Origin: Clostridia bacterium
Lineage (GTDB): Bacteria > Bacillota > DSM-521 > Neomoorellales > SLTJ01
Direction: 5' to 3'
Assembly (NCBI GenBank): GCA_004347685.1
Contig: SLTJ01000041.1
Coordinates: 1 to 64,000 of the forward strand
DNA: 64,000 nucleotides
Shown here: positions 1 through 64,000 of the stretch, piece by piece
Position numbering within the stretch: position 1 is the first letter of the stretch
Layout of the letters: each line of letters opens with the position of its first letter
Position numbers and translations under genes: made by a program
The notes under the pieces: generated by a model
What the model was told of the DNA's origin: nothing
The model's input: only the letters and a program-made list of their open reading frames with translations
Database searches by the model: none

Positions 1-220
1 GATACCGGATAAACCTAAAATTTAGGAAACAAACTTACGCTGTAGTACTAACTCTCTGGGGGTATCAGGGAGAAATGGCTGGAAATGAAAATGTACGTCT
101 GCGTCTGCGTTGGTGCATGTGTGATTTGTTAAATTATGCTTTGGCAATAGTTGCTCATGACCAAATTTGCTGCTTGACAACCAATCACCCAACGGTATTT
201 TTTACCATTACTCTAGTTTT

Positions 221-640
221 TGGATGGTCTACAACGGCTTTGACAAGGATCGCTCCCGCCTCAAATGGCGCTGCCCTATGACGGCCGGTAGCCGAAAGGT
301 CAAACAGAAGGTTAACTGCACTACGCCTTGTTCTACTTCTCCTTACGGTCGTACGGTTTACACCAAACCTTACGATGACTTGCGCTTGTTTACTCCTACG
401 CCACGCAATTCTCACGCCTGGAAGAAGGTCTATGCGCTGCGCTCGGCTGTGGAACGCTCCTTTAAGCGGGCCAAGGCAGACTATGAGCTGGAGCGCTGCC
501 GGGTCAGGAGCAAAAGAGCCTGGTTCTGGCGCAGCCACCTGGTGGCCATGAACCAACACCTGGATGCCTGGGTAGATAACTCCCAACAAAACGGCTTTGA
601 CGTCTGGGCAGAGGTACTGGGTTACCCTTTAGCTGCTTAA
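221..640 (+). pseudogene. C-terminal remnant of a DDE-type IS transposase (IS copy A)
   Basis: Only the C-terminal part of a transposase is readable. It starts near FDKDRSRLKWRCP and runs through ERSFKRAKADYELERCRVRS and WFWRSHLVAMNQHLDAW to a stop. The Arg/Glu/Lys-rich ER...K block is typical of the last catalytic region of IS4/IS5/IS1182-like DDE transposases; the exact family is not certain. A second, diverged copy of the same block lies at 1255-1484. No start codon or N-terminal half is visible upstream, so the copy is dead or cut by the window edge. Confidence 0.6.
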
Positions 641-1072
641 TTAAAGCGTAGACAGACATAACTACATTCCTTCCCCCAAATCCCTCTCCTTTAGAGGGCC
701 AACCTTACTATGCCTTTTTGCGGCTGCTAGCTGCCGCTTCTCAAGCCTCACATGCTCGCCCGACCATCCATGCCTACCTGCTCTTGGCAATACTAACCAT
801 CAATCACATTTTTCTAATTGATACCCAAATCCTACCTGGGGTTTTCTGAGCATTACCGAGAACCTACTAAGTTAAGCTATAAATGCTTCTGAAACAGGCC
901 CATTGACCCTGCGCTGCACAATGTTTTGACCTTACAAGGTTAACCCCTCCTTCCTGCAAAGTCTATGTTCTCGGAAACACTCTCTACCGTTATCATTCAA
1001 GCCCTCGAAAAATGACTCCCCAGGCGGTGTAGGGACGACTGGGCATCGAAAATAGCTTTGCTTTGTAGGGCT
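641..1072. other. Non-coding IS flanks: right end of copy A, left end of copy B
   Basis: No gene is seen. The segment near 833-873 (acctggggttttctgagc, then attaccgagaacctac) is the presumed right end of IS copy A. It is matched by a diverged direct copy at 1701-1737 behind IS copy B. Near 962-985 the sequence tatgttctcggaaacactc is an approximate inverted match to that right end, and is taken as the left end of copy B. About 90 bases separate the two elements and hold nothing recognisable. Confidence 0.45.
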
Positions 1073-1737
1073 ATGACGCTCTCCTTAACGAAGGTCGAAA
1101 CATTTCTCCATGCCCTGATTGAAGCGGTGCCTCTTTTTGCTCCCTTCCTGACGATCTCATGTCGGTTTCTGGCAGTTCTGGCGCGAAAGTCTCTCCCTTT
1201 GGGCCGTCGCCGATCCGACAAGACTGTTGTCTTTCTCCGCTGCACTCGCCAGGGTCCGGTCGTTGAAGAAAGTTTACGCCAAACGTTCCGCCTCCGAGCG
1301 CTCTTTTAAGCGGGCCAAGGTTGGTTATGGGCTGGAACGTTGCCGCGTTCGGAGCAAGGAGGCCTGGTTCTGGCGTAGCCACCTGGTGGCCATGAACCAG
1401 CACTTGGATGCCTGGATTGCCGAAGCCTCTTCTCACGGCTGGGACATCTGGGCTGAGATGCTGGGTCAGCCACTGGCAGCCTAAGATTTTACCCGCCTAA
1501 GCACGCTCTTTCCAACCAATCCCCTTACGCACGCATATTTTAAGGGTTAGCTTTGCTATTCTCTTTTTTGTTCCCCTGTTTTCCTCTATCACCCAATTAT
1601 GACTCATATTTACTGCTACCACAGCCTGGTTGATTCCCTCGTTCAACACGCTTTGTACTTTTTGCCATTACTTCCTTTCAATTGGTTTATTACCCGATTT
1701 TACCTGGAGTTTTCTGGGCGTTTACAAGAGCCTACAC
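962..1737 (+). mobile_element. Internally deleted IS (copy B), same family as copy A
   Basis: The limits are set by an imperfect terminal inverted repeat: left tatgttctcgg at about 962, and right sequence whose reverse complement reads taggctcttgtaaac near 1723-1737. The enclosed transposase has lost its middle. A sequence starting at 1073 (MTLSLTKVETFLHALIEAVP) resembles the N-terminus, and 1255-1484 is the C-terminal ERSFKRAK...WFWRSHLVAMNQHLDAW block, in a different frame. The right end overlaps the last codons of the minus-strand small-subunit gene at 1722-2012. Confidence 0.5.
1073..1484 (+). pseudogene. Deleted transposase gene of IS copy B
   Basis: An N-terminal piece (about 1073-1250) and a C-terminal piece (about 1255-1484) of a DDE-type transposase are joined out of frame, so most of the catalytic core is missing. 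The C-terminal piece is clearly the same family as the fragment at 221-640. The residues differ at many positions, so the two are related elements rather than a recent duplication. The assignment of the N-terminal piece is by general resemblance and is weaker. Confidence 0.5.
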
Positions 1738-2012
1738 TTATTACATTGGAAATCGTATATCCCGGGCTTAAAATTTGCACAGCCTCGAAGATCAAGATAA
1801 ACTATATTACCCTTACATTCACCGGCAAATTCTTTACTATCAATCGCTTTATATTGACTACAAAACTTGCATTTTAACGCCCGTTTAAAACGAGAGCATT
1901 CGTTGGCGGTGGTATCAATTAATACCCTCTCTTCGTTAGCCTCACAATAGCCTTCAAAAACATCATGGGTTATACAAAATTCGCAATCCATGCATCTTAC
2001 ATCGTTAGCCAT
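1722..2012 (-). CDS. hpdC: Cysteine-rich small subunit resembling HpdC of 4-hydroxyphenylacetate decarboxylase
   Basis: A 96-residue protein with eleven Cys. The spacing fits the two-cluster layout of the iron-sulfur small subunit of 4-hydroxyphenylacetate decarboxylase (HPAD). Cys10, Cys23, Cys39 and Cys48, Cys51, Cys66, Cys78 fall at or near the recalled HpdC ligand spacing. Cys7 sits where the known protein uses a His, giving an all-Cys set of eight. In HPAD this subunit holds two [4Fe-4S] clusters and is needed for a stable, regulated complex. The ATG is supported by AGGAGG ten bases upstream. It points the same way as the glycyl radical enzyme gene at 3819-6464, from which a dead IS110-type element separates it. 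The last four residues and the stop lie inside the inverted repeat of IS copy B, so the C-terminus after about residue 84 may not be original. The assignment is by remembered pattern, not alignment. Confidence 0.65.
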   Translation of the reverse strand: MANDVRCMDCEFCITHDVFEGYCEANEERVLIDTTANECSRFKRALKCKFCSQYKAIDSKEFAGECKGNIVYLDLRGCANFKPGIYDFQCNKCRLL

Positions 2013-2444
2013 TTTTCTAAACCTCCTATCTCAATATTTTTCATTGATGCTCTAAAAAGCTCACTCTATCTACCATTTTTAAGAAATTTGTCTTGGGTGG
2101 TCTAACCCACCTGAGCGCCCCCTGCTTATCCTATCATGTCTCCCGGGGTCAAAAGCCCTACATTCCTTCGTTCAGCATAATGGGGGCGGGTGGGGCACCG
2201 TTACTCGTATGCAGGGTCATGCCCTAATGGAGGTTTTTGGTTTCCCTCACCCAAGATGTTTCTTTTTGTACTGATTTTCTATCATTGTCAGGCTTGTGGA
2301 TATGTGGGCAACGCTTTTGAGCCGTGTCCAAGCGAGTGTGGACAAAGGGGCAGGCCAACGGACCGCCTGTAAACCAAGGTTTTCGGTTAACAACTTCTGG
2401 CGGGGAGAAGATCTCCGCCGCCTGTCCCCACGTCCACAAGCCTT
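2013..2444. other. Non-coding right part of the IS110-type element and leader of the small-subunit gene
   Basis: No gene is seen. Positions 2013-2100 are the AT-rich leader of the gene at 1722-2012. Positions 2290-2440 are the 3' non-coding end of the neighbouring IS110-family element and are strongly self-complementary (see the RNA candidate at 2337-2438). The exact IS boundary could not be fixed. Confidence 0.4.
2337..2438 (-). ncRNA. Candidate bridge-type RNA of the IS110-family element
   Basis: Just downstream of the dead transposase, tgtggacaaaggggcaggc (2337-2355) is nearly the reverse complement of gcctgtccccacgtccaca (2420-2438), giving a long outer stem. Inside are a GC-rich hairpin (2399-2419) and a smaller one around 2373-2390. 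IS110/IS1111-family elements are known to carry a structured guide RNA in one non-coding end. This position, 3' of the transposase, matches the IS1111 arrangement. The function is inferred from structure and place only. Confidence 0.4.
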
Positions 2445-3720
2445 TTAGGCCGCCAGTTGCTGCCGGCGGTAGCTGCTCAGAACCTTCTCCGGGTCGTAAA
2501 GGCGTTTTTCTTTGGCCAAGGTGAACATTACCCGCAGGAGTTTGCAGGCGACCACCACCAGGGCCTGCTTGCTTTTCAGCGGATTTTCCCGCCGGGTTCT
2601 CAGGTAAGCGTAAAGCGCTCTAAACTGGGGTTTTTGGCTACCAGAACAGGCGCGGCGTGGTAGAGAATGTTTCGCAATCCTGAGCGGCCCCGCTTGGAGA
2701 ATGTTGTGCTTCCTTTTTTAGAATCCCCAGATTGGTTTATGGTCAGGTTGTAACCGGCCAGTTTGCGGATCTGGCGCCAGTCTTCGTACCGGGTCAGATC
2801 CCCCACTTCCCCTAAGAAGCTGGCGGCAGTAACGACTCCGATTCCGGGAGCTCAAAAGGTATTCGGCTAAACCAGTGTTGACCAGGGCCTTTTCCGTGGC
2901 CGCTTCAGTTTGGGTTAATTGTTTTTGCCAGAAGAAGATTTCTTCCAAGCACTGGGTCAGGCGCAAGCGGGCGGCGGTTAGGCCTTCCGGTACGCCGATG
3001 GATTCGTTGGCCGCGGCCAGTAAAAGAACGGCCCGTTTTTGACCCACTTTCCCGCTGCTGGCTGCCTTAAGTTCAGCAGTCAGCTCTTCTACCGTGAGCT
3101 GTTTTAGGTCGGCCGGGAAGGGTCGGTGGGTCAGGATGTACAGGGAGGCCTTCCCCAGAAGGTTTTTAAAAACCCGCTCGGGAAAGTACTCGTCCAGGAT
3201 CGCTACCAGATTGTTCTGGGCGGCGTTTAGTTTGGCCTTTTGCTGGTGGCGGTTTTGGGTGTACCCCCGGAGTTCCGCCCAGATCCCTTTGGGTAGATAG
3301 CAGTGGAAAAAGCGTCCTTCCCTGGTTAAAGTGGCCACGATCAGGGCGTCTTTCCGGTCGTTTTTGGTGGGTGAGTTTATCGTCGAGTTCTTTTGGTTTT
3401 TTACGCGGTAGGGGTTGACGATAACTACCGGGATACCGCTATTGACCAGGTAGCTGGCCAGAGGTTTCCAGTAGTGGCCGGAAGGCTCCATGGCCACGAC
3501 GATGTTTTTCGCGCCGATTTGTTCTTTGATCAGGTGCATTCTACCTAAATAGACGGGTAAAGCCGTTTATGCTATTCTGGAAAGAGAAGACGCTGCCCAC
3601 TTCAATACCCGTTGATCCGTCCAGCGTGCGGGCCCAGTGGGTCCTTTTCGCAATGTCGACACCTACAATCAGGGTGTGGACTTTGCGAATCTCTTTTAGG
3701 TTTTTGTTTCGTTTCGTCAT
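2445..3720 (-). pseudogene. IS110-family transposase with three frameshifts
   Basis: The product starts MTKRNKNLKEIRKVHTLIVG followed by VDIAKRTHWA (ATG at 3720, GGAGGT before it). It continues through AMEPSGHYW and DRKDALIV, typical of the DEDD N-terminal domain, to GIGVVTAASFLGEVGDLTRY of the C-terminal domain and ends in YRRQQLAA. The reading frame changes near 3548, near 2850 and near 2633, and there is an in-frame stop after TRLFR. Single-base slips would restore each join. Core genes in the window are intact, so decay is more likely than sequencing error. The element sits between the glycyl radical enzyme gene and its presumed small-subunit gene, on the same strand. Confidence 0.8.
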
Positions 3721-3818
3721 TAATCTCGACCTCCGGTACTTTTTGTGTTTGCTCTAACCTATTTGTACCAGGAGGTCTTTTTGTTGGTCAACCCCCTTAA
3801 AAAGGATTACAGGAATGC

Positions 3819-6464
3819 TCATATTTCCCCATATTCAGTCCTGGCAATGATCTCATCCTGAATCGGCTTGGAAAGCTCGACCCAATACGCCGTAAATCCG
3901 GCCACCCTTACCAGAAGGTCCCTATAGTTCTCCGGGTGGTCCTGTGCATCTCTCAACATTCTTGTATCTACTACATTAAACTGAATGTGATAACCACCCT
4001 TGTCCATATAAGCCTTGATTAGCTCCAAAAGCTTCCTAGAACCTTGAGTGCCTTTAATACAGCTAGGGTGTACCTTAAGGTTTAACTGGGTATTCTGGTA
4101 GTCGGAGTGATCAATTATAACCGCCGAGTTCAAAACGGCGTATGGGCCGTTAAGGTCAGTGCCAGGATATGGTGATTGAGCAGCATCAGCGAGAGTGAGA
4201 CCAGCCAAACGTCCATCAGCCGAAGCAATACACGCCTGACCTAAAGGCCCGTGAGATGCTACCGAGAGCTGACACGGAACCCAGGGTCTCCCAAATACGT
4301 CCTTTACCTGAGGAACCACATCTCTCCAGTACTCTATTACATCCTTATAAATTTCATCTACGTAAGGATCGTCATTGCCGTATTTGGGGGCGTTTACACA
4401 AAGTGAATGAATCCGGGCCCACTCATCGGTTTCTCTTTTTTGGTCAAGCAAAGAGAATTGAGAAGTTTCTAGGGCACTCCTGTAACCAAAGTTATTAATT
4501 AAAGCATTTTTAAGCTCATCGAGAGTGAAATTCCTTTCCTCATATACATTCTTCTTAATGGACGCCAGTGAATTGGCAAGATTAACCTGACCGGTAATCC
4601 ACGTAGTCAGGGTTCTGTTGTACCTACAACCGCCTCTATCCATATCCAGGCCCTTCTCTATACAATCAGCCATAAGCGCTGAGTAGAAGATGGGATTATC
4701 AATGTTGAACATGGCGGCTGCCTTAAGGTTGTACATCTCTTCGAATACAGTTACCACTTCATAAAAATACTGTTGCCAGGCACGATATAGCTCTTCATAT
4801 GTTTCAAGCTTAGAGCCATGCGGTGGGAACACCCTTACCTTCGTCCTTGGATCCACACCATCCCATAGTACCAACTCTAAGACCTTGGGCATGTTGATGA
4901 ATCCCACGCCGGTAGAACTGTAAGATCCGGCACCAAGCCGGCCGTTAACCAAGGCGCCTGGCTGGATTTCCAGACATCCACCGATTGTCCAGGCCCGGGC
5001 ATCCTCAAGTGTAATCCCCTCGTCCTTGAATGTCTTCATAAGATACTCCATGGCTACTCTGTTATTCACCCAGGCAGGATAGCCGGTACCAATCTTATTG
5101 CATTCGATGGCCTTGAGTAAGAACTTCTCGCTCAGCTTACCATCGTATAACACTGTGAGGGTGGGTTGCGGCGTAGCGCAAGTCATGGCCGACTCAATAA
5201 TTAGTTCCTCCAGCTCATTTTCAGCTGAAGTTCCATCCGGATTGACGCCGCCGATGCACAAGTTATTAAAGGTGCTCCCCCCCGTCAAGCCAATCGTGCC
5301 GACGGACTGGGCTATTTCAATCTCGGTGAATTTAACCCTCATGCACTCTAATATCTCAAGCGTTTGCTCCCGGGTAATCCGGCCCTCTTTGATATCCTGC
5401 TTCCAGAACGGGTAAAGAACCTGACCCAACCTGCCGGGTGAAAGCCCCGAAATTTGTAATTCATTCACAACGGCGATGTGACAGGTCCAGCAAAGCTGCA
5501 GTGCTTCAATAAAAGTGCGCGGCGGGTTCTCCGCAATCCATTCCAGGCGCCCGGCAATCTCTTCGAACTCTTGTTTTTGCTTAACATTCTTTTCCTTGGC
5601 AGCTAATCTCTTAGCCTCCTTAGCGTAGTTCCTAATCCAAGCTTGCACCCCTTCAATAACAATTATCGTTGCTTTCCAAAAGGCAATCTTATCCGCATTA
5701 CCTTCCTTAATATTGGCGTTAATCTTTTCCGTACAGGCATCAATCATGCCTTTAAAACCAATTTGAAGGGGAAGCTGATAGTTAACAACGTTACGGCCAT
5801 GGCGAAGTGAGTACTCAAGGTCTACGTGCATTAAGACAGCCTTTTTCATATTTAAGTATTGATCATACTTAGGGTGCATTGCCGCCCACATAAAACAGGT
5901 ATCCTCGGAAGACTTATTTTTCCAGTATCGACATACTTCAACTAACATAGGGAATTCTTCTCTCCGAATGCCGAAGCGGCCTGAAATGGAGAGAACATTA
6001 CCTGCACTCTGGGTAACGTTGCCGCCGCCCTTTGCCAATACAACAACTTCTTCCAAGCTCATCTTAGAAGCTTCTTCAGCCTCGTGCTCCATCCTTTCTT
6101 CAATGCTTAAGGGATAACGGTTGGCCGTCCAGGGCATGACAAAGGCACCCCTGATATAACGCGTTTTTTGCATCACCAAAAGCTCGCCGGCACGAATCAT
6201 GGGCGTAAGATGCTCGAATCCACACTTCAAAGCCAGTGCCCGCCTGATTAAAGGATGCTGACCTTCTTCTTCAATCCATTTTCGCGTGTACCAATAGGGA
6301 AACTCGATATCAAGGGAAATTTTAGCATTTAAATAGTCATCGCGTAGTTTCTTAGCCCTTTTAGAGGGCTCCTTTCTAATCTCCCTATCAGTTACCTCTT
6401 TAGGGACTTTACCATACTGAAAGCTGAGCCGCATTTCGCCTAGTTTTACTTCAGCAATTGACAT
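3819..6464 (-). CDS. hpdB: Glycyl radical enzyme, arylacetate decarboxylase type (HpdB-like large subunit)
   Basis: 881 residues, cytoplasmic and oxygen-sensitive by family. The glycyl radical site is Gly856 in RVAGF near the C-terminus, and the thiyl Cys is Cys497 in GGCLE. Cys-Leu-Glu with Glu499 marks the decarboxylase branch (4-hydroxyphenylacetate, phenylacetate, indoleacetate) rather than the GCVEP of choline and diol lyases. Many blocks follow HPAD as remembered: EFPYWYTR, GGGNVTQSAGNV, GYPAWVNN, FHIQYNVVD-like GGYHIQFNVVD, KPIQDEIIARTEY. The two residues known to hold the substrate para-hydroxyl in Clostridium HPAD, His536 and Glu637, align here with Gly521 and Trp622. A non-hydroxylated or bulkier arylacetate is therefore more likely. 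The ATG follows AGGAGGT by eight bases. Upstream sequence abuts an IS21 end, and no radical-SAM activase is in the window. Base composition is much AT-richer than the core genes. Family confidence is high; the substrate is unknown. Confidence 0.88.
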   Translation of the reverse strand: MSIAEVKLGEMRLSFQYGKVPKEVTDREIRKEPSKRAKKLRDDYLNAKISLDIEFPYWYTRKWIEEEGQHPLIRRALALKCGFEHLTPMIRAGELLVMQKTRYIRGAFVMPWTANRYPLSIEERMEHEAEEASKMSLEEVVVLAKGGGNVTQSAGNVLSISGRFGIRREEFPMLVEVCRYWKNKSSEDTCFMWAAMHPKYDQYLNMKKAVLMHVDLEYSLRHGRNVVNYQLPLQIGFKGMIDACTEKINANIKEGNADKIAFWKATIIVIEGVQAWIRNYAKEAKRLAAKEKNVKQKQEFEEIAGRLEWIAENPPRTFIEALQLCWTCHIAVVNELQISGLSPGRLGQVLYPFWKQDIKEGRITREQTLEILECMRVKFTEIEIAQSVGTIGLTGGSTFNNLCIGGVNPDGTSAENELEELIIESAMTCATPQPTLTVLYDGKLSEKFLLKAIECNKIGTGYPAWVNNRVAMEYLMKTFKDEGITLEDARAWTIGGCLEIQPGALVNGRLGAGSYSSTGVGFINMPKVLELVLWDGVDPRTKVRVFPPHGSKLETYEELYRAWQQYFYEVVTVFEEMYNLKAAAMFNIDNPIFYSALMADCIEKGLDMDRGGCRYNRTLTTWITGQVNLANSLASIKKNVYEERNFTLDELKNALINNFGYRSALETSQFSLLDQKRETDEWARIHSLCVNAPKYGNDDPYVDEIYKDVIEYWRDVVPQVKDVFGRPWVPCQLSVASHGPLGQACIASADGRLAGLTLADAAQSPYPGTDLNGPYAVLNSAVIIDHSDYQNTQLNLKVHPSCIKGTQGSRKLLELIKAYMDKGGYHIQFNVVDTRMLRDAQDHPENYRDLLVRVAGFTAYWVELSKPIQDEIIARTEYGEI

Positions 6465-6542
6465 CTCTTCTTACCTCCTATCTGAAGTTTTGTTTGACTT
6501 GGATCCGGTAAGTAACCGTCAACAATCCTTTGCTTTCGCTAA

Positions 6543-6676
6543 AATAAAAGTAAGCCATTTTGGCTCAGATTGATAATATCAAGGTGAGCCACCCAGGCAC
6601 CGGAATTGCGTGTAATGATATTGTCAAACTGAGCCATTTGGGCCGATTTTGCTATTGTAAACTGAGCCACTTCCCC
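6543..6676 (+). repeat. Terminal repeats of an IS21-family element
   Basis: Four related copies of a motif around tgagccacc/tgagccatt occur in 130 bases: an inverted pair near 6551-6567, then copies near 6583-6592, 6630-6646 and 6659-6672. The last two share attgt(c/a)aactgagcca. Multiple end repeats of this kind are typical of IS21-family left ends, and the istA start follows at 6730. They end close to the 5' leader of the glycyl radical enzyme gene, so this IS may have replaced that gene's original promoter region. Confidence 0.6.
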
Positions 6677-6729
6677 AAACCCCTGTATACTGGAGGAAAA
6701 GCTCACAGTAGCAGGGGGTAGAAAAGGGA

Positions 6730-6817
6730 GTGATCAACATAAACCTTTACGAACAAATAAGATACCTGTATGCAGTAGAAAAGCTTTCCCAACGCGCCAT
6801 ATCCCGTAAGTTGTTGG
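6730..6817 (+). pseudogene. istA: 5' fragment of IS21-family istA
   Basis: A GTG start behind AGGGAG encodes about 29 residues including LYEQIRYLYAVEKLSQRAIS and RKLL, the start of the IstA helix-turn-helix. The reading frame then runs into the IS110-type element at 6818. Removing that element joins RKLL to GISRNTVKRYC at 8208, which restores a perfect IstA HTH. Confidence 0.75.
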
Positions 6818-6823
6818 CATGAT

Positions 6824-6839
6824 AAAACCGCAACCCTGG
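6824..6839 (+). repeat. Left subterminal inverted repeat of the IS110-type element
   Basis: The sequence aaaaccgcaaccctgg is exactly inverted at 8183-8198. It brackets the transposase and non-coding region. Confidence 0.8.
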
Positions 6840-6879
6840 CGAATTAAACAGTTAAGGGTCGGGGTATTTCAGCAAGGTT

Positions 6880-7012
6880 GGGCGCAGGCAAGGGCGGCCG
6901 TTCTATGATATGGGCAACAAAGCCCGACAGGTTGTTTGGCCGCCCCCTCGACTCGCCCAAGTGGGCTTCTAAGCCCGGATAGGTGAGTGTCGCGCTTACC
7001 TTTGCCTGCCCC
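6880..7012 (+). ncRNA. Candidate bridge-type RNA in the 5' non-coding part of the IS110-type element
   Basis: The region folds on paper into a closed multi-stem unit. Outer arms are gggcgcaggcaagg (6880-6893) and cctttgcctgcccc (6999-7012). An inner stem pairs gggcggcc (6892-6899) with ggccgccc (6938-6945), and further hairpins lie at 6955-6966 or 6963-6976. Short matches to the element ends sit in the first loop: atgata as at the left end (6819-6824), and ctatga, the complement of tcatag at the right end. They are only six bases and could be chance. The role is inferred from known IS110 guide RNAs. Confidence 0.4.
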
Positions 7013-7033
7013 AAAACAAGGAGGTTGCCAGGA

Positions 7034-8171
7034 TTGCGGTATTTCGGCCTTGACGTGCACAAGTCGTACTGTGAGGGAGCAGAGCTCCTGCCGGACAACA
7101 CCATCAGGCGTTTCCGCTTCCCCAACGAAAAGAAGGAGTGGAAGCGGTTCGCCAAGGAGCTTGACGGCAACTGCAAGGTGGCCCTTGAAGCCACAGGCAA
7201 TGTCTCCATGATCTATGATATCTTAGCGGGCCACGGCGCGCGAGTGGTCGTCGTCAACCCCATAAGGACCAGGGCCATCGCCGAGGCCAGGATCAAGACT
7301 GACAAGGTGGACGCCGAGATTTTAGTCAGGCTGTTGGCCGCGGACTTCGTCTGCGCCTGCTGGGTGGCGTCTAAAGAAGAAAGGGAATTAAGAACCCTTC
7401 TCCACCACCGGGCGGCCTTAAAGAAGCAAATCGTGGGCGTTAAAAACCGCATCCACGCCGTCCTGGCCAGGCAGCTATCGCCGTACCGGTGAGCGACCTG
7501 TTTGGGGTAACAGGGAGGCAGTTTCTCCGGGAGCTTAGTGAACTGCCCGAAGTGGAGAAGATAGTCCTAACCTCAAACCTCAAGGCTCTGGAAGCCCTGG
7601 AGGAGGAAATGGCGGCCATTGAGAAAGAGCTGAACCACAGGGCCACCGCCCTGCCTGGGATAGAGATTCTCATAGGCATACCAGCGATAGACGTCCTGGC
7701 TGCCCTGACCATCCTGGCCGAGATTGGCGACATCAAGCGCTTTGCCTCCGCGAAGAAGCTGGCCAGCTACGCCGGCCTGGTTCCTTCGGTGCACCAATCG
7801 GGCAAGACCAGGTACACCGGGCACATTACCAAGGCGGGCCGGAGCATGCTGCGCTGGATCCTCATCCAGGTCGCCCACAAGGTGGTGGGACAACCAGGGG
7901 CCCTCCGAGACTTCTACTTGCGGCTCCTAAAGCGTAAGGGCCCAAGATTGCCATTGTGGCCGCGGCAAGGAAACTGCCTACCATCATCTGGGCCATGCTA
8001 ACGAAGAACATGGAGTACCGCTACCTCAGGGAAGACTTGCGGCGAAAGAAGATCCGCCGCATGCACAAGCGGGCGCTGCCGTACAGGGTTAGCGGCGATT
8101 TGCCGCGAAAGATTGCGTCTGTCGTAGAAGAGGAGGTAGTTACGGCACAAACACCCCAACCTGCAGCCTAA
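7034..8171 (+). pseudogene. IS110-family transposase with two frameshifts
   Basis: A TTG start at 7034 follows AAGGAGG. RYFGLDVHKSYCEGAEL, ALEATGN and KTDKVDAEIL carry the DEDD-type acidic residues of the N-terminal domain. After about residue 148 the frame shifts (near 7475) and continues with VSDLFGVTG and LASYAGLVPSVHQSGKTRY, the C-terminal domain with its conserved Ser region. A second shift near 7945 leads to RKLPTIIWAMLTKNMEYRYL and a stop at 8171. All domains are recognisable, so decay is recent. It is not the same protein as the IS110-type transposase at 2445-3720. Confidence 0.8.
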
Positions 8172-8182
8172 GCTATCCAAAA

Positions 8183-8198
8183 CCAGGGTTGCGGTTTT
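8183..8198 (-). repeat. Right subterminal inverted repeat of the IS110-type element
   Basis: The sequence ccagggttgcggtttt is the exact reverse complement of 6824-6839. Confidence 0.8.
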
Positions 8199-8207
8199 TC
8201 ATAGGTG

Positions 8208-8534
8208 GGTATTTCCCGCAATACGGTGAAACGTTACTGCCAGGGCGAGAACATGCCCTGGGAAGGCAAACATCGAAGATATGAGCGCCCGGTAACCGGA
8301 CCTGTGGAAGAGGTGGTCAGGGAATGGCTGGCCAAGGATAAAACCGCACCCGCGAAACAACGCCACACCGCTGACCGCATCTACCAGCGTCTGGTGGAAG
8401 AACACGGCTTTACCGGCGCTCCTTCCACCGTTCGCAAGCTGGTAAAAGAGCTGCGGCTGGAAGGGGGCAAGGCCTTCGTACCCCTGGAGTTTGACCCTGG
8501 CGAGGCTGCCCAGATTCTTTCCGAATCCAGAACT
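8208..8534 (+). pseudogene. istA: 3' continuation of istA, truncated
   Basis: It resumes with GISRNTVKRYC and includes YERPVTGPVEEVVREWLAKD, KQRHTADRIYQRLVEEHGF and the start of the IstA catalytic domain (PLEFDPGEAAQ). The similarity stops near 8505-8534. The rest of istA, all of istB and the right end of the IS21 element are missing, so a deletion joined this point to unrelated DNA. Confidence 0.7.
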
Positions 8535-9003
8535 GGTAAATATCAGCCCGAAACCACCCGGAAGGAAGGGATCTTCCTCCATGGTTGTTCTATGGAGCGT
8601 AACTTATCCATAAATTGCCGCAAATCCTTGTAGGCCGCTAAAGTCCTCCTCTCCCGAACAGACAGATAAACCATCTCATTAATCCTTTTATTTCGTTGCT
8701 ATGTCACCCCTATTTTTTCATAAGTTGATTTTCATAAGTTGAACCGTTTCTTCATCTCCCTTCTTGTACAACGGACTAAAGCTGGGAGGCTACGAGGCCG
8801 GGCTGCCCCCCAGAAAGTATTGTATTAGACCGTATCAAGGAAGTCATTATACATTTTTGCTAAATCTGACTGACCAGGTTTGATGTTTATTACAAAAACA
8901 TTTAAAGCCGCAGAAGAAGGAATTAGCTTTTTGTTGGCGAAACTAAATTAAACCAACTATTCACCAACTGTTCAATGATAACAGGGCGAGGGGTGAAGGG
9001 TTA
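8535..9003. other. Intergenic junction zone with no confident gene
   Basis: A 43-codon minus-strand frame (8674 down to 8543, starting MVYLSVRERRTLAAYKDL) is open but unrecognised and has only a weak ribosome site. At about 8757-8816 the plus strand reads LYNGLKLGGYEAGLPPRK, which resembles the tail of dihydrodipicolinate-synthase-family lyases and may be a gene scrap. The last 100 bases are the AT-rich leader of the regulator starting at 9004. Confidence 0.35.
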
Positions 9004-10893
9004 ATGCTTTCCGCAAAGGAGGATCATACCCAGACGCTGATAAGCCGGGATTTAATGGGGGTTATAGAGAGTGTTCGCGCCATTGTCGGAGCTCAGGTGG
9101 CGGGCGTGGCTCTGTACGACGCTGGGCGAGGGGAATTGGAGACCTGCACGATGTTTGCCGAGGGAGACCCTATAATAAGCCGTATGAGGCTGGCCGACGA
9201 TAAGGCGCCGGTAAGGTTCTTCTCCACCGCTGATGGGTTATGGGTGTCCAACAACCCGTTAGAAGATCCCCGCCTAGACCACCATTATGTCCAGAAGTAT
9301 GCGGTAAAGAACGCGGTAATAGTTCCACTGGAATACCGCCAAGAGCGGATTGGCAACCTCCACCTGGCCAATAAAATTGCTGGCGATTTCACGACCCATG
9401 ACTGCGAAATAATCAGGCTCCTCGCCTTTGTAGTGGCCACTTTAGTCGAAAACCACTATCTATCAGCAGGCATTCAGCATCTGCTGTCCGAAACGAAGAT
9501 ACTCTACGAACACGAAAAGAAAGCCGCAGCCCAACTCAAAGAAGCCAACAGGCGACTGGAAAATCAGACCCGCAGGCTGAGCAGGATGATGAAAGTTCAG
9601 GAGCGGCTCCTGTCATTGATATTCCACGAGGCCGACCTACAAACTACCGCCGATACCCTTGAAGACCTCATCGGCAATCCTGTAGGCTTATTCGATGCTT
9701 CCCACCGCCTTCTGGCCTGTAGCAAAACCTTTTCCCAGGGCGACATTTATCTCAGTGAAGCCGCGAGAACCGGCACGTTGCCCGGATCTTTCAGGGAGCA
9801 CCGCGTCGTCCGGGACCACATGAAGTGGGGCCTGGCTAATAAGTCGGTCGTCCGCATCCCGCCGGTTTCCGCAAACGGAGAAGATCTCACCAAGTTTTTT
9901 GTCCCGGTATTTTGCCGTGACCGGATTGCCGGGTATATCTGTGCATCAGAGCGCAATGCCAAAATAAATGAGGACGAACTCCTCGCCATCCAACAAGCCG
10001 CCACTGTCTACGGCTTATATCTGCTCCGGGAAAAGGCAGTGCACGAGACTGAAGCCAAACTCAAGGGAGGCCTCGTCAACGAGCTCATCGCTGCCAGCTA
10101 CCCCGACGAAGAAGCCATAACCAAACAGGCGCAGTTCCTAGGCCACAATCTGAACGCCCCTCATTTCCTGGTACTCATCGAGCCAGATACCGTTGCGGTC
10201 AGGGGCAAAAACCGCGACACTGCCGTGGAGGTGAGTTCGCGCTTGGCAGCCATGGCCTCTGAGGTTTTTCCAAGGGGAGAGGGGATAAGCGTGTCACTCA
10301 AGGGAGCAGGTCTGGTAGCACTGGTAGCGGAGGAACTGATACCGCTGCGCTGGCCAGGGGCTACCATAGTCCAAGAAGTATGCCGCCACGTCAAGAAAGG
10401 TATAGAGAAAAGGCTCCATGGCTACACAGTAACCATTGGTATAAGCGACAGGTGTACATGCCCGGGCGATTATACCAACGCCTATCGCCAAGCCCGGCAG
10501 ACCGTTGACGTCGCCAGGTGCAGGGGAGAAAACGGGGCCATCGTGGCATGGAATTCTCTGGGGATAGTCGGAATGCTGACCCAGGCCGAAGATCCGGAAG
10601 CTTTGCTAAAGTTTGCCAAACAACAACTTGGACCGTTGCTCGAGTACGACCGGACCAAGGGCACGAAACTGGTGGAAACGCTAAAAGCCTTCCTTGATCA
10701 CAACGGGCACTTGGCAGCGACAGCGGCAGCCTTATACATCCACACCGGCACCCTTCGTTACCGGTTGGAAAAAATAAAACATCTCCTGGGATACGAGCTG
10801 GATGGCCCACGAAACCTTGACCTGCATTTCGCCGTGCGTATTCTGGAAGTTGTTGGCATGAAGACAACCAAGGGACCTTTTGCTGTAGAATAG
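9004..10893 (+). CDS. GAF-domain transcriptional regulator of the PucR/CdaR type
   Basis: 629 residues with no membrane segment. An N-terminal GAF domain (about 1-155) is followed by a coiled coil (about 165-205, EHEKKAAAQLKEANRRLENQ), then a second sensor-like region (about 205-335). A GGDEF-like module of the CdaR family comes next (about 350-510). The C-terminal PucR helix-turn-helix (about 560-622) contains HIHTGTLRYRLEKIKHLLGY. Such proteins control catabolic genes in response to a small ligand. It is the first intact gene beyond the IS island that holds the glycyl radical enzyme, so control of that enzyme is possible but is only inferred from proximity. ATG at 9004 follows GAGGGGTGAAGGG. 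It converges on thiE with 46 bases between. Confidence 0.8.
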   Translation: MLSAKEDHTQTLISRDLMGVIESVRAIVGAQVAGVALYDAGRGELETCTMFAEGDPIISRMRLADDKAPVRFFSTADGLWVSNNPLEDPRLDHHYVQKYAVKNAVIVPLEYRQERIGNLHLANKIAGDFTTHDCEIIRLLAFVVATLVENHYLSAGIQHLLSETKILYEHEKKAAAQLKEANRRLENQTRRLSRMMKVQERLLSLIFHEADLQTTADTLEDLIGNPVGLFDASHRLLACSKTFSQGDIYLSEAARTGTLPGSFREHRVVRDHMKWGLANKSVVRIPPVSANGEDLTKFFVPVFCRDRIAGYICASERNAKINEDELLAIQQAATVYGLYLLREKAVHETEAKLKGGLVNELIAASYPDEEAITKQAQFLGHNLNAPHFLVLIEPDTVAVRGKNRDTAVEVSSRLAAMASEVFPRGEGISVSLKGAGLVALVAEELIPLRWPGATIVQEVCRHVKKGIEKRLHGYTVTIGISDRCTCPGDYTNAYRQARQTVDVARCRGENGAIVAWNSLGIVGMLTQAEDPEALLKFAKQQLGPLLEYDRTKGTKLVETLKAFLDHNGHLAATAAALYIHTGTLRYRLEKIKHLLGYELDGPRNLDLHFAVRILEVVGMKTTKGPFAVE

Positions 10894-10939
10894 TGAACAA
10901 GTCTGCGCCAGGAGAGCAGTGCTGTTCTTTTACGTCCCG

Positions 10940-11584
10940 CTACGACGTAGCCAGGGCCACGCGCAGGGAGCGGATTTTCTCCTCAATGTCAGGAGCGCCC
11001 ACAATCTCGGTGACCATGGCGATCAGGCGGGCCCCGTGCCGGCGCACCTCGGCAATATTGTGCTCTTTAATGCCGCCGATGGCCACAAAGGGCAAGGGAA
11101 TATTCTCAACCACATAGTCCAGGTAGCCCAATCCCACCGGAGCAACTACATCCTTCTTGGTGCTGGTGGCAAACAGAGGGCCGACCCCGATGTAGTCCAC
11201 TGCCCCTGTCTTCAAAGCCGCCCGGGCCTGTTCCGGAGAGTGGGTGGACAGCCCGATCAGCAACTCCTCCCCCACCAGATCCCGCGCCTTCTCTGCCGGC
11301 AGGTCGTCCTGGCCGAGATGCACGCCGTCAGCCCCTACCGCCAGGGCCAGGTCCACCTGGTCATTGACCATGAGCGCCACGCCGGCCGCTGCCGTCAACT
11401 CCCGGAGGGCAAGGCACTCGTAGTATTTGGCCCGCACGGACTTCTCCTTTTCCCGGTACTGGATCAGCCGGACCCCGGCCCGGATCAGGGCCGGCACCAC
11501 CTCCAGGTTGCTGCGGCCCCGGGAGTAGTCTTCAGCGGTAATGGCGTAGATGTCTGTGTCCAAAGCCCCAAGGTTTCTGGCCAT
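10940..11584 (-). CDS. thiE: Thiamine-phosphate synthase
   Basis: Joins the hydroxymethylpyrimidine diphosphate and thiazole phosphate halves of thiamine. It has 214 residues, a normal length. It shows the TIM-barrel phosphate-binding features of the family: QYREKEKS, NDQVDLALAVGADGVHLGQ, a GPLFATSTK loop that holds the pyrophosphate, and AIGGIK. It is the last gene of the thiSGHE operon, 14 bases after thiH. Confidence 0.93.
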   Translation of the reverse strand: MARNLGALDTDIYAITAEDYSRGRSNLEVVPALIRAGVRLIQYREKEKSVRAKYYECLALRELTAAAGVALMVNDQVDLALAVGADGVHLGQDDLPAEKARDLVGEELLIGLSTHSPEQARAALKTGAVDYIGVGPLFATSTKKDVVAPVGLGYLDYVVENIPLPFVAIGGIKEHNIAEVRRHGARLIAMVTEIVGAPDIEEKIRSLRVALATS

Positions 11585-11598
11585 TCTTCTCCCTCGCT

Positions 11599-12711
11599 TT
11601 ACCCGGCCAGGGGTTCCCAGTCCTTGAATACCGGCTGGTACCCCTGCCGCAAAACCATCTGGTAGATTTCAGCCACTGTCCGCCGGTCAGCCACCTCAAA
11701 CTGAGCTTCGCCCTTGTCGGCGGTGGTCCGGCCCCCCACCTCCGTGGAAGAACCGGCCGAAAGCCTGGTCACCCCCAGCATTACCAGCCTATCCCGTAAT
11801 TCCGGCCGTTCCCGCGTAGAAATGGTGATCCCCAACCGGGGACGGTAAAGGCGCAAAGCCAACATCATCTGTACCAGGTCCGCGTCAGTAACCTCTACGG
11901 TGGGAACGAAACTGCTGCCGGCATGGGGGCGCAACCTCGGGAAAGATACGGCCACCTCGGTGGCCCAGTAATGGTCCTGCAGGTAGGCTGCGTGCAGGCC
12001 GGTGACAAAGGCTTCCCGGCGCCAGTCATTGAGCCCCAGGAGGGCGCCGATGTTCACGGATACCATGCCTGCCTGGCAGGCCCGCTCCGGGGCCTCCAAC
12101 CGGAAGCGGTAATCGCGTTTCGGGCCGGCCGGATGCACCTGGGCGTATACCTCTTCGTCGTACACCTCCTGGTAAACGGTCAGGCCATCCACTCCCTCCC
12201 GCAGCAAGGTCCGGTACTCCTCGGTTTCCAGGGGGTAGACCTCAATACTCAGAGAGGAAAAGTAAGGGCGCAATAGCTTTACCGCCTCCACCAGGTAACC
12301 TAAGGGAGCATGACGTCTGGCTTCCCCCGTCAGCAAAAGCAGGTGGCGCAGGCCGGTGCCGGCAATGGCCCTGCCTTCGGCTTCTATTTCTTCCGGGGTG
12401 AGGGTCTTCCGGGCTATCTGGTTAGACGCACTCAGCCCGCAGTAGAGACAACGGTTAACGCAATAATTGGAAAGGTAAAGGGGGGTATACAGCACGATGA
12501 CCCGGCCGAAATGCTGGATGGACAAACGCCTGGCCCGCTGGGCCATGGGTTCGAGAAAAGATCGCGCTGCCGGTGAAAGCAGGGCCAGGTAGTCTCGTTC
12601 GGTGAGGGCTTCCCTGGCCAGAGCCCGCTCCACGTCCCCGGCCGTTATTCCCGCCCAGAGTTCTTCCCAGTTCAGGTCCTTGAGTCCCTGGTAGTAATCG
12701 TAAAAGCTCAT
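11599..12711 (-). CDS. thiH: 2-iminoacetate synthase (tyrosine lyase), radical SAM
   Basis: Cleaves tyrosine to dehydroglycine (2-iminoacetate) and p-cresol for thiazole formation, the anaerobic route in contrast to ThiO. The 370 residues contain the radical-SAM cluster motif [11 protein letters not shown] (Cys-x3-Cys-x2-Cys) near residue 85, and the long C-terminal domain of the ThiH branch. Its start overlaps the end of thiG by four bases, so translation is coupled. The p-cresol by-product is the same compound made by 4-hydroxyphenylacetate decarboxylase; no link is implied. Confidence 0.93.
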
Positions 12712-13493
12712 GCCCGTTCCTCCTCCTGACGCAGGAACCCGGTCAAAGGCGAAGAAGCCACGGCCACCTGCCGGGTGGGAGCCAGCCCGGCCAGATGGGC
12801 CTGCCGGCCGGCCTTCACCGCCAGGGCAAAGGCTTCAGCCATGGCCGCCGGGTCTTCTGCCGTGGCAATGGCTGTATTCACCAGCACGGCCGCAGCCCCC
12901 ATTTCCATGGCCTCGGCCGCCTCCGACGGCCGGCCCAGCCCTGCGTCCACGATGATCGGCCAGTCAATCTCGTCAATGAGGATGCGGATCAATTCCTTGG
13001 TGCGTAACCCGCGATTGGAACCAATGGGGGCGCCCAGGGGCATTACTGCGGCCGCGCCGGCTGCCACCAGCCGCCTGGCGGTCATCAGGTCCGGGCCCAT
13101 GTAAGGGAAGACCTGAAACCCTTCCCCGGCCAGAATCTCGGTGGCCCGCACCGTTTCCTGGTTATCCGGCAGCAAGTATTTGTTATCGGCCACTACCTCC
13201 ACCTTAACCCAATCGCCGCAGCCCGCCGCCCGGGCTATCCTGGCAATATGTACCGCCTCGTCAGCGGTCCGGGCCCCCGAGGTATTGGGCATCAGGATAA
13301 TATTCTCAGGCAGGTAATTAATGAGGTTATCTCCGGACGCATGAAAATCCGCCCGCCGCAAGGCAACGGTTACCACCTCGATGCCGGCCCGGGCAATCAC
13401 GGCGGGCAGAATATCATCGCGGGGAAACTTGCCGGTCCCGAGAATCAGCCGGCTGCGCAGGGTTTTACCGCCAACTACCAATACATCCTCCAC
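12708..13493 (-). CDS. thiG: Thiazole synthase
   Basis: Builds the thiazole phosphate ring from deoxyxylulose phosphate, 2-iminoacetate and ThiS thiocarboxylate. The 261 residues form the TIM barrel; the Schiff-base lysine lies in the [15 protein letters not shown] region and the phosphate loop in [13 protein letters not shown] start is used, two bases after the thiS stop. ThiF, which adenylates ThiS, is not in the window and must be elsewhere or replaced. Confidence 0.93.
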
Positions 13494-13495
13494 CC

Positions 13496-13702
13496 TTACC
13501 CCCCTCCCACAATTCTGATCAGTTCAAGCCGGTCGTTGTCGGCAAGCCAGGTGGTCGCTAGGGAATCGCGGGCCAGGATCTCACCGTTCCGCTGTACTGC
13601 CAGGCCGTGCGGGCTAAGTCCTTTGCCATTCAGGTAGTCCTGAACGGTAACGGGATCATGCAGCACCTCCGCCCGCCCATTTACCAAAATCTGCACGGCC
13701 AT
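13496..13702 (-). CDS. thiS: Sulfur carrier protein
   Basis: 68-residue ubiquitin-fold protein ending in VGGG, whose C-terminal Gly-Gly receives sulfur as a thiocarboxylate and passes it to ThiG. ATG at 13702 is chosen because GGAGGGAGGG lies right before it and the length then equals the family norm; an upstream extension would run into the riboswitch. First gene of the operon, under the TPP riboswitch. Confidence 0.9.
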
Positions 13703-13725
13703 CCCTCCCTCCAACGAAATAGTTA

Positions 13726-13751
13726 AAGGCCGCCCGGTGAAAGGCGGCCTT
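13726..13751 (-). terminator. Hairpin between TPP aptamer and thiS (possible attenuator)
   Basis: The RNA would form a nine-pair stem, AAGGCCGCC with GGCGGCCTT, followed by TTAACTATTT. The U-run is imperfect, but the place between aptamer and first gene is where the switching terminator is expected. Confidence 0.5.
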
Positions 13752-13767
13752 CTGCCCGTATGACAAG

Positions 13768-13857
13768 CCGTGCTTCCCTCCGCTGGCATTACCCAGGTCA
13801 GGTTCAAAGGGTCTACGGGTTCTGTCCCGTTCTCAGCCCAGCCCATGGGCTCCCCCA
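13768..13857 (-). promoter_or_regulatory. TPP riboswitch (THI element)
   Basis: The minus strand carries the conserved blocks GGGCTGAGA, GACCCTTTGAACCTGA and CTGGGTAATGCCAGCGGAGG in the right order. It precedes thiSGHE, so thiamine diphosphate should shut the operon down. It begins only about 44 bases after the tRNA-Pro gene. Confidence 0.95.
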
Positions 13858-13900
13858 ACCGGCCAAAATTCCATATTTTGGTCGCAAACATCATCGCAAA

Positions 13901-13977
13901 TGGTCGGGACGACTGGATTTGAACCAGCGACCCCCACCACCCCAAGGTGGTGCGCTACCAAGCTGCGCTACGTCCCG
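13901..13977 (-). tRNA. tRNA-Pro, anticodon GGG
   Basis: 77 bases including an encoded CCA. The acceptor stem pairs CGGGACG with CGTCCCG. The anticodon stem CCACC/GGTGG encloses the loop TTGGGGT, so the anticodon is GGG, reading CCC codons. The T-arm GGTTCAAATCC is standard. Confidence 0.95.
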
Positions 13978-13992
13978 GCCCGTCATGGGTAT

Positions 13993-14021
13993 ATTGTAAG
14001 CCATCAAGGACGAGAAGTCAA
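13993..14021 (-). promoter_or_regulatory. Sigma-A promoter of tRNA-Pro
   Basis: On the minus strand TTGACT (14016-14021) and TACAAT (13993-13998) are separated by 17 bases, ending 15 bases before the tRNA. No clear terminator separates the tRNA from the TPP riboswitch, so this promoter may also serve the thi operon. Confidence 0.7.
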
Positions 14022-14055
14022 GGAGAGATTTACATCTTATACATCTAATCACTGG

Positions 14056-14100
14056 CGGAGCATGCCTTACGCGCCGGCGTAAACGCCGTGGCGTGCTCCA
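14056..14100. repeat. Long imperfect hairpin
   Basis: On the minus strand GGAGCACGCC pairs with GGCATGCTCC around an inner CGGCG-TTTA-CGCCG hairpin. There is no U-run. It lies between the end of the L,D-transpeptidase gene and the tRNA promoter and may act as a transcription block or RNA end; the role is unknown. Confidence 0.4.
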
Positions 14101-14166
14101 CGGCCGCACAGATAAAGCCGGGTCACCCACTGCAACCGGGCTGTTAGCGAACCCGTCGCGGGATCA

Positions 14167-15213
14167 TCACGGGACGATTACCACTGGCGTTCCTATGCGC
14201 ACTTGGTCGAAAAATTCTTCCACGTCGGCGTTAGCCAGGCCGATGCAGCCCCAGGTCCAGTCCTCACCGAACTCCGGCACGCTGCCACCGTGAATGCCGA
14301 TGCCGCCGCCCAAGGCCGTTTGCTGGGGCGGGGTGGCAAAACCGGCGTTGGCGGCGACAACCGCCTCGTAGGTTGGCCAGTCAATCAACCCCTGCCCCAG
14401 TCCCCGCTCGGCGTCCTCCATGCCAGGGTAGCTCAGGCGCAACCAGCGGGAGCCCAGGTAGTAGTCGGGGGGGTCCAAAACCGAACGCTCGCTGACGTAA
14501 AACCATCCCTCCGGGGTACGGTGGTCGCCGGAGACCTCTTTGTCGCCCGGCCCTCCGTCACCGAAGTCAGCCCGGTAGGACTTGAGCCATACTCCACCGG
14601 AGAACAGGGATAAGGTGTGGTCAGACTTGTCCACCACTATGGTCAAGTCCGGTACGGGAACTGGGATCCCCTTGGCTGCCTGGACGTCGGTCAGGGGCCG
14701 GTCGCGTTCCCCGGGGGCTTGCTTTCCCCAGGGAGTTACGGGGCCCACGCCGGGAAGGGTCAGGTACTGGCCGGCGTAGATGGTGTCCCCGGTAAGGATG
14801 TTGGCCTGTTTTAGAGCCGTGACCGTGGTGCCGTAGCGCCGGGCAATGGTATAAAGGCTATCTCCGGGACGCGCCAGGTAGCGGTTGGTGGCTGGTGTTT
14901 TCTGGGCCTTTTCAATGGTGGCGAAGGTCTGGGGTCCGACGACGCCATCCGGGGTTAGCCCCTTTTCCTGCTGAAAGCTTTGGGTACCCTTTTGTGTCTT
15001 ACCCCCGAAAATCCCGTCCACGGGACCGGCCTGGTACCCGACGCCGTTGAGGAACCCTTGGAGCAGGGCCACGTCTTCCCCCTGAGAGCCGAAAAGCAGG
15101 GTCCTGGTGCCGAAGGTAGCGGCCACGGCGTGGGCCGTGTAAACGAAGCTTCCCATGATAACCGTTAGCAGCAACAAAAGGATCGGCGGGCGATAAGGGC
15201 GCACGACGGTCAC
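14167..15213 (-). CDS. L,D-transpeptidase with peptidoglycan-binding and LysM domains
   Basis: Envelope enzyme that forms 3-3 peptide cross-links or anchors proteins to peptidoglycan. The 348 residues start with a signal or anchor segment (about 10-32). A peptidoglycan-binding repeat follows (about 38-97, VALLQGFLNGVGYQAGPVDG), then a LysM domain (about 110-156, RPGDSLYTIARRYG). The YkuD catalytic domain (about 205-348) has IGIHGGSVPEFG and the active-site TWGCIGL. In Bacillus, similar proteins are linked to spore cortex or stationary-phase wall. It appears to be a single gene; the thi and tRNA genes follow. Confidence 0.9.
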   Translation of the reverse strand: MTVVRPYRPPILLLLLTVIMGSFVYTAHAVAATFGTRTLLFGSQGEDVALLQGFLNGVGYQAGPVDGIFGGKTQKGTQSFQQEKGLTPDGVVGPQTFATIEKAQKTPATNRYLARPGDSLYTIARRYGTTVTALKQANILTGDTIYAGQYLTLPGVGPVTPWGKQAPGERDRPLTDVQAAKGIPVPVPDLTIVVDKSDHTLSLFSGGVWLKSYRADFGDGGPGDKEVSGDHRTPEGWFYVSERSVLDPPDYYLGSRWLRLSYPGMEDAERGLGQGLIDWPTYEAVVAANAGFATPPQQTALGGGIGIHGGSVPEFGEDWTWGCIGLANADVEEFFDQVRIGTPVVIVP

Positions 15214-15314
15214 CTCCGATTAGAAGTCCACCGTTGGATGATACCGCAACTTACTTCTTTTCGCCGCCAGTAATATCAGGAACCATTACCAGAATACACC
15301 GTAAAGCCCCTGGC

Positions 15315-15452
15315 TTCCTGGTGGAGCAGTACATGGACTTCGCCTTGGGACTGGCCGACCGCTACTACGGGATGCAAAAGGGTGAAATCGTGGCTACAGG
15401 GCAGGGCGCGGAACTTGATCACCGGATGGTGAAAGACTACCTTGCCGTCTGA
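15315..15452 (+). pseudogene. C-terminal scrap of an amino-acid/urea ABC transporter ATPase
   Basis: The frame reads FLVEQYMDFALGLADRYYGM, then QKGEIVATG and VKDYLAV to a stop. This matches the end of LivF/UrtE-like ATPases (LVEQ...ADR...GEIV). No Walker A, signature or start is present, and upstream sequence in the frame is not ATPase-like. It is a remnant of a lost transporter operon, convergent with lysC. Confidence 0.6.
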
Positions 15453-15469
15453 TATTCACGCTGAGGCGT

Positions 15470-15499
15470 ACAAAGACAAGCCCGGGTATAGCCCCGGGC
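15470..15499 (-). terminator. Intrinsic terminator after lysC
   Basis: On the minus strand GCCCGGG and CCCGGGC form a stem around GCTATA, followed by TTGTCTTTGT. It closes the metY-metX-hom-thrC-lysC unit. Confidence 0.75.
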
Positions 15500-15574
15500 A
15501 CTCAGGACAAGAGTAAATTCGCCAGCAGACAGGTATGGTTAATACCGCCTGGCTCGAACCTGCCGCGTACCTCC

Positions 15575-16813
15575 TCAGGTCCCGACGGCCAGTTCGGCCG
15601 CTTCCCCGAGGCGGAAGGCGCGGTGGAGGGCTCGCACCGCCTGGGTGGCCGCTTCCTGCCGGATCACACATGACACCTTGATCTCCGAGGTACTTATCAT
15701 ATCAATGTTGATGGCCTCCTGGGCCAAAGCCGCAAACATCTGCGCGGCCACGCCGGGATTGGTTATCATCCCGGCGCCGACAATGGAAACCTTGGCCACC
15801 CCGGCGTCAGTGGTAAAGCCGCTGGCCCCGACTTCACCTATTACCTGCTTTACCGTGGCCACCGCCTGTTCCAGGTCGGTACGGCCCACCGTAAAGCTGA
15901 TATCGTTCCGTTCCCCGGCGGTGGTGCTCTGCACGATCATGTCCACATTGATGCTGCGAGCAGCCAGGGAGCCGAATAACCTGGCGGCTACCCCCGGCCG
16001 GTCCGGTACGCCGAAGATGCCGATCTTGGCCACGTTCAGGTCGCAGGCCACGCCGGTAACCGCCATCTCCCTCTCCATCCCTTGTCCCTCCCACACCAGA
16101 GTCCCCGGGTTCTGGTTAAAGCTGGAGCGCACATGCAACTGTACCCCGTACTGCTTGGCAAATTCTACCGACCGGGGCTGCAGCACCTGAGCCCCCAGGC
16201 TGGCCAGCTCAAGCATTTCGTCATAGGAAATACTTGTCAGTTTCCCGGCCTCAGGTATCACCCGAGGATCAGCCGTATACACCCCGTCCACGTCTGTATA
16301 GATCTCGCAAACCTCGGCCCCCAGGGCTGCGGCCAGGGCTACGGCCGTGGTATCCGATCCCCCGCGGCCCAGGGTAGTGATCTCATTATCTCCGCTTATC
16401 CCCTGGAACCCGGCCACGATGACTATCTTCCCGGCTTCTAACTCGCGGGTTAGCCTTTCGGTTTGCACCTGGATTATTCTGGCCTTGGCGTGCACTCCGT
16501 CGGTAATAATGGCTACCTGCGGCCCGGTCAAGGAGACCACCGGCAGCCCCAACGTCTGAATGGCCATGGCCAGCAGCGCTATGGACTGTTGCTCCCCCGT
16601 GGCCAAGAGCATATCCATTTCCCGTTCCGGCGGGTGCAGCGATATCTGACGAGCCAGTTCAATCATCTCGTCGGTGGTGTCGCCGCGGGCAGACACTACC
16701 ACTACTACCTGATTTCCTTCCCGGTAACAATCAGCCACCCGCCGGGCCACGGCCTTCATCCTGCCAACATCAGCTACAGAGGTCCCTCCGTATTTTTGTA
16801 CAATCAGGGCCAC
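15575..16813 (-). CDS. lysC: Aspartate kinase
   Basis: First step of the aspartate family (lysine, threonine, methionine, diaminopimelate): ATP-dependent phosphorylation of aspartate. The 412 residues start with the kinase motif QKYGGTSV. The catalytic region covers about 1-250 ([18 protein letters not shown]). Two ACT domains (about 265-400) give feedback control, with VGRTDLEQA and [15 protein letters not shown] as their cores. Length fits the lysC/dapG class with internal start not needed. Last gene of the cluster, 115 bases after thrC. Confidence 0.95.
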
Positions 16814-16927
16814 CGTTTCTCTACTCCCTTTTGCTTTATTCCGGTAGTATATTATACAGCCAGCCGCACGACCTGGCTAAAGGTAAGAGATGGGAAACCG
16901 GGTACCACCTCTGCCCCCAACCCCGGT

Positions 16928-17986
16928 TTAACTCAGGGCCAGGGCCACAATGGCCTCCTTATCCGCCGCCACCGTCTGCGGCTTCTCCACCTGGGATAGG
17001 GCCGTATCCGGGTCCTTGAGGCCATTGCCGGTTAAGACGCACACCACCGTGGCGCCAGGCGGGAACAGCCCGGCGCGGGCCTGTTTCAGCAGCCCGGCTA
17101 CCGAAGCCGCTGAGGCGGGCTCGGTAAAAACCCCTTCCCTGGCCGCCAGCTCCTTCTGGGCCGCCAGTATCTCCGCATCGCTGACATCACTAATCAGGCC
17201 GCCGGATTCGGCCGCGGCGGCCACTGCTTTCTGCCAGCTTGCCGGATTGCCGATGCGGATGGCCGTGGCCACCGTTTCCGGGTTGGGGATGGGGCAGCCG
17301 CGGACTATGGGATTGGCTCCTTCCGCTTGGAAACCGAGCATCCGTGGCCGGCTGTTGATCTTGCCCCGCTGGTGATACTCCTTGAACCCCTGCCAGTAGG
17401 CGCTGATGTTCCCGGCGTTACCTACCGGAATGGTCACAAAATCAGGACTCCGGCCCAGGGCGTCGCAAACCTCAAAAGCGGCCGTTTTTTGGCCCTCAAG
17501 GCGAAAAGGATTAAGGGAGTTCACCAAGGTTATGGGGTAACTGGACGTGATCTCCCGCACCATGGCCAGAGCCGCATCGAAGTTCCCGGCGATGGAAACC
17601 ACCCGGGCTCCGTAGATCAAGGCCTGAGCCAGTTTCCCCAGGGCCACGTTCCCGGCCGGGATCAACACGGTGCACTTCAACCCGCAATGAGCCGCATAGG
17701 CAGCAGCCGAGGCCGAAGTATTACCGGTGGAGGCACACATAATGGCTTGGGCCCCGTCCTCCATGGCCCTGGCCACGGCCAGCACCATGCCGCGGTCCTT
17801 AAAGGAGCCGGTCGGGTTGGCGCCTTCGTATTTGAGATAGACTTCCAGCCCGGTTTGCCGGGAAAAGTACGGCGCCGGGATCAAGGGGGTATTGCCTTCC
17901 AGCAGAGTGAGGCGCGGTGTTTTGGGGGTCACCGGCAGGTAATCCTCATACGCCGCAATCACTCCCGGCCAGGAATTCATTGCCAT
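16928..17986 (-). CDS. thrC: Threonine synthase
   Basis: PLP enzyme converting O-phosphohomoserine to threonine. The 352 residues belong to the shorter bacterial class. The PLP lysine is in [11 protein letters not shown] near residue 60, [16 protein letters not shown] binds the cofactor, and [15 protein letters not shown] is conserved. It overlaps the end of hom by ten bases. Homoserine kinase (thrB), which makes its substrate, is not seen in the window. Confidence 0.95.
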
Positions 17987-19305
17987 TCCTCCTCCACGCG
18001 AATGGCGTTCTCGATACGCCTCACCACCGGCAGTCCGGCAATAACGGACAGGGCCCGGCGGAAATCTTCCTCCTTCACCTCATGGGTGACCAGCACCAGC
18101 TCTGCCAGCCCATCCACCGTCTTCTTCTGGATAACCGAGGCCAGGCTCACCCCGTGATCGCCAAATACGCCGGCGATCCTGGCCAGAACCCCCGGCTGGT
18201 CCTGTACCGTCAGCCGCAGGTAGTACTTGCACCTGACATCGCCCATGGGCCGGATCGGCCGGCGGTCAGCCCCGGGATAGGAAATGCGGCTGCAGCTTCC
18301 ATGCCTGATGTTGGCCACAGCCTCAACGATATCGCCGACCACGGCGCTGGCGGTGGGCATCTGACCGGCCCCGGGCCCATAAAACATAGTCTGGCCAACA
18401 GCATCGCCGCGAACGAAGATGGCATTAAAAACGTCATTTACTGCGGCCAGGGGATGCCCCTGGGGCAGGAAGGCGGGGTGCACCCTGGCCTCTACCTCTC
18501 CCTCCACCTGGCGGGCAATGGCCAGCAGCTTCAGGGTATAGCCCAGCTCGTTGCCGTAAGCGATATCGGCAGGCGTAACCCCGGTTATCCCCTCCACGTA
18601 CACATCATCATAAGTGACTATAGTATCAAAGGCTATCGAGGCTAAAATCGCGATTTTCCGGGCGGCATCGTCTCCACCCACGTCGGCCCGGGGATCGGCT
18701 TCCGCATATCCCAGGGCCTGGGCTTCGGCCAGGGCGGCATGGAAATCCTGGCCGCCGGCGGACATCCGCGTCAGGATAAAGTTGGTTGTCCCGTTAACAA
18801 CGCCCATTACCTCGTACAGCCTGTTCCCGGCCAAACCTTCCCGGATGGGGTGAATGACCGGAATGCCACCGCCGACGCTGGCCTCAAAGAGCAGGTCCAC
18901 CCGGTGCTCTCCGGCCAGGGCATAGAGCTCCGGCCCGTATACAGCCAGCACATCCTTGTTGGCCGTGACTACGCTTTTCCCCCGGGCCAAAGCCCGGGAG
19001 ATATACTCCCTGGCCGGGTGAAGTCCGCCCATGAGTTCTACGACCACGGCAATACGGTCATCCTCCAGGATGTCAGCCGGATCAACGGCCAAAAGACCAC
19101 GGGCCACCTCGACCTGCCGGGGCTTACTGGGATCTCGCACCAGGATCTTGCTTATCTCAACGGCCACCCCCAGCTTCTGTCGTATCTTTTCCTGGTTGGC
19201 CGCAAGTAACCGCACCACCCCGCCACCTACCGTTCCCAGCCCCATCAGGCCAACGGCCACCGTTTCTTCCGCCAATTCGTCTCCCTCCGCGCTTGTGCTA
19301 ACCAA
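17977..19305 (-). CDS. hom: Homoserine dehydrogenase
   Basis: NAD(P)H-dependent reduction of aspartate semialdehyde to homoserine, the branch point to threonine and methionine. The 442 residues contain an N-terminal Rossmann motif [13 protein letters not shown], the central catalytic domain with [12 protein letters not shown], and a C-terminal ACT domain (about 360-430, [20 protein letters not shown]) for threonine feedback. Sits between metX and thrC, serving both branches. Confidence 0.95.
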
Positions 19306-19343
19306 TTATAGCATTAGGTCGCAAGCCATAGCAATACCTGTCT

Positions 19344-20483
19344 TCAGTCAGGCGTGAGTATCTCCAGGAAATCCTCGATAATGCGCTCCAACTGGGCAAA
19401 CTCGATCAAGAAAGCATCGTGACCGAAAGGGGAATCTATTTCCGCGTAGTAGGCAGGCAAGCCCAAACGCTGCCGGATTTCCACAATCTCCTTCTGCTGG
19501 TAGGTTGGATAGAGGAAATCCGAACTAATTCCCACCATGAGCACCGGCACTCTGGCCCGGGCCAGGGCATCCTCATAAGCAGGATAGCCCTGGCTGACAT
19601 CGTGTAAGTCCATGGCCCGGGTGAGATAAAGGTAAGTATTGGCGTCAAACCTGGTCACCAACTTGCGTCCCTGGTAGTGCAGGTAGTTCTCCACCTCAAA
19701 CTCGCCGCTCCAACGGTAACGGTCGGCGTCTCTGCGGCCGGCGAAGGTCCGCCCGAACTTAAAGCTCCAGGACACATCGCTCTTATACGTGATCGTCCCG
19801 ATCATCCGCGCCAGCCCCAGCCCCCTGGCCGGCCCTGGACCCGGATAATAGTCCCCCTGCTGCCAGTCTGGGTCCTGGGTGATGGCCAGGCGCTGCACCT
19901 CGTTATAAGCGATACCCTGGGCGGAAAGGCGGCCTGGAGCCGCCACCGGGATGGCGGACCGGAGCATCTCCGGGAAGGTGACCGCCCACTCCAAGGCCTG
20001 CATCCCGCCCATGGAGCCACCGGAGACAGTAACCAATTGCTCCACCCCGAGGTGCCGCAGCAGTTCCCGCTGTACCCGCACCATGTCGCGGATAGTCACC
20101 AGGGGGAAGCGCATACCGTAGGGCTTGCCGGTGGACGGATCCTGGCTTCCGGGGCCGGTAGTCCCGTAGCAGCCGCCCAGGACATTGGTGCAAATGACAT
20201 AGTACCTGTCGGTGTCAAAGGCCCGACCCGGCCCGATGAGGGGATCCCACCAGCCGGGTACCCGGTCTGCTTCCGTGGATTTGCCGGCCGCGTGCGCATC
20301 CCCGGTCAAGGCGTGCAGGATCAAGATGGCGTTATCCCGGTCCGGGGAGAGTTGCCCGTAGGTCTCATAAGCCACCACAATGGGAGAAAGGCGCTCCGAG
20401 CTTGCGAGCACGAATTCCCCGGGTGGAGCAACCACAGTAAGGCTATTCCTTTCTACCAGACCTGCACCGGGCATAAACCTCAC
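19344..20483 (-). CDS. metX: Homoserine O-acetyltransferase
   Basis: Activates homoserine for methionine synthesis. The 379-residue alpha/beta-hydrolase fold carries the nucleophile Ser in VSGGSMGGMQALEWA, with Asp and His of the triad near the C-terminus (GISSDFLYP and FGHDAFL). Family members can use acetyl- or succinyl-CoA; the acyl donor is not decided here. Follows metY by 15 bases under the SAM riboswitch. Confidence 0.92.
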   Translation of the reverse strand: MRFMPGAGLVERNSLTVVAPPGEFVLASSERLSPIVVAYETYGQLSPDRDNAILILHALTGDAHAAGKSTEADRVPGWWDPLIGPGRAFDTDRYYVICTNVLGGCYGTTGPGSQDPSTGKPYGMRFPLVTIRDMVRVQRELLRHLGVEQLVTVSGGSMGGMQALEWAVTFPEMLRSAIPVAAPGRLSAQGIAYNEVQRLAITQDPDWQQGDYYPGPGPARGLGLARMIGTITYKSDVSWSFKFGRTFAGRRDADRYRWSGEFEVENYLHYQGRKLVTRFDANTYLYLTRAMDLHDVSQGYPAYEDALARARVPVLMVGISSDFLYPTYQQKEIVEIRQRLGLPAYYAEIDSPFGHDAFLIEFAQLERIIEDFLEILTPD

Positions 20484-20498
20484 CCATTCCGCAATTCT

Positions 20499-21785
<1,287 letters not shown>

Positions 21786-21840
21786 TTATGGTAATTTGAG
21801 ATATGATGGGAGCCGCGAGTGGGCCCTGTTATTCTAGGGC

Positions 21841-21871
21841 AAAATAAAATCCTCTTCTGAGGAAAGAGGAT
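21841..21871 (-). terminator. Terminator of the SAM riboswitch
   Basis: ATCCTCTT and AAGAGGAT form an eight-pair stem with a seven-base loop followed by UUUAUUUU on the minus strand, between aptamer and metY. This is the expression platform. Confidence 0.85.
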
Positions 21872-21889
21872 AGGAAAAGTTCGGACCTA

Positions 21890-21996
21890 CCTCTTATCTC
21901 TCAGGAAAGTTCGTCCTGCAGGAGTTGGCACCTTTCCCGTTCGGGATGGTTGCCGGGTTTCATCGGGCCAGTCCCTCCACCACTCTCGATAAGGGT
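21890..21996 (-). promoter_or_regulatory. SAM-I riboswitch (S-box)
   Basis: Conserved blocks are present on the minus strand: CTTATCGAGAG, GGAGGGACTGGCCCGATGAA followed by ACCCGGCAACC, GGTGCCAA and CTGAGAGATAAG, which closes the P1 stem. It should stop transcription of metY-metX-hom-thrC-lysC when S-adenosylmethionine is abundant. Confidence 0.96.
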
Positions 21997-22028
21997 AAAC
22001 CTATCTATTTAGTTATGCAGCAGGAATA

Positions 22029-22058
22029 ATAATAAGCCATGGCCCGCCTGTTTGTCAA
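22029..22058 (-). promoter_or_regulatory. Sigma-A promoter upstream of the SAM riboswitch
   Basis: On the minus strand TTGACA (22053-22058) and TATTAT (22029-22034) are 18 bases apart and precede the aptamer by about 30 bases. Confidence 0.7.
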
Positions 22059-22076
22059 CAAAAAATTTTGGTCTGG

Positions 22077-22907
22077 TTACACTCTTTCCCTGTCCTCGGC
22101 CTCTCCCCGACCGTCTCCTGGCAGTTCCAAGGTTAGCGGCCCGAGTCTGCCCCGGGAAAAATCCTCTACCAGGAGCCTGGCCGCTCGGGAAGTATCCGGG
22201 ATGCCCCCCGGCCCGAGAAAACCCCGCTTGCGGGCCAAGGCGGCCAGCCGGTCCTCCGGCGTCGCCAGCGGAGACGCCATCTCTGCGCCGTAAACATCTA
22301 CCCTTTCTCCCGGCAGCAAACTCAGGAGCCAGCGGGCCGTTTCCCAACTGTCGGCCTCGTTCTGGGGCAATATCCCCACCGCGCTTAAACGAAGCCGCCT
22401 CTCCCCGTCCACTCCCCCTGCTCCCAGCAGCCCGGGCGTATCCAGCAGCTCCAGACCCGGGGCTATCCGCACCCACTGCACCCCGCGGGTAATACCCGGA
22501 CGCCGGCCCACCCTGACCACCGACCGGCCGATAAGCCGGTTGAGGAGTGAGGACTTCCCCACATTGGGCAGACCCACCACCATGGCTCGAGGCGCCCGCT
22601 GCCATTTCTTCGGGCGGGAAGCCGCCGCCTCCATCACCAGCCGGCGGCAGTTTCTTATCCCCTCGCCCCGGACGGCGCTGGCTGACGCGGACAGCAGTCC
22701 TCCGGCCCGCCAGTGCTCCATCCAGGCCCGAGTTTTCTCCGGCTCGGCCAGGTCCGCCTTATTCAAAACCAGCAGGTGGCCGCGGCGGGAACGCGCCAAC
22801 AGGTGCCTTACCTCCACGCCTCGTCCCGTGGCCGGCAGCCTGGCATCCACGACCTCAATGATCACGTCCACGAGACGAAGCCATTGGCCCAGGTCCATGC
22901 CGTTCAA
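22077..22907 (-). CDS. rbgA: Ribosome biogenesis GTPase, RbgA/YlqF
   Basis: Circularly permuted GTPase needed for late 50S subunit assembly. In the 276 residues the G4 motif LNKADL (about 49) comes before G1 GLPNVGKSS (about 113), G2 PGITRG and G3 DTPG, the order that defines the family. The C-terminal segment should bind rRNA. It lies next to lepB (four-base overlap) and rplS, the usual place. Confidence 0.92.
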   Translation of the reverse strand: MNGMDLGQWLRLVDVIIEVVDARLPATGRGVEVRHLLARSRRGHLLVLNKADLAEPEKTRAWMEHWRAGGLLSASASAVRGEGIRNCRRLVMEAAASRPKKWQRAPRAMVVGLPNVGKSSLLNRLIGRSVVRVGRRPGITRGVQWVRIAPGLELLDTPGLLGAGGVDGERRLRLSAVGILPQNEADSWETARWLLSLLPGERVDVYGAEMASPLATPEDRLAALARKRGFLGPGGIPDTSRAARLLVEDFSRGRLGPLTLELPGDGRGEAEDRERV

Positions 22908-23449
22908 GGCCCGATCAGCCGGAATCTACCCGGCGGCCAAAACAGCAGCACTGCCTTGCCCAGGACGTTTCCTTCTGGCAACAGGCCCCAAACCCGGCTG
23001 TCCTCGCTGTTATTGCGGTTGTCGCCGAGGACAAAGAAACTGCCAGGCGGTATGGTTACGGGGCCAAAGTCGTGCATGTATACGTTATCAGGCAGGTACT
23101 GTTCCGGTACAGGCTGGCCGTTGACATACAAACGGTTATCTTCAATCCTGACCGTATCCCCGCCCATCGCCACCAGACGCTTGATATACACCAGGCGGGG
23201 ATTGGGCGGGTAGCGAAAGACAATAACATCCTCCCGCTGAGGCTCGGAAAACCGGTAACTCAACTTACTTACTATGATCCTGTCGCCGGGCTGCAGGGTG
23301 GGTTCCATGGAACCGGAAGGGATAACAAAGGGCTCAAAAAGAAAAAGGCGGATAACCATAGCCAGGGCCAGCGCGATTATTACCGCTTCCAGTAAATCGA
23401 GCCAGCCCGAAGACTTTTGCGCCTCTTCTGCTTGCCTGGTATCCTCCAT
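22904..23449 (-). CDS. lepB: Signal peptidase I
   Basis: Removes signal peptides from exported proteins at the outer face of the membrane. The 181 residues have a single N-terminal membrane segment (about 20-40, LLEAVIIALALAMVIRLFLF). The catalytic Ser is in IPSGSMEPTLQPGD and the general-base Lys in YIKRLVAMGGD. Box E is VLGDNRNNSEDSR. Normal length for the Gram-positive type. Confidence 0.95.
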   Translation of the reverse strand: MEDTRQAEEAQKSSGWLDLLEAVIIALALAMVIRLFLFEPFVIPSGSMEPTLQPGDRIIVSKLSYRFSEPQREDVIVFRYPPNPRLVYIKRLVAMGGDTVRIEDNRLYVNGQPVPEQYLPDNVYMHDFGPVTIPPGSFFVLGDNRNNSEDSRVWGLLPEGNVLGKAVLLFWPPGRFRLIGP

Positions 23450-23460
23450 TGTTAAGATCC

Positions 23461-23802
23461 CTACTTGTCTTCTTTGACTTTGGCGGCCTTGCCCTGCCGT
23501 TCCCGCAGATAATACAGTTTCGCCCGCCGTACCTTTCCCCGGCGCAGGACCTCAATCTTCTCCAGCCGGGGCGAATGCACGAGAAACGTCCTTTCTACCC
23601 CCACCCCGTACGAAACCCGGCGCACGGTAAATGTCTCCTGCGAACCGCTGCCGCTCCTCTTGATGACGGTCCCGGCAAAGGCCTGTACCCGCTCGCGCCC
23701 GCCTTCGACTATGCGGACGTGTACCCGCACCGTATCTCCCGGGCGAAAAGCCGGAATATCTTTACGCATCTGGGCTCTGGCTACTGTCAGTAATGCATCC
23801 AT
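23461..23802 (-). CDS. rplS: Ribosomal protein L19
   Basis: Large-subunit protein at the 30S-50S interface. The 113 residues include [27 protein letters not shown] and the tail [19 protein letters not shown], all standard. Located downstream of trmD as in most bacteria. Confidence 0.97.
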
Positions 23803-23882
23803 AACTGCTGCTCCTTTCTGTCCCCTTTAGCAAACGCCAGGCCTGATTATAACACAATGGGCGCCGCGAGACAATGAGTTCC

Positions 23883-24599
23883 TTAGGCCCCTTCTTCGCC
23901 CTCTCCCCCGCCGCCGGCCGGTAACTGCTGGCCGCCAAGCAAATCCGGCCTTCTCGCCAGAGTACGCCGGACCGCCTGCTCCCGTCGCCACCTGGCCACC
24001 TCCTGATGGTTGCCGGATAGCAATACTTCCGGGACCTTCATCCCCCGAAAGTCGCGCGGCCGCGTATACTGCGGGTATTCCAGCAGGCCGTGGCTGAAGC
24101 TCTCTTCTTCCAGTGAAGCAGACGCCCCCAGCACCTCCGGGATCAACCTGACCACCGCGTCCACCACGACCATGGCCGGCAATTCGCCCCCGGTGAGGAT
24201 GTAGTCGCCAATGGAAATCTCCTCGTCCACCAGGTATTCCCGAATCCGCTCGTCCAGTCCTTCGTAGTGACCGCAGATAAGAACCAGGTGCGGGCAGGTC
24301 GCCAGTTCCCGCACCTTTTCCTGACGCAACAAGCTCCCCTGCGGGGAAAGAAGAATTACGCGCGAATTCTCCCGCCGCACCGCCTCGGTGGCCAGAAAAA
24401 CCGGCTCCGGTCGCATCACCATCCCGGCGCCGCCGCCGTAAGGGTAGTCGTCCACGGATCCATGCCTGTCAGGCGAGTAATCACGGATATTGACCAGGAC
24501 GATGTCCACCAGGCCTTTTTCCCTGGCTCTCTTTATTATGCTTTCAGTCAAGGGACCGGTAAACATTTGCGGGAAGATGGTCAGGATGTCAATGCGCAT
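23883..24599 (-). CDS. trmD: tRNA (guanine37-N1)-methyltransferase
   Basis: SPOUT-class knotted methyltransferase that makes m1G37 in tRNAs with G36 and prevents frameshifting; it acts on the tRNA-Pro(GGG) type encoded in this window. The 238 residues contain [29 protein letters not shown] and the SAM-binding knot [20 protein letters not shown]. Adjacent to rimM by five bases. Confidence 0.97.
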
Positions 24600-24604
24600 G
24601 GGCC

Positions 24605-25126
24605 CTATTCCAACAAACCCGGCAACGGATCAATGATCATTTTCTCCCCGTCCAGGTCCACCTCTTTGATAACTTCCCGGATGGCGGGCAGGAGAATCTC
24701 CTTGTTCGTCCTGTCGTCCGCCACCACGTAAACGTCGTTGGCCCCGGTAGACAGCACATCCTTCAGCCGGCCCAGCAGTTCTCCCTCCACGGTATATACC
24801 GGCAGGCCAACGAGCTGAAAAACATAGTAATGACCCTCCGGTAGAGGCACCACCTCCTCCGGGGGGATCTCGATCAGCCCGCCTCGCAGGGTGGCTGCCG
24901 CCTCGCGGTCGCTGACCCCGACAAATCGAATGATAATCGTGTGGCCCTGCAGCACCCGGCACTGCTCTACCGTATACGGCCGCGGCTCCCCCCCGAGCCT
25001 CACCCGCACCGTTTCCAGCCGGTAGAAGCGCTCGGGAAAATCAGTCAGGGGCCGCACCTTCACCTCGCCATGAACACCGTGCGGGCCGAGGATCTCGCCA
25101 ACGGCTATATACCCCTCTGGCTTCAT
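24605..25126 (-). CDS. rimM: 16S rRNA processing protein RimM
   Basis: Assembly factor for the 30S head. The 173 residues include [20 protein letters not shown] at the N-terminus and the PRC-barrel domain with [16 protein letters not shown] and [13 protein letters not shown]. Its start overlaps the end of khpA by four bases. Confidence 0.95.
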
Positions 25127-25353
25127 TGGACTATCTCGACCACAACCCTCTTTCCCAGCTTACCGCCGGCACTCCTGACCACTGTCCGTATTGCTCTGGC
25201 CACCCGCCCCTGTTTGCCGATAACCTTGCCCATGTCCTCCGCAGCCACCCGCAATTCCAGGACGATAGCGTTTTCCTTTTCTTCCTGGTTAACCTGCACG
25301 GCGTCCGGGTTATCTACCAGGGCCCTGGCCAGTATCTCCAGCAACTCTTTCAT
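25123..25353 (-). CDS. khpA: KH-domain RNA-binding protein
   Basis: 76-residue single KH domain with the GKQGR loop (MGKVIGKQGRVARAIRTVV), the YlqC/KhpA family. In other Firmicutes it partners with KhpB (Jag) and affects small RNAs and cell division. It sits in the conserved rpsP-khpA-rimM-trmD order. Confidence 0.92.
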   Translation of the reverse strand: MKELLEILARALVDNPDAVQVNQEEKENAIVLELRVAAEDMGKVIGKQGRVARAIRTVVRSAGGKLGKRVVVEIVQ

Positions 25354-25358
25354 GGATG

Positions 25359-25631
25359 CTAAGCTCCTTCATCAACTGCCTGCCGCCCCAAGGTAATCCC
25401 GGCCTTTTTCAAGAGTGACCGCACGGTATCCGTGGGTTGGGCGCCGGCCTTCAGCCAGTAAAGAGCCTTCTCTTGATCTATTTTGATCTGAGGCGGGTTT
25501 TTCGCCGGGTCATAATAACCTATTTCGGCAACGAAACGGCCATCCCTGGGTGAACGAGTATCAGCCACCACCACCCGGTAAAAAGGTCTCTTTTTGGCTC
25601 CCATCCGGCGCAAACGAATAGCTACTGCCAA
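25359..25631 (-). CDS. rpsP: Ribosomal protein S16
   Basis: 90 residues starting [20 protein letters not shown] with [11 protein letters not shown], the family signatures. Small-subunit assembly protein. Follows ffh by about 56 bases. Confidence 0.97.
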
Positions 25632-25687
25632 TTATCTCTACCTCCATTTTCCTCATTACTCCTAGGGGCCCTGCGCGACGTGCAGGT

Positions 25688-27031
25688 CTAATGAACAAAG
25701 GGCAGGTTCAGCCCCCGTTTTCCCTTGGCGCCACCCTGGGCGAGTTGCTTCATGAGTCTCCTGGCTTCCTCAAACTGGTGCAAGAGGCGGTTAATGTCCT
25801 GGACCTTGGTCCCGCTGCCCCGGGCAATCCGCCGCTTGCGGCTGCCGTTGATTATCTCCGGGCGCGTCCGCTCCTGCGGGGTCATGGAGCAGATGATGGC
25901 TTCCACGCGCACCAGCTCCTTCTCGTCCACGTCCGCTTTTCGCAATTCCTTGCCTAGCCCCACGCCGGGCAGCATATTGACAATATCCTGCACGGATCCC
26001 ATCTTGCGCATCTGCCGGAGCTGGTCGCGAAAATCTTCCAGCGTAAAATCCTGGTGGCGCAGCTTCGCCTGGAGCTCCCTGGCCTGCTGGGTATCCACGG
26101 TCTCCTGGGCTTTTTCAATCAGGCTGAGGACATCCCCCATCCCTAGAATACGGGAAGCCATGCGGTCCGGGAAAAATGGCTCCAGGGCGTCGAGTTTTTC
26201 CCCTAAGCCGACAAATTTGATCGGGCACCCGGCCACCTGGGTAACAGATAGGGCAGCCCCACCCCGGGCATCGCCATCGAGCTTAGTCAGGATGGCGCCG
26301 CTCAGGCCCAAATCCTGGTTAAAAGAACTGGCTACCTGCACCGCATCCTGCCCGGTCATGGCATCTACCACCAGCAAGACTTCGTGGGGACTGACCGCGG
26401 CCTTGATTTCCTGCAGTTCCCGCATCATCTCAGCGTTAATGTGCAGGCGCCCGGCCGTATCCATTATCACTACGTCTATTCCGTCCGCCTCGGCTCGCTC
26501 CACCGCGGCCTGGCAGATGTTCACGGGCGTGGTTCCCGGCGTCCCGGTAAATACCGGCAGCCCTGCCTGTTCGCCCAGGACCTGGAGTTGTTGGACAGCC
26601 GCCGGACGGTAAATATCGGCCGCCACCAGCAGGCAGCGCTTGCCCTTCTTGCCCAGACTCTTGGCCAGCTTGGCCGCGGTGGTGGTCTTGCCGGCCCCCT
26701 GCAGGCCTACCAGCATGATCAACGTCGGCGGCCTGGAGGCCAGGCGCAGCTCGCTCGGCACCCCGCCCATGAGGCGAGCCAGTTCCTCATTCACTATCTT
26801 TATTACTGTCTGGGCCGGGGTCAGACTGTGGAAAACTTCTTCTCCCACCGCCCGAGCCTGCACGGAGGTGATGAAATCCTTGACCACCTTGTAATTGACA
26901 TCAGCCTCCAGTAAGGCTAAGCGGACTTCCCGCAGGGCCGCCTGCACATCGGCTTCGGAAAGCTTGCCGTGGCCCCGCAGCTTCTTAAAGATCCCCTGTA
27001 ATCTGTCGGTGAGATTGCTAAAAGCAGCCAT
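25688..27031 (-). CDS. ffh: Signal recognition particle protein Ffh
   Basis: SRP54 homologue that binds signal sequences and, with FtsY, targets ribosomes to the membrane. The 447 residues contain an N domain (1-95), a G domain with P-loop GLQGAGKTTTAAKLA near 108, DTAGRLH and TKLDGDARGG, and a C-terminal M domain with RKRRIARGSG that binds 4.5S RNA. The ylxM gene that commonly precedes it is absent; a 177-base gap and mtnA lie upstream instead. Confidence 0.97.
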   Translation of the reverse strand: MAAFSNLTDRLQGIFKKLRGHGKLSEADVQAALREVRLALLEADVNYKVVKDFITSVQARAVGEEVFHSLTPAQTVIKIVNEELARLMGGVPSELRLASRPPTLIMLVGLQGAGKTTTAAKLAKSLGKKGKRCLLVAADIYRPAAVQQLQVLGEQAGLPVFTGTPGTTPVNICQAAVERAEADGIDVVIMDTAGRLHINAEMMRELQEIKAAVSPHEVLLVVDAMTGQDAVQVASSFNQDLGLSGAILTKLDGDARGGAALSVTQVAGCPIKFVGLGEKLDALEPFFPDRMASRILGMGDVLSLIEKAQETVDTQQARELQAKLRHQDFTLEDFRDQLRQMRKMGSVQDIVNMLPGVGLGKELRKADVDEKELVRVEAIICSMTPQERTRPEIINGSRKRRIARGSGTKVQDINRLLHQFEEARRLMKQLAQGGAKGKRGLNLPFVH

Positions 27032-27208
27032 AATCTGCTCCCAACCACGCGATATCTTCAGCCGTTCGCCGCCCGACCTCCGACCGGTCTGGAGGCTGAG
27101 CTGAGTAGTTACAGTTTACGATGGGGTCCGGTACTCCCAGTCGGAGTAAAAAACGGTCTCACCCCAGCCGCGGGCCTGGTAAAATACTACGGTAAACTTA
27201 CTTAAAAG

Positions 27209-28225
27209 TCAAGATAGCACCTGGGCCAGCTTTTCCGGGTAAGGCGGGTAAATGACTCCCCTCTCCGTGATAAAGGCTGTCACCAGCGCCGCCGGGGTAG
27301 GGTCAAAGGCCGGGTTATACACTGGGATGGTGGCTGGAACCAACGCTTCTCGGCCCACCCGGCGTACCTCCTCCGGATTACGCTCCTCAATGGGGATATC
27401 CTCAGCGCTGGCGGCCGTCCGGTCAAAGGTGGACAGGGGCGCGGCAACGTAAAAAGGCAGGCGGTGGTAGGCAGCCAGCACGGCCAGGCTGTACGTGCCG
27501 ATCTTGTTAGCCACATCCCCATTGGCAGCGATCCGGTCCGCCCCGGTTATCACCAGATCCACCCGGCCCTGCTGCATCAGATAGCCGGCCATGTTATCCG
27601 TTATCAGGGTTACCGGAATATCATCCTGCTGCAGTTCCCAGGTAGTGAGCCGCGCCCCCTGGAGCCGGGGCCGCGTTTCGCAGGCCCAGACGCACAGGCC
27701 CCGGTCGGCGGCAGCCCGCACCACTCCTAGAGCCGTGCCGTACCCGCTGGTGGCCAGAGAGCCGGCATTACAGATGGTGAGGACGCTGGCCCCGGGCGGT
27801 ACCAACTCCGCGCCGTAGCGGCCGATGGCCCGGTTGGCTTCCAGGTCTTCCCGGTGTATCCTCTCGGCCTCGGCCAGCAAGACGTGGGCCTGCTCCGCCA
27901 GGCCCAGCCCCATGGCTTTTTCCCAGCACCGCTGCATGCGCTCCAGGGCCCAAAAGAGGTTTACTGCGGTAGGCCGGGAGGCGGTCAGGTCAGCCAGGAC
28001 CTGGTCCGGGGAAACATCCTCTCCCCGCAGCCTCTGCTGGCCGGCCATGGCCACGGCATAAGCCGCGGCCACGCCGATGGCCGGAGCCCCCCGCACCTGC
28101 ATTTCCCGAATGGCCGCCACCGCCTGACGGTAATCCGTACAGGCGACATATTTTTCTTCCCAGGGGAGGAGCGTCTGGTCCAGGAGATAGAGTTTGCCGT
28201 CCTCCCAGTAAAGGGTTCGCACCAT
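27209..28225 (-). CDS. mtnA: Methylthioribose-1-phosphate isomerase
   Basis: Converts 5-methylthioribose-1-phosphate to methylthioribulose-1-phosphate in methionine salvage; some homologues act on related ribose phosphates. 338 residues from ATG 28225, chosen because TAGGAGTGAG precedes it and upstream sequence overlaps ftsY. Marks are RGAPAIGVAAAYA, the catalytic Cys in TICNAGSLATSGYGTALG and the Asp in VITGADRIAANGDVANKIGT. It lies between ftsY and ffh with no other salvage gene nearby. Confidence 0.93.
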   Translation of the reverse strand: MVRTLYWEDGKLYLLDQTLLPWEEKYVACTDYRQAVAAIREMQVRGAPAIGVAAAYAVAMAGQQRLRGEDVSPDQVLADLTASRPTAVNLFWALERMQRCWEKAMGLGLAEQAHVLLAEAERIHREDLEANRAIGRYGAELVPPGASVLTICNAGSLATSGYGTALGVVRAAADRGLCVWACETRPRLQGARLTTWELQQDDIPVTLITDNMAGYLMQQGRVDLVITGADRIAANGDVANKIGTYSLAVLAAYHRLPFYVAAPLSTFDRTAASAEDIPIEERNPEEVRRVGREALVPATIPVYNPAFDPTPAALVTAFITERGVIYPPYPEKLAQVLS

Positions 28226-28241
28226 GATCTTTTTCTCACTC

Positions 28242-29156
28242 CTAAGCCGGGGCCAGCAAGGCGTCAATAAACTCCTGCGGCCGGAAATCATCAAGGTCCT
28301 CAAGTTTCTCTCCGGTGCCGACCAGTTTCACCGGCAGGGAAAGCTCATGGTTTATCCCTAAGACTATGCCGCCCTTGGCCGTACCGTCGAGCTTGGTCAG
28401 CACCACCCCGGTCACCCCGGTCGCCTCCTGAAAAATCCTAGCCTGGGAAAGCCCGTTCTGCCCCACAGTGGCGTCCAAAACCAGAAGCACTTCATGGGGG
28501 GCGCCTTCCAGTTCACGGCCTATCACCCGCCGGATTTTCTTCAGCTCTTCCATGAGATTGACCTTGGTCTGCAGTCTGCCGGCCGTATCAATTATCACCA
28601 CGTCGAATCCCCGCGCCTTGGCCGCCTGGACAGCGTCATAGGCTACAGCCGCGGGATCCGTCCCCTTCTCCTGGGCCACCAGGTAGGCCCCGGCCCGCTC
28701 GGCCCAGATGCGCAACTGGTCAGCGGCGGCGGCCCGGAAGGTGTCGGCCGCGGCCACCATCACCGTTTTACCTTGCTGTCGCAACCGGTAGGCGAGCTTG
28801 CCGATGGTGGTGGTCTTACCGGACCCGTTTACCCCCACCACCAGGATGACGCCCGGGCCAGGACCGGGCCCCAGGTTGATGTCCACCGGTTCCCGGCCTA
28901 CCAGGGACAGGAGTTCTTCCTGCAGGGCGGCCATAACCTCCTCCTGGGTAAGAAGCTTTTTCTCCCGCAGCCGGCCCACCACCGCGAGGGTGGCCTCCAG
29001 ACCTACGTCGGCCCCGATAAGTATCTCTTCCAGCTCGTCAAAGAAGGCGTCATCAATCTTGGGGGTTCTGGATATGAGCTCGGTTATCTTGCCGCCAAGT
29101 TCCCGGCGGCTCTTGGCCAGGCTCTCCCTGAGCCGGCTAAAAAGGCCCACTGTCAT
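28242..29156 (-). CDS. ftsY: Signal recognition particle receptor FtsY
   Basis: GTPase that docks SRP-ribosome complexes at the membrane. The 304 residues have a short N domain without the long acidic N-terminal extension of E. coli. The G domain has [28 protein letters not shown] and [10 protein letters not shown]. Follows smc by 68 bases. Confidence 0.96.
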
Positions 29157-29224
29157 TCCCTCCGCTAGCCATGATCAGCCGCAGATATTTTATCACATCA
29201 GGCTCCAGCCATCCAGGCAAAAAT

Positions 29225-32200
29225 CTAATCTCTGGCTGCGGCCGCTTCCGGCAGGCGCAGGGAGTATATCCTCGACACCCCTGGCTCGTCCATGGCCACC
29301 CCGTATAACAGGTCCGCCACTTCCATGCTGCCCGGGCGGTGGGTAACCAGAATAAACTGGTTGTTGCCTGCCATTTCCCGCAGCAAGGCGGCGAAACGGT
29401 CCACATTGGCCTCGTCCAAGGCCGCGTCTATCTCGTCAAAAAGACAGAAAGGAGTAGGTCTGACCTGCAAGATGGCCAGCAGCAGGGCGATTGCCGTCAG
29501 GCTCTTTTCCCCGCCGGAAAGAAGGGACAGGGACTGCAGCTTTTTCCCCGGTGGCTGTACGGTAATTTCTACCCCGGTGGCGAGAACCTCACCGGCCGGG
29601 TTAAGGTACAATTGCGCCCGACCGCCACGGAAAAGCCGCTGGAATACCTGGGAAAAGGCCTGGGCTATCAGCTCAAACTGCTGAGAAAAATGCCTGGCCA
29701 TCAGGGCGGTAACTTCATCCATGATGCGCTGGAGGGAGTTTTTAGCGTTCAATAAATCCTCTTGCTGCTGCCGCAGAAAATCCCGCCGCTCGTCCAGGCG
29801 GGCGTACTCCCCCAGCACCCCCAGGTTCACTTCCCCCAGCTCGCGGATCGCGGTGGTCAGACCTTCACTTTCCCGGGCCAGATCCTCCTGGCTCCGGCCG
29901 GAAACAGGAAATTCCCGCGCCTGGGCCGCTGCAAGTTGGAATCTTTCGGCCATCTCCCGCCCCTTGTGTTCGTACTCGGCCTGAAGCCGCGTCCGCTCGA
30001 GATCCAGGCGGAAAACTTGCGCCTGCCCTTTCCCCACTTCAGCCTCCAACTGCCGGCATTCCGCCTCCAGGTGCCGGCAGGCCTCCTGCCCCCGACCGAC
30101 CTCCTTCCGGGCTTCATCCAGGGACAAAGCGGCAGCTTCCACCGCACCCCGGAGGGCCTGCAACTGCCCGTCCAGCTCGCCGGCCAGCTTTTGGGCCGCG
30201 GCGGCCTGCCTGCTGATCTCTTCCAACTGCGATTTTCTCTCCGCCAGCTCGGCCCGGGCCACGCCTATCTCCTCCTGGCGGCGCAGCATCGCTCTTTCCG
30301 CCGCCTTGATCTCCTGCTGCCACTTCTCCCGCTGTAACTTTACCTGGTTAGCTTCCTCCCTGAGGGCCTGCCGCTCCTCCTCCTGCCTGGTGCCGGCCGC
30401 TTCGGCCTGGCGCAAGTCTTCCTGCAAGACCGCCATCCCGGCCGCCATCCCTGCGGCAGCGGCCGTAAGTTCCCGCCCGTTCCGGCTAGCTTCCTCCATT
30501 TCGGCCCGGGCCTGGGCCAGCTCGAAATCCAGCACCTCCCGGCGGGCCGCCGTCCCTTCCAGTTCGGCTTCCAGCCGGGCCCTCCCCTGTTCAACGCTCC
30601 TTTCCTGCTCCCGCAGCTTCCCTACCTCGGCCTCCAGGGAAGCCATGCGTGACCCGACCATTTCCCGGGACGAACGCAATTCCTCCAGCCGCGAGCGCAA
30701 AGCCGCCAGAACCCCTTCCAGGCGGGTACAGCCGGCCTCCAGTTCCCGCAGTTCCCTGGCCCGGCCCAGGAGGTGGCTGCCGCCTCGCTGTCGGCCGCCG
30801 GAAATCAACCCCCCGGGGCTGATCAATTCTCCGTCCAGGGTTACGATACGGACCCGAAACTTCAAGCGTCCGGCCAGCTTCCAGGCCACGGCCCCGCCCC
30901 GCACCACCAGGATGTCCCCCAGAAAATACCCGGCCACGGCGGCGTAATCCGCATCCACCCGCACCAGACCGGCCGCCAGCCCGATAACCTCCGGCCACTG
31001 CAGCACCCCCAGCAGTTCAACCGGCAGCGGCCGCGGCCTGGCCACGGTCAGGGGGAGGAAAGTAGCCCGGCCGGCCCGGGTGGATTTCAGGTACTCGATG
31101 GCCGCCCGGGCCTCGCTGGGCGTCCGGGTGATGATGATTTGCGCCGCCGCTCCCAGGGCCACCTCTACCGCCACCTCGTACTCGGAGGGCACTTCCAGCA
31201 GACCGGCCACCGTGCCGACTATTCCGTCAAGCTTTCCGAGTTTGTCCTTGGCCGCCAGTACCGCCTTTACCCCGGGGTAATAGCCCTCATAGTTGTCCTG
31301 CCACCGGCGCAATACCTGCACTTGGGCGGCAGCCTGGTCGAATTCTGACCGGCGGTCGCGATACTGGCCCTCGACCTCCGCGGCCGCGGCCTCAAGAGTG
31401 CTTACCTGTTTCCCTAATTCTTCCCTTTCGGCCGCCAGCTCACCAAGTTTCTGCAGTAATTGCGCCCCTTCGGCGACCAGGGATTGCCTTTTTTCTTCCA
31501 GGGAGGCCCGCGTTTGGGCCAGTTCCAAAGCTTCTTTCTCCAGCTTACTGACTTCCTGTCGCAAAATCCTCTCCGCCTGCTCCTGCAGGGAAATCTCATT
31601 GCGTTTTCCCGCTAGAGAGGCCGCCATTTCCATCAGGCGTGACTGCATGTGGGGCACCGCCGTCGCCGTTTCCGCCCGCTCCTTTTCGGCCCGGGCCAAG
31701 CGCCCCTCCAGGGAAGCCAGGGTCTCCTCCGCCTCGCGCATGGCCTGCTTGGCCGCTTGCAGTTGCCGGCTGGAATCCGCCTCTTCCCGGAGCATCGCCT
31801 CCAGCCGTTTAGAAGTGCGCTGCTGTTCCCCGGCGAGAACCTCTGCCTGTCGTTCCAGGCTCAGGATCTCGCGCTGACAAGTCTCAAGCCTGGCCTGTAG
31901 TTGCGCCTCTTCCCGGGATACCTTCTCCCAGGCGGACTGCCTTGTCTCCTGGCGGCTGACAGAGGCCTCCAAGGCCTGATTTGCCTCCAGGTGCGCGGTC
32001 CGGCCGGCCTGCAGCCGCGCGGCAGCCGCGGCGACCTTCTCGGCTGCCTGGGCATACTTGTGGTTCAGCGCCTCCAGGCTGACTGCCAGCTCGTTGGCCG
32101 CCAGTACCGCCCTCTCCGCCTCAATCCCTTCCAGCCTGGCCTGCAGGCGGCGGTACTCCCTGGCGGTATGCACTTTGTCCTCCAGCCCGGACAAATGCTG

Positions 32201-32785
32201 TTCGATCTCGGCCAGGACATCCCCCAGCCGGACCAGGTTAGTTTCTGTTTCCTCCAGTTTCCTCTGGGTATCCTTTCTCCGAGCCTCATATTTCTGCAGC
32301 CCGACGGCCTGCTCCAAAAACTGGCGGCGCTCCTGGGGACTGGCCTGGAGAAAGTAATCCAGCTCGCCCTGTCCCACTACGGTGATCTTACCGGTTTCCC
32401 AGAGAAGCTCTTGGAAATCCCGCAGGCGGCAGGACGCCTGGTTCAATAAGTACTCGCTTTGCCCAGAGCGAAACAGGCGCCGGGTGAACGCCACTTCGGT
32501 GAAAGCCAGCGGCAGTGACCCGCAGTTATTATCAACAGCTATGGTTACCTCAGCGCGGCCCACGGGTCGCCGTTCCTGGTTACCATGAAAAATCACATCT
32601 TCCATGCGGCCGGCCCGCAAATTCTTGGCGCTCTGTTCGCCCACGGCCCAGCGCACGGCGTCCACCAGGTTGCTCTTGCCGCTGCCGTTGGGGCCGACAA
32701 TAGCCGTGATCCCTGGAGAAAATTCCAGGGAGGTTCGTGAAACAAAGGACTTGAAGCCGGCCACTTCCAGCCGCTTAAGGTACAA
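29225..32785 (-). CDS. smc: Chromosome segregation ATPase SMC
   Basis: Condensin core subunit for chromosome compaction and segregation. The 1186 residues have a Walker A GPNGSGKSNLVDAVRWA near the start, a first long coiled coil (about 170-500), and a hinge (about 515-640, KLDGIVGTVAGLLEVPSEYE). A second coiled coil follows (about 670-1000), then the head with signature LSLLSGGEKSLTAIALLLAI and Walker B FCLFDEIDAALDEANVDRF. The start is TTG behind GGAGGGTG. A terminator hairpin ends only about 19 bases upstream. Confidence 0.97.
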   Translation of the reverse strand: MYLKRLEVAGFKSFVSRTSLEFSPGITAIVGPNGSGKSNLVDAVRWAVGEQSAKNLRAGRMEDVIFHGNQERRPVGRAEVTIAVDNNCGSLPLAFTEVAFTRRLFRSGQSEYLLNQASCRLRDFQELLWETGKITVVGQGELDYFLQASPQERRQFLEQAVGLQKYEARRKDTQRKLEETETNLVRLGDVLAEIEQHLSGLEDKVHTAREYRRLQARLEGIEAERAVLAANELAVSLEALNHKYAQAAEKVAAAAARLQAGRTAHLEANQALEASVSRQETRQSAWEKVSREEAQLQARLETCQREILSLERQAEVLAGEQQRTSKRLEAMLREEADSSRQLQAAKQAMREAEETLASLEGRLARAEKERAETATAVPHMQSRLMEMAASLAGKRNEISLQEQAERILRQEVSKLEKEALELAQTRASLEEKRQSLVAEGAQLLQKLGELAAEREELGKQVSTLEAAAAEVEGQYRDRRSEFDQAAAQVQVLRRWQDNYEGYYPGVKAVLAAKDKLGKLDGIVGTVAGLLEVPSEYEVAVEVALGAAAQIIITRTPSEARAAIEYLKSTRAGRATFLPLTVARPRPLPVELLGVLQWPEVIGLAAGLVRVDADYAAVAGYFLGDILVVRGGAVAWKLAGRLKFRVRIVTLDGELISPGGLISGGRQRGGSHLLGRARELRELEAGCTRLEGVLAALRSRLEELRSSREMVGSRMASLEAEVGKLREQERSVEQGRARLEAELEGTAARREVLDFELAQARAEMEEASRNGRELTAAAAGMAAGMAVLQEDLRQAEAAGTRQEEERQALREEANQVKLQREKWQQEIKAAERAMLRRQEEIGVARAELAERKSQLEEISRQAAAAQKLAGELDGQLQALRGAVEAAALSLDEARKEVGRGQEACRHLEAECRQLEAEVGKGQAQVFRLDLERTRLQAEYEHKGREMAERFQLAAAQAREFPVSGRSQEDLARESEGLTTAIRELGEVNLGVLGEYARLDERRDFLRQQQEDLLNAKNSLQRIMDEVTALMARHFSQQFELIAQAFSQVFQRLFRGGRAQLYLNPAGEVLATGVEITVQPPGKKLQSLSLLSGGEKSLTAIALLLAILQVRPTPFCLFDEIDAALDEANVDRFAALLREMAGNNQFILVTHRPGSMEVADLLYGVAMDEPGVSRIYSLRLPEAAAARD

Positions 32786-32803
32786 GCTTCACCCTCCAAA
32801 CAG

Positions 32804-32829
32804 AAAAAAACTGCTCGCTAGGAGCAGTT
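32804..32829 (-). terminator. Intrinsic terminator after spoVS
   Basis: AACTGCTC and GAGCAGTT form an eight-pair stem with loop CTAGC, followed by TTTTTTTC on the minus strand. It overlaps the spoVS stop codon and precedes the smc ribosome site. Confidence 0.85.
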
Positions 32830-33088
32830 AACGCGGTTCAACGATAAACTTGATGGCCGTCCGGCTCTCTCCGTCAATCGAAATTTCCGAAAAGGCAGGT
32901 ACCATTACCAAGTCTACACCATTGGGAGCAATAAACCCTCTGGCTATGGCGATAGCCTTCACCGCCTGGTTTACTGCTCCCGCGCCCACGGCCTGGATCT
33001 CTACTTTACCCTGCTGGCGATAGGCGGCTGCCAGGGCTCCAGCTACGGCCTTTGGATTGGAGCGGGCTGAAACTCTTAGTACTTCCAC
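32828..33088 (-). CDS. spoVS: Stage V sporulation protein S
   Basis: 86-residue nucleic-acid-binding Alba-like protein that affects septation and coat assembly during sporulation. It starts MEVLRVSARSNPKAVAGALA and contains VGAGAVNQAVKAIAIARGFI, nearly invariant in the family. Located between rnc and smc, with its own terminator, so its transcript can be made independently of smc. Confidence 0.95.
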   Translation of the reverse strand: MEVLRVSARSNPKAVAGALAAAYRQQGKVEIQAVGAGAVNQAVKAIAIARGFIAPNGVDLVMVPAFSEISIDGESRTAIKFIVEPR

Positions 33089-33149
33089 AGCTTCTCCCCT
33101 TCCCGAAATGAGGCTTATTTTACAAGCAGCATGGCTTAATATTCGCCGA

Positions 33150-33875
33150 CTATTTACTAATTCCTTCTCTTTCTAGAATGTTATCCAGCGCTTTTTTTGC
33201 TGCCTGCTGTTCGGCCTCTTTCTTGCTCCGCCCGCTGCCAGTAGCCAGTATCCGGCCATGGAATCTCACCCCGGCCACAAACTCCTTCCGGTGGTCGGGG
33301 CCCCGCTCATCCAGAATCAGGTAAGAGACATTCTCGTCGTACTTCCGCTGCACCAGTTCCTGCAGGACAGTCTTGTAATCACCGTAATCTCTTTGCGTTT
33401 CCAACTCCTGGAGAGCGGAGCTCAACTGCCCGAGAATGAACTCTCGGGCCGCCTCCAACCCGACATCCAGGCAAATGGCCCCGCAGACGGCCTCAAAGAC
33501 GTCGGCCAGGATTGAAGGGCGTTCCCTGCCCCCTGACAGTTCCTCCCCGCGCCCCAGGAGCAGGTAACGGCCCAGATCCAGTTTTCTGGCCACCCGGGCC
33601 AGCGTAGGTTCACAAACCATGGCCGCCCGCATCCGCGTCAGTTCGCCTTCGGGCCGGTGGGGAAAACGGCGGTAGAGGAACTCGGCCACCACCAGCCCCA
33701 GCACCGCGTCACCGAGAAACTCCAGCCTTTGGTTGCTTTCCACCGCGTCCAACCGGTTCTCAAAGGCATAGCTGGGATGCGTCAGCGCCGTATTTAAGAT
33801 GGGGAGCTGGGGCATGTTAATACCACACCTTTGCTGCAACTCCAGCAGTTGCTGCTGCCGCTGGCGTTCCATCAA
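33150..33875 (-). CDS. rnc: Ribonuclease III
   Basis: Double-strand-specific endonuclease for rRNA processing. The 241 residues contain the catalytic signature NQRLEFLGDAVLGLVVAEFL (Glu and Asp metal ligands), a second acidic site DVFEAVCGAICLD, and a C-terminal double-stranded RNA-binding domain (about 165-235, GSGRSKKEAEQQAAKKALD). It directly abuts fabF (one base apart), upstream of smc and ftsY as in Bacillus. Confidence 0.96.
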   Translation of the reverse strand: MMERQRQQQLLELQQRCGINMPQLPILNTALTHPSYAFENRLDAVESNQRLEFLGDAVLGLVVAEFLYRRFPHRPEGELTRMRAAMVCEPTLARVARKLDLGRYLLLGRGEELSGGRERPSILADVFEAVCGAICLDVGLEAAREFILGQLSSALQELETQRDYGDYKTVLQELVQRKYDENVSYLILDERGPDHRKEFVAGVRFHGRILATGSGRSKKEAEQQAAKKALDNILEREGISK

Positions 33876-35123
<1,248 letters not shown>

Positions 35124-35311
35124 TTAGCTCTCCAACCTCCTCGCCGGCCAACGACCAGTGCCTGCTAGGAGGCCGCCCGCAAAACTTCGCCCGGCTTGGT
35201 CGCGCCGTGCGCGCTTTTGGACAGCCTCCGGGAATTCTCCTCACGTGCCCCTCCGTGTTGGTGTCGCTGTGGCTGCCAGACCCTATCGTCCCGGCGTTTC
35301 GCCACTCCCGC

Positions 35312-35542
35312 CTAGCTCGTTCTTTCCCTGATGTATTCAACTGCCGCCCCAACTGTCGTGAGCTTCTCGGCATCTTCATCCGGAATCTCGATATCGAATT
35401 CCTCCTCTAAGGCCATGATCAGCTCCACGATGTCCAGGGAATCGGCATTCAAATCTTCAAAAGAGGTTTCCATGGTCACTTCATCTTCGTCTACACCAAG
35501 CTGCTCCACCACGATCGCCTTGATCTTGTCAAAAAAACTCAT
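35312..35542 (-). CDS. acpP: Acyl carrier protein
   Basis: Carries acyl chains on a phosphopantetheine attached to the Ser of [20 protein letters not shown] at 35542 ([11 protein letters not shown]) gives the normal 76 residues with GAGGGGGTG upstream; the seven codons before it are unlikely to be used. Acidic, as expected. Confidence 0.96.
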
Positions 35543-35564
35543 GACGCCTTCACCCCCTCTCAAG

Positions 35565-36308
35565 CTACATGTACAGGCCGCCGTTTACCGAGATAACCTG
35601 GCCGGTAAGATAGCTGGCCGCAGGTGAAGCCAGAAAAACCACCACCTGCGCCACCTCCTCCGGTTGACCGAACCGCCCCAGGGGGATCTGCTGCAGAAAC
35701 TCCTGCTGCACCCTTTCGGAGAGTTTACCGGTCATCTCGGTAACGATGAACCCTGGAGCCACGGCGTTCACCAGGATGCCCCGCGAACCCACTTCCCGGG
35801 CCACGGCCTTGGTAAATCCGAGAACTCCGGCCTTGGCCGCGGCGTAACTGGCCTGCCCGGCATTGCCCATCAAGCCGACTACGGAGGAAATGTTGATTAT
35901 TCTCCCGCTCCGCTGCCTGAGCATGGGCTTCAGGCAAGCCTTGGCACAATTATAAACCCCTCTTAGGTCGGTGTCTACTACCACCTGCCAATCAGACTCT
36001 GAGGTCCGGACCAGGAGGTTATCTCTGGATACTCCGGCGTTGTTTACCAGGATATCCAGATGGCCCCATTTTTGCAGCACCCGCTCCACCATTTCCTGCA
36101 CCTCCGGCATCGAGGTAACGTCAGCCTGGAGGCTGATAGCCAGGCCGCCGGCAGCCGTTATTTCCTGCACCACTTCCCCGGCCGCGACGGCGTTTTCCCG
36201 GTAGTTTACAGCTACTGCCGCCCCCGCGGCGGCCAAGGCCTGGGCAATGGTCCTCCCGATACCCCGGGACCCACCTGTTACCAGGGCCACCCGCCCGTCA
36301 AGCACCAT
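35565..36308 (-). CDS. fabG: 3-oxoacyl-ACP reductase
   Basis: NADPH-dependent short-chain dehydrogenase for the first reduction in fatty acid elongation. 247 residues from ATG 36308 ([20 protein letters not shown]), preceded by GGGGAGG and one base after the fabD stop. Rossmann motif [12 protein letters not shown], active-site Ser in NISSVVG and YAAAKAG (Tyr-x3-Lys) are present. Confidence 0.96.
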
Positions 36309-36309
36309 T

Positions 36310-37248
36310 TTAGCGGCCCTCCCCGTAACTGGCAAGCAAATCTTTTATTGATTCGGCTTCACCGACCTGGCTTACCTTCAGCCGCCGGTCAACCTTTTTG
36401 GCCAGACCGCTCAAAACCTTTCCCGGGCCTACTTCCACCATCTCTTCCACCCCCTGGGATAACAGCCAGCGTACCGTTTCCTCCCACCTGACGGCGCTGG
36501 TAACCTGCGCTTTCAGTGCCTCCCTGATCGCCGCGGCCTCTGTTACCCCGTAGGCGAGGACATTCGGCACTACTGGGATGACCGCGGAGGCAAAGGGCGT
36601 GGTTTCGAGCCGGGACGCCAATTCTTCCTGCGCCGGCTGCATCAGGGAGGAATGAAAGGGGCCGCTTACCGCCAGGTAAACCGCCTTGCCCCCCAATTCT
36701 CTTACCTTTTCTATCGCTTCCGCCACGGCCTCCCTGTGGCCGGAAATAATTATCTGGCCCGGGCAATTGAAATTGGCCGGCTGTACCACTCCCAGGCGCC
36801 GGCTTGCGGCACAGGCAGCCTCGACCTCAGCCGCTTCCAGCCCCAGGCAGGCGGCCATGACCCCGCGTCCCTCCGGGCAGGCCGCATCCATCCATTGCCC
36901 ACGGTAGTGAACCAGTCTTACCGCCCTGGGGAAATCTATCGCCCCGGCGGCCACCAAGGCACTGTATTCTCCCAGACTATGGCCAGCCACAAAATCGGGC
37001 CTGATCCCGGCCGCATCCAGGACGCGCCAACAGGCCACGCTTACAGCCAGGATGGCCGGCTGGGTGTAGGCGGTACGGTTAAGCACCTCCTCCGGGCCAT
37101 GAAAGCAAATCCCGCTGAGGTTGAAACCCAGGGCCGCATCGGCCTGAGCAAAGATTTCCCCGGCTTCTGGATACTGCGCGGCAATGTCCTTCCCCATTCC
37201 CGGGTACTGCGACCCCTGGCCGGGGAAGATAAAGGCCAGCTTACCCAT
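36310..37248 (-). CDS. fabD: Malonyl-CoA:ACP transacylase
   Basis: Loads malonyl groups on ACP. The 312 residues show FPGQGSQYPGMG at the N-terminus, the nucleophile Ser in GHSLGEYSALVAAGA near 90 and the His in VSGPFHSSLM near 200. Confidence 0.96.
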   Translation of the reverse strand: MGKLAFIFPGQGSQYPGMGKDIAAQYPEAGEIFAQADAALGFNLSGICFHGPEEVLNRTAYTQPAILAVSVACWRVLDAAGIRPDFVAGHSLGEYSALVAAGAIDFPRAVRLVHYRGQWMDAACPEGRGVMAACLGLEAAEVEAACAASRRLGVVQPANFNCPGQIIISGHREAVAEAIEKVRELGGKAVYLAVSGPFHSSLMQPAQEELASRLETTPFASAVIPVVPNVLAYGVTEAAAIREALKAQVTSAVRWEETVRWLLSQGVEEMVEVGPGKVLSGLAKKVDRRLKVSQVGEAESIKDLLASYGEGR

Positions 37249-37306
37249 ATTTGCCCCCTCTTAAGAATAGAGGTCCCAACCACGGGGTCAGAGGCCGGAC
37301 TAACTC

Positions 37307-38254
37307 TTACCCCGTATACCTTGCGGCCAAATCTCGCATGACCGTCTCCGCCTGCTCCATCACGCTACAGATGATATCCCGCGCCGGCCGGACCTGCTTC
37401 ACCATGGCGGCCACCTGACCCGCCATCAGCGAGCCATACTCCACATCCCCCAGGACCATGGCCGCCCGCAGTTTGCCGGTCCCCAGGGCCTCCAGCTCTT
37501 GGGTGCTGGCTCCGCGGCTTTCCATTTCCTCATACTGGCGGGTAAGCTTGTTCCGCAGCACCCGTACCGGGTGACCGGTAGGGCGACCTGTCACCACCGT
37601 ATCCCTGTCCCTAGCCTGGATTATCCTTTCCTTTACCCTGGGGTGGATGGTACATTCCTCGGCGCACAGGAAGACAGTTCCCATCTGCACCCCCACCGCC
37701 CCCCAGGCCAGGGCCGCCGCCAGTCCCCGACCGTCGGCGATCCCGCCGGCGGCGATCACCGGCACTCTGACGGCATCCACCACCTGGGGAACAATAACCG
37801 CAGTGCTGATCTCGCCGATATGGCCGCCGGACTCCTCACCCTCAGCAATAAAGGCATCGGACCCCACCCTGGTCAAGCGCTGGGCCAGGGCCACTGAAGA
37901 AACCACTGGGATGACACGTATTCCCTTCTCTTTGAGGGCCGGGACCCACTTGCCCGGGTTGCCGGCCCCGGTGGTCACCACCGGCACCCTCTCCTGGAGA
38001 ATGGTGGCAAAAAGTTCGTCTACGTACGGGGAGCGCAACATGACGTTCACCCCGAAGGGCCGGTCAGTGGCTGCCTTGACCTTGGCTATTTCCTGTCGCA
38101 GGCCAGTGCCGTCTAGGTGGGCCGCAGCAATAATCCCCAGCCCCCCGGCCGCCGAAACCGCTGCCGCCAGCTCCCCGGTGGCCGCCCAGGCCATTCCGCC
38201 CTGAAAAATGGGGTACTCGATCCCAAGCAGATCACAAAGAACCGTGCGAAACAT
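37307..38254 (-). CDS. fabK: Enoyl-ACP reductase II (FabK type, FMN)
   Basis: FMN-dependent TIM-barrel enzyme of the FabK/nitronate monooxygenase superfamily. In this position, between fabH and fabD, it is the enoyl reductase, the last step of each elongation cycle. The 315 residues contain YPIFQGGMAWAATGELAAAV, GEESGGHIGE and VIAAGGIADGRGLAAALAWG for flavin binding. No fabI homologue is in the window. FabK enzymes are insensitive to triclosan. Confidence 0.88.
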   Translation of the reverse strand: MFRTVLCDLLGIEYPIFQGGMAWAATGELAAAVSAAGGLGIIAAAHLDGTGLRQEIAKVKAATDRPFGVNVMLRSPYVDELFATILQERVPVVTTGAGNPGKWVPALKEKGIRVIPVVSSVALAQRLTRVGSDAFIAEGEESGGHIGEISTAVIVPQVVDAVRVPVIAAGGIADGRGLAAALAWGAVGVQMGTVFLCAEECTIHPRVKERIIQARDRDTVVTGRPTGHPVRVLRNKLTRQYEEMESRGASTQELEALGTGKLRAAMVLGDVEYGSLMAGQVAAMVKQVRPARDIICSVMEQAETVMRDLAARYTG

Positions 38255-38264
38255 AATCGCCCTC

Positions 38265-39251
38265 CTATTTGGCCCACTTCAGCACGGCCGCCCCCCAGGT
38301 AAACCCGGCGCCGAAGGCTGCCAGCAGCACAGTATCGCCGAAATGCATCCGCCCCGCCTTACTGGCTTCATCCAGGGCCAGCGGGATAGAGGCGCTGGAA
38401 ATGTTGCCGCACCGGTGGATGTTCAAAAAGGCCTTTTCCGGGGGAATGTCCAAGCGCTTACGAGCGGCCTCGACAATGCGGATATTAGCCTGGTGCGGGA
38501 CAAAAAAGTCAACCTCCCGCGGGGTGAGCCCGCAGCGAGACAGGGCCGTGAGGGAGGCTTCCTCCATTACCCTTACCGCATACTTAAAAACCTCGTTGCC
38601 GTGCATATGAATGGTATGCATTCTCCCGGCCACGGTTTCGGCCGAAGCCGGCAGCCGCGATCCCCCCGCCGGCTGGTACAACCACTTGCCCCCTTCACCG
38701 TCGGAACCCAGGTAAAAGGACAGCACCCCCAGGCCCTCCGGTACCGGGCCGACCACCGCCGCCCCGGCGCCGTCCCCGAAAAGCACACATGTGCCCCGAT
38801 CTTCCCAGTTAATGATGCGGCTAAAGGTTTCCGCCCCGATGACCAGGGCCTTGCGCAAAGAGCCGGTGGCGATCATCTGGCTGGCCAACGCCAGGCCGTA
38901 CATGAAGCCCGAACAGCCAGCCTCCAGGTCGAAGGCTGCGGCCCCGGACGCCCTCAGCCTATCCTGCACCAGGCAGGCCGTAGCCGGAAACATCATATCC
39001 GGGGTAACCGTAGCCACGATCACCAGATCTATTTCCTCGGGCCCGGTATTGGCGTCGGCCAGGGCCTGGCGGGCCGCCTCCAGACAGAGGTCAGAGGTGG
39101 CCTGGTCTGGCCGGGCCTGGCGCCTCTCTTTAATGCCCGTACGGGTAGTAATCCATTCGTCGCTGGTATCAACAACCTGCTCCAGATCCTGGTTGGTAAC
39201 CACCTTTTCCGGCAGATAGGAACCGGTCCCCAGTATGCCAGCAGCCTGCAT
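38265..39251 (-). CDS. fabH: 3-oxoacyl-ACP synthase III
   Basis: Starts fatty acid synthesis by condensing acyl-CoA with malonyl-ACP. 328 residues from ATG 39251, which overlaps the plsX stop as TGATG; a longer upstream reading lies inside plsX. Catalytic Cys in LEAGCSGFMYGL near 110, His in HQANIRIVEA, and Asn in CGNISSASIPLAL are visible. Confidence 0.95.
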   Translation of the reverse strand: MQAAGILGTGSYLPEKVVTNQDLEQVVDTSDEWITTRTGIKERRQARPDQATSDLCLEAARQALADANTGPEEIDLVIVATVTPDMMFPATACLVQDRLRASGAAAFDLEAGCSGFMYGLALASQMIATGSLRKALVIGAETFSRIINWEDRGTCVLFGDGAGAAVVGPVPEGLGVLSFYLGSDGEGGKWLYQPAGGSRLPASAETVAGRMHTIHMHGNEVFKYAVRVMEEASLTALSRCGLTPREVDFFVPHQANIRIVEAARKRLDIPPEKAFLNIHRCGNISSASIPLALDEASKAGRMHFGDTVLLAAFGAGFTWGAAVLKWAK

Positions 39252-40246
39252 CACTCTTCTCCCTTCAGACCGGCCATAGACTGGCCGATATGCTCGACAA
39301 ACCTGTTTTCCACACACTGCATGGCCAGCCGGATGGCGTTTTTGATCGCCTTGGCCCGGGAGCTGCCGTGGCAGACAATGCTCACGCCGTTGACCCCCAG
39401 CAAGGGAGCCCCGCCGTACTCGCTGTAATCGAACCTAGCCCCCATGAATTTCAGCGATGGCACCAGCAGGGCCGCCCCCATCCGTGACAGGAGGTGCCGG
39501 CCTATCTCCTCTTTGAGCATGTTCAAGGCGGCCGAGGCCAGCCCTTCCCCGAACTTGAGGAGACAATTGCCCACGAAGCCGTCACACACGATCACGTCGC
39601 ACTCCCCGGTGGGGATCTCCCGGGGCTCAATGTTGCCGATGAAGTTAAGGCCCGATTGCTGCAGCAGCGGGTAGGCGGCCAGAGTTAATTCATTTCCCTT
39701 GGTGATCTCCACGCCTACGTTCAGCAGCCCCACCCGCGGCGCCTTGATGCCGAGGATCTTTTCGGCATAGATGCTGCCCATGCCGGCAAACTGCACCAGG
39801 TGCTGGGGCTTGCAATCTACGTTCGCCCCCGCATCCAGCAGAACCTTGGGGCCGGCCAAGGTAGGTACCAGGGTAGCTATCGCCGGCCGGGAGATGCCGG
39901 GGAGGCGGCCCAGGGTCAGGAGGGCCGCGGCCATTTGCGCCCCGGTACTCCCGGCCGAAACCAGCCCCAAGGCTTCGCCGCTCTTGACCAGGGAAGTGGC
40001 TACCGCAATCGAGGCATTTTTCTTGCGGCGCAAAGCCAGGGCCGGCTGGTCATCCATATGTATCACTTCACTAGCATGGACAATGGTGATCCGGTCTGGG
40101 CCCTGGTGATCCAGTTCGGCCTTGAGAGTCTCGCTGTTGCCGACCAGGAGAATTTCCACTGCATACTCGGCCGCTGCGAGTTGTGCTCCCTTAATAACCT
40201 CACCGGGGGCATAATCGCCCCCCATGGCGTCAACGGCTATCCTCAC
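39251..40246 (-). CDS. plsX: Phosphate acyltransferase PlsX
   Basis: Makes acyl-phosphate from acyl-ACP for phospholipid synthesis. The 331 residues begin RIAVDAMGGDYAPGEVIKGA and include ALGLVSAGSTGAQMAAALL and VCDGFVGNCLLKFGEG. GTG start, overlapping the fapR end by 17 bases, so translation is coupled. Confidence 0.96.
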   Translation of the reverse strand: MRIAVDAMGGDYAPGEVIKGAQLAAAEYAVEILLVGNSETLKAELDHQGPDRITIVHASEVIHMDDQPALALRRKKNASIAVATSLVKSGEALGLVSAGSTGAQMAAALLTLGRLPGISRPAIATLVPTLAGPKVLLDAGANVDCKPQHLVQFAGMGSIYAEKILGIKAPRVGLLNVGVEITKGNELTLAAYPLLQQSGLNFIGNIEPREIPTGECDVIVCDGFVGNCLLKFGEGLASAALNMLKEEIGRHLLSRMGAALLVPSLKFMGARFDYSEYGGAPLLGVNGVSIVCHGSSRAKAIKNAIRLAMQCVENRFVEHIGQSMAGLKGEE

Positions 40247-40793
40247 AGGCTTCAGCCTCCTTGGCCCCCAGAATAACGAACTGACCTTTGAAAACTATTT
40301 CCCCCTCAACCCGCGAATGTACGGAAACAAGGTAGGTCAGCCCCCGTACTACCTTGACCGCACCCCGGGCTATTACCTCCTCCCCCAGGTAAACCGGGCG
40401 GTGATAGCGGACCCTCGCGCTTCCGGTTAATACCAGAGGCGCGTCCACCACCGCCATGGCCAGCGCGTGGGCCTGAGCAAACAAATAGTAACCATGCAGC
40501 ATATTGATTTTGCTGATCACCATGTCGCCCGTTACCACGAGGCTCGAAGTACCGCTGATGCCGGGTTCAAGCTTAACCAGGTCGCCAAAGACCAGCCTGG
40601 GGGCACCGGTGGCCTGCCTGGCTACCGATTTAACCCTTTCCCGCACTTCAGGAATACTTAGGGAAAGCCGGTCAAGACGAATGGTCTGTTTGCTGACTCC
40701 AAAGGCACGCGCCAGTTCGGCATCCGTGACAAACGGATTATCTTCAAGCCGGTGCAGCAATAACTGCTGGCGCTGTTCCTTGCTTGTCTTCAA
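40230..40793 (-). CDS. fapR: Fatty acid biosynthesis repressor FapR
   Basis: Malonyl-CoA-responsive repressor of lipid genes in Firmicutes. The N-terminal helix-turn-helix (VTDAELARAFGVSKQTIRLD) is followed by a hotdog-fold effector domain (GTSSLVVTGDMVISKINMLHG and ARVRYHRPVYLGEEV). TTG at 40793 is chosen because GAGGTG lies eight bases upstream and the product then has the usual 187-residue length; an upstream ATG would place the start inside the promoter. First gene of the fapR-plsX-fabHKDG-acpP-fabF run. Confidence 0.92.
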   Translation of the reverse strand: MKTSKEQRQQLLLHRLEDNPFVTDAELARAFGVSKQTIRLDRLSLSIPEVRERVKSVARQATGAPRLVFGDLVKLEPGISGTSSLVVTGDMVISKINMLHGYYLFAQAHALAMAVVDAPLVLTGSARVRYHRPVYLGEEVIARGAVKVVRGLTYLVSVHSRVEGEIVFKGQFVILGAKEAEACEDSR

Positions 40794-40830
40794 CCCGGTT
40801 ACACCTCGTATTAAGACCAGACATAAATAG

Positions 40831-40859
40831 AGTATAATATACCCGGTAAAGTTATGCAA
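40831..40859 (-). promoter_or_regulatory. Sigma-A promoter of fapR
   Basis: On the minus strand TTGCAT (40854-40859) and TATACT (40831-40836) are 17 bases apart. Downstream, TTAATACGAGGTGTAA resembles a FapR operator half-match overlapping the ribosome site. Confidence 0.65.
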
Positions 40860-40895
40860 GAAAAAAAGAATAAGCCAGGATACCCAGGCTTATTC
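40859..40895 (-). terminator. Intrinsic terminator after rpmF
   Basis: GAATAAGCC and GGCTTATTC form a nine-pair stem with a ten-base loop followed by seven T on the minus strand. It separates the DUF177-rpmF unit from the fapR promoter. Confidence 0.9.
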
Positions 40896-40918
40896 TCTCC
40901 CCACAAATCTTTCCTGAT

Positions 40919-41101
40919 TCAGTCGCCACCAGCTACGACCTTCTGGCCACGGTAATAACCGCAGTTGGGACAGATGTGGTGGGCCTGCATCAGCTTACGG
41001 CAGTGCGGGCACTCCACCATGGTCGGGCCTGGTATCTGCCGCCAGATCGCCCGGCGCTTGTTCTTGCGCGCCTTGGAAACTCTTCTCTTGGGTACTCCCA
41101 T
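40919..41101 (-). CDS. rpmF: Ribosomal protein L32
   Basis: 60 residues with the zinc-type pattern CPHCRKLMQAHHICPNCGYY (two Cys-x2-Cys pairs) and start GVPKRRVSKARKNKRRA. Follows the DUF177 gene by 20 bases, a pair conserved across bacteria. Confidence 0.97.
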   Translation of the reverse strand: MGVPKRRVSKARKNKRRAIWRQIPGPTMVECPHCRKLMQAHHICPNCGYYRGQKVVAGGD

Positions 41102-41121
41102 TGTAACCCTCCTAACATATA

Positions 41122-41667
41122 TTACCTTTTTTCCCGGCCCGGATTTTTCTGGCCCGGACCCATGAACTTACTGAGGACGGCCAGACGCGGGTCAACGTCA
41201 TCGGGCCGGCAGTCGCATGAACCCTCGTTAAGGTCTTGTCCGCATTTAGGACAGATACCCCGGCAGTCCTCCCGGCACAAGGCCCGCATGGGCAGCGAGA
41301 GGATAATCGTTTCGGCTATCGTCTCGTCTAAGGCGACCGTCTCGCCGGCAAAATCATGCACCCCTTCCCTGGCTTCGGGAGGCACGTTATGAAGCTGGCT
41401 GATATGGCAGAACTCCTCCTCGTAGGGAAGGCGCAGGTGACGCGCAAACGGCCGCAGGCACCGGCTGCAGATAAACTCCACCGTGGCCTCCACATTACCC
41501 TTTACCACCAGGATGTGGCCCACATTAGCAACCGTACCGGATAGTTCCACCGGCCCCTGGAGGGAACCCTCCTCCGGGTCCATCACCCGCTGCGGTAGCT
41601 CCCCCTGGACGTAAAAATCCTCCTTTGCGCCTGAAGCCTGGCGCAGCGCGCTTACATCTAACTCCAT
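41122..41667 (-). CDS. DUF177 protein (YceD family), 23S rRNA accumulation protein
   Basis: 181-residue protein with a four-Cys pattern: CSRCLRPF (about 70) and CREDCRGICPKCGQDLNEG (about 140), a likely zinc site. The family sits upstream of rpmF in most bacteria and is linked to 23S rRNA accumulation. The ending CDCRPDDVDPRLAVLSKF is typical. Confidence 0.88.
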   Translation of the reverse strand: MELDVSALRQASGAKEDFYVQGELPQRVMDPEEGSLQGPVELSGTVANVGHILVVKGNVEATVEFICSRCLRPFARHLRLPYEEEFCHISQLHNVPPEAREGVHDFAGETVALDETIAETIILSLPMRALCREDCRGICPKCGQDLNEGSCDCRPDDVDPRLAVLSKFMGPGQKNPGREKR

Positions 41668-41724
41668 CCATAAACCCCCGCATCACAAGCCGGCTCTAAT
41701 ACCATCAAAGGGCTGCTGGCTCTA

Positions 41725-41754
41725 ATTATATATAGCCCGGCAGGCTTTAGTCAA
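41725..41754 (-). promoter_or_regulatory. Sigma-A promoter of the DUF177-rpmF unit
   Basis: On the minus strand TTGACT (41749-41754) and TATAAT (41725-41730) are 18 bases apart, about 58 bases before the start codon. It is divergent to ylbJ. Confidence 0.7.
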
Positions 41755-41855
41755 CCGCCGGGGTTCTTAAAACCGGCCTTTTTTTATATGATGCTTATGA
41801 CAGTATGCTGACCACGCCATGCTGACCGGCGTAAAGGGATCCGCAGGGGTAGACC

Positions 41856-43052
41856 ATGGGCAAGGATTTACGCAAAACAGGGCTGGCCGCCGCCGGCTTG
41901 CTGGTGGTGGCCGTAATGGTAATCTGGCCCCGGGATATCTTCCAGGCTGCCTCTACCGGCCTGGCGGTCTGGCTGGAAATCCTGGTTCCGGCCCTTTTCC
42001 CCTTCTTCCTAATGTCAAACATCCTCATGGGCCTCGGGGTCGTGCACGCCCTGGGCGTGCTGTTGGAACCCCTGATGCGCCCCGTCTTTAACCTCCCCGG
42101 GCCGGCCGCCCTGGTAATGACCATCGGCTACAGCACCGGGGCCCCTGCCGCCGCCCAGTTTACGGCGCAATTATACCGGGAAGGCCTATGTGAGGCCGGC
42201 GAGGCGGCCCGGCTGGTGGCCTTTACCACCAACGCCAGCCCCCTCTTTATCCTCGGCGCTGTGGCGGTAGGCATGTACGCCAGCCCAGAGATAGGCCAAA
42301 CCCTGGCCTTGAGCCATTACCTGGCCAACCTGATCCTGGGCCTATTATGGCGCTTCTGGCCGAACAAGGATACTGCTGCCTGCTCCCTCCGGACAAACCT
42401 GGGCCCCTGGCAACTGCTCCGGCAGGCCCGGACCGCCCTTCTCCGCGCACGACAGAGCGATACCCGGCCCCCCGGCCAAATCCTGGGAGAGGCCATTAAC
42501 ACCTCTTTCCGCACCCTGATAACCGTCGGGGGTTTTGTAATCCTCTTTGCCGTGGTGATAGAAGTCCTGAATCTCCTCGGGATTATCGCGGCCATCTCCG
42601 CTTTGCTCGCGATCCCGCTAGGCTGGCTCGGGCTGGATGCCGGGCTGGCCGACGCCATTTCGCGGGGATTGTTCGAGATGACCCTGGGGGTAAAAGCGGC
42701 TGCCACCAGCAGCGCCCCGCTAGGCGACCGGATTCTGGCCACCAGTCTGATCCTGGGATGGGCGGGGCTCTCCGTTCACGCCCAGGTGGCCGGCGTCCTG
42801 GACCAGACTCCGATCAGTTCGCTGCCGTTTCTCATTACCCGGGCAGGACATTCCGTGCTGGCTACCTTCCTGGCCCTCCTGCTGGCCCCCCTGGCCCAGC
42901 CGGCTATCACCATTTTTCCCCGGCCGGGCGGCCTGGCCCTGCCGCTAATAGCCCACTACCTCTGGCAGCAATTAATCTGGATGGCCTTGGCCGTAACCTT
43001 GGCCCTGGTCGCCAGCCTGGCCATCCAAACCGCCAGCCGAATACGGAACTAA
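41856..43052 (+). CDS. ylbJ: Sporulation integral membrane protein YlbJ
   Basis: 398 residues with about eight hydrophobic segments of the nucleoside-recognition/Gate type. TGLAVWLEILVPALFPFFLM, GYSTGAPAAAQ and FTTNASPLFILGAVAVGMY match the YlbJ family, required for a mature spore cortex in Bacillus and made in the mother cell. Start ATG 41856 follows AGGGGTAGACC. One of the few plus-strand genes of the core region. Confidence 0.9.
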   Translation: MGKDLRKTGLAAAGLLVVAVMVIWPRDIFQAASTGLAVWLEILVPALFPFFLMSNILMGLGVVHALGVLLEPLMRPVFNLPGPAALVMTIGYSTGAPAAAQFTAQLYREGLCEAGEAARLVAFTTNASPLFILGAVAVGMYASPEIGQTLALSHYLANLILGLLWRFWPNKDTAACSLRTNLGPWQLLRQARTALLRARQSDTRPPGQILGEAINTSFRTLITVGGFVILFAVVIEVLNLLGIIAAISALLAIPLGWLGLDAGLADAISRGLFEMTLGVKAAATSSAPLGDRILATSLILGWAGLSVHAQVAGVLDQTPISSLPFLITRAGHSVLATFLALLLAPLAQPAITIFPRPGGLALPLIAHYLWQQLIWMALAVTLALVASLAIQTASRIRN

Positions 43053-43134
43053 TGCTCTGCTGGGAGGCGGCCGGCGAAATTCCAGGACGGCATGGACGGT
43101 CGCCCCGACCCCACCCGGCGCCGGCGCCTCGGTC

Positions 43135-43602
43135 TTATGCGCTATTGGCCCTGGCCCGGGTAGACTTGAGTTCCTTGCGTCCCTGGCGGACAGCCGCGGT
43201 TATTTTTTCCAGGTTTTGCTCCAATTGGGACAGGATATCGTCTGCATAGCCGTGGGCACCAGTTTTTATCTCTTGCGCCACCGACTGGGCCCGGCCGACT
43301 ATTTGCTCGGCTTGGGCTTGGGCCTGGCGAGTTATCTCAGCTTCCTGGATAAGGGTCTCCGCCTGCTTTTTCGCCTGCTCCATGATATCCCGCGCCTGGA
43401 CCTCAGCTTTTTTCAGCATTTCCCCCCGCTCCCGGTTTAAGGCTTCCGCCTCGGCCAGATCCGCCGGCAGGGCGCCGCGCACCCTATCCAGGCATTCCAA
43501 TAAATCTTCTGCCTCAAGGACTACTTTGCTGGTCATGGGCAGCCGCCGGGCCTGGTTTATTCTCGCCTCCAGTTCGTCCAGCAACTTCAATACACTGTGC
43601 AT
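43135..43602 (-). CDS. Coiled-coil protein of unknown function (DivIVA/ATPase-like)
   Basis: 155 residues, nearly all predicted coiled coil: LNRERGEMLKKAEVQARDIM and AKKQAETLIQEAEITRQ and AQAQAEQIVGRAQ. The repeats resemble the stalk of F/V-type ATPase subunits or DivIVA-like division proteins, but no active site is visible. ATG 43602 follows GGTGGAGGGTG. The start lies inside the 3' end of rsmD, overlapping it by 89 bases. In related clostridia a similar protein is found next to rsmD/coaD; the role is unknown. Confidence 0.75.
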   Translation of the reverse strand: MHSVLKLLDELEARINQARRLPMTSKVVLEAEDLLECLDRVRGALPADLAEAEALNRERGEMLKKAEVQARDIMEQAKKQAETLIQEAEITRQAQAQAEQIVGRAQSVAQEIKTGAHGYADDILSQLEQNLEKITAAVRQGRKELKSTRARANSA

Positions 43603-44149
43603 CACCCTCCACCTTCCTTAGAAAAGTAACTGCGGTATCGCCATACCTTTTCTGCCGGTACCGTACCAACCCGGAAGCAAAACGGAGAGACATCCCCGCC
43701 CTGGTTTCTATGGCCATCATCCCAACCTCTGTCAGCAAGGCCGGCGGTATCCCGGCGACCAAGGCCTCCAGGCGCGGGTAATCATACGGGGGGTCAAGAT
43801 AAATCAGATCAAACTGCCATCCCCTGGCAGCGATTTTCTTCACGGCTACGGTCACGTCCAGATTCCATACCTCCGCCCGGTCGGCAAACTGCAGTGAGTG
43901 CAGGTTTTCCCGAATTATCCGGCAGGCAGCTGGATTTTTTTCGACGAACAGGCAACTCCGTGCCCCCCGGCTGAGGGCTTCGATACCCATGCTGCCGCTG
44001 CCCGCAAAAAGCTCCAGGAACCTGCTTTCTGGAACCAGGGGCCTCCAGACATTGAACACGGCTTCACGGACCAACTGGCTGGTAGGCCGTATTCTGCCAG
44101 AGGGAACTTTTAGTTCGCGACCGCGTGCCTGGCCTGCGCTTACCCGCAT
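43514..44149 (-). CDS. rsmD: 16S rRNA (guanine966-N2)-methyltransferase
   Basis: 211 residues from ATG 44149 (GGAGG five bases upstream): MRVSAGQARGRELKVPSG, LELFAGSGSMGIEALSRGA for SAM binding, and the catalytic DPPY in IYLDPPYDYPRLEAL. The usual C-terminus would end near YGDTAVTFLRK. Here it runs on about 29 codons, overlapping the next gene. coaD, its usual neighbour, is not present. Confidence 0.92.
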   Translation of the reverse strand: MRVSAGQARGRELKVPSGRIRPTSQLVREAVFNVWRPLVPESRFLELFAGSGSMGIEALSRGARSCLFVEKNPAACRIIRENLHSLQFADRAEVWNLDVTVAVKKIAARGWQFDLIYLDPPYDYPRLEALVAGIPPALLTEVGMMAIETRAGMSLRFASGLVRYRQKRYGDTAVTFLRKVEGDAQCIEVAGRTGGENKPGPAAAHDQQSSP

Positions 44150-44287
44150 ACTTACCTCCAAAAAAATTCCTCTCAGCCATGTATATTATCCCCAGGGCCG
44201 GTTCATAATAATGGATGCAGGAGCCAGAAGAGCTTAGCGGTTATAAAAACCCTCCCCCATAAGCTCTTCCTCCGGTTTCTCCTCTCC

Positions 44288-44319
44288 CAAAAAAAGCCAG
44301 CGCTTGTCGCTGGCTTTTT
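44288..44319 (-). terminator. Intrinsic terminator after the zinc-ribbon gene
   Basis: AAAGCCAGCG and CGCTGGCTTT form a ten-pair stem with a five-base loop, followed by a T-run on the minus strand. The plus strand also ends in TTTTTA, so it may work both ways. Confidence 0.85.
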
Positions 44320-44485
44320 ATATTGGCCGGGGCGGGTTTTGCTGTTTCTGTGCCTGAACCTGCACCATCCGGTGGCACTTAGGACAAACAAAGACACCCT
44401 GGGGATCACGCGCCAGGCGATCGTAGTCCTTGTGAATTTTTGTCAGTTCCACTTCCGCGCCGCAAAGGCTGCATCGAACTTGCAT
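44318..44485 (-). CDS. Small zinc-ribbon protein (YlaI/DUF2197-like)
   Basis: 55-residue protein starting MQVRCSLCGAEVEL and containing FVCPKCHRMV: two Cys-x2-Cys pairs about 25 residues apart, a clear zinc ribbon. It has its own terminator right after the stop. The resemblance to YlaI is by the Cys pattern and size. The upstream AGAGGGATAAAA is a plausible ribosome site. Function unknown. Confidence 0.75.
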   Translation of the reverse strand: MQVRCSLCGAEVELTKIHKDYDRLARDPQGVFVCPKCHRMVQVQAQKQQNPPRPI

Positions 44486-44613
44486 TTTTATCCCTCTTTT
44501 GTCTCTCCACCGGGTATATTTTCTACAGCTTCGCCCTTTTTCCTTCTACCGTCGGTCTGGGTTTTTGTATATCCGTGGCGAAACTGGTTAAGCTAAAAAC
44601 GGTGATCCGCAAA

Positions 44614-45597
44614 ATGGAACTCGTTGATCTGTATAAACTGGCCGGCATCCACCTCGGGCTGGCCACGGAAGCCTACGCCGTTTTACGCGGCGAAGCCCAG
44701 CAAGAGGTACAGGGGGTAACTGAAAACAAATACCGTGATGAAGCGGCCGACGCCGTTGTCACTACGGTAGAGATCCTGACCGAGGTGGCGGCCAAAGCCA
44801 TCAACAAGGCCAGGGGGACGTATATCACTATTGAATCCCCTGCTTTGCGCCAGCCACCCGGCCCGGTCCACCTGGCCCTGAGCCGCCTCCTGGCCGATAC
44901 CTTGAAAAACGTGTTCGCCAAAATCGGCCTGGAGGCCGCCGCCCCGGTGCTCGTGGTCGGCCTGGGCAACTGGCAGGCCACCCCCGATTCCCTCGGACCT
45001 AAAGTCGTCGGGAAAATGTTCGTTACCAGGCACCTGCTGCAGTACGCCCCGGGCGTGCTGCCCGCCGGAACCAGACCGGTGGCAGCCCTCGCTCCAGGAG
45101 TACTGGGCATCACCGGCATCGAAACCGCGGAGATAATCGCCGGAGTGGTTTCCCACCTAAAACCTGGTCTGGTGATCGCCATTGATTCTCTGGCGGCCAG
45201 AAACGTCACCCGCCTGTACAGCACCATCCAGATCGCTGACAGCGGCATTGACCCGGGGTCCGGGATTGGTAACCGGCGGACAGCCTTAAGCCGCGCCGAG
45301 ATGGGCGTACCCGTCCTGGCCCTGGGGATACCTACCGTGGTACCCGCAGCCGTGATCGCCATGGAAACCTTGAACTCGGCCGGCCAGCGCAACCGCAACC
45401 TGCAGGGCGAACTAGGCCCTCCGGCTATCCAGGCCATCATTAGCGACCTGTTGGCGCCCTTTGGGGGCGATCTTACCGTAACCCCCAAGGAGGTTGACGA
45501 CCTGGTCACGAGAACGGCCACCCTGTTAGCTCAGGGACTGAACCTGGCCCTTTTCCCGCAACTGTCCCCGGAAGACCTGGCCATGCTCAGCGCATAA
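44614..45597 (+). CDS. gpr: Germination protease (spore protease)
   Basis: Degrades small acid-soluble spore proteins when spores germinate. The 327-residue reading from ATG 44614 (MELVDLYKLAGIHLGLATEA) matches the family start; GTG 44602 is an alternative. The conserved VVGLGNWQATPDSLGPKVV, IAIDSLAAR and DSGIDPGSGIGNRR motifs are present, the last with the proposed catalytic aspartates. A self-cleavable propeptide is expected at the N-terminus. It converges with a SASP gene, its natural substrate class. Confidence 0.93.
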   Translation: MELVDLYKLAGIHLGLATEAYAVLRGEAQQEVQGVTENKYRDEAADAVVTTVEILTEVAAKAINKARGTYITIESPALRQPPGPVHLALSRLLADTLKNVFAKIGLEAAAPVLVVGLGNWQATPDSLGPKVVGKMFVTRHLLQYAPGVLPAGTRPVAALAPGVLGITGIETAEIIAGVVSHLKPGLVIAIDSLAARNVTRLYSTIQIADSGIDPGSGIGNRRTALSRAEMGVPVLALGIPTVVPAAVIAMETLNSAGQRNRNLQGELGPPAIQAIISDLLAPFGGDLTVTPKEVDDLVTRTATLLAQGLNLALFPQLSPEDLAMLSA

Positions 45598-45759
45598 TTT
45601 TGCCGGCTCAGGTATAATTCCCGGCCCCTTGACAAAAATTAAAAACAATGGCAGTGAAAAAGCCGAAGGTTGGCTGGTGATGTTCTTTGACACAGAAAAC
45701 GATAGGGCGGGGTTTGCGGTCTGTGATCGTAGGGAGGGCTCCACAGGACTTCTATGTAT

Positions 45760-45778
45760 AAGCGGGCAGAGCCCGCTT
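45760..45778. terminator. Hairpin between gpr and the SASP gene
   Basis: AAGCGGGC and GCCCGCTT form an eight-pair stem with a three-base loop. Neither side has a good U-run, so it may be a weak shared terminator. Confidence 0.4.
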
Positions 45779-45800
45779 AGGTTTGCGCAAAGGAGACAGG

Positions 45801-46043
45801 TTAACGAAGAACATTGGCTGCGTTAGCCTGAGCCTGACCGCCTAACCTCTGTTCGTAGTCTTGGATCATCTTCCGTACCATATGCCCTCCGACGGCCCCG
45901 CACTGCCGGGAAGGAATGTCACCCCAGTAGTAACCTTCGCTGACATTCAGGCCGATTTCAGTGGCCGATTCCTGCTTAAACTTCTCCATGGCTGCGCGAG
46001 CCTGGGGAACAATAATTCGATTTGTCTTTTGCCCTTGACCCAT
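45801..46043 (-). CDS. Small acid-soluble spore protein, alpha/beta type
   Basis: 80-residue DNA-coating protein that protects spore DNA. RIIVPQARAAMEKFKQ and YYWGDIPSRQCGAVGGHMVR are the two conserved family blocks. The usual GPR cleavage site (Glu followed by Ile or Phe, then Ala-Ser-Glu) is altered here to QESATEIG. ATG 46043 has AAGGAGGTGAG upstream, a very strong ribosome site, in line with high expression. Confidence 0.93.
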   Translation of the reverse strand: MGQGQKTNRIIVPQARAAMEKFKQESATEIGLNVSEGYYWGDIPSRQCGAVGGHMVRKMIQDYEQRLGGQAQANAANVLR

Positions 46044-46074
46044 TTAGCTCACCTCCTTTCGCGCTAGCTATTCT

Positions 46075-46103
46075 TATTATGGCACGGGCCACTGCTTTTA
46101 TGC
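46075..46103 (-). promoter_or_regulatory. Sigma-G-type promoter of the SASP gene
   Basis: On the minus strand GCATA (46099-46103) and CATAATA (46075-46081) are 17 bases apart. They match the forespore sigma-G pattern of a gHATR -35 and CATnnTA -10, about 32 bases before the start codon. Confidence 0.6.
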
Positions 46104-46196
46104 TCGCTAGGAGCTAGTATTATTTGCCCGCCGTTCTTATTACTTACTCACTTACCTGTAAGTTTTTGGTTTTGATACTGTAATTTCCCATCGTAT

Positions 46197-48254
46197 TTAC
46201 AGCTCGAGCCCGCCATAAATGCCCTCTATTTGCTGCCGCAGGCCCTGGTTGGCCGGGTCCTGGAGCCGCGGGTCCTGGCGCACAACGAGGCCAGCCTCAC
46301 TTTTAGCGGCTTCCAGCAAGGGATAATCGCTTAGCAGGTCCGCCACCTTAAATTCCGGAAGACCGTGCTGCCTGGTGCCGAAGAATTCTCCCGGCCCCCG
46401 CAGGCGCAAATCCTCCTCAGCGATGGCAAAGCCGTCGGCGGTAGAAGTCATGATCTGTATCCGCCGGCGGGCATCCGGCGAATTAAGCAAGCCCAGGAGA
46501 AAACAGTAAGATTGGGCCGTCCCCCGGCCGATGCGGCCGCGCAACTGGTGCAACTGCGACAGGCCGAAGCGCTCCGCCCCCTCGATTACCATGACCGTGG
46601 CGTTAGGCACGTTTACTCCTACTTCAATAACCGGGGTGGCCACCAGGATATCCGTCTCTCCGGCCGTAAAGGCCCCCATCACCTGCTCCTTTTCCCCGGA
46701 GCGTAGACGCCCGTGCAAGAGCCCCAGGCGCAGGTCTGGGAATACCAGCTTTAATTTTTCAAAGAGGTCGGTTACGGCCTGGACATTAACCGCTTCTGAT
46801 TCATCTATCAGCGGGCAGACCACGTAAACCTGGTGCCCCTGGCCGACTTCCTGGCGGATGAAGTGGTATAGGCGAGAACGGTTCCTTTCCGGCACATACC
46901 TGGTGATTATTTCCCGCCGGCCTGGAGGAAGTTGGTCAATTACCGAAAGGTCCATGTCCCCGTACAGGGTGAGGGCCAGGGTGCGCGGAATAGGGGTGGC
47001 CGTCATGGCTAGCACGTCCGGCCGGTAGCCCTTGGCCGCAAGCCTGGACCGCTGCTGCACGCCGAAGCGGTGCTGCTCGTCGGTCACAGCCAGCCCCAAG
47101 GCCATGAACTCCACATCTTCCTGGATCAAGGCATGGGTCCCCACCACCACCCCGGTCTGCCCGCTGGCCAGGGACTGCAAAGTCGCTTCCCTAGTGGCTG
47201 GGGAGAGGCTCCCGGTGAACAGGTCCACCCTTATCCCCAGGGGGGTGAGGAGCCGGTAAAGCTCGCGCCAGTGCTGTTCGGCCAGGATTTCCGTGGGCGC
47301 CATCATGGCTCCCTGATACGAACCGGCCATGCACTTGACCAGGGCCGCGGCTGCCAGCACCGTCTTCCCTGACCCTACATCCCCCTGAACCAGCCGGGCC
47401 ATTGGATAAGGGCTCTCCATATCCCGGGCGATCTCGGTCCATACCCGCTGCTGGGCCGGCGTAAGGGTAAAAGACAAGGAAGCCCAAAACCGGTGCAGCA
47501 GTTCGCCGTCGGGCCGGTGCTGGATACCCCGAGAACAACTGCTGACCTGCTGGCGGTGCCAGGCCAGGGAAAGTTGCAGCATAAAGAACTCCTCAAAGGC
47601 TAGACGCTGACGCGCCCTTTGCCATGATAGGTGATCCGGGGGGAAATGGATGTGCCAGAGGGCCTGGGCCAGAGGAGGAAAACCATGGCGCTCCCTGATT
47701 TCCGGCGGCAGCAGGTCAGGGCAAGAGCCGGCATATTCCTGGAGAGCATGGAAAATCAATTCCCGCAACAGCCGCTGGCTCAGCCCTTCGGTAGCCGGAT
47801 AAAACGGCACTATTCTGTTAGCGGCCAGGGTATGGCTGCCGGCGACAAATTCATACTCGGAAACAAAGAGTTCCAAGCCGGAACGCCCGGCCTGGACCTT
47901 CCCGGTCACCACCAGCCAGGAGCCCGGATGCATTTGGGCCGCCAGGAATTTCTGGTTAAACCATACCGCCGTAAGGCTGCCGGTATTGTCCCGCAGCCCC
48001 GCCCGTAAGACGTGCAGACCACGACGCGACCTGGTTTCTGCGCACCAGGTTATCTGGCCCATAACGGTCACGCTGGCTGACGGCTGTACTTCTCCCAGCC
48101 CTGGCAGGTGCTGTCTGTCCTCATGGCGCCGGGGGAAATGGTACAGGAGGTCCCTGACGGTCGTAATACCCAGGCGGGATAAGAGCGCAGCCCGCCGCGG
48201 GCCGACGCTTTTCAGATAGCGTACCGGCTGCTCTAGATCCGCAGCCCCCATCAC
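46197..48254 (-). CDS. recG: ATP-dependent DNA helicase RecG
   Basis: Branch-migration helicase for stalled forks and recombination intermediates. The 685 residues hold an N-terminal wedge/OB domain (about 60-160), then the superfamily 2 motor: Walker A QGDVGSGKTVLAA near 290, the DEQH box VTDEQHRFGVQQR, TATPIPRTLALTLYGDMD and GRIGRGTAQSYC. Overlaps the DUF1858 gene by four bases. Confidence 0.96.
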   Translation of the reverse strand: MMGAADLEQPVRYLKSVGPRRAALLSRLGITTVRDLLYHFPRRHEDRQHLPGLGEVQPSASVTVMGQITWCAETRSRRGLHVLRAGLRDNTGSLTAVWFNQKFLAAQMHPGSWLVVTGKVQAGRSGLELFVSEYEFVAGSHTLAANRIVPFYPATEGLSQRLLRELIFHALQEYAGSCPDLLPPEIRERHGFPPLAQALWHIHFPPDHLSWQRARQRLAFEEFFMLQLSLAWHRQQVSSCSRGIQHRPDGELLHRFWASLSFTLTPAQQRVWTEIARDMESPYPMARLVQGDVGSGKTVLAAAALVKCMAGSYQGAMMAPTEILAEQHWRELYRLLTPLGIRVDLFTGSLSPATREATLQSLASGQTGVVVGTHALIQEDVEFMALGLAVTDEQHRFGVQQRSRLAAKGYRPDVLAMTATPIPRTLALTLYGDMDLSVIDQLPPGRREIITRYVPERNRSRLYHFIRQEVGQGHQVYVVCPLIDESEAVNVQAVTDLFEKLKLVFPDLRLGLLHGRLRSGEKEQVMGAFTAGETDILVATPVIEVGVNVPNATVMVIEGAERFGLSQLHQLRGRIGRGTAQSYCFLLGLLNSPDARRRIQIMTSTADGFAIAEEDLRLRGPGEFFGTRQHGLPEFKVADLLSDYPLLEAAKSEAGLVVRQDPRLQDPANQGLRQQIEGIYGGLEL

Positions 48255-48478
48255 CGCGCCCGCCCCCGGGAAGATCCTCCTATCATCTGCAGCACCTGCC
48301 GGTTAAGGTCAGCCAGAAGCCTGTCCAGATCCAAACCGTGCATCCTGGCTGCGGCTTCGATGGTTTCCTCCGTCGCCCCCATGCAGCTAACGCACGCCAT
48401 GCCGTAGCGGGCAAATACCTCCTGGGTACGGGGATAGGCCTGGAGTACCTCCAGGATGGACATGTCTTTGCTAATCAT
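48251..48478 (-). CDS. DUF1858 domain protein (hybrid-cluster-associated redox type)
   Basis: 75-residue protein with MSILEVLQAYPRTQEVFARY and then GMACVSCMGATEETIEAAA. The Cys-x2-Cys after a short helix and the TIEEAA-like tail match the DUF1858 family, often next to or fused with redox proteins and linked to hybrid cluster proteins. Translationally coupled to recG. Function not established. Confidence 0.8.
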   Translation of the reverse strand: MISKDMSILEVLQAYPRTQEVFARYGMACVSCMGATEETIEAAARMHGLDLDRLLADLNRQVLQMIGGSSRGRAR

Positions 48479-48500
48479 GGCTTATCATCCCACTGGCCTA

Positions 48501-48529
48501 TTGTCAAATTCCGAGGTCTTTGCTACAAT
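48501..48529 (+). promoter_or_regulatory. Sigma-A promoter of rpmB
   Basis: TTGTCA (48501-48506) and TACAAT (48524-48529) are 17 bases apart, with GAGGTG and the rpmB start following. Confidence 0.75.
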
Positions 48530-48550
48530 GGCTATTACGAGGTGATAACT

Positions 48551-48742
48551 ATGGCTAAGAAATGCGCTATCTGCGGTAAGGGCCCCAGCCGGGGACACCT
48601 GGTAAGCCATTCCAACATCAAGACCAAGCGCACCTGGTACCCCAACCTGCAGCGGGCTAGGGTACTGATTGCAGGCCGGCCGCAGAAGGTCTATGTCTGC
48701 ACTAGTTGCCTGCGCTCGGGCAAGGCCCAGAGGGCGGTATAG
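48551..48742 (+). CDS. rpmB: Ribosomal protein L28
   Basis: 63 residues: MAKKCAICGKGPSRGHLVSH, SNIKTKRTWYPNLQ and VCTSCLRSGKAQRAV, with two Cys-x2-Cys pairs of the zinc-type L28. ATG 48551 follows GAGGTGATAACT. A monocistronic plus-strand gene between recG and the rib operon. Confidence 0.96.
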   Translation: MAKKCAICGKGPSRGHLVSHSNIKTKRTWYPNLQRARVLIAGRPQKVYVCTSCLRSGKAQRAV

Positions 48743-48811
48743 ACCGCTGCTCTTCCGGTGCCGCTGTAAGCAACGTCGGGGGTGGCGGCCATGGGGTTCG
48801 CCATCCACCTG

Positions 48812-49378
48812 CTATCGGGATGTCAGCGGCCACGACCGGCGCAGGATTACCTCCCCGCGCTCCAGGTTGAACACCGCTGCTTCGCCGTCTGCCAACCAGG
48901 CCACCGTCGGGCCTGGCTTTTCACCCTTGGGCAGACTGGGGCTGCCGGGGTTTAGGAACAGGATTTCATTCCTGACTTCCAGCCCGGGGATATGGGTATG
49001 GCCGCTGATGACCACGCTCGCCCCTAGCCGGCGGGCAACCTGCTCCGGGGCGGGTTGTGCCTGGTGGCCGTGGTGCACGATGATCCCTAGCCCTTCCCAC
49101 CGGCAAAAGGCCAGAGGCGCCTGCAGGGGGAAATTAAGCAATTCCTCGTCTATGGGCGCGTCACAGTTGCCCCGGGCCGCGACCACCGGCACTGGGCAGG
49201 CATTGAGCAGTTCAGCCAGGTTGCCCGGGCCGTAACCCCCGGGTAAGGGATTGCGTGGCCCGTGGTAGAGCACGTCACCGGCGTGGATGACCAGCTCCAC
49301 CTCCGGCCCGAAGGCCTCCCAGGCCTTCTGCCAGGCTGTCGTATCCCCGTGGGTATCGCTAATTACCCCTATTTTCAC
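48812..49378 (-). CDS. Metallophosphoesterase, YfcE/MJ0936 type
   Basis: 188-residue calcineurin-like phosphoesterase with the metal motifs in order: GVISDTHGD (about 4), HAGDVLYHG (about 36), AARGNCD (about 72), and [11 protein letters not shown] (about 133). Family members hydrolyse phosphodiesters; the physiological substrate is unknown. Overlaps the end of ribH by 20 bases, so it is probably the last gene of the riboflavin operon transcript. Confidence 0.88.
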
Positions 49379-49844
49379 CCTCCAACTCCCTCCACAGGTT
49401 CACCATTTCCAGAGCGGCCACCGCAGCGTCATAGCCCCGGTTACCAGCCTTGGTTCCCGCCCGCTCGATAGCCTGCTCCAGGTTATCGGCCGTCAGGATG
49501 CCATAGACGACCGGCCGGCCGGCCTCCAGGCCCACCTTGGCTACTCCCTTGGCCGTTTCCGCCGCCACATATTCGAAGTGCGGCGTGGCGCCCCTGATTA
49601 CAGCCCCCAGGCAGATGACAGCGTCATATTTCCCGGTGGCCACCGCTTTTTTGGCCGTGAGCGGTACTTCAAAGGCCCCCGGGACCCAGATAATGTCAAT
49701 ATCTTCCGAGGCGGTCCCGTGGCGGTTCAAAGCATCCAGAGCGCCCGACAGCAGGCGGCCAGTAATGAACTCGTTGAAGCGGCTAATAACAATCCCGATC
49801 TTTACGCCCTCGCCCACCAATTTTCCTTCAATGACCTTGGCCAA
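49359..49844 (-). CDS. ribH: 6,7-dimethyl-8-ribityllumazine synthase
   Basis: Condenses the ribityl pyrimidine with dihydroxybutanone phosphate to lumazine. The 161 residues contain [34 protein letters not shown] and [17 protein letters not shown], the family blocks. Likely forms a multimeric capsid-like shell. Confidence 0.96.
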
Positions 49845-49861
49845 TTTCCTTGTCCTCCCAA

Positions 49862-51064
49862 CTATCCTATGTTTAACAGATGGCCCATCTTTTGCTTCTT
49901 GGTCCGCAAGTAGCGTTCATTGCTCTGGTTAGGCGCGATCTCAATAGGTACTCTTTCGACGACCTCCAGCCCATATCCTTCCAAAGCAGCAATCTTCTTG
50001 GGGTTATTGGTCAAGAGGCGCAATTTTTTTATCCCCAGGTCCGCCAGGATTTGGGCCCCGATACCGTAATCACGCAAGTCGGCCGGAAAGCCGAGGGCCT
50101 CGTTGGCCTCCACTGTGTCTTGGCCTTCATCCTGCAGCTTGTAGGCCCTGATTTTGTTAACCAGACCGATGCCGCGACCCTCCTGGCGCATGTACAAAAT
50201 GGCCCCCTCGCCAGCCGCATCTACCATCTGCATAGCCGCGTGAAGTTGCTCGCCGCAGTCACACCGCCTGGAAGTAAAGACATCCCCGGTCAGGCACTGG
50301 GAGTGGACGCGGACCAGCACCGGCCGGCCCTGATCTACCCGCCCCTTGACCAGGGCGATGTGACAGGCGTGCTCCAGGGCGTCTTCGTAGGCGATCAAGT
50401 GAAAATCACCGTATTCCGTCGGCAGGCTGGCTTCAGCTACCTTGTGCACCAGCACCTCGGTCCGGCGTCGGTAATTGATAAGATCGGCAATGGTAAAAAG
50501 CTGGAGGTTATGCCGGTCGGCAAACTCCAGTAAATCCGGTACCCGAGCCATGGTACCGTCGTCCTTCATGATTTCGCAGATTACTCCGGCCGGGTACAGC
50601 CCGGCCAGGCGGGCCAAGTCCACCGCGGCCTCGGTATGCCCGGCCCGCCGCAGCACCCCGCCGTCCCTCGCCCGCAGGGGAAACACATGCCCGGGCCGGC
50701 GGAAGTCACCCGGCCCGGCGACAGGAGCAATTATCTTCTGGACAGTCAGGCAGCGCTCGTAAGCCGAGATGCCAGTGGTGGTTTCCCGGTAATCCACCGA
50801 TACCGTGAAGGCTGTTTCGTGGCTATCCGTATTCTCCCATACCATGGGCCTGATCTCTAGCTCATCCAGCCTTTGCCCAATGACAGGCATGCAGATAAGC
50901 CCGCGGCCGTGGGTAGCCATGAAATTTATGGCCTCCGGCGTGACTTTTTCGGCCGCAATCACCAGGTCACCTTCGTTTTCCCGGTCCTCGTCGTCTACTA
51001 CAATCAGCATCCGGCCGGCGGCTATCGCGGCGATAGCCTCCTCCGGCGAGCAAAAGCCTCCCAT
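49862..51064 (-). CDS. ribBA: Bifunctional dihydroxybutanone phosphate synthase / GTP cyclohydrolase II
   Basis: Supplies both precursors of riboflavin. In the 400 residues the RibB half (about 1-200) has [18 protein letters not shown] and [10 protein letters not shown]. The RibA half (about 205-400) has the zinc Cys set [18 protein letters not shown] and the catalytic [16 protein letters not shown] standard Gram-positive fusion. Confidence 0.97.
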
Positions 51065-51086
51065 TTTACCTCCTCCAATCCTACCC

Positions 51087-51734
51087 TTATATGAAGCCGT
51101 TGCGGGCCAGCAGCTCCTCGGTAATACCGGCCCCGGTCGGGGACGCCGCCTGCGACAGCAGCCCCTCCAGGTACTTGGCCACCATGTCAGCCTCCAAGTT
51201 TACCCTGTCCCCGACCCCCTTTATCCCCAGCGTAGTGTGGGCCAGAGTATGGGGGATAAGGGAAAGGCTAAAACCGTCGCCGGTTTTTTCCGCTACCGTG
51301 AGGCTGATCCCGTCCACGGCCACCGAGCCCCTGGGCACCAGGTACTTACGGATTTCCTCCGGGGCGCGGATATCCAGCACTGTGGCAATGCCCACCCTCT
51401 GGCTCCTGGCGATCACGCCCACGCCGTCCACGTGGCCGCTCACCAGGTGCCCTCCAAGCCGCCCCCCTAAACAAAGGGCGCGTTCCAGGTTGACCCGGCT
51501 GCCCGGCCGGAGGTCTCCTAGGTTGGTATGGGTCAGAGTTTGGTGCATCACTTCCGCGGTGAAGGAATCGCGGCCGACGGCCACCACCGTCAGGCAGACG
51601 CCGTTTACGGCGATGCTGTCGCCCGTGCAGGTGCCTTCAAGCACCTTCCCGGCGCCGATAACCAGCCGCGCCCACGGGGCCGACCCCTCCACCCGCAAGA
51701 GCGTTCCCAGTTCTTCGATAATACCGGTAAACAT
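51087..51734 (-). CDS. ribE: Riboflavin synthase, alpha chain
   Basis: Dismutates two lumazines to riboflavin and the pyrimidine. The 215 residues form two repeats: the first starts [17 protein letters not shown] with NGVCLTV, the second has [10 protein letters not shown] and [10 protein letters not shown]. Lies between ribD and ribBA. Confidence 0.96.
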
Positions 51735-51799
51735 ACCCTTCCTCCCCTGAAGCGCCTACGCCCCCATCCGGCCTGAGGCCTGAACCATTCCAGTTTCTA

Positions 51800-53056
51800 T
51801 TAGGCCTGGGGCCAGGCAGCCACCGCAAAGTGGTGATACCTCAGGCCTGAGACAGGGTATCCCGTCACCAGGAGATCCTCCCCCAGACGATCAACCTTCG
51901 TACCTGACAGCCTCGCCGCCGCCGCCACGCTGGCCGCGCCGCGGCCGCCAATGGCCCCCGGAGCCTCCCGGCCGCCGATCAGCCTGGGAGCCAGAAAGAA
52001 ATACACCTTGTCCACCAGCCCGGCCTCCAGAAAACCAGCGTGGACCTCGGCCCCGCCCTCCACCAGGATGCTGGCTATGCCGCGCCGGGCCAGTTCTTCC
52101 GCGAGGTGCGGCAGGCTGACCCTCCCAGCCGCATCTTCCTCCACCACCAGGATTTCTACCCCCCTGGCCCGCAGGGCCTCCCGGCGGTCGGGGTCGGCCC
52201 GGCGGGTGGTGGCCACCAGCGTCGGAGCAGCCGATTTCACCGTAACTACCCTCGCCGCCACGGGCAGGCGCAGGCGGCTGTCCAGGATCACGCGCACCGG
52301 GTTACGACCCGCCCGGCCCGCCTCGCCTCCTGGGGACCCGGACGGCTGGACCGGGCCGGGTCCGGGAGTGACCGCTTTCCCGGCCTGATCGTCAGCGCGA
52401 TCATATTCCCGGGCCGGAACCTTTCCCACTAGGCGCACGGTCAACAGGGGGTCATCCGCCAAGACAGTGCCTATGCCCACCAGCACGGCGTCGTGTATCT
52501 GCCGCAACCAGTGGCCGTAGCTGCGGGCCGGCCAGCCGGTGATCCAGCGGGAATCCCCCCGGGCCGTGGCCAGCTTGCCGTCCAGGGAGACGGCAGCCTT
52601 GAGGGAGACCCATGGCCGGCCGGCGGTGACAAACCTGACCCACATCTCATTGAGCTCCCGGGCCTGCTCGGCCATCACCCCGGCTTGCACCATCAAACCG
52701 GCGTCAGCCAGTTGGGCCAGGCCCCGACCGGCCACCAGCGGATTTGGGTCCACCATGGCCGCCACTACCCGGGCCACGCCGGCCGCAATCACGGCTCGCA
52801 CGCATGGCGGTGTCCGGCCGTAATGGCTGCACGGCTCGAGGGTCACGTAAAGAGTGGCTCCCCTCGCCCGCGCACCCGCTTCCTGGAGCGCGTTTATCTC
52901 CGCGTGGGCCTCACCGGCCCGGTGGTGGTAGCCCCGGCCCACGATCTCGCCGTCAGGGCTGACCACTACCGCCCCTACTGCCGGGTTAGGGCTGGTGTAA
53001 CCCAGGCCCTGGCGGGCCAAGTCCAGCGCCAATTGCATGTAGGAGATGTCGTCCAT
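51800..53056 (-). CDS. ribD: Bifunctional riboflavin deaminase/reductase
   Basis: Second and third steps of riboflavin synthesis. 418 residues from ATG 53056 (MDDISYMQLALDLARQG); longer upstream reading would enter the terminator. The deaminase half has HAEINALQEAG and the zinc motif TLEPCSHYGRTPPC. The reductase half (about 150-418) has AAVSLDGKLAT and SILVEGGAEVHAGFL. A linker of about 35 residues rich in Gly and Pro within the reductase half (about 260-290) is longer than usual. Confidence 0.95.
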   Translation of the reverse strand: MDDISYMQLALDLARQGLGYTSPNPAVGAVVVSPDGEIVGRGYHHRAGEAHAEINALQEAGARARGATLYVTLEPCSHYGRTPPCVRAVIAAGVARVVAAMVDPNPLVAGRGLAQLADAGLMVQAGVMAEQARELNEMWVRFVTAGRPWVSLKAAVSLDGKLATARGDSRWITGWPARSYGHWLRQIHDAVLVGIGTVLADDPLLTVRLVGKVPAREYDRADDQAGKAVTPGPGPVQPSGSPGGEAGRAGRNPVRVILDSRLRLPVAARVVTVKSAAPTLVATTRRADPDRREALRARGVEILVVEEDAAGRVSLPHLAEELARRGIASILVEGGAEVHAGFLEAGLVDKVYFFLAPRLIGGREAPGAIGGRGAASVAAAARLSGTKVDRLGEDLLVTGYPVSGLRYHHFAVAAWPQA

Positions 53057-53067
53057 CTCATACCCCC

Positions 53068-53099
53068 AAAATAAACAGAGGCCCCGGGTATCCCGGGGC
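53068..53099 (-). terminator. Terminator of the FMN riboswitch
   Basis: GCCCCGGG and CCCGGGGC form an eight-pair stem with loop ATA followed by CTCTGTTTATTTT on the minus strand, just before the ribD start. Confidence 0.75.
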
Positions 53100-53119
53100 G
53101 CAATGGCAAATGAAAACAC

Positions 53120-53231
53120 TCCTTCTCCCATCCAGACTCTCACTGTCGGCCCCGGAATTTCACCGAATCAACCCTTAGGGCTTGCGGGCTGTCACCGCCG
53201 GTACGGAATTCCACCTGTCCCCGAAGGATAT
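53120..53231 (-). promoter_or_regulatory. FMN riboswitch (RFN element)
   Basis: The minus strand holds ATCCTTCGGGG, CAGGTGGAATTCC, ACCGGCGGTGACAGCCCGC, TTGATTCGGTGAAATTCC, GCCGACAGT and TCTGGATGGGAGAAGGA in order, with the P1 stem closed by ATCCTTC/GAAGGA. FMN binding should stop ribD-ribE-ribBA-ribH transcription at the next hairpin. Confidence 0.96.
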
Positions 53232-53256
53232 CGAAAAGGTATATCGCTTTCGCCTT

Positions 53257-53285
53257 ATCATAGCACTTTCCGGCCAGATGGTCAA
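53257..53285 (-). promoter_or_regulatory. Sigma-A promoter of the riboflavin operon
   Basis: On the minus strand TTGACC (53280-53285) and TATGAT (53257-53262) are 17 bases apart, about 26 bases before the aptamer. Confidence 0.75.
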
Positions 53286-53418
53286 GGTAATTTCGCCCTG
53301 GGGCATCCGCAGTTCTTATTAGGCTTGGCCGCCTAGCCCCGGCTCGCTCAGCCTGCTCGTCGAAATTCGCTTGCCCGGGGCCGGGCGGCCACCGCACGGA
53401 AACCGGGATGCCTCAGGT

Positions 53419-54468
53419 TTACTCCCAGAACTGCCGGTGGTGCTCCCAAGCGCGGTCAACCTGAGCCCTGACCGCCGGAGAGAGGTTATCGCCGGGCGGC
53501 GGCTCGGGATCAGCCAAGTCCGGGTCGTCAATTCCTGCCAGCTCGGCGATAATGCCGGCCACGGCATAAGGCATGGTCCGCAGGTTATAGCCCCCTTCCA
53601 GGGCCAGCACAACTCTCCCTCGGCTCCAGGCAGCGGCAATCCGGCCGACAGCGGCCGCGAGAAGCCGGTACCCGGCTGTGGTCAACCGCTGGCTGGCCAG
53701 GGGGTCGGCAAAGTGCCCGTCCTGGCCGGCCGAAACCAGCACCAGTTGCGGCTTGAACTTTTCCGCCATTGGCAGGAGTACTTTTTCTACCGCATAGACA
53801 TACCCTGCGTCGCCGGTCCCCGGTGGCAGCGGTACGTTTATCGTATACCCCATGGCCCCGGAACCGCCACTCTCCTCGATGCGGCCGGTTCCCGGGAAAA
53901 GCGGCATCTGGTGAAACGAACAATACAGCACCGCAGGATCATTCCAAAAGGCAGCCTGGGTGCCGTTGCCGTGGTGCACATCCCAATCCACGATAAGGAT
54001 ACGCTCCAGGCCCCAAATCTGGCGGGCATGACTGGCAGCCACGGCAATGTTATTGAACAGACAGAAACCCATGGCCTGACCTGGCTCGGCGTGGTGGCCC
54101 GGCGGCCGCACCAGGGCCCAGGCCACCCGACACCTATCTTCCAAGACCAAATCCACCGCGGTGATGGCCCCGCCGGCCGCGAGCAAAGCCACTTCGTAAG
54201 AAGCCGGGCCCACCACCGTATCCATATCCCACATGCCGCCGCCCCGGCGGGCGAAAGCCGCCATTCTCTCCACGTAATCCTTCCGGTGCACCAGACAGAC
54301 CTGTTCCACGGTGGCCGGTTGCGGGGATACCACCTGCAGCCGCTCCAGATAACCCCGCTCCGCAAGTAACCCCATGATGGCCTCCAGCCGCTTCTTATTC
54401 TCCGGGTGGGAGCCAGTCTCATGGTGGAGGTAATCCGGGTGGTATACCAGGGCCGTAGCCGCCAACAC
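53419..54468 (-). CDS. Histone-deacetylase-family protein (AcuC/polyamine deacetylase-like)
   Basis: Zinc-dependent deacetylase fold, 349 residues from GTG 54468 (TTG 54465 also possible), behind AAGGAGG. The motifs are RPPGHHAEPGQAMGFCLFNN with the active-site His pair, DWDVHHGNGTQ with zinc Asp and His, and SAGQDGHFADPL with the second Asp. Bacterial members remove acetyl groups from proteins (AcuC acts on acetyl-CoA synthetase) or polyamines; no acu genes are near, so the substrate is open. Confidence 0.88.
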   Translation of the reverse strand: MLAATALVYHPDYLHHETGSHPENKKRLEAIMGLLAERGYLERLQVVSPQPATVEQVCLVHRKDYVERMAAFARRGGGMWDMDTVVGPASYEVALLAAGGAITAVDLVLEDRCRVAWALVRPPGHHAEPGQAMGFCLFNNIAVAASHARQIWGLERILIVDWDVHHGNGTQAAFWNDPAVLYCSFHQMPLFPGTGRIEESGGSGAMGYTINVPLPPGTGDAGYVYAVEKVLLPMAEKFKPQLVLVSAGQDGHFADPLASQRLTTAGYRLLAAAVGRIAAAWSRGRVVLALEGGYNLRTMPYAVAGIIAELAGIDDPDLADPEPPPGDNLSPAVRAQVDRAWEHHRQFWE

Positions 54469-54531
54469 ATCCACCTCCTTGCCAAATATTAGCAAAATCA
54501 TCCCGCCGGCGGACAGGGCCCCGGCTCGCCT

Positions 54532-55179
54532 CTACAGCCTTTGCAGTTCGCGTATCACGGCTGCCGGGTCGGGCGCGGCAAAGACGGCCGAACCGGCCAC
54601 CAGGATATCCGCGCCAGCCGCCACGGCCGCCCGGCCCACTTCAGGATTGATGCCACCGTCAACTTCAATCGCCGGGGCCGCGCCTAGCTTCAGGCAGAGT
54701 TCCCGACAGGCCCTGACCTTCTCCAGGGTATAAGGGATGAATTCCTGTCCCCCGAAGCCTGGATTCACCGTCATCAAAAGCACCAGGTCCACCTGGGGCA
54801 GCACCCATTTCACCAGGGAAAGGCCGGAAGCCGGGTTCAGGGCCACCCCGGCCTTCGCCCCGGCCTGGCTGATCTGGTTCAAGGTGCGGTCCAGGTGCCG
54901 GCAGGCCTCGGCGTGCACGGTGACGATGTCGGCCCCGGCCCGGACAAAAGCCTCTATGTAGGCCTCTGGGTTTTCAAGCATCAGGTGGACGTCAAAAACA
55001 AGGCGCGAGTGGGGTCGCAGGGCCGCCACCACCTGTGGGCCTAGGGTGAGGTTAGGCACAAAGTGGCCGTCCATCACGTCCACATGCAGGTAATCGGCCC
55101 CGGCGGCCTCCACCAGGCGCACCTGGTCACCCAGGCGGGCGAAATCCGCCGCTAAAATAGAAGGCGCTACTGTAGCCAA
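54532..55179 (-). CDS. rpe: Ribulose-phosphate 3-epimerase
   Basis: Pentose phosphate pathway enzyme. The 215-residue TIM barrel shows VAPSILAADFARLG, HVDVMDGHFVPNLTLGP, MTVNPGFGGQEFI and IEVDGGINPEV, which carry the metal ligands and phosphate loop. Immediately after rsgA as in Bacillus. Confidence 0.96.
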   Translation of the reverse strand: MATVAPSILAADFARLGDQVRLVEAAGADYLHVDVMDGHFVPNLTLGPQVVAALRPHSRLVFDVHLMLENPEAYIEAFVRAGADIVTVHAEACRHLDRTLNQISQAGAKAGVALNPASGLSLVKWVLPQVDLVLLMTVNPGFGGQEFIPYTLEKVRACRELCLKLGAAPAIEVDGGINPEVGRAAVAAGADILVAGSAVFAAPDPAAVIRELQRL

Positions 55180-56055
55180 CTAAAAACTCCTCTCACGGGT
55201 AGTCAGCTCCTCCAGGAACTCCAGGTAGTGGTCGTACCGGCTGCGGGCTATTTCCCTCCGGGAGACAGCCGCGCGTACCGCGCAGTCTGGTTCCCGGGAA
55301 TGGAGGCAGGAGGTGAAACGGCATCGGCCCTGATACGCGTCCATTTCCGGGAAAAAACAGCCTAAATTTTCCCTGGGGATGTCCGGTAGCCGGAGCTGGC
55401 TGAAGCCGGGGGTATCGGCCACCATCCCCCCGCCGTCAAGATCAAGCAGTTCCACATGGCGGGTGGTATGCCGGCCGCGGCCGATTTTGGTACTCACTTC
55501 CTCGGTCTTGAGCCTCAAGCCAGGCTGGAGCGCATTGAGCAGACTCGATTTGCCCGCGCCGGAGGGGCCGGCAAAGACATTCACCTGGCCGGCCAGTAAT
55601 TGCCGCAAGTCCTCGATACCCCTACGGCTCTTGGCGCTGGTTACGAGGGTCCGGTATCCAGCGGCAACGTACATCCTGCGCAGGAGATCAGCCTCGGCCT
55701 CGGTCACCAGATCCGCCTTATTCAGGCAGATGACCTTTTTCAACCCCTCGGCTTCTGCCATCACCAACAGACGGTCCAGCAGCGCCAGGTCCGGGCTGGG
55801 CTCGGCCAGGCCAACGACCACCACCGCCTGGTCCACGTTAGCCACTGCCGGCCGGATGAGCTTGGACTTGCGCGGCAGAACTTCCTCGATCACGCCCTCA
55901 CCCGTCCTGAGCACGCGAACCCGGACCTGATCCCCTACCAGGATATCCTGGTCCTGGTAGCGCAGGCGCCCCCTGAGGGTACACCGGTACCGCTCTTGCC
56001 CTACTCTAACATCGTAGAACCCCCCCCGGCCCCGAAAGATGACACCTTCTAGCAT
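55180..56055 (-). CDS. rsgA: Ribosome small subunit-dependent GTPase RsgA
   Basis: Late 30S assembly GTPase. About 291 residues with an N-terminal OB fold, then the permuted GTPase: NKADLV, GPSGAGKSSLLNAL near 175, TTRHVELL and DTPGFSQL. It ends in a zinc module (CRFTSCLHSREPDC). ATG 56055 is taken as start; TTG 56076, overlapping the kinase stop, is possible. Between prkC and rpe, the usual Firmicute order. Confidence 0.95.
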   Translation of the reverse strand: MLEGVIFRGRGGFYDVRVGQERYRCTLRGRLRYQDQDILVGDQVRVRVLRTGEGVIEEVLPRKSKLIRPAVANVDQAVVVVGLAEPSPDLALLDRLLVMAEAEGLKKVICLNKADLVTEAEADLLRRMYVAAGYRTLVTSAKSRRGIEDLRQLLAGQVNVFAGPSGAGKSSLLNALQPGLRLKTEEVSTKIGRGRHTTRHVELLDLDGGGMVADTPGFSQLRLPDIPRENLGCFFPEMDAYQGRCRFTSCLHSREPDCAVRAAVSRREIARSRYDHYLEFLEELTTRERSF

Positions 56056-56072
56056 GGGCCTTCCCGCCGCAC

Positions 56073-57965
56073 TCAAGGAGTTCCGATCGGCCCGCTGTGG
56101 AGCAGCTTGCCGTCCATGTAAACCTCCACCACAGCCTGGCTGGCCTCACCGTAATAGGTGATGGTAGGGTTAATGCTTTCGCCGGGACCGTGGGTCTGGT
56201 CATACTCGGTATGCTCCCCAATGGCGTCCCGCACCACGATACGTACCTGGTGCTGCTGCCCGTCATCAGGCATGATTATGCCAAAAACGGAACCAGTCTG
56301 GGCCTGCGGACCCGGACCCCGGCTGATGCCCAGATCCACGCTCGTCCCTTCGTCCACGGCCGTATTAGCCGCCACCGACTGCGCAACCACATAGCCCCGG
56401 AGGACCTGGTAGTTATCCTGGTCCTCTTCCCGGACCACGCCCAGGGACAGACCAGCCGCCGTCAACGCCTTTTCGGCTTCTTCGAGCTTCATTCCTACGA
56501 CTGCCGGGACTATTACCGGCTTGGGTTCCTGGCCCTGGCTTACCACCAGCACCACGTTTGTACCTTCCTTGACCTGGCTGCCCGCCTGCGGCTCCTGCCG
56601 CACCACTATCCCTGGCTGGGCCTGGGAATACTCTTTGCGCACTGGTGAAGCCACCTGCAGGTTGGCTTGTTCTATTTTTAGCCGTGCCGCCCGCTCTGTC
56701 TCCCCCTCGACCGGCGGCACCGTGGTCATGCGCGGTCCCAGGCTCACGTCCAGGACAATCGGCCGGGTCAACTTCACTTGGCTGTTGGGTGGCGGGTCCT
56801 GTCCGATCACATAACCTTCCGGAACGCTGGCATCATATCGCTGGCTTCCCATTTGCCATTTCAGACCCATTTGGCCCAGGACCTTCTCCGCTTCGGACAG
56901 AGGAAGCTGTACCAGGGGGGGCACTTGTACCTCCGCCACCACCCAGTAGGCCTGCCACCCCAGGTAAAGGCCATACAGGGCCACCCCGATCAGCACCAGG
57001 GCCACCACCCAGACGGGCAGGCGCAAACGCCGCCGCGGCATTTCCTCCTCCTCCTCAGCCACCAGCCCTGTCAGCACCTGCGTGTCATCGCTCTCCGGGC
57101 CGGCAAAAGCGTTTAAGACCCGCACCAGGTCCGCCCCCATGGCCGCTGCCGTCTGGTAGCGCTGGCCGGGATCCTTCTGCATGGCCTTCAAAACCACCTT
57201 TTCCAGCGCGGCGGGTATCTCCGGCCTTATCTGGCGCGGAGGCACCGGGTTTTCCTGGACGTGTTTGATAGCCACCGATACCGGCGAATCCCCCTGGAAG
57301 GGCAGCCCGCCGGTCAGCATTTCATAAAGCACCACGCCCAGCGCGTAAATGTCTGCCTCTTTGCCGGCCAGTTGTCCCCTGGCCTGCTCCGGAGAAAGGT
57401 AGTGGACCGAACCCAGCATGGTGCCGGGATAGGTGATGGTGGCCTCGGCCGAGGCCGCCGCGCGGGCCAGGCCAAAATCAGTCACCTTCACCCTACCGCC
57501 GCTGGTCACCAGGACGTTATGGGGCTTAATGTCCCGGTGCACAACGCCGTTTTCATGGGCATGCTGCAGGGCGTCGCAGATCTGCCGCGTGATCTGGATG
57601 GCTTCGTCCGGCGGGAAGGTGCCTTTCTCCTTCAGCAATTCTTTTAAGTTGCGGCCCGACACGTACTCCATCACCAAATAATGACAGCCCTGTTCCTCTC
57701 CCACATCATAAATAGCCACAATATTGGGGTGAGAAAGCCGGGCCACGGCCTGCGCCTCCTGATGAAAGCGGCGTACGGTGGCCTCGTCGGCAGCGTAGTT
57801 TTCCTGCAGGATTTTGATGGCTACCGGGCGCTCCAGCAACCGGTCGTGTCCCTGGTAGACCACGGCCATGCCCCCGCTGCCCAGCTTTTCCCGTACCTCA
57901 TAACGATTGCCGAGTAAGTTTGGCGTAGACATACCTCCTGTCAGCCCCGCGCCCACCCTGTCCAT
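56073..57965 (-). CDS. prkC: PASTA-domain serine/threonine kinase
   Basis: Membrane receptor kinase that senses peptidoglycan fragments and controls wall growth and spore germination. The 630 residues have an N-terminal kinase domain (about 20-285): GSGGMAVVYQGHDRLL, VAIKIL, HRDIKPHNVLV, DFGLARA. A membrane segment (about 330-352) and three extracellular PASTA repeats follow (about 355-420, 422-490, 492-560), then a C-terminal region of about 65 residues. The start is uncertain: ATG 57932 is too close to its AGGAGGT, so 57965 is given. Next to the SEDS-PBP fusion and an FHA protein; no PP2C phosphatase gene is adjacent. Confidence 0.95.
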   Translation of the reverse strand: MDRVGAGLTGGMSTPNLLGNRYEVREKLGSGGMAVVYQGHDRLLERPVAIKILQENYAADEATVRRFHQEAQAVARLSHPNIVAIYDVGEEQGCHYLVMEYVSGRNLKELLKEKGTFPPDEAIQITRQICDALQHAHENGVVHRDIKPHNVLVTSGGRVKVTDFGLARAAASAEATITYPGTMLGSVHYLSPEQARGQLAGKEADIYALGVVLYEMLTGGLPFQGDSPVSVAIKHVQENPVPPRQIRPEIPAALEKVVLKAMQKDPGQRYQTAAAMGADLVRVLNAFAGPESDDTQVLTGLVAEEEEEMPRRRLRLPVWVVALVLIGVALYGLYLGWQAYWVVAEVQVPPLVQLPLSEAEKVLGQMGLKWQMGSQRYDASVPEGYVIGQDPPPNSQVKLTRPIVLDVSLGPRMTTVPPVEGETERAARLKIEQANLQVASPVRKEYSQAQPGIVVRQEPQAGSQVKEGTNVVLVVSQGQEPKPVIVPAVVGMKLEEAEKALTAAGLSLGVVREEDQDNYQVLRGYVVAQSVAANTAVDEGTSVDLGISRGPGPQAQTGSVFGIIMPDDGQQHQVRIVVRDAIGEHTEYDQTHGPGESINPTITYYGEASQAVVEVYMDGKLLHSGPIGTP

Positions 57966-58021
57966 AAGCGTCGTCGCAGCTCACCGGGTAGACCGCCATG
58001 CCGGTACTTGTGCCCCGGCAT

Positions 58022-60646
58022 CTATTCTCCAACCCCCGCTTTTTCCAGAGCCGCCGCCAACAGCTTGCCGGCCAGGGGCGCGGCCGCCTCTCCGCCAGAA
58101 CCCTGGTTCTCCAGGAGCACCGTCACCACTACCTCAGCCCCCCGAGCCGGGGCGAAGCCGGTAAACCAGGCGTGGGCTGGCCCGTGAGGGTTTTCAGCGC
58201 TGCCGGTCTTCCCGGCCACGGCCACCCCCGGCAGGCCGGCGCGTCCCCCAGTACCCTGGGACACTACCAGTTCCAGGCTAGCAGCCAGGCGCCCGGCCAC
58301 CTCCGGCGTAACGGGGTTCCCTAGCGGCGTAGGCGGGACAGCCCGCACCGTCCGCTCGGCGTCTAGCACGCGCTCCACCAGGTAAGGCCGGAACATCCGC
58401 CCCCCGCCGGCCACCGCCGCGGTCACGGCCGCCATCTGCAGGGGGGTAACCAGGACCCGGCCCTGCCCAATAGCGCTTTCGGCCACGTCGTTGGCCTGAG
58501 CCGCGGTAAGGTCGGGGAAATAGCCCGGCTTCACCGGCAGCTCGAATGGCAGCGGCCGGTTAAACCAGAAGGCTTCCGCCGCCCCCGTGAGGTTTTCCCC
58601 GCCCAGGGCCAAAGCCATCTCGGCAAAGGCCACATTGCAGGAAACAGCCATAGCCCTGGAGAAGTCCACTTCACCGTGAACGCCCCAGCACCCGAGCCGC
58701 CGGCCCTCTATCACCACTTCCCCGGGGCAAAAATAGGTTTTCCCCAAGAGATCGGGCCGGCGGGCAATGACAGCCGCCCCGGTTACTATTTTAAAGCTCG
58801 ATCCGGGCGGATACAACCCCTGCACCGCCCGGTTGAGCAGCGGACTTTCCGGATCCTTCTGCCATTGCTCCCAGAGAGTGTCTATCCGATTGGGATCAAT
58901 TGTCGGCCGGCTGGCCAGGGCCAGTATCTGCCCCTGCGGCCGCATCACCACCACGGCCCCCCGCCGGCCCTGCAAGAGATCCATAGCCAGGCGCTGTAGC
59001 CCGGCATCCAGGGTGAGCTGGAGATTGTAGCCGCGGGCTTTCTGCCCGACCAGGCGGCGCAGCCGATTATCCAAGCCGGCCCGGCCCCCCAGGCCCATCA
59101 GCTCCGCATTGGCCGCCTCCTCCAGACCGGCCTGGCCGTAACGCGGCGAAACGTAGCCGAGCACTGGGGCTGTCACTTCGCCCAGCGGGTAGTAGCGCGC
59201 GAAGCCGTTACCTACCCCCCTGGTTTCAGCTAACAATTCGCCATGCCGATCATAAATTCCTCCCCGCTTTGTTTCCCCAGCCATGGCCGCGAACCTGGGG
59301 TTGTGGGGGTTGGCGGCCAGGGCCTCGGCCTGGAAAAACTGCCAGTACGTGAGCTGGGCCACCACCGCCAGGAAAAGCGCCATCACGGCCGCAATAATCA
59401 CCGTCAGGGGGTGCCCCGGCTGCCGCTCCTCCCCCGGAGTAACCCGCAACAAAAGGCCGACAATGGCGTAATTGGTAACCAGGGAACTGCCGCCATAGCT
59501 CATAAAGGGCAGGGTAATTCCGGTCAGCGGGAGGAGCCGTGTGACGCCGCCGACGATTACCAGGGTCTGAATGGCCAGGAGGGAGGTCAGACCGGCGGCC
59601 AGCAAGACGCCAAAGGCGTCGTCAGCTTTCCTGGCGATGGCATAGCCGCGGGCCACCAGCAGCAGGTAGAGGGCCAGGAGGCCCAGGCTGCCGGCCAGGC
59701 CCATTTCTTCCCCCACGGCCGCAAAGATGAAATCGGTAGTTACGGCCGGGATTACGTCCGGGCGGCCCAGGCCCAGGCCGGTACCCAGCAGACCCCCCGC
59801 GCCCAGGGCAAAAAGAGACTGGACTACCTGGTAACCGTAGGTGTTTATGTAGGCCCAGGGGTCAAGCCAGGCCAGGACCCGGCCCTGCACGTGAGGATAA
59901 AGGTAAAAAGAAAACACGGCGCCTAGGGCAAAGATCCCCAGCCCGCCGCCCACATAAGCCAGGCGGGCTGTAGCCAGGTAAAGCATGGCCAGGAAGGTGG
60001 AGTAGAAGATGATGGCTGTTCCCAGGTCCCGCTGCGCCACCAGGAACAGCAGGGAGAGGCCGGCAAAGGCTATCAGAGGCGCGACGACATGCAGAGGCGG
60101 GAGGGCGGTAGCGGTCCGGGGGATAGCCAGGGTATGGCCGTACCGCCGCAGGTAGCTGGCTAGGAAAACCACCATGAGAACCTTGACCCCTTCTGCCGGC
60201 TGAAAACGGAAACTGCCCAGAGTCAGCCAGGCCTTGGCCCCCCCGGCCTCGCTCCCGGCGATGACTGTCACCGCCAGCAGGGACAGCCCCAGGGTGGCAT
60301 AGATATGCGTATACCCCTGTTCTGCCAGCCGGCGGTAATCGGGCAAGCCCACGGCGATGAGCAGCATCACGGCCAGGCCAACGATGGCCCAGGTAAACTG
60401 CCGCTGGGCTAGGGTCGGGTCGAGGCGGGCGATAAAGAGCAAACCGAGTACGGTGAGCATGGCCGCAACGGGCAGCAAGAAGGAATCAGCCAGCCGTCCG
60501 GTGCGGGCCAGGAACACCTGGGCCAGCCCGTACCCGGCCCCCAGCCCGGCGCCGAGAACCGGATAATGCCAGTCAAGCCCACCCGGGCTGGTAAGGCCGT
60601 AAAACAGACCGCCGCCGACGGCCACCAGCAGTGGCGGCCAGAACAT
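58022..60646 (-). CDS. SEDS glycosyltransferase fused to penicillin-binding transpeptidase
   Basis: One 874-residue frame joins two proteins that are normally separate. Residues 1-402 are a RodA/FtsW (SEDS) peptidoglycan polymerase with about ten membrane segments, FQPAEGVKVLMVVFLASYL and the conserved Asp305 in TTDFIFAAVGEE. After a short linker, a membrane helix (413-436) leads to a class B penicillin-binding protein. Its pedestal covers about 450-560. The transpeptidase has SxxK at Ser616-Lys619 (PPGSSFK), SxN at Ser669-Asn671 and KTG at 813-815. No stop or start lies at the junction. SEDS and PBP partners work as a complex, so the fusion fixes a 1:1 pair. Between the FHA gene (two bases) and prkC. 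Confidence 0.93.
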   Translation of the reverse strand: MFWPPLLVAVGGGLFYGLTSPGGLDWHYPVLGAGLGAGYGLAQVFLARTGRLADSFLLPVAAMLTVLGLLFIARLDPTLAQRQFTWAIVGLAVMLLIAVGLPDYRRLAEQGYTHIYATLGLSLLAVTVIAGSEAGGAKAWLTLGSFRFQPAEGVKVLMVVFLASYLRRYGHTLAIPRTATALPPLHVVAPLIAFAGLSLLFLVAQRDLGTAIIFYSTFLAMLYLATARLAYVGGGLGIFALGAVFSFYLYPHVQGRVLAWLDPWAYINTYGYQVVQSLFALGAGGLLGTGLGLGRPDVIPAVTTDFIFAAVGEEMGLAGSLGLLALYLLLVARGYAIARKADDAFGVLLAAGLTSLLAIQTLVIVGGVTRLLPLTGITLPFMSYGGSSLVTNYAIVGLLLRVTPGEERQPGHPLTVIIAAVMALFLAVVAQLTYWQFFQAEALAANPHNPRFAAMAGETKRGGIYDRHGELLAETRGVGNGFARYYPLGEVTAPVLGYVSPRYGQAGLEEAANAELMGLGGRAGLDNRLRRLVGQKARGYNLQLTLDAGLQRLAMDLLQGRRGAVVVMRPQGQILALASRPTIDPNRIDTLWEQWQKDPESPLLNRAVQGLYPPGSSFKIVTGAAVIARRPDLLGKTYFCPGEVVIEGRRLGCWGVHGEVDFSRAMAVSCNVAFAEMALALGGENLTGAAEAFWFNRPLPFELPVKPGYFPDLTAAQANDVAESAIGQGRVLVTPLQMAAVTAAVAGGGRMFRPYLVERVLDAERTVRAVPPTPLGNPVTPEVAGRLAASLELVVSQGTGGRAGLPGVAVAGKTGSAENPHGPAHAWFTGFAPARGAEVVVTVLLENQGSGGEAAAPLAGKLLAAALEKAGVGE

Positions 60647-60648
60647 GC

Positions 60649-61101
60649 CTACATGCGTCTTGCTACCCGCAACACGACCCCCCCGACGGTAATCCGGTCG
60701 TTATCAGACAAGCGCGTGGGCCTGTGCACCGGCCGGCCGTTCAGATATGTACCGTTGGTGCTGCCCAGATCCTCCAGCCAGTACGCATTGTCCCGGCGGT
60801 AAATGGCGGCGTGCCGGCCCGAAACATATTCCTCACCTATGACCACATCGTTGCTCCGCCACCGGCCGATAACTGTCTGCTCCCCCAGGACAAACTGACG
60901 CCCGTTGGCCGGCACCTCCTCCGGCCCCTCGATCACCAGCCGCATTTCCCCGCCGGGCAACTCCCGTTTCCGCGCCGCTCCCCTGACCCCGCCGAAAACA
61001 TCCCGGTAGGCGGTGCGAACCACCAGCCAGAGGAAATAGTACAGCAACGCCAGGAAGCCATAGCGCAGGAGGGCCAGCGCTATTTCACCGGCCACCTTCA
61101 C
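60649..61101 (-). CDS. Membrane-anchored FHA-domain protein
   Basis: 150 residues: a hydrophobic N-terminal segment (about 8-30, ALALLRYGFLALLYYFLWLV), a basic linker, and a phosphothreonine-binding FHA domain (about 65-145, VIGRWRSNDVVIGEEYVSGR then HAAIYRR and LGSTNGTYLNG). GTG start overlapping the end of rlmN by 17 bases. It is likely to bind a phosphorylated partner of the nearby kinase, tying it to the SEDS-PBP fusion; this is inference from place. Confidence 0.88.
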   Translation of the reverse strand: MKVAGEIALALLRYGFLALLYYFLWLVVRTAYRDVFGGVRGAARKRELPGGEMRLVIEGPEEVPANGRQFVLGEQTVIGRWRSNDVVIGEEYVSGRHAAIYRRDNAYWLEDLGSTNGTYLNGRPVHRPTRLSDNDRITVGGVVLRVARRM

Positions 61102-62200
61102 TCACACCCGCCACTCCTGACTCAACTTGCCCGCCCCGCCGGGGCCGGCCCGATGCCGTAGCCCGCAGTTGGCCGCAGGCAGCAGCGATACCCGCACCCC
61201 GTGTCTGGCGCACGGTCACTGGGTGCCCGGCGGCCTCCAGCACCTGATGGAAAGCCTGCACCCTGGCCGGCGACGGCGGCGCAAACCCGGTTTCCGCCAC
61301 CTCGTTAACCGGTATCAGGTTAAAATGCACCTTCAAGCCCTGCACCAGTGCGGCCAGCCGGCGGGCCTGCTGCTCGCTGTCGTTCAGCCCCCGGATCAGG
61401 GTATAGGCGATCGTCAGGCGCCTCCCGGTCATCTCTTGGTAATAACGGAGGGAAGAAACCAACTCGGCCAGGGGATGGCGCCTGTTGATGGGTACCAGGC
61501 GGTTACGCAGTTCGTCGTCGGCCGCGTGTAGGGAGACGGCCAGCCTGACCGGCAGTCCCTCGGCGGCCAGCCGCTGGATGCCGGGGACGAAGCCGCAGGT
61601 AGAGATGGCTATCCGCCTCAGGCTGAGGTGCAGCCCCAGGGAATGGCTAAGGAGGCGGACGGTCTGAAACACCGCCTCGCTGTTAGCCAGGGGCTCCCCC
61701 ATGCCCATGAACACCACATGGGTGACCCGGCGACCGGCCCGCTGCAGTTCCTTGTTTATCGCCACTACCTGGCCTACCATCTCGCCGGCGGTGAGGTTGC
61801 GGCCGAAACCGGCCTGGCCGGTGGCGCAGAAAAGACAACCCATGGCGCACCCGGCCTGGCTGGAAATGCAGACGGTGTGCCGCTCCCTGGCCCTTTCCTT
61901 CTCCGGGTAGCGCATCCGCACGGCTTCAATCTGCTCCCCGTCAGCCAGTTGCAGCAGATACTTCATGGTCATCCCGTCTTCGCTGCCGGCCCGCCGCAAC
62001 ACCCGGGGCAGGGAAAGCTCAAGCCGTTCGGCCAGGGCTGACCGCAGTGGCCTGGGCAGATCAGTCATTTCCTCCCAGGAGGAGGCCCCTTTGCGGTGGA
62101 CCCAGGTAAAAAGCTGCCGCGCCCGGTAGGGCTCGGCCCCCAGGGCTGTCACCAGTTGCTCGTATTCCTCCAAGGTACAGTTATGCGCGTCCGTGGCCAA
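61085..62200 (-). CDS. rlmN: Dual-specificity 23S rRNA/tRNA adenine-C2 methyltransferase
   Basis: Radical-SAM enzyme that methylates A2503 of 23S rRNA and A37 of tRNA. The 371 residues contain CISSQAGCAMGCLFCATG near 115 (Cys-x3-Cys-x2-Cys cluster), FMGMGEPLAN, and the methyl-carrying Cys near the C-terminus (TRGAGIAAACGQL). Its start overlaps the end of rsmB by 20 bases. Confidence 0.95.
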   Translation of the reverse strand: MATDAHNCTLEEYEQLVTALGAEPYRARQLFTWVHRKGASSWEEMTDLPRPLRSALAERLELSLPRVLRRAGSEDGMTMKYLLQLADGEQIEAVRMRYPEKERARERHTVCISSQAGCAMGCLFCATGQAGFGRNLTAGEMVGQVVAINKELQRAGRRVTHVVFMGMGEPLANSEAVFQTVRLLSHSLGLHLSLRRIAISTCGFVPGIQRLAAEGLPVRLAVSLHAADDELRNRLVPINRRHPLAELVSSLRYYQEMTGRRLTIAYTLIRGLNDSEQQARRLAALVQGLKVHFNLIPVNEVAETGFAPPSPARVQAFHQVLEAAGHPVTVRQTRGAGIAAACGQLRATASGRPRRGGQVESGVAGVSEGGR

Positions 62201-63506
62201 CCCGCCTTCGCAGCCGCGCCATGAAGAAACCGTCCGTGCCGTGACGCTGGGGCCACAGGGTGACGGTGCCGTCCGGCTGTACCGCCTCCCGGGGGCCTGG
62301 CCACGGCCCGAGATCCGCCACCTCTATCTCCGGGTGCCGGTCCAGGACGTCCCGGACTGCGGCTTCGTTTTCTTCTGCCAGCAGGCTGCAAGTACTGTAA
62401 ACCATCTCCCCGCCCGGCGCCAAGGCACACACCGCCGCCTCCAGCAGGTCGCGCTGCAGGCGGGTGCTTTCCGCCACCTTTTCCGGGCTCTGCCGCCAGC
62501 GGATGTCCGGCCGGCGCCGCAAAGCACCGGTACCTGAACAGGGGGCGTCCAGTAGGATGAATCGAGCCCGGCCGGCCCAGGGGCTCTTCCCCAGTTCCCG
62601 GGCGTCCATGGCCATGGTCCGCACGCTGGTGAGGCCCAGCCGCCGGCAGTTTTCCGCTACCAGGTCCAGGCGGTGGGGGTGGATGTCCAGGGCGACTATC
62701 TCGCCCGCATCCCCCATTAACTGGGCCAGGTGGGTGGTCTTGGTCCCGGGCCCAGCACAAGCGTCAATCACCAGGGAGCCAGACCGGGGCCGGAGCAGGT
62801 GCCCCACCAGGATAGAGGCCTCATCCTGGGCCAGGGCCAGCCCGGCCTGGAAAAAACCGGCCCCGGTCAGATCCACCTGGCCCGGCACCACCACGGCGTC
62901 AGGGGCATACGTAGCCGGCTCGCCGGAGAGGCCCTCCTCGGCCAGCCGCTGCAGCAACCCCTGCCGGTCACCCTTCAAGGTATTCACCCGCAGTACCAAG
63001 GGTGCGTCCTCATTATTCGCGGCGCAGAGTTTCTCGGTCTCGTCCAGCCCCAGCCTGGAGAGCCACCTCTCCAGCAACCATTCCGGGTGGGAGTACTTGC
63101 GGCTCAGGTAGGCCAGGGGATTACGGTCCCGGGAGGGAAACGGCAGCCGGCACTCATCACGGAGGATCCGCCGTAGGACGGCGTTCACCAGCCCGGCCTG
63201 GCCGGGACAGTGCTTCTTGGCCATGGCCACCGCCTCATGGCAGACGGCTGCCGCCGGGATCCTCTCCAGATAATAGAGCTGGTAAGCGGCCAAGCGCAGG
63301 ATGAGCAAGGCTGGCAGCGGAGTATGGGAAAGGCCCTGGCGCAAATAAGAGCCCAGGGCCCAGTCGAGGGTGTTCTTGTGCTTGACGGTCCCATAAACAA
63401 GCCGGGTGGCCAGACGGCGGTCGGCCGCACTTAACCTGGCTCTCTGGAGCCGGCCGGCCAGGGCCAGGTCCGCAAAGGCCCCCTTGGTCTCCACCGCAAA
63501 AATCAC
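62181..63506 (-). CDS. rsmB: 16S rRNA (cytosine967-C5)-methyltransferase
   Basis: 441 residues: an N-terminal NusB-like RNA-binding domain (about 1-130), then the methyltransferase with CAGPGTKTTHLAQLMGD for SAM, and the two catalytic Cys in DAPCSGTGALRRRPD and VYSTCSLL. The GTG start at 63506 leaves a slightly short N-terminus. The frame stays open upstream and reads ISPARSLAWG, which looks homologous, but no ATG, GTG or TTG is found there. Confidence 0.93.
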   Translation of the reverse strand: MIFAVETKGAFADLALAGRLQRARLSAADRRLATRLVYGTVKHKNTLDWALGSYLRQGLSHTPLPALLILRLAAYQLYYLERIPAAAVCHEAVAMAKKHCPGQAGLVNAVLRRILRDECRLPFPSRDRNPLAYLSRKYSHPEWLLERWLSRLGLDETEKLCAANNEDAPLVLRVNTLKGDRQGLLQRLAEEGLSGEPATYAPDAVVVPGQVDLTGAGFFQAGLALAQDEASILVGHLLRPRSGSLVIDACAGPGTKTTHLAQLMGDAGEIVALDIHPHRLDLVAENCRRLGLTSVRTMAMDARELGKSPWAGRARFILLDAPCSGTGALRRRPDIRWRQSPEKVAESTRLQRDLLEAAVCALAPGGEMVYSTCSLLAEENEAAVRDVLDRHPEIEVADLGPWPGPREAVQPDGTVTLWPQRHGTDGFFMARLRRRVGHGRA

Positions 63507-63679
63507 ACCCCAGGCTAAGCTCCGGGCCGGGCTGATGCCCCGGGACCCGTCACCCGCGCCCGTGGCCTGCTGTCCGGCCTCAGCCGCCCGGCCGCCGGCT
63601 ACGCCCGCCGCCGCGGCTGCGGTCCCGGCCGTTCCCCTGACCCTTTCCGTCCTTCGCTCCGGTATCTGCGTGTCCGCTT

Positions 63680-64000
63680 CTATTCGTCTCGTCCTCCCAG
63701 CATCCCGGTAATGAGGAGCATCCGCACCAGGTTCAACAGCGCGGTGAGGGCCGCGGCCACGTACGTAAGGGCCGCCGCGCTCAGGACTTTGCGCGCCTGG
63801 CCGACTTCCTGGCGGCTAACATACCCCCCTGCCTCCAGCAGAACCACAGCCCGGCCGCTGGCGTTGAACTCCACCGGCAGGGTGATCAGGTAGAACACGA
63901 CTACGGCGGCAAAAAGGTAGACGCCGGCCACGGCCAAGGAGGGCAGGCCCAGGAATAAACCGATTAACAGCAAAGGGAAGGCCAGGTTGGAGCCGAAATT
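63680..64000 (-). CDS. Zinc-dependent membrane protease, YugP family (partial)
   Basis: Only the C-terminal 106 residues are in the window; the gene continues past its end. NFGSNLAFPLLLIGLFLG, the membrane segments, LPVEFNASGRAVVLLEAGG and LSAAALTYVAAALTALLNLV match the YugP/DUF-type neutral zinc metallopeptidase family, whose HExxH lies in the missing part. First gene upstream of rsmB in this orientation. Confidence 0.85.
   Translation of the reverse strand, partial: NFGSNLAFPLLLIGLFLGLPSLAVAGVYLFAAVVVFYLITLPVEFNASGRAVVLLEAGGYVSRQEVGQARKVLSAAALTYVAAALTALLNLVRMLLITGMLGGRDE

Follow-up and report, generated by a model that had tools for sequence, protein, structure and literature searches.

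The window, the 64,000-nucleotide stretch of DNA analyzed here, is the start of contig C8 in a 3.1-Mb genome. The host is a spore-forming anaerobe. Two reverse-strand genes encode a large glycyl-radical catalytic subunit and a small iron-sulphur subunit (Table 1). The 1.8-kb gap between them holds a frameshifted IS110 remnant, the only copy of this element in the genome. Both subunit ORFs flanking this dead element are intact and have strong ribosome-binding sites, with ATAGGAGG lying immediately 5' of the large-subunit gene. The two IS1182-type transposase fragments downstream of the small subunit are 75.7% identical to each other over 189 bp. On the other side of the gene pair, a GAF/PucR-type protein possibly regulates the cluster.

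Table 1 Features of the locus, in window coordinates
Feature	Position	Strand	Basis
16-mer AACTTACGCTGTAGTA, probable insertion-sequence end and cause of the assembly break that parts small subunit from transporter/activase	32..47	+	
Two IS1182-type transposase fragments (167-640 and 1227-1484), downstream of small subunit	167..1484	+	
Small [4Fe-4S] subunit, 96 aa, own RBS	1722..2012	-	NF033716 match and ligand pattern
Spacer between subunit genes, containing a frameshifted and decayed IS110 remnant whose longest frame is 2718-3539	2013..3818	-	
Large glycyl-radical catalytic subunit, 881 aa	3819..6464	-	NF033715, 1118 bits; 2y8n, E=7.8e-245; fold model
Gly856 codon, glycyl-radical site (CsHPAD Gly873)	3897..3899	-	Gly in 100/100 rows
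Trp622 codon, replaces CsHPAD Glu637	4599..4601	-	Glu in 93/100 rows; Trp in window and L018 only
Gly521 codon, replaces CsHPAD His536	4902..4904	-	His in 93/100 rows; L018 also Gly
Glu499 codon (CsHPAD Glu505)	4968..4970	-	Glu in 97/100 rows
Cys497 codon, thiyl-radical Cys (CsHPAD Cys503)	4974..4976	-	Cys in 100/100 rows
GAF/PucR-type (CdaR-like) regulator, divergent to large subunit past IS110 debris	9004..10893	+	

The large-subunit ORF is complete, and Pfam recognizes a PFL-like and a glycine-radical domain in it. In NCBIfam it matches best the large subunit of 4-hydroxyphenylacetate decarboxylase (HPAD), a two-subunit enzyme making p-cresol; the 1118 bits obtained compare with a curated cut-off of 1150. 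The next model, indoleacetate decarboxylase (IAD), reached 885 bits against a cut-off of 1100. Among solved structures, CsHPAD (2y8n) is the closest with 818 bits, in comparison to 294 bits for PDB entry 7e7l, which is titled hydroxyphenylacetic acid decarboxylase and which we take to be AAD. For the large subunit, the predicted structure (mean pLDDT 84.6, pTM 0.88) matched 2y8n with TM scores of 0.93/0.94 at 44% identity.

The small subunit matched the HPAD small-subunit model NF033716 with E=5.5e-10 and 39.5 bits, under the cut-off of 50. The original prediction had recognized the eight-ligand pattern of HPAD small subunits in this protein, and all eight positions are indeed occupied (Cys7, 10, 23, 39 and Cys48, 51, 66, 78). 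The first of them, a cluster-I ligand, is Cys7 in place of CsHPAD His3, whereas the HPAD pattern consists of one His and seven Cys. An additional CxxC motif is found at the C-terminus. Judged by these matches, the large and small subunits are genuine relatives of HPAD.

Active site residues were assigned in an alignment of 100 large subunits, including the CsHPAD 2y8n sequence. Gly856, Cys497 and Glu499, the radical-site residues of arylacetate decarboxylases already named in the original prediction, are all present. CsHPAD residues Arg223, Ser344, Gly345 and Phe405 correspond to Arg224, Ser339, Gly340 and Phe399. Radical and carboxylate-end residues are thus kept while ring-end residues are replaced, most prominently His536 and Glu637, for which the window has Gly521 and Trp622. 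This correspondence, likewise proposed beforehand, was upheld by the alignment. Both columns are embedded in blocks free of gaps (STGVGFINMPK / GTGVHFIGMPK for His536 and RYNRTLTTWITGQVNLANS / RYNSCINFESCGTITFVNS for Glu637) and a 9-residue deletion sits upstream of the first block, which rules out an alignment artefact as the source of this assignment. Other ring-end changes relative to CsHPAD are Phe214 to Val, Leu400 to Thr (Thr394), Asn635/Phe636 to Thr/Thr (Thr620/621) and Ile750 to Leu, together with a loop deletion in which one residue is absent at position 397.

His536 and Glu637 occur together in 93 of the 100 rows, and every row with His536 also has Glu637, suggesting that selection strongly maintains both residues in HPAD. 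The seven remaining rows are the window, L018, L012, L013, L014, L016 and L017. Around the last three, the fetched DNA did not reveal a small subunit. L014 and L016 were rejected as IAD-like since their glycerol dehydratase score beats their HPAD score, and they served as outgroup only.

A scan of 84,980 species genomes returned 80 relatives. Closest to the window is L018, a Desulfovibrionaceae MAG contig with a 70% identical large subunit, all other relatives being at most 54% identical. L018 shares the STGVGF and TTW signatures, i.e., Gly/Trp, with the window; as it belongs to another phylum, Gly/Trp is no one-off mutation. Its small subunit also resembles that of the window in having Cys for His3 and an additional C-terminal Cys. 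Phe214 and Leu400 are retained in L018, so these two changes are no hallmark of the pair. Two other candidate features were discarded. The His-to-Cys ligand change was not accepted as accompanying the altered pocket, as several Bacteroidota HPAD small subunits carry it in enzymes with a normal pocket, and a two-residue insertion in the Cys39 loop was dropped as a hallmark because the C. scatologenes-type small subunit has the same insertion. A third member was not found in about 900 further Bacillota genomes from several classes, and searches of plasmids and viral contigs gave no relative. The Gly/Trp clade as found has two members.

Two phylogenies of the large subunit were computed, one quick (33 rows) and one careful, with a mixture model (21 rows), sampling HPADs and an outgroup. 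The outgroup, consisting of the true IAD L017 (1576 bits on the IAD model) and a distant GRE, is without His536 and Glu637. The window and L018 pair in both trees, at 99/99 in the careful one. Sister to this pair are all sampled HPADs, CsHPAD included, which form a group of their own at 100/100. The large subunit therefore falls outside the characterized HPAD clade and not within it. L012 and L013, two Bacillota relatives, also keep the small subunit and have lost His536 and Glu637, with Glu505 changed to Ala. In contrast to the window lineage they are nested inside HPAD, which points to a separate origin, and on this topology two-subunit enzymes without the HPAD pocket arose at least twice. 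The combination was originally proposed to be new: a two-subunit enzyme without the HPAD pocket was confirmed, its uniqueness was not. The simplest reading of the tree would be that the small subunit predates the HPAD pocket, which would then have been absent from the window lineage throughout; this lineage might instead have lost it along its stem.

An activase is absent from the 64,000-nt window. The sole strong HPAD-type activase in the genome lies on contig C23 (G000:C23:5926-6867) and scores 384 bits against a cut-off of 420. Among 29 activases placed in a tree, it groups with the L018 activase (SH-aLRT 96, 53.6% identity), and this radical-SAM protein is a candidate partner of the two subunits. 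Exact matches to the 16-mer AACTTACGCTGTAGTA occur only twice in the genome, at C8:32-47 and C23:38-53. Both are contig starts, and the two contigs may adjoin, as if one insertion sequence had ended both; it is this one shared 16-mer, together with gene order, that suggests the junction. Joining C8 and C23 yields a one-direction order of large subunit, small subunit, Na+/solute symporter (C23:435-1871), insertion-sequence debris and activase. L018 has an intact arrangement of large subunit (4553-7225), small subunit (7245-7502), transporter (7712-8930), activase (9025-9963) and GAF sigma-54 regulator (10217-11905). Its transporter is of the MFS oxalate/formate or lactate type and is frameshifted. 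In HPAD operons, an MFS transporter occupies the slot held here by the symporter.

GC3 is 0.50 for the large subunit, 0.33 for the small subunit, 0.43 for the symporter and 0.44 for the activase, whereas core genes in the window range from 0.72 to 0.79. Because of this low GC3, the gene group was most likely acquired horizontally. The original prediction mentioned neither this import nor the IS110 copy, the C23 activase or the Cys ligand of cluster I.

As the thiyl radical of HPAD oxidizes the carboxylate, Glu637 accepts the proton of the phenol (PMC9248008, PMC4979209, PMC6181972). IAD is without a Glu637 equivalent, and the evidence there favors methylene hydrogen abstraction (PMC9248008, PMC4979209, PMC6181972). 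Since the window enzyme has no base at the Glu637 position and keeps the carboxylate and radical end, a non-phenolic arylacetate decarboxylated by hydrogen abstraction is the favored reading. We consider it somewhat probable that the locus encodes an imported glycyl-radical arylacetate decarboxylase of two subunits that forms the sister of HPAD, is served by its own C23 activase and acts on such a substrate by this mechanism. More tentatively, though still as a serious possibility, it may represent a new two-subunit class that diverged from HPAD prior to the origin of the para-hydroxyl pocket and that uses the same substrate type and chemistry.

According to this proposal, the activase would put the radical on Gly856, from where it would pass to Cys497. 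The carboxylate end, formed by Arg224, Ser339, Gly340, Phe399, Cys497 and Glu499, would grip the acetate side chain, and decarboxylation would lead to a methyl-arene product. The rebuilt ring end (Gly521, Trp622, Thr394, Thr620/621 and the loop deletion) would offer a para-hydroxyl no base, making an HPAD-type Glu637-coupled Kolbe-type step unlikely and methylene hydrogen abstraction, as proposed for IAD, the likelier start. As Trp622 should fill the para end of the pocket, phenylacetate, yielding toluene, is our best guess for the substrate, followed by indole-3-acetate. The window enzyme might thereby share its substrate class, one without a para-hydroxyl, with PhdB/PAD, from which it is set apart by description: PAD has Gln at the catalytic Glu position (PMC9248008), where the window has Glu499.

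We infer a substrate different from that of HPAD; the loss of residues is no proof of it, because AAD is reported to decarboxylate HPA though it has neither the HPAD pocket residues nor the auxiliary subunit (PMC9248008). This precedent leaves some room for a divergent HPAD whose substrate is still 4-hydroxyphenylacetate, decarboxylated via other residues or another mode of ring binding. Such an enzyme would fit the top NCBIfam match, the shared subunit set and gene order, and an activase similar to the HPAD model. We nevertheless regard it as unlikely, given that His536 and Glu637 are retained together in 93 of 93 cases, that several further ring-end residues changed together and that large subunit, small subunit and activase all score under the curated HPAD cut-offs. 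Overall, the window enzyme resembles HPAD (HpdB/HpdC/HpdA; 2y8n/2yaj) in its iron-sulphur small subunit, activase, fold, Gly/Cys/Glu radical site, carboxylate-end residues and a gene order with a transporter slot, but it differs in its Gly/Trp and other ring-end changes, loop deletions and cluster-I ligand. It stands outside HPAD by pocket, score and tree, while being built and probably activated like HPAD.

Scores on the IAD model are higher for the window (885 bits) and L018 (803 bits) than for HPADs (about 700-715), and IAD likewise is without Glu637 and keeps the catalytic Glu (PMC6181972), as well as the Cys. A two-subunit indoleacetate decarboxylase forming skatole, with Trp622 stacking on the indole, would account for this, yet we find it improbable. 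The window score is far under the IAD cut-off, the identity to IAD is about 43%, and the two IAD pocket positions His514 and Leu616 are Gly519 and Trp622 in the window, the former being His in the true IAD L017. Moreover, the window and L018 have a small subunit, and no known IAD does (PMC6181972).

Fragmentation of the operon by insertion sequences may result in poor expression in this genome. With IS110 between the subunit genes, insertion-sequence debris on both sides and the activase separated, the locus could even be a decaying, non-functional import kept by chance. We think this rather doubtful, since IS110 itself is dead through frameshifting, whereas the two subunit genes and the activase gene have unbroken reading frames and preserve all key residues and good ribosome-binding sites. 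Divergence between the window and L018 large subunits at codon positions 1, 2 and 3 (0.25/0.16/0.64) indicates protein-level constraint. Chemistry other than arylacetate decarboxylation on the same scaffold, for which the ring end rebuilt at several positions and the different transporter family in this genome might be cited, is very unlikely, with all six carboxylate-end residues and the small subunit kept.

The HPAD small subunit and the Glu637-coupled mechanism are usually discussed together. A subunit in an enzyme without the pocket separates the two, so that the role of the subunit becomes testable; if the favored reading of a non-phenolic arylacetate decarboxylase is true, phenol chemistry is no requirement for having the iron-sulphur small subunit, and the enzyme is a candidate for forming toluene, or a different methyl-arene, by a new biological route. 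For the lineage of the window and L018, automatic annotation as HPAD, i.e., as a p-cresol former, would be unsafe.

Large subunits from two relatives' loci, L012 and L013, exceeded the cut-off of the HPAD (4-hydroxyphenylacetate decarboxylase) model with 1314 and 1200 bits, respectively, and small-subunit genes adjoin both of their genes. In CsHPAD numbering, Glu505 is replaced by Ala in these proteins, Glu637 by Ile, His536 by Leu/Arg, Ser344 by Cys and Phe405 by Tyr. Judged by these residues, they constitute a second pocket variant, and annotation would call both HPAD.

Features of the variant loci and of the window
Feature	Position	Strand	Remark
Large subunit, L012	1459-4134		HPAD model match
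Large subunit, L013	1489-4305		HPAD model match
IS110-family transposase	window 6983-8001		frameshift-split; upstream of large subunit
GAF/PucR-type regulator	window 9004-10893	+	adjoins imported region

The GAF/PucR-type regulator of the window has an intermediate GC of 0.54 and may have arrived together with the cluster.

The small subunits vary at cluster I. His3, its His ligand, is replaced by Cys in L029, L039-L041, L043-L045 and similar Bacteroidota/Ignavibacteria proteins. The partnering large subunits nevertheless retain the normal HPAD pocket; this exchange is thus common in one branch. Cluster-I ligands are lost and cluster II is kept in the HPAD small subunits of L075, L090, L091, L093, L095 and L096 (example, L096: YRDTREFVPVDADKGLDRLTG); Tannerella forsythia is among the sources of these small subunits.

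A conserved MFS transporter, starting with SWLAVFCLFGYR or close variants, sits between small subunit and activase in the HPAD operons L048, L058, L061, L062, L068, L071, L073, L084 and L090. On the Methanomicrobiales archaeon contigs L019 and L056, HPAD is complete, the small subunit and the activase included; these represent either archaeal HPAD or mis-binned contigs.
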